Below, piece after piece: positions 1 to 8,284 of a stretch of DNA of 8,284 bases. Origin of the DNA: Bifidobacterium breve (GTDB lineage: Bacteria > Actinomycetota > Acidimicrobiia > Acidimicrobiales > Ilumatobacteraceae); NCBI GenBank assembly GCA_943325435.2, contig CALPPK020000032.1:1-8284 (forward strand), written 5' to 3'. Positions within the stretch are counted from its first letter, which is position 1; every line of letters begins with the position of its first letter. The notes below the pieces were generated by a model. It was not told the origin of the DNA. It made no database searches and worked only from the letters and a program-made list of their open reading frames with translations. Position numbers and translations under genes: made by a program.

Positions 1-353
1 CAGAAGGCTCTGGAGTTTCCGATTCTTGGCTTGAAAAAGCTGTTGCGGTTGTACGCCGTACGCGTTCACATGCTGACTTGCGTGTCGGTTCATCAGTTCG
101 AGGTGCAGTTGACTTTGCCAAAGTTGCAGTGTCGTTAGCTGAACTTCGTGAAGCAAACATAGAGAACCCAAGTGTCGGAGTTGATTCAGCATTGGTTGCA
201 TTGTCTGGTCGCGTACGTGTGCGCGAAGGCAGCGTGCGAACCGCTGAAGAAATCGTTACCGAAATCTGGCAAGACGTGTTTGGTCGAACCGAAGGGGACG
301 CCAACGGGGGAAAAGTGACGGCCCCGACAGGGGCGGACACGACCTCCCGCTAA
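1..353 (+). CDS. MoxR-family AAA+ ATPase, C-terminal part (5' end outside window)
   Basis: This is the C-terminal lid of a MoxR-type AAA+ ATPase. The frame is open from the window edge (first full codon at 3) to TAA at 351-353. The Walker motifs lie upstream and are not visible. The stretch 'RVGSSVRGA' (84-104) matches the sensor-2 segment of MoxR proteins ('GASPRxA'), with the sensor-2 Arg at 99-101, and is followed by the helical lid. MoxR ATPases usually work with a VWA-domain partner as chaperones that insert metal or mature enzyme complexes (RavA/ViaA, NorQ/NorD, CoxD/CoxE), and a VWA gene follows directly here. The last 13 zero-frame residues, after the GGGAAAA run at 308-314, are low in complexity and end in a short tail. 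This suggests the tail may be only one of two alternative C-termini, the other reached by -1 frameshifting. Family assignment is fairly secure; the substrate is unknown. Confidence 0.75.
   Translation, partial: EGSGVSDSWLEKAVAVVRRTRSHADLRVGSSVRGAVDFAKVAVSLAELREANIENPSVGVDSALVALSGRVRVREGSVRTAEEIVTEIWQDVFGRTEGDANGGKVTAPTGADTTSR
292..334 (+). promoter_or_regulatory. Candidate programmed -1 ribosomal frameshift signal joining MoxR and VWA frames
   Basis: Three elements occur in the order seen at dnaX-type -1 sites. An SD-like AAGGGG lies at 292-297, 10 nt before the heptamer. The heptamer GGGAAAA at 308-314 is phased G GGA AAA in the ATPase frame (codons GGA 309-311, AAA 312-314). A hairpin GCCCC-GACA-GGGGC lies at 321-334, six nt downstream. 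A -1 slip moves ribosomes exactly into the frame of the VWA gene, which is open from 248 to 1267. The elements are read directly from the sequence; their function is inferred. An indel error in the G5A4 run would leave the same frame pattern. Confidence 0.5.
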
Positions 354-460
354 CGAAAGAGGGCGACGAAGCAGATCAAGCTGTCGCTGAAGCAGGAAAG
401 CGCACCACGTCTCGTCGTGACCTTTCCCGTCATGAAAATTTCGAAAACATCTCGCCAGAA

Positions 461-1270
461 GTGGGCGAACTTGATGAAGTTGCTGTCGACGAAGCAATGC
501 AGAACAGCCCTGACGAAATGCTGGGCATGCTTGCTGATCTAACTGGCGCAACAGACCCCGCATTACGCGCGTTGGCTCAACGGTTAGCAGGACGTCTAAT
601 GCTTGATATCGGAAATCGTGGTCGTACTCGACCAAATGGTGTTGGAAAGATGGAAGAACAGGCGTATCGACCTGATGCAGGCGATATTGACATTGACGCA
701 AGCCTTGACGCCATCAGTGAAGCTCGTAATGGAATTGCTCTTGACCCGGAACGTTTGCGTATTCGTGGATGGCGTAAGCCAGGGACTGCTTTTTGTTTGC
801 TTCTCGACCGCAGCGGATCAATGGGTGGTAAACCACTTGCAACATCGGCCGTTGCCACTGGCGCTATTGCTAGTCGGTGTCCAGAGGATTACAGCGTTAT
901 TGCATTCGGAAAAGATGTGGTGGTCACAAAATCACAAGATGTTCCGAAATCAAGCGAGCGTGTTATCAACGATGTGTTGACATTGCGTGGTCACGGCACA
1001 ACTGATTTGGCAGGTGCGTTACTTGCGGGGCAACAGCAACTTTCTCGCTCGCGAGCTGGCCGTCGAGTAGCGATACTTCTCTCTGACTGTCGTGCCACTG
1101 TTGATGGCGATGCAGAAGCGGCAGCTATGAGTATGGATGAAGTAATCGTGATTGCGCCGGCTGAAGATCATGATGAGGCAAAAGCCTTTGCAGATCGCAT
1201 TGGTGCGCGCATGGCATTAGTCAATGGGCCAAGCGAGATACCAGAAGTACTGGCGCGAGTTCTTGAATAA
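461..1270 (+). CDS. VWA-domain protein, ChlD/CoxE-like partner of MoxR ATPase (N-terminus uncertain)
   Basis: The protein has a helical N-terminal region and a C-terminal von Willebrand A domain. With the GTG at 461 as residue 1 it has 269 residues. The full MIDAS set is present: D116-x-S118-x-S120, T181 and D209, so a divalent metal can be bound. It would act as the adaptor of the upstream MoxR ATPase. GTG 461 is the first conventional start after the in-frame TGA at 245-247, but it has no convincing ribosome site and lies 108 nt beyond the ATPase stop. The same frame from about 356 to 460 looks coding: an acidic linker, then 'RRDLSRHENF', which resembles the N-terminus of related VWA proteins as I recall them. 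The true product is therefore probably longer, perhaps a fusion made by -1 frameshifting at 308-314, giving an AAA+/VWA protein of ChlD-like layout. Its stop at 1268-1270 directly abuts the convergent LCP gene. VWA identity is firm; the start is not. Confidence 0.8.
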   Translation: MGELDEVAVDEAMQNSPDEMLGMLADLTGATDPALRALAQRLAGRLMLDIGNRGRTRPNGVGKMEEQAYRPDAGDIDIDASLDAISEARNGIALDPERLRIRGWRKPGTAFCLLLDRSGSMGGKPLATSAVATGAIASRCPEDYSVIAFGKDVVVTKSQDVPKSSERVINDVLTLRGHGTTDLAGALLAGQQQLSRSRAGRRVAILLSDCRATVDGDAEAAAMSMDEVIVIAPAEDHDEAKAFADRIGARMALVNGPSEIPEVLARVLE

Positions 1271-2530
1271 CTAGAACTGACAGTTGGGATCGTCAATTGG
1301 AACAATCCCCTTAGTCGTTTGTTGAATCACAACTGCAGGAACTGTTGTGGTCGTTGTGCTGGTTGTTGTAGTCACCGCAGGCATTGGCATCGCAAGTCGG
1401 ATAACCGACAAAGTTGCTGACACTGAAGCAAGTTCAGTGAATTCTGCTGAAGGGGCGATGCTCGAAGTCTTCTTCAAGGTGGTTGACAAGCTTGCTTTGC
1501 CTTGGAACACAGCAAGAATTTTCTTTGACTGGTCACTTTCGAAATCAGGCATGATGACAGCCGCTTTGTCGACGACTTGCCCGATTCCCGGCATGGTGTA
1601 ACTGCCCATTGTGTTTGCATCAAAGTTCTTCATGGCCTGGCCTAGTTGAAGAACTGTAAGAGCATTGAGGCGGTCGTCTGTGATTACATTCTTCAATGCG
1701 GCGTTAAGAATCCCTGTTGCCACACGTGGGTTAGTCCGTGCTTTATCTAGGGCCTTCTTCACCAGACGTCGCATGAAATCTTGTTGGCGAGCAATGCGTC
1801 CCCAGTCAGACGACGGGTCAGTACGCCATTTCTTAAGTGCAGGGTCGTACCACTGATAATGACGAGAGCGCATATATGCGAGTGCGTGGTCGCCTTCAAA
1901 GGTGTAGCAAACATTGGCCTTCAATACCTTGAATCCGGTGCGTTTGTCTCGGGCCTTGGTCGCAAACGGCACGCGCACTCCACCCACGGCATCAATGACT
2001 TCTTTGAAAGCACAAAAGTCAATGTTGACGTAATGGTCAATCGGGATACCGAAGTTCTCTTTAATGGTGCGTATGAGACGGTTGGGGTTCTTCTTGTCGA
2101 AATTGGTGTTGATACGTCCGCGACGCGTTGAACCTGCTTGTGTCACCCACATGTCTCGAGGAAAGGAAAGAACAGCTGCCTGGTTGTCGATGGGGTTAAC
2201 TCGAATCACCATGATCGAGTCGCTACGTTCGCCGTATGCGGTGCGCTTTCCAAAGCCGCCTGCGTACGGTGAATCTTTGGCTATGCATGCATTGTTATCA
2301 GAACCGGTGATCAAGAAGTTTTTGGCTTTCAGGTCACCGATTGGTAAATCAAATCCGTTGGCATTGGGGTCAACTGAATCAATGGTGACAACTTTGCGGT
2401 TGTTAAGTTTCCAGTTCGCGTACAAAAGACCAGAGCCAGAAAGAATTGTTAGTACCGCAAGTGTGATGTTGGCGAGGAGAAAAACACGGTGCTTGCCAGA
2501 GCGGTTGGAGGAAGCGGTTTCATCTGACAT
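1271..2530 (-). CDS. LytR-CpsA-Psr (LCP) family cell-wall glycopolymer ligase
   Basis: LCP proteins transfer lipid-linked glycopolymers (arabinogalactan or teichoic-acid-like chains) to peptidoglycan on the outer face of the membrane. From the ATG at 2530 the protein has 419 residues: a short basic cytoplasmic end, one membrane helix at about 16-38, then the extracellular LCP domain. Family motifs are clear: 'KNFLITGSD' (70-78), 'RSDSI' (102-106), 'SFPRD' (122-126, with the catalytic-site Arg and Asp), 'IDHYVNIDF', 'LAYMRSRH' and 'DWGRIARQQ'. There is no clear C-terminal LytR_C domain; the tail has a Thr-rich run and ends in 'DPNCQF'. An in-frame TTG at 2566 would add 12 residues, but the ATG has AAGGG just upstream and gives a cleaner N-terminus. 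It lies 48 bp downstream of valS on the same strand, so readthrough from valS is likely, although a TACGGT box 9 nt before the ATG could start its own transcript. Confidence 0.9.
   Translation of the reverse strand: MSDETASSNRSGKHRVFLLANITLAVLTILSGSGLLYANWKLNNRKVVTIDSVDPNANGFDLPIGDLKAKNFLITGSDNNACIAKDSPYAGGFGKRTAYGERSDSIMVIRVNPIDNQAAVLSFPRDMWVTQAGSTRRGRINTNFDKKNPNRLIRTIKENFGIPIDHYVNIDFCAFKEVIDAVGGVRVPFATKARDKRTGFKVLKANVCYTFEGDHALAYMRSRHYQWYDPALKKWRTDPSSDWGRIARQQDFMRRLVKKALDKARTNPRVATGILNAALKNVITDDRLNALTVLQLGQAMKNFDANTMGSYTMPGIGQVVDKAAVIMPDFESDQSKKILAVFQGKASLSTTLKKTSSIAPSAEFTELASVSATLSVIRLAMPMPAVTTTTSTTTTTVPAVVIQQTTKGIVPIDDPNCQF
1332..1380 (-). repeat. Thr-codon tract encoding the low-complexity tail of the LCP protein
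   Basis: On the plus strand this is a run of gtt/gtg/gta triplets, which on the coding strand are mostly Thr codons. They encode the 'TTTTSTTTTTVP' stretch near the LCP C-terminus. Such Thr/Pro tails are common in exported proteins of Acidimicrobiia, probably as flexible or glycosylated linkers. The triplets differ in their third base, so the tract is maintained at protein level rather than being a pure DNA microsatellite. Confidence 0.6.
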
Positions 2531-2539
2531 GACCCTTAC

Positions 2540-2545
2540 ACCGTA
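2540..2545 (-). promoter_or_regulatory. Possible -10 box for the LCP gene
   Basis: TACGGT on the minus strand fits TAnnnT and lies 9 nt before the LCP ATG. The valS start has the same layout, TACGAT then 9 nt then ATG, and the two share TACG-T-TAAG over the aligned stretch. This suggests a near-leaderless internal start inside the valS-LCP unit. No good -35 is seen, so confidence is low. Confidence 0.25.
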
Positions 2546-2578
2546 CTTGCGTGGGCGGGCCGCCAACAGTCGTTGCGG

Positions 2579-5155
2579 CTAGACCTGTTGAATATTGGGC
2601 GCGAGGGTCACGTTCACAGTGATCTCGTTCGTATCTGCTGTGGAGATGCTCCACATTTCGACTGAGCCTGCATCAGCAATGTCTGCCCATCCAGCCGTGA
2701 TTGCAGACGCAGCATTGATGCTTGTGACAAATGACGCCTCGGTGACTACTGCTCGCTGGCTTACTTTGGCTTCAGTCTTTGCGCGCCGTATGACGCCGAT
2801 GGCGCCACAGATGGCGTCAAGAAGTTCGTCGTTCGGTCCAGCCGTTAGTCCGTCTGTCAGTGCCGAAGTTGTTGGCCATTGTGATTGGTGAACTGAACCG
2901 GATTGCCACCAGCTCCAAACCTCTTCAGTAACGAAGGGGAGAAGAGGTGCCAAGAGACGTTGCAAAGTTGAGAGTGCACGGCGCAATGCAGCACGTGCCG
3001 ACATGGCGCCCTCTTCAGTGTGACTGAGGTATCCGCGGGTCTTTACCAATTCCACATAGTCGTCGCAGAACCACCAGAAAAATTCCTCAGTGCGCTCAAG
3101 AACGCGTGCGTAATCAAAGGCTTCAAATGCAATTGTTGCTTCTTCAACTACACCAGCGAGGCGGTGCAGCATTGCAACGTCAATTGCTTCTGTCGGAACA
3201 ACATCATCGGCTACTTCACCAATGCCAAGAACAAACTTCGACACGTTCAACAATTTGGTGGCCAACTTGCGGCCAACCTTCATTTGGTCTTCACTAAACG
3301 CAGTGTCAACACCAGGGCGAGCACCAACGGCCCAGTAACGCACAGCGTCACTTCCGTATGAATCAAACAAATCAGCTGGCGTTACAACATTGCCCTTTGA
3401 TTTCGACATCTTCTTGCGGTCTGGGTCAAGAATCCAACCAGACAATGCAACATGCGACCATGGGGCAACATCATGTTCGAAGTGTGAACGAACCATGGTG
3501 GAGAACAACCACGTCCGAATGATGTCGTGGCCTTGCGGACGCACATCAAATGGAAACACGCGGTTGAACAGGTCATTGTCGTCTTGCCATTTACCAGCAA
3601 TCTGTGGTGTGAGTGAAGACGTTGCCCACGTGTCCATGACATCGGGATCACCAATAAAGCCACCTGGTTGCCCACGTTGAGCTTCTGTGTATCCGGCTGG
3701 AGCATCTGTGCTCGGATCAATTGGCAACAGCGATTCATCGGGAACTAGTGGTGAATCATGAAGCGTTTCACCCTGTGCATCAAGCGGATACCACACAGGT
3801 ACTGGCACGCCGAACCAACGTTGACGGCTGACAAGCCAGTCACCGTTAAGGCCTTCAACCCAGTTTGAATAACGATGTCGCATGTGATCAGGAAGCCACT
3901 GCAATCCGGCACCACGTGCCAGCAATGCATCGCGAAGCGCAACGTCACGTCCGCCATTGCGGATATACCACTGGCGACTAGTGACAATTTCTAGAGGGCG
4001 ATCACCTTTTTCGTAGAACTTCACGGGGTGTGTAATTGCGCGAGGTTCACCGATCATTTCGCCAGATGTAGTGAGCATTTCTGCAATTGCAGTTTGAGCT
4101 TGTTTGGCAGACTTTCCTACAAGTGATGCATAGTGCGCAAGACCAGCAGGGTCAGTTAGGCCACTTGGCGCATCACTAACAATGCGGCCATCGCGAGAAA
4201 TAATTGCGCGCATTGTCAATTGCAATTCGCGCCACCAGATGACGTCGGTGAGGTCGCCGAACGTACAGCACATTGCAATGCCTGTGCCCTTATCAATCTG
4301 CGCAAGAGGGTGAGCAAACACTGGTACCTCTACGTTGAACAGTGGCGTGCGAACTGTTTTTCCAAACAGTGGCTGATAACGCGGGTCATCAGGGTGTGCA
4401 ATAAGCGCAACACATGCAGGCAGAAGTTCAGGTCGTGTCGTATCGATTAGCACATCACCAGAACCGTCTGACTTGTGAAAGGCAATGGTGTGATACGCGC
4501 CTGGACGATCGCGATCTTCTAACTCTGCTTGAGCAACTGCGGTACGAAAATCAACGTCCCACAATGTTGGCGCTTCTTGTGTGTACGCCTCGCCGCGCGC
4601 AAGGTTGCGCAAAAAGCCGCGCTGGCTTGCACGACGTGAACGGTCTTCAATGGTGGTGTACAACAATGACCAGTCGACAGATAGTCCAAGACGACGGAAT
4701 AAATCTTCAAAAATCTTTTCGTCTTCTGCTGTGAGTTCTTCACACAACTCAATAAAGTTCGGCCGTGAGATAGGAACCGCGCGATGATCTTTTGGTGGGT
4801 CACCGCGAAACGGTGGCTCGAAGTTAGCTACATACGCAACTGATGCATCACACGACACGCCGTAATAGTTCTGTACGCGTCGCTCTGTGGGCAGGCCATT
4901 GTCATCCCATCCCATCGGGTAAAACACGCTCTTGCCGCGCATTCTCCAGAAACGAGCCACGGTGTCTGTATGGGTATAGGAAAACACGTGACCCATGTGC
5001 AACGAACCGCTGACCGTGGGCGGTGGTGTGTCTATGGAAAAGACATTGTCACGGGTAGCTGACCGGTCGAAGGCGTACGTGGCGTTCTGGTCCCATGCCG
5101 CGATCCACTTTGGCTCAACATTTTCGAGGGAGGGCTTCTCAGGGACACCGGACAT
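2579..5155 (-). CDS. valS: Valyl-tRNA synthetase, alternative short type
   Basis: It charges tRNA-Val with valine in the cytoplasm and edits misacylated Thr. It is a class I enzyme of 858 residues. The HIGH motif is 'HMGH' at 53-56 within 'PPTVSGSLHMGH'. The CP1 editing domain is marked by 'DTTRPELLPACVALIAHP' in the first third of the protein. KMSKS is at 582-586, and the anticodon-binding helical domain begins around 'FDYARVLERTEEFFWWFCDDYVE'. Where the standard bacterial enzyme has 'GTDHAGIATQ', this one has 'GWDDNGLPTERRVQ' (82-95), and the C-terminal coiled coil of the standard type is absent. Both traits point to the alternate ValS type found in some actinobacteria and alphaproteobacteria. 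The ATG at 5155 puts a short N-terminal segment before the catalytic core, and the start follows a TACGAT box by 9 nt, so the transcript is nearly leaderless. It is divergent from cysS and is followed by the LCP gene. Confidence 0.97.
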   Translation of the reverse strand: MSGVPEKPSLENVEPKWIAAWDQNATYAFDRSATRDNVFSIDTPPPTVSGSLHMGHVFSYTHTDTVARFWRMRGKSVFYPMGWDDNGLPTERRVQNYYGVSCDASVAYVANFEPPFRGDPPKDHRAVPISRPNFIELCEELTAEDEKIFEDLFRRLGLSVDWSLLYTTIEDRSRRASQRGFLRNLARGEAYTQEAPTLWDVDFRTAVAQAELEDRDRPGAYHTIAFHKSDGSGDVLIDTTRPELLPACVALIAHPDDPRYQPLFGKTVRTPLFNVEVPVFAHPLAQIDKGTGIAMCCTFGDLTDVIWWRELQLTMRAIISRDGRIVSDAPSGLTDPAGLAHYASLVGKSAKQAQTAIAEMLTTSGEMIGEPRAITHPVKFYEKGDRPLEIVTSRQWYIRNGGRDVALRDALLARGAGLQWLPDHMRHRYSNWVEGLNGDWLVSRQRWFGVPVPVWYPLDAQGETLHDSPLVPDESLLPIDPSTDAPAGYTEAQRGQPGGFIGDPDVMDTWATSSLTPQIAGKWQDDNDLFNRVFPFDVRPQGHDIIRTWLFSTMVRSHFEHDVAPWSHVALSGWILDPDRKKMSKSKGNVVTPADLFDSYGSDAVRYWAVGARPGVDTAFSEDQMKVGRKLATKLLNVSKFVLGIGEVADDVVPTEAIDVAMLHRLAGVVEEATIAFEAFDYARVLERTEEFFWWFCDDYVELVKTRGYLSHTEEGAMSARAALRRALSTLQRLLAPLLPFVTEEVWSWWQSGSVHQSQWPTTSALTDGLTAGPNDELLDAICGAIGVIRRAKTEAKVSQRAVVTEASFVTSINAASAITAGWADIADAGSVEMWSISTADTNEITVNVTLAPNIQQV

Positions 5156-5162
5156 AGGACTT

Positions 5163-5174
5163 AAATCGTAGGCT
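5163..5174. promoter_or_regulatory. Divergent overlapping -10 boxes for valS and cysS
   Basis: Only 26 bp (5156-5181) separate the two start codons. TACGAT on the minus strand (plus 5165-5170) lies 9 nt before the valS ATG, and TAGGCT on the plus strand (5169-5174) lies 7 nt before the cysS GTG. Both fit TAnnnT, and they share the TA at 5169-5170. Neither gene has a convincing Shine-Dalgarno site, so both transcripts are probably leaderless or carry leaders of 1-3 nt. The -35 regions are weak and fall inside the opposite gene. Confidence 0.45.
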
Positions 5175-5181
5175 TGTCAGA

Positions 5182-6543
5182 GTGCTGAACCTCTACGACA
5201 CCGCCACGCAAAGCGTGAAACCTCTGGCACTGCGCCAGCCGGGGTCGGTCAGCATCTATTTATGTGGTCCAACCGTCTACGGACCGCCCCATTTGGGTCA
5301 CGGCCGCGCCACTTTGGTCTATGACATCCTGCGCCGGTATCTCACCTGGACCGGTCTATCGGTACGCCTCGTTTCGAACATCACCGATATTGACGACAAG
5401 ATCATCGATCGCGCCAATACAGAAGGTCGCCCGTGGAGCGATATCACTCAGAAGTGCGAATCCGTGTGGTTTGAAGCCATGGGCAAGCTCGGTGTTCTTC
5501 GTCCGACTGATGTTCCACATGCCACTGAATATGTACAGAGCATGGTCGACATGATCAACACGTTGGTAACAGCAGACAATGCCTATGTCACCGATGATGG
5601 CGTGTACCTCAGCATTGCGAGTGTCCCTGACTATGGCTTACTTGCGCATCAAAGTCTTGACGACATGCTCAGCGGTGGTGGCGATCGCGAAGTGTTCGGC
5701 GCAAGCAATAAGCGTCATCCATCAGACTTTGCATTATGGAAATTCTCAAAACCAGGTGAGCCGTCATGGTCTTCACCATGGGGTGAAGGCAGGCCAGGCT
5801 GGCACAGCGAATGCGTTGTGATGAGTCTTGATCTTCTTGGTGAAGGTTTTGATCTTCATTGCGGTGGCGCAGACCTGCGTTTCCCTCATCATGAAAATGA
5901 ACGAGCACAAGCTGTTGCATTAGGTAAGACATTTGCAAACCATTGGATGCACAACGGATTTGTGGTTGACATTGAAGGCGAAAAGATGTCAAAGAGCCTT
6001 GGCAATGTGCTGAATCTCATTGACTTGCTTGAAAAGTATGACCCTCGCGCGTATCGCATGTTGCTTTTACAAACGCATTACCGCTCACCAACACGTGTTG
6101 GCCAAGAAAACATCGATGCATGTGTTTCCGCACTTGCAGGCCTTGATTCTTTCGCTGCTCGTACTGCTGAACATAGCAATGGCGCACCAGACCCAACAGT
6201 CATGAATCAGTTCACCACTGCAATGAACAACGATCTCGACACAACAACTGTGATGGCCTTGGTATTCGATTCGGTGCGTCGCGCCAACACCGCCATGGAT
6301 GCCGGTGACACTGCAACGGTCGCTTCGGTTCGTGCAGCAGTTATTGAAATACTCGGCGCACTTGGTCTTGAACTCTCGCTAGGTGATGACATTGATGCTG
6401 AAATAGTTGCAAAGGGCGTAGCACTTGATGCGGCGCGCAAAGCAAAAGATTTTGCAACCGCAGACACCTTGCGCGATGAACTGCAGTCACTCGGCTATGT
6501 TGTCGAGACATCGAAAGACGGGACGCGCATCCGACGTGGCTAA
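5182..6543 (+). CDS. cysS: Cysteinyl-tRNA synthetase
   Basis: It attaches cysteine to tRNA-Cys in the cytoplasm. It is a complete class I enzyme of 453 residues, close to the E. coli length. HIGH is 'HLGH' at 37-40 and KMSKS is at 268-272. The zinc ligands that select the cysteine thiol are all visible: C28 ('YLCGPT'), C211 ('WHSEC'), H236 and E240 ('HHENE'), with the spacing of the E. coli set. The anticodon-recognition helices end in '[20 protein letters not shown]' followed by the usual 'DGTRIRRG' tail. The mycothiol ligase MshC is a paralogue, but the 'CGPTVY' start, length and complete tail favour CysS. The GTG start at 5182 lies 7 nt after a TAGGCT box without an SD site, fitting leaderless translation. 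Its stop lies inside the next gene, the MFS exporter, which overlaps it by 8 bp. Confidence 0.97.
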
Positions 6544-7711
6544 GAAACAACGCACGCCAATGCCGGCGGGCTACTGGACAATTTGGACCACCGTTGCACT
6601 TGACCTCGTAGGGTTCGGCATTGTCGTCCCCATCCTGGGTCGTTATGCAGAACGATTTGGCGCAAATGGCTTGCAAGTTGGCCTTATGTTTGCTTCCTTC
6701 TCAATTGCTCAAATGGTGTTTGCACCAATTCTCGGGCGCATCTCTGACAAGGTCGGTCGCAAGCCAGTCATTGTGTTTTCTCTCATAGGCACGGCAGTCG
6801 GCAGTTTTGTCACCGGCGCGGCTGGTGCACTGTGGGTTCTTTTCCTCGGTCGAATACTCGATGGCGCATCGGGCGCAAGCGTTGCGGTAGCGCAAGGTGC
6901 TGTTGCAGACATCGCACCACCAGAACAACGCGCGCGACTAATGGGAATGTTGGGCGCAGCTTTCGGTGTGGGCTTTGTTGTCGGACCAGCTCTTGGTGGA
7001 CTTGCTGCACTCGGTGGCCCACACGTGCCGTTTTACTTAGCTGGCTCCATTGCTGCGATCAATGCAGTTGCCGCAATGATTCGGTTACCAGAAACAAAGC
7101 CTGACACTTCGCACATCACTGAAAAACACCAACGCGGAACAGCGTTGTCTCCTGCGCTAAAACGATTCGCCCTCGTTGGTTTTCTTTCAATGCTTGGCTT
7201 CGCGGGTTTTGAAGCAACGTTCTCAATCTGGGGTCAAAAGCAATTTGGCTTTACTGAAGGATCCGCATCAATTGTGTTCGTATTTGTTGGTGTCACCTTG
7301 GTTGCGGTTCAAGGTGGGCTTATTGGGCCGCTTACAGAAAAACTCGGCTCGCGAAAACTTCTACGTATTGGATTGTCGTTAGTAGCAGTCGGGCTACTTC
7401 TTCTTGGCTTCACCACCACGTGGCCGATGTTGTTTGTTGCGTTGTTTCTGTTGTCTCTCGGACAAGGAATGTCTGGACCATCAGGTGGGGCATTAGTCGC
7501 AGAACTTGCACCAGTGGAACGCCGTGGTGAAGCAATTGGATATCAACAAAGCACGGCTGCATTCGGGCGTGTTGCAGGCCCCGTTGCGGCCGGCGCGTTA
7601 TTTGATCACGTGGGTATCAGCGCACCGTTCTTAGTGAGCGGCATTTTGATTGTCTTTGCGGTGGGCTCTGTGTGGAGCATCACTCGCTCTGCAGTTACCG
7701 CAGCGAATTAA
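6536..7711 (+). CDS. MFS transporter, DHA1 (TetA-like) drug-efflux type
   Basis: It is an inner-membrane secondary transporter, probably a proton-coupled exporter of small molecules; the substrate cannot be read from sequence. From the GTG at 6536 it has 391 residues and about 12 membrane helices in two halves. Helix 1 carries Asp23 in 'ALDLVGFGIVVPIL', typical of DHA1 exporters. Motif A, 'GRISDKVGRK', is at 67-76. Motif C, the antiporter signature, is 'GVGFVVGPALGG' at 144-155. A related 'PVERRGEAIGY' loop and 'GRVAGPVAAGALFD' occur in the second half. The frame is open further upstream inside cysS, but those residues are not transporter-like. GTG 6536 overlaps the cysS end by 8 bp and gives a usual N-terminus, so translation is probably coupled to cysS. 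An ATG a few codons later (Met9) is possible. Its last 17 bp overlap the convergent small gene. Confidence 0.88.
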   Translation: MAKKQRTPMPAGYWTIWTTVALDLVGFGIVVPILGRYAERFGANGLQVGLMFASFSIAQMVFAPILGRISDKVGRKPVIVFSLIGTAVGSFVTGAAGALWVLFLGRILDGASGASVAVAQGAVADIAPPEQRARLMGMLGAAFGVGFVVGPALGGLAALGGPHVPFYLAGSIAAINAVAAMIRLPETKPDTSHITEKHQRGTALSPALKRFALVGFLSMLGFAGFEATFSIWGQKQFGFTEGSASIVFVFVGVTLVAVQGGLIGPLTEKLGSRKLLRIGLSLVAVGLLLLGFTTTWPMLFVALFLLSLGQGMSGPSGGALVAELAPVERRGEAIGYQQSTAAFGRVAGPVAAGALFDHVGISAPFLVSGILIVFAVGSVWSITRSAVTAAN

Positions 7712-8132
7712 TCATCAACCCAAGAAGGCCAACTGTGACAAGTTGTGACGACATGATTGCCGTAAACATCTTCCAGCTCTGATTGCGAAACCCGCGTTCC
7801 ATCGTGGCTGTGAGTTCAAGCTTCGTGGTCTCAACCGAGTGTTTCACTTCCATGATTGACTTCTCAAGATCAGTTCGCGTTTTCGTAATCACTTGTTCAA
7901 GTTCAGTACGAGTCGCGATTGCGCTGAACTCAATGTCGTGCTTCGTCGCGATGCGCAATTCGTCAATGTCGTGCTTGGTTGCAATGCGTAACTCGTCAAG
8001 GTCTCGTTTGGTTGCGAATTCTGTCCAAGTGATTGGCGGTAGCTGCTCCATAAGAATGTCAGCCTCCTCTGTGCCAATGACTTCACAAAGGCGAGCATGT
8101 AGCCGCCGCTTGTTTTGTTCTGTAAAAGCCAA
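7695..8132 (-). CDS. Small coiled-coil protein with C-terminal membrane helix (DUF1640/CCDC90-like)
   Basis: A 145-residue protein of unknown function. It has three parts: an N-terminal helical segment starting 'AFTEQNKRRLHARL' with 'LMEQLPP' (28-33); a long coiled coil; and a hydrophobic helix at about 122-142 ('FTAIMSSQLVTVGLLGLMI') that probably anchors it in the membrane. Residues 40-94 form five 11-residue repeats of the type AT-K/R-x-D/E-L/I, in phase at T41/T52/T63/T74/T85 and D44/D55/D66/E77/D88. This is a hendecad coiled coil. The layout resembles DUF1640/CCDC90-type proteins, in which such oligomeric stalks are tied to a membrane; no function should be assigned. The TTG at 8132 is preferred because AAGGGGG lies 5 nt upstream. 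An ATG at 8186 would add 18 residues across that ribosome site. The stop lies inside the end of the exporter gene (17-bp tail-to-tail overlap). Confidence 0.75.
   Translation of the reverse strand: MAFTEQNKRRLHARLCEVIGTEEADILMEQLPPITWTEFATKRDLDELRIATKHDIDELRIATKHDIEFSAIATRTELEQVITKTRTDLEKSIMEVKHSVETTKLELTATMERGFRNQSWKMFTAIMSSQLVTVGLLGLMINSLR
7931..7996 (-). repeat. Two tandem 33-bp repeats in the coiled-coil gene
   Basis: Copies at 7931-7963 and 7964-7996 match at 28 of 33 positions, and a third, more diverged unit follows from 7997. Each encodes one hendecad. The differences fall mostly at third codon positions, so the protein repeat is conserved while the DNA has drifted. Confidence 0.7.
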
Positions 8133-8137
8133 AGTAG

Positions 8138-8144
8138 CCCCCTT
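8138..8144 (-). promoter_or_regulatory. Ribosome binding site fixing the TTG start of the coiled-coil gene
   Basis: On the minus strand AAGGGGG is followed by 5 nt (ctact) and then TTG at 8132. It is one of the clearest Shine-Dalgarno sites in the window and decides the start. In contrast, valS and cysS have none. Confidence 0.65.
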
Positions 8145-8217
8145 AGTTGGTATCTGCAAACGATGTGTGCCCCTAGCGCACGCCATTGGCAGTTGGTTGT
8201 AGAACGCACCTGATTAT

Positions 8218-8248
8218 TTGACGCAGGGGTGTTACCCGCGGGTAAGTT
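8218..8248 (+). promoter_or_regulatory. Promoter of the downstream acyl-CoA dehydrogenase-like gene
   Basis: TTGACG (8218-8223) matches the -35 consensus at 5 of 6 positions. TAAGTT (8243-8248) fits TAnnnT, 19 nt later and 6 nt before the ATG at 8255. The spacer is longer than the usual 17 nt, which often marks regulated promoters. The transcript would be leaderless. A perfect palindrome lies between and over the -10 box. Confidence 0.45.
8232..8245. promoter_or_regulatory. Perfect 14-bp palindrome, probable repressor operator
   Basis: TTACCCGCGGGTAA is a perfect inverted repeat without a central gap. It fills the second half of the -35/-10 spacer and overlaps the first bases of the -10 box, so a bound dimer would block RNA polymerase. 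Its size and symmetry fit a TetR-family operator, and TetR-type repressors commonly control acyl-CoA dehydrogenase genes in actinobacteria. The regulator's identity is inference; its gene is not in the window. Confidence 0.5.
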
Positions 8249-8254
8249 AGACCC

Positions 8255-8284
8255 ATGGCTGATTTCTCCCTCTCCCTCAATGAA
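8255..8284 (+). CDS. Probable acyl-CoA dehydrogenase, first 10 codons (3' end outside window)
   Basis: Only 'MADFSLSLNE' is visible. Actinobacterial acyl-CoA dehydrogenases of fatty-acid beta-oxidation often begin 'M(A)DF-L-LNEEQ', so that is the best guess. The ATG at 8255 lies 6 nt after a TAAGTT box and has no SD site, consistent with a leaderless transcript. The promoter with an embedded palindrome supports a real, regulated start here. Ten residues cannot prove the family. Confidence 0.45.
   Translation, partial: MADFSLSLNE

What the first reader, a model, noticed from the sequence alone, without database searches (positions are those of the whole stretch)
248..460. Candidate programmed -1 frameshift producing both a MoxR ATPase and a MoxR-VWA fusion
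Seen: the ATPase frame ends at 353; the VWA frame has no ATG/GTG/TTG between its upstream stop (245-247) and 461, yet reads as plausible coding sequence from about 356 onward. At the overlap lie AAGGGG (292-297), G GGA AAA (308-314) in the correct phase, a 6-nt spacer and a GCCCC/GGGGC hairpin (321-334). This arrangement matches dnaX-type -1 recoding, and the slip leads exactly into the VWA frame. Known: chlD genes, which also combine AAA+ and VWA domains, have been reported to use programmed frameshifting to make small and medium chelatase subunits from one gene, and phage lambda uses a similar G GGA AAG slip site. Inference: this MoxR/VWA pair makes a free ATPase and an ATPase-VWA fusion in a fixed ratio. 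I know of no such description for MoxR/VWA pairs.
Basis: partly seen in the sequence, partly recalled or inferred. Interest (0 to 1): 0.8.

Follow-up and report, generated by a model that had tools for sequence, protein, structure and literature searches.

The report
Conserved frameshift making ATPase and ATPase-VWA
In a group of mostly uncultured actinobacteria one gene appears to make two proteins, a ring-forming ATPase and a longer version with an adaptor arm, by letting some ribosomes slip back one base at a strictly conserved signal, next to genes for the redox cofactor mycofactocin.

Summary
The window holds the 3' end of a MoxR-type AAA+ ATPase whose frame stops at 353; a VWA protein follows in the -1 frame with no ATG/GTG/TTG before 461. 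At the overlap lie an SD-like AAGGGG, an in-phase G_GGA_AAA, a 6-nt spacer and a GCCCC/GGGGC hairpin.

Over 115 non-fused loci (100 distinct junctions, window included) the site is GGGAAAAG in 98, AAAAAAAG in 1, GGGGGAAG in 1. A stem of -7 kcal/mol or better follows in 97 of 100, against 8% of shuffles. The in-phase heptamer occurs elsewhere in 79 of these genes at 2 of 46,055 codon positions. Eight more distant relatives are uninterrupted ATPase-VWA fusions; one is 95% identical to a Rubrobacter xylanophilus protein.

The ATPase is far below the ChlD cut-offs. In a class sample mftC occurs in 33 of 34 genomes with the gene and 19 of 213 without; an NDMA-type alcohol dehydrogenase gene lies just upstream in 67 of 69 evaluable loci.

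Best explanation: dnaX-type -1 frameshifting yields free ATPase plus ATPase-VWA, a NorQD/CbbQO-like remodelling ring for the mycofactocin system. Slippage itself is unproven at the bench; the function is inference.

The parts
3..353 (+). 3' end of MoxR-type AAA+ ATPase (0 frame), stop TAA 351-353
   Evidence: full-length relative L002:3111-4034 hits AAA_5 PF07728 4.3e-26
292..297 (+). SD-like AAGGGG, 10 nt 5' of the heptamer (5' stimulator, inferred)
   Evidence: sequence; anti-SD pairing over 99 junctions peaks with 7-mers starting -16 to -14, means -3.5 to -3.6 kcal/mol
308..314 (+). slippery heptamer G_GGA_AAA
   Evidence: sequence
315..320 (+). 6-nt spacer
321..334 (+). stimulatory hairpin GCCCC-GACA-GGGGC (predicted lower stem extends to 315-340)
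308..1270 (+). -1 frame part of the fusion: GKSDGPDRGGHDLPLTKEG... then VWA protein, stop 1268-1270
   Evidence: relatives
356..460 (+). -1-frame coding between ATPase stop and first start codon; 374-451 tested for third-position variation
   Evidence: ordered in the model (residues 11-50, block mean pLDDT 82-89)
461..463 (+). GTG, first canonical start codon in the VWA frame (P0004 begins there); not conserved as a start
797..1156 (+). VWA domain (PF00092), with MIDAS DRSGS 806-820
   Evidence: sequence

Best explanation
The locus is one gene read in two frames. Ribosomes that stay in frame make a MoxR-type AAA+ ATPase ending at 353. A fraction slip back one base on G_GGA_AAA (308-314), helped by the SD-like element 5' and the GC hairpin 3', and make an ATPase-VWA fusion ending at 1270. 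Shown here: anatomy, phase, conservation of the signal, constraint on the -1 frame, uninterrupted fusions in outer relatives, and linkage to mycofactocin genes. Inferred: that slippage happens, its rate, and function. I think the two products co-assemble into an AAA+ ring carrying one or a few VWA arms, like NorQD or CbbQO, which remodels or activates the neighbouring NDMA-dependent, mycofactocin-linked alcohol dehydrogenases (function about 0.5 likely). The confidence given is for the frameshift and the two products.
For: Signal: 98 of 100 distinct junctions GGGAAAAG; one AAAAAAAG (L080), a different slippery heptamer. With the stem allowed to start 4-8 nt after the heptamer, in real and shuffled sequence alike, 97 of 100 reach -7 kcal/mol vs 8.2% of dinucleotide shuffles; in 81 of 100 at most 5% of their own shuffles are as stable; spacer 5-7 nt in 95 of the 98 with a stem. 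14 distant junctions have a stem without the GCCCC/GGGGC core, 13 of them still -7 or better. Gly-Lys elsewhere in these genes is GGA-AAA in 43 of 304 but 78 of 79 at the junction. Frame: VWA in -1 in 78 of 79, 30 of 30 and 5 of 5 (L114-L116, L118, L119) non-fused loci. In 44 of 100 a -1-frame stop ends 0-15 nt 5' of the heptamer, so the switch lies no further upstream than that; in 70 of 100 no ATG/GTG/TTG occurs in the -1 ORF before +61. Fusions: 8 one-ORF homologues (L117, L120-L126) and Rubrobacter xylanophilus proteins. Tree: 88 frameshift rows on one side of a branch, SH-aLRT 97. Context. Fold: top Foldseek hits NorD and NorQ.
Against: No translation data. L116 has GGGGGAA, a poor heptamer; the stem search finds none in L105 and L110 and only -2.3 kcal/mol in L118. 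In 30 of 100 junctions some ATG/GTG/TTG lies in the -1 ORF before +61 (18 of them 5' of the heptamer), and L039/L057 have an ATG overlapping the ATPase stop, so re-initiation could add free VWA there. One-ORF fusions show that a free ATPase is not always needed. The stem is nearly invariant among close relatives, so its rebuilding rests on distant ones. Signal and coding constraints share the same bases. 39 of 99 junctions do not reach -4 kcal/mol for the SD-like site.
Confidence: 0.92

Rival explanations
1. Two separate genes: the VWA is translated by re-initiation or internal initiation at a weak or non-canonical start after the ATPase stop.
For: Some loci have a GTG/ATG near or after the stop, e.g. 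ATGA in L039/L057 and GTG at +66 in a number of loci. Gene callers annotate such starts.
Against: No start position is shared by all. The first ATG/GTG/TTG lies beyond +100 in 38 of 100 and at or beyond +150 in 24 of 100; the window's GTG 461 would remove a part modelled at block mean pLDDT 82-89. It does not explain the conserved in-phase heptamer and hairpin.
Confidence: 0.05
2. Transcriptional slippage at the A run gives a mixed mRNA population.
For: L080 has seven A's; a slip of RNA polymerase could also join the frames (inference).
Against: 98 of 100 junctions have only four A's after G's, too short by what I recall of known cases. The hairpin at a 5-7 nt spacer and the SD-like peak suit the ribosome.
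Confidence: 0.02
3. Sequencing or assembly indel in the G5A4 run; a normal one-ORF fusion.
For: One-ORF fusions exist in relatives.
Against: 100 distinct junctions from many assemblies show the same frame relation (L070 has one more indel) and a stop in the 0 frame.
Confidence: 0.01

Closest known systems
fs-chlD: -1 frameshifting in chlD giving small and medium chelatase subunits (PMC3711429 passages, PMC9227772 sections; Antonov 2020 recalled, not held)
   Same: AAA+ ATPase alone plus ATPase-VWA fusion from one gene by -1 slippage; fusions of the two parts in relatives; three tested chelatase cassettes gave 63, 40 and 10% frameshifting in E. coli (PMC3711429 passages).
   Different: ATPase here scores 43.6 bits on TIGR02031 (cut-off 499.55) and 37.9 on TIGR02442 (779.45). 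Slip is G_GGA_AAA with a compact conserved GC hairpin, not A_AAA_AAR with structure of poorly conserved sequence (PMC5009743 passages). Linked to mycofactocin genes, not B12 or chlorophyll.
dnaX-type -1 PRF signal (details recalled)
   Same: SD-like element about 10 nt 5', slippery heptamer, hairpin 5-7 nt 3', 0-frame stop soon after.
   Different: Heptamer mostly G_GGA_AAA; here the shift extends the protein, whereas in dnaX it truncates it.
NorQD and CbbQO: MoxR AAA+ hexamer plus VWA adaptor
   Same: Top Foldseek hits for the VWA model (9qhd_G, E 1.4e-9, TM 0.51 by target, rmsd 8.7) and for the Rubrobacter fusion model (NorQ, then CbbQ; TM about 0.5 by target, rmsd about 14). PMC4660213 passages report CbbQ6CbbO1 and predict hexamer plus one VWA as a general theme.
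   Different: There the two are separate genes (recalled); here the VWA seems to be made as a fusion by frameshift. Partner would be mycofactocin-linked dehydrogenases.
Midasin/Rea1
   Same: Best sequence hit of the ATPase in the PDB (2.9e-37); ATPase and VWA in one chain.
   Different: Six AAA modules (PMC4660213 passage) in one eukaryotic chain of about 4,700-4,900 residues.
Mycofactocin locus (MftA-F, NDMA-dependent dehydrogenases)
   Same: L002's genome carries MftA, B, C, E, F and two TIGR03989 dehydrogenases beside the gene.
   Different: No MoxR, VWA or AAA term in two mycofactocin papers searched by term. A literature search for mycofactocin with MoxR listed one paper (PMC8191103, not opened); with ATPase, nine, of which only PMC11778925 was opened, for other terms.

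Membership tests
-1 programmed ribosomal frameshifting, bacterial dnaX type | X_XXY_YYZ heptamer in the 0-frame phase, conserved | tested here: met
   98 GGGAAAA + 1 AAAAAAA of 100 distinct junctions; L116 differs
-1 programmed ribosomal frameshifting, bacterial dnaX type | 3' structure a few nt downstream, conserved as structure | tested here: met
   97 of 100 at -7 kcal/mol or better (search limited to 4-8 nt spacers), 18 stem pairs, 14 junctions with a rebuilt core; L105, L110, L118 fail
-1 programmed ribosomal frameshifting, bacterial dnaX type | SD-like element 5' of the slip | tested here: met
   mean best pairing -5.34 vs -3.56 kcal/mol in shuffles; 60 of 99 at -4 or lower, so not in every locus
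-1 programmed ribosomal frameshifting, bacterial dnaX type | measured frameshift product | not testable with these tools
   needs reporter or mass spectrometry
fs-chlD / ChlD | ATPase scores as ChlD or cobaltochelatase | tested here: not met
   TIGR02031 43.6 vs 499.55; TIGR02442 37.9 vs 779.45. The ATPase part alone was scanned. Pfam Mg_chelatase PF01078 does pass its low cut-off (32.8 vs 20.3), well below AAA_5 at 92 bits
MoxR-VWA pairs (NorQD/CbbQO-like) | MoxR-type AAA+ domain | tested here: met
   AAA_5 4.3e-26, AAA_3 3.4e-13, bpMoxR 1.4e-10; NorQ/CbbQ top folds for the Rubrobacter fusion model
MoxR-VWA pairs (NorQD/CbbQO-like) | VWA with MIDAS motif DxSxS | tested here: met
   DRSGS at 806-820 (sequence); D164, S166, S168 invariant in A1, 31 sequences
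MoxR-VWA pairs (NorQD/CbbQO-like) | hexamer with one VWA subunit | not testable with these tools
   needs native mass spectrometry or cryo-EM
mycofactocin gene neighbourhood | co-location with mft genes and NDMA-dependent dehydrogenases | tested here: met
   67 of 69 dehydrogenase just upstream; mftC in 33 of 34 gene-positive vs 19 of 213 gene-negative genomes, Fisher p 2e-26, same contig in 29 of 33; kinship inflates the p value

The most novel reading that the evidence does not exclude
Frameshift efficiency counts subunits: slippage near one in six sets one VWA arm per AAA+ hexamer, assembling in one step the 6:1 MoxR-VWA geometry reported for CbbQO. This asymmetric machine is a previously undescribed mycofactocin-system component that activates or reloads nicotinoprotein alcohol dehydrogenases.
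Probability: 0.3. Interest if true: 0.88.

Novelty: new variant of a known kind. Interest (0 to 1): 0.74.

Why it matters
It would add a cellular gene family, with the signal kept nearly wherever the frameshift form was found (named records point to Acidimicrobiia; 34 of 247 genomes of a class sample hold the gene), to the known conserved cellular -1 frameshifts. As far as I found it is a second AAA+/VWA family, distinct from chlD, using slippage to make ATPase and ATPase-VWA from one gene. It gives a testable way in which a cell could set the unequal stoichiometry of MoxR-VWA rings, and it points to an unassigned ATPase machine in mycofactocin metabolism. Practically, many database VWA proteins of this family probably carry wrong N-termini.

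Tried and rejected
ChlD membership: rejected by scores. Anti-phage role: PADLOC gave 17 weak hits to the ATPase (best 1.2e-6) and none to the VWA. Viral contigs: 13 pattern matches, no relative. Plasmids: no match in 'near' mode. A frameshift heptamer in the 8 natural fusions: no GGGAAAA in the part scanned, only scattered other heptamers. Long open frames of 613-669 aa in L084, L095, L097 looked like fusions but are not in the ATPase's frame. My first scripts picked wrong upstream ORFs or did not turn minus-strand loci (part); these were redone and their counts are not used. L127 was not classed. The finder pattern required purine3-AAAA followed by CCC; L107 failed the same pattern and was placed from its printed sequence, L116 likewise.

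The tree is the quick method, has long branches, and holds 96 rows: 88 of the 99 distinct junctions other than the window's (11 were dropped for too little ATPase) plus 8 fusions. No rooting test was made, so the direction fusion-to-frameshift is inference. Pair-by-pair counts are not in register between stems of different length, so I count rebuilt stems instead.

Full report
WHAT IS THERE. The first 1,270 bases hold two overlapping frames on the + strand. Frame 3 is the C-terminal part of an AAA+ ATPase, cut by the window edge and ending at TAA 351-353. Frame 2 is open from 248 to 1270 and encodes a VWA protein. Its first ATG/GTG/TTG is GTG 461. VWA, VWA_2 and VWA_CoxE models hit it. Between the frames lie AAGGGG 292-297, G_GGA_AAA 308-314 in phase, six bases, and GCCCC-GACA-GGGGC 321-334. 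The 315-340 stretch folds at -14.9 kcal/mol (z -3.95).

RELATIVES. A protein search gave 1,566 VWA relatives (120 listed). By eye 8 of the 120 predicted proteins begin far enough upstream to show GKSxxPD or a near match, the -1 reading of the slip site and hairpin; the others begin at differing internal codons. A scan of the genome collection found 184 relatives, of which the best 80 were kept. In 79 of these (L037 begins at a contig edge) the junction is complete. All 79 have the heptamer, 78 GGGAAAA and L080 AAAAAAA; the VWA match is in -1 in 78, and L070 has a further indel. All 79 and the window have a perfect GC stem 5 or 6 nt downstream.

DISTANT RELATIVES. A class sample of 247 genomes gave 59 with any match, 34 of them at 3.2e-44 or better (the next at 6.4e-11); the 30 best loci were fetched. 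All 30 have the VWA in -1 and GGGAAAAG at the junction; one of them, L086, is from the genome of L044. A phylum sample of 396 genomes gave 28 with a match at E <= 1e-20 and 14 new loci: L114, L115, L118, L119 GGGAAAA; L116 GGGGGAA; L117 and L120-L126 one-ORF ATPase-VWA fusions; L127 not classed. Protein homologues of the L123 fusion include Rubrobacter xylanophilus proteins of 620 residues at 95 and 86% identity; Pfam hits of one cover both domains.

STATISTICS. After merging identical junctions, 115 loci give 100 distinct ones: 98 GGGAAAAG, 1 AAAAAAAG, 1 GGGGGAAG. A stem search limited to starts 4-8 nt after the heptamer finds -7 kcal/mol or better in 97 of 100 against 8.2% of dinucleotide shuffles under the same limits; it finds none in L105 and L110 and -2.3 in L118. 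84 stems contain GCCCC/GGGGC; 14, all from distant loci, are built of other paired sequences, e.g. L094, L097, L104, L107, L115, L119. Pairing to the anti-SD peaks for 7-mers starting 14-16 nt before the heptamer; the mean best value in the -20 to -11 window is -5.34 against -3.56 in shuffles, and 60 of 99 reach -4. Elsewhere in the 79 genes Lys is AAA in 303 of 994, Gly is GGA in 657 of 4,025, Gly-Lys is GGA-AAA in 43 of 304, and in-phase GGGAAAA occurs twice in 46,055 codon positions.

THE -1 FRAME IS CODING UPSTREAM OF ANY SHARED START. Over 26 codons before the conserved SPEVG (window 374-451; 79 sequences, window included, L070 left out), entropies by codon position are 0.74, 0.49 and 1.60 bits. 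In 44 of 100 junctions a -1-frame stop ends 0-15 nt before the heptamer. The first ATG/GTG/TTG of the -1 ORF lies 5' of the heptamer in 18, at 0-60 in 12, at 61-100 in 32, and beyond 100 in 38. Within -6 to +20 of the ATPase stop, 13 of 100 have a start-like codon; L039 and L057 have ATGA. The AlphaFold model of the window's VWA part (mean pLDDT 84.5) has its one stretch below 50 at residues 1-8, and GTG 461 would be residue 49.

EVOLUTION. In the tree (96 rows: 88 frameshift, 8 fusion) frameshift genes are one side of a branch with SH-aLRT 97, with fusion L117 next to them and seven fusions as the other side of the midpoint root. The method is the quick one and several branches are long. I read this as one origin of the frameshift, probably from a one-ORF fusion; the direction is inference.

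WHAT THE PROTEINS ARE. The full ATPase from L002 (308 aa) hits AAA_5 (4.3e-26), AAA_3 and bpMoxR; Mg_chelatase (32.8 bits, cut-off 20.3) and several other AAA-type models also pass. No NCBIfam model passes its cut-off among the 25 best listed of 57; ChlD and cobaltochelatase models are far below theirs. In the PDB its best sequence hits are midasin, then NorQ. The A1 profile of the VWA found only a weak CobT hit there (0.0015). Foldseek of the window's VWA model lists NorD of NorQD first (1.4e-9, TM 0.51 by target) and midasin MIDAS at rank 6. The Rubrobacter fusion model (pLDDT 83.4, pTM 0.50, low-confidence stretches 157-177 and 297-327) finds NorQ first and CbbQ at rank 13, with TM about 0.5 by target and high rmsd over the whole chain. 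Passages of PMC4660213 report CbbQ6CbbO1 and predict a hexamer plus one VWA as general. In the PDB listing NorQ of 9qhd has 24 chains in 4 entries and the VWA partner is chain G; I infer six to one.

SETTING. Upstream of the ATPase in L002 stand two NDMA-dependent alcohol dehydrogenases (TIGR03989, 561 and 551 bits, cut-off 440). All 6 genomes tested have TIGR03989 over cut-off and mftC over cut-off; weaker matches also occur in 13 and 14 of the 14 control genomes, none over cut-off. In L112, from L002's genome, MftA, MftB, MftE and MftF pass their cut-offs beside mftC. By similarity to L002's proteins the dehydrogenase is just upstream in 67 of 69 evaluable loci of the first 79, further upstream in 1 and missing in L079; an LCP-like gene is found in 70 of 73 evaluable downstream. 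Among L081-L127 (47 loci, three of them re-fetched regions L111-L113) 41 show a dehydrogenase match; of the 8 fusions 6 do, and L117, L123 and L125 also have an mftE match. In the class sample mftC occurs in 33 of 34 genomes with the gene (not in G226) and in 19 of 213 without it, so mycofactocin does not seem to require the gene (Fisher p 2e-26, inflated by kinship); 29 of 33 are on one contig, 27 within about 25 kb.

MECHANISM. Most likely: tandem slip of the two tRNAs on G_GGA_AAA from GGA-AAA to GGG-AAA, stimulated by the SD-like pairing 5' and the hairpin 3', as in dnaX (recalled). The 0-frame stop begins 34-43 nt after the heptamer start in 86 of 100 distinct junctions, at +10 in 10 and at 25, 28, 49 or 52 in 4. 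Products: free ATPase, and ATPase-VWA. Their use as a mixed ring that services the dehydrogenases follows from the NorQD/CbbQO resemblance and gene neighbours, and is inference. Against a strict one-arm rule: one-ORF fusions in other lineages would put a VWA on every subunit.

LITERATURE. Frameshifting for ATPase/ATPase-VWA pairs is known for chlD: PMC3711429 (passages), PMC5009743 (passages of the first 300,000 characters), PMC9227772 (abstract, introduction, results, passages). I found no description of this MoxR/VWA family's frameshift or of such a component in mycofactocin loci: searches (listings; most listed papers were not opened), and term look-ups in PMC3023750 and PMC11778925 with no hits. 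The library holds open-licence papers only, so this is weak evidence of absence.

VERDICT. The finding stands and is stronger than first stated: a conserved -1 programmed frameshift in a mycofactocin-linked MoxR-VWA gene. Expression proof is missing.

Noticed in passing
window 1271-2566, minus strand, and relatives: An LCP-like gene (label recalled, no family scan run) lies convergently downstream of the VWA end; a match to it is found in 70 of 73 evaluable loci.
   Followed up: partly
window 7695-8186, minus strand: An ORF with repeated DELRIATKHDI-like units, perhaps coiled coil; no Pfam hit.
   Followed up: partly
L001, L004, L005, L045, L050, L051 (titled Bifidobacterium breve): Record titles name Bifidobacterium breve, but these genes sit among Acidimicrobiia-type MAGs in the tree; the labels look wrong. 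L024 and L055 titles may be wrong too.
   Followed up: no
L116 (position 1462 after turning): The junction reads GGGGGAAG instead of GGGAAAAG but keeps phase and hairpin; either a weak slip site or a decaying one.
   Followed up: partly
L080: The heptamer is AAAAAAA, of the A_AAA_AAR type reported for chlD, in place of GGGAAAA, with hairpin kept: a natural exchange of slip sites.
   Followed up: partly
L008 and L070: L008's ATPase frame is open for only 125 codons and L070's VWA has an extra indel; perhaps assembly errors.
   Followed up: no
P0001-P0120: By eye only 8 of 120 listed VWA proteins reach the slip-site peptide; the rest are annotated from differing internal codons, so their N-termini are probably wrong.
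   Followed up: no
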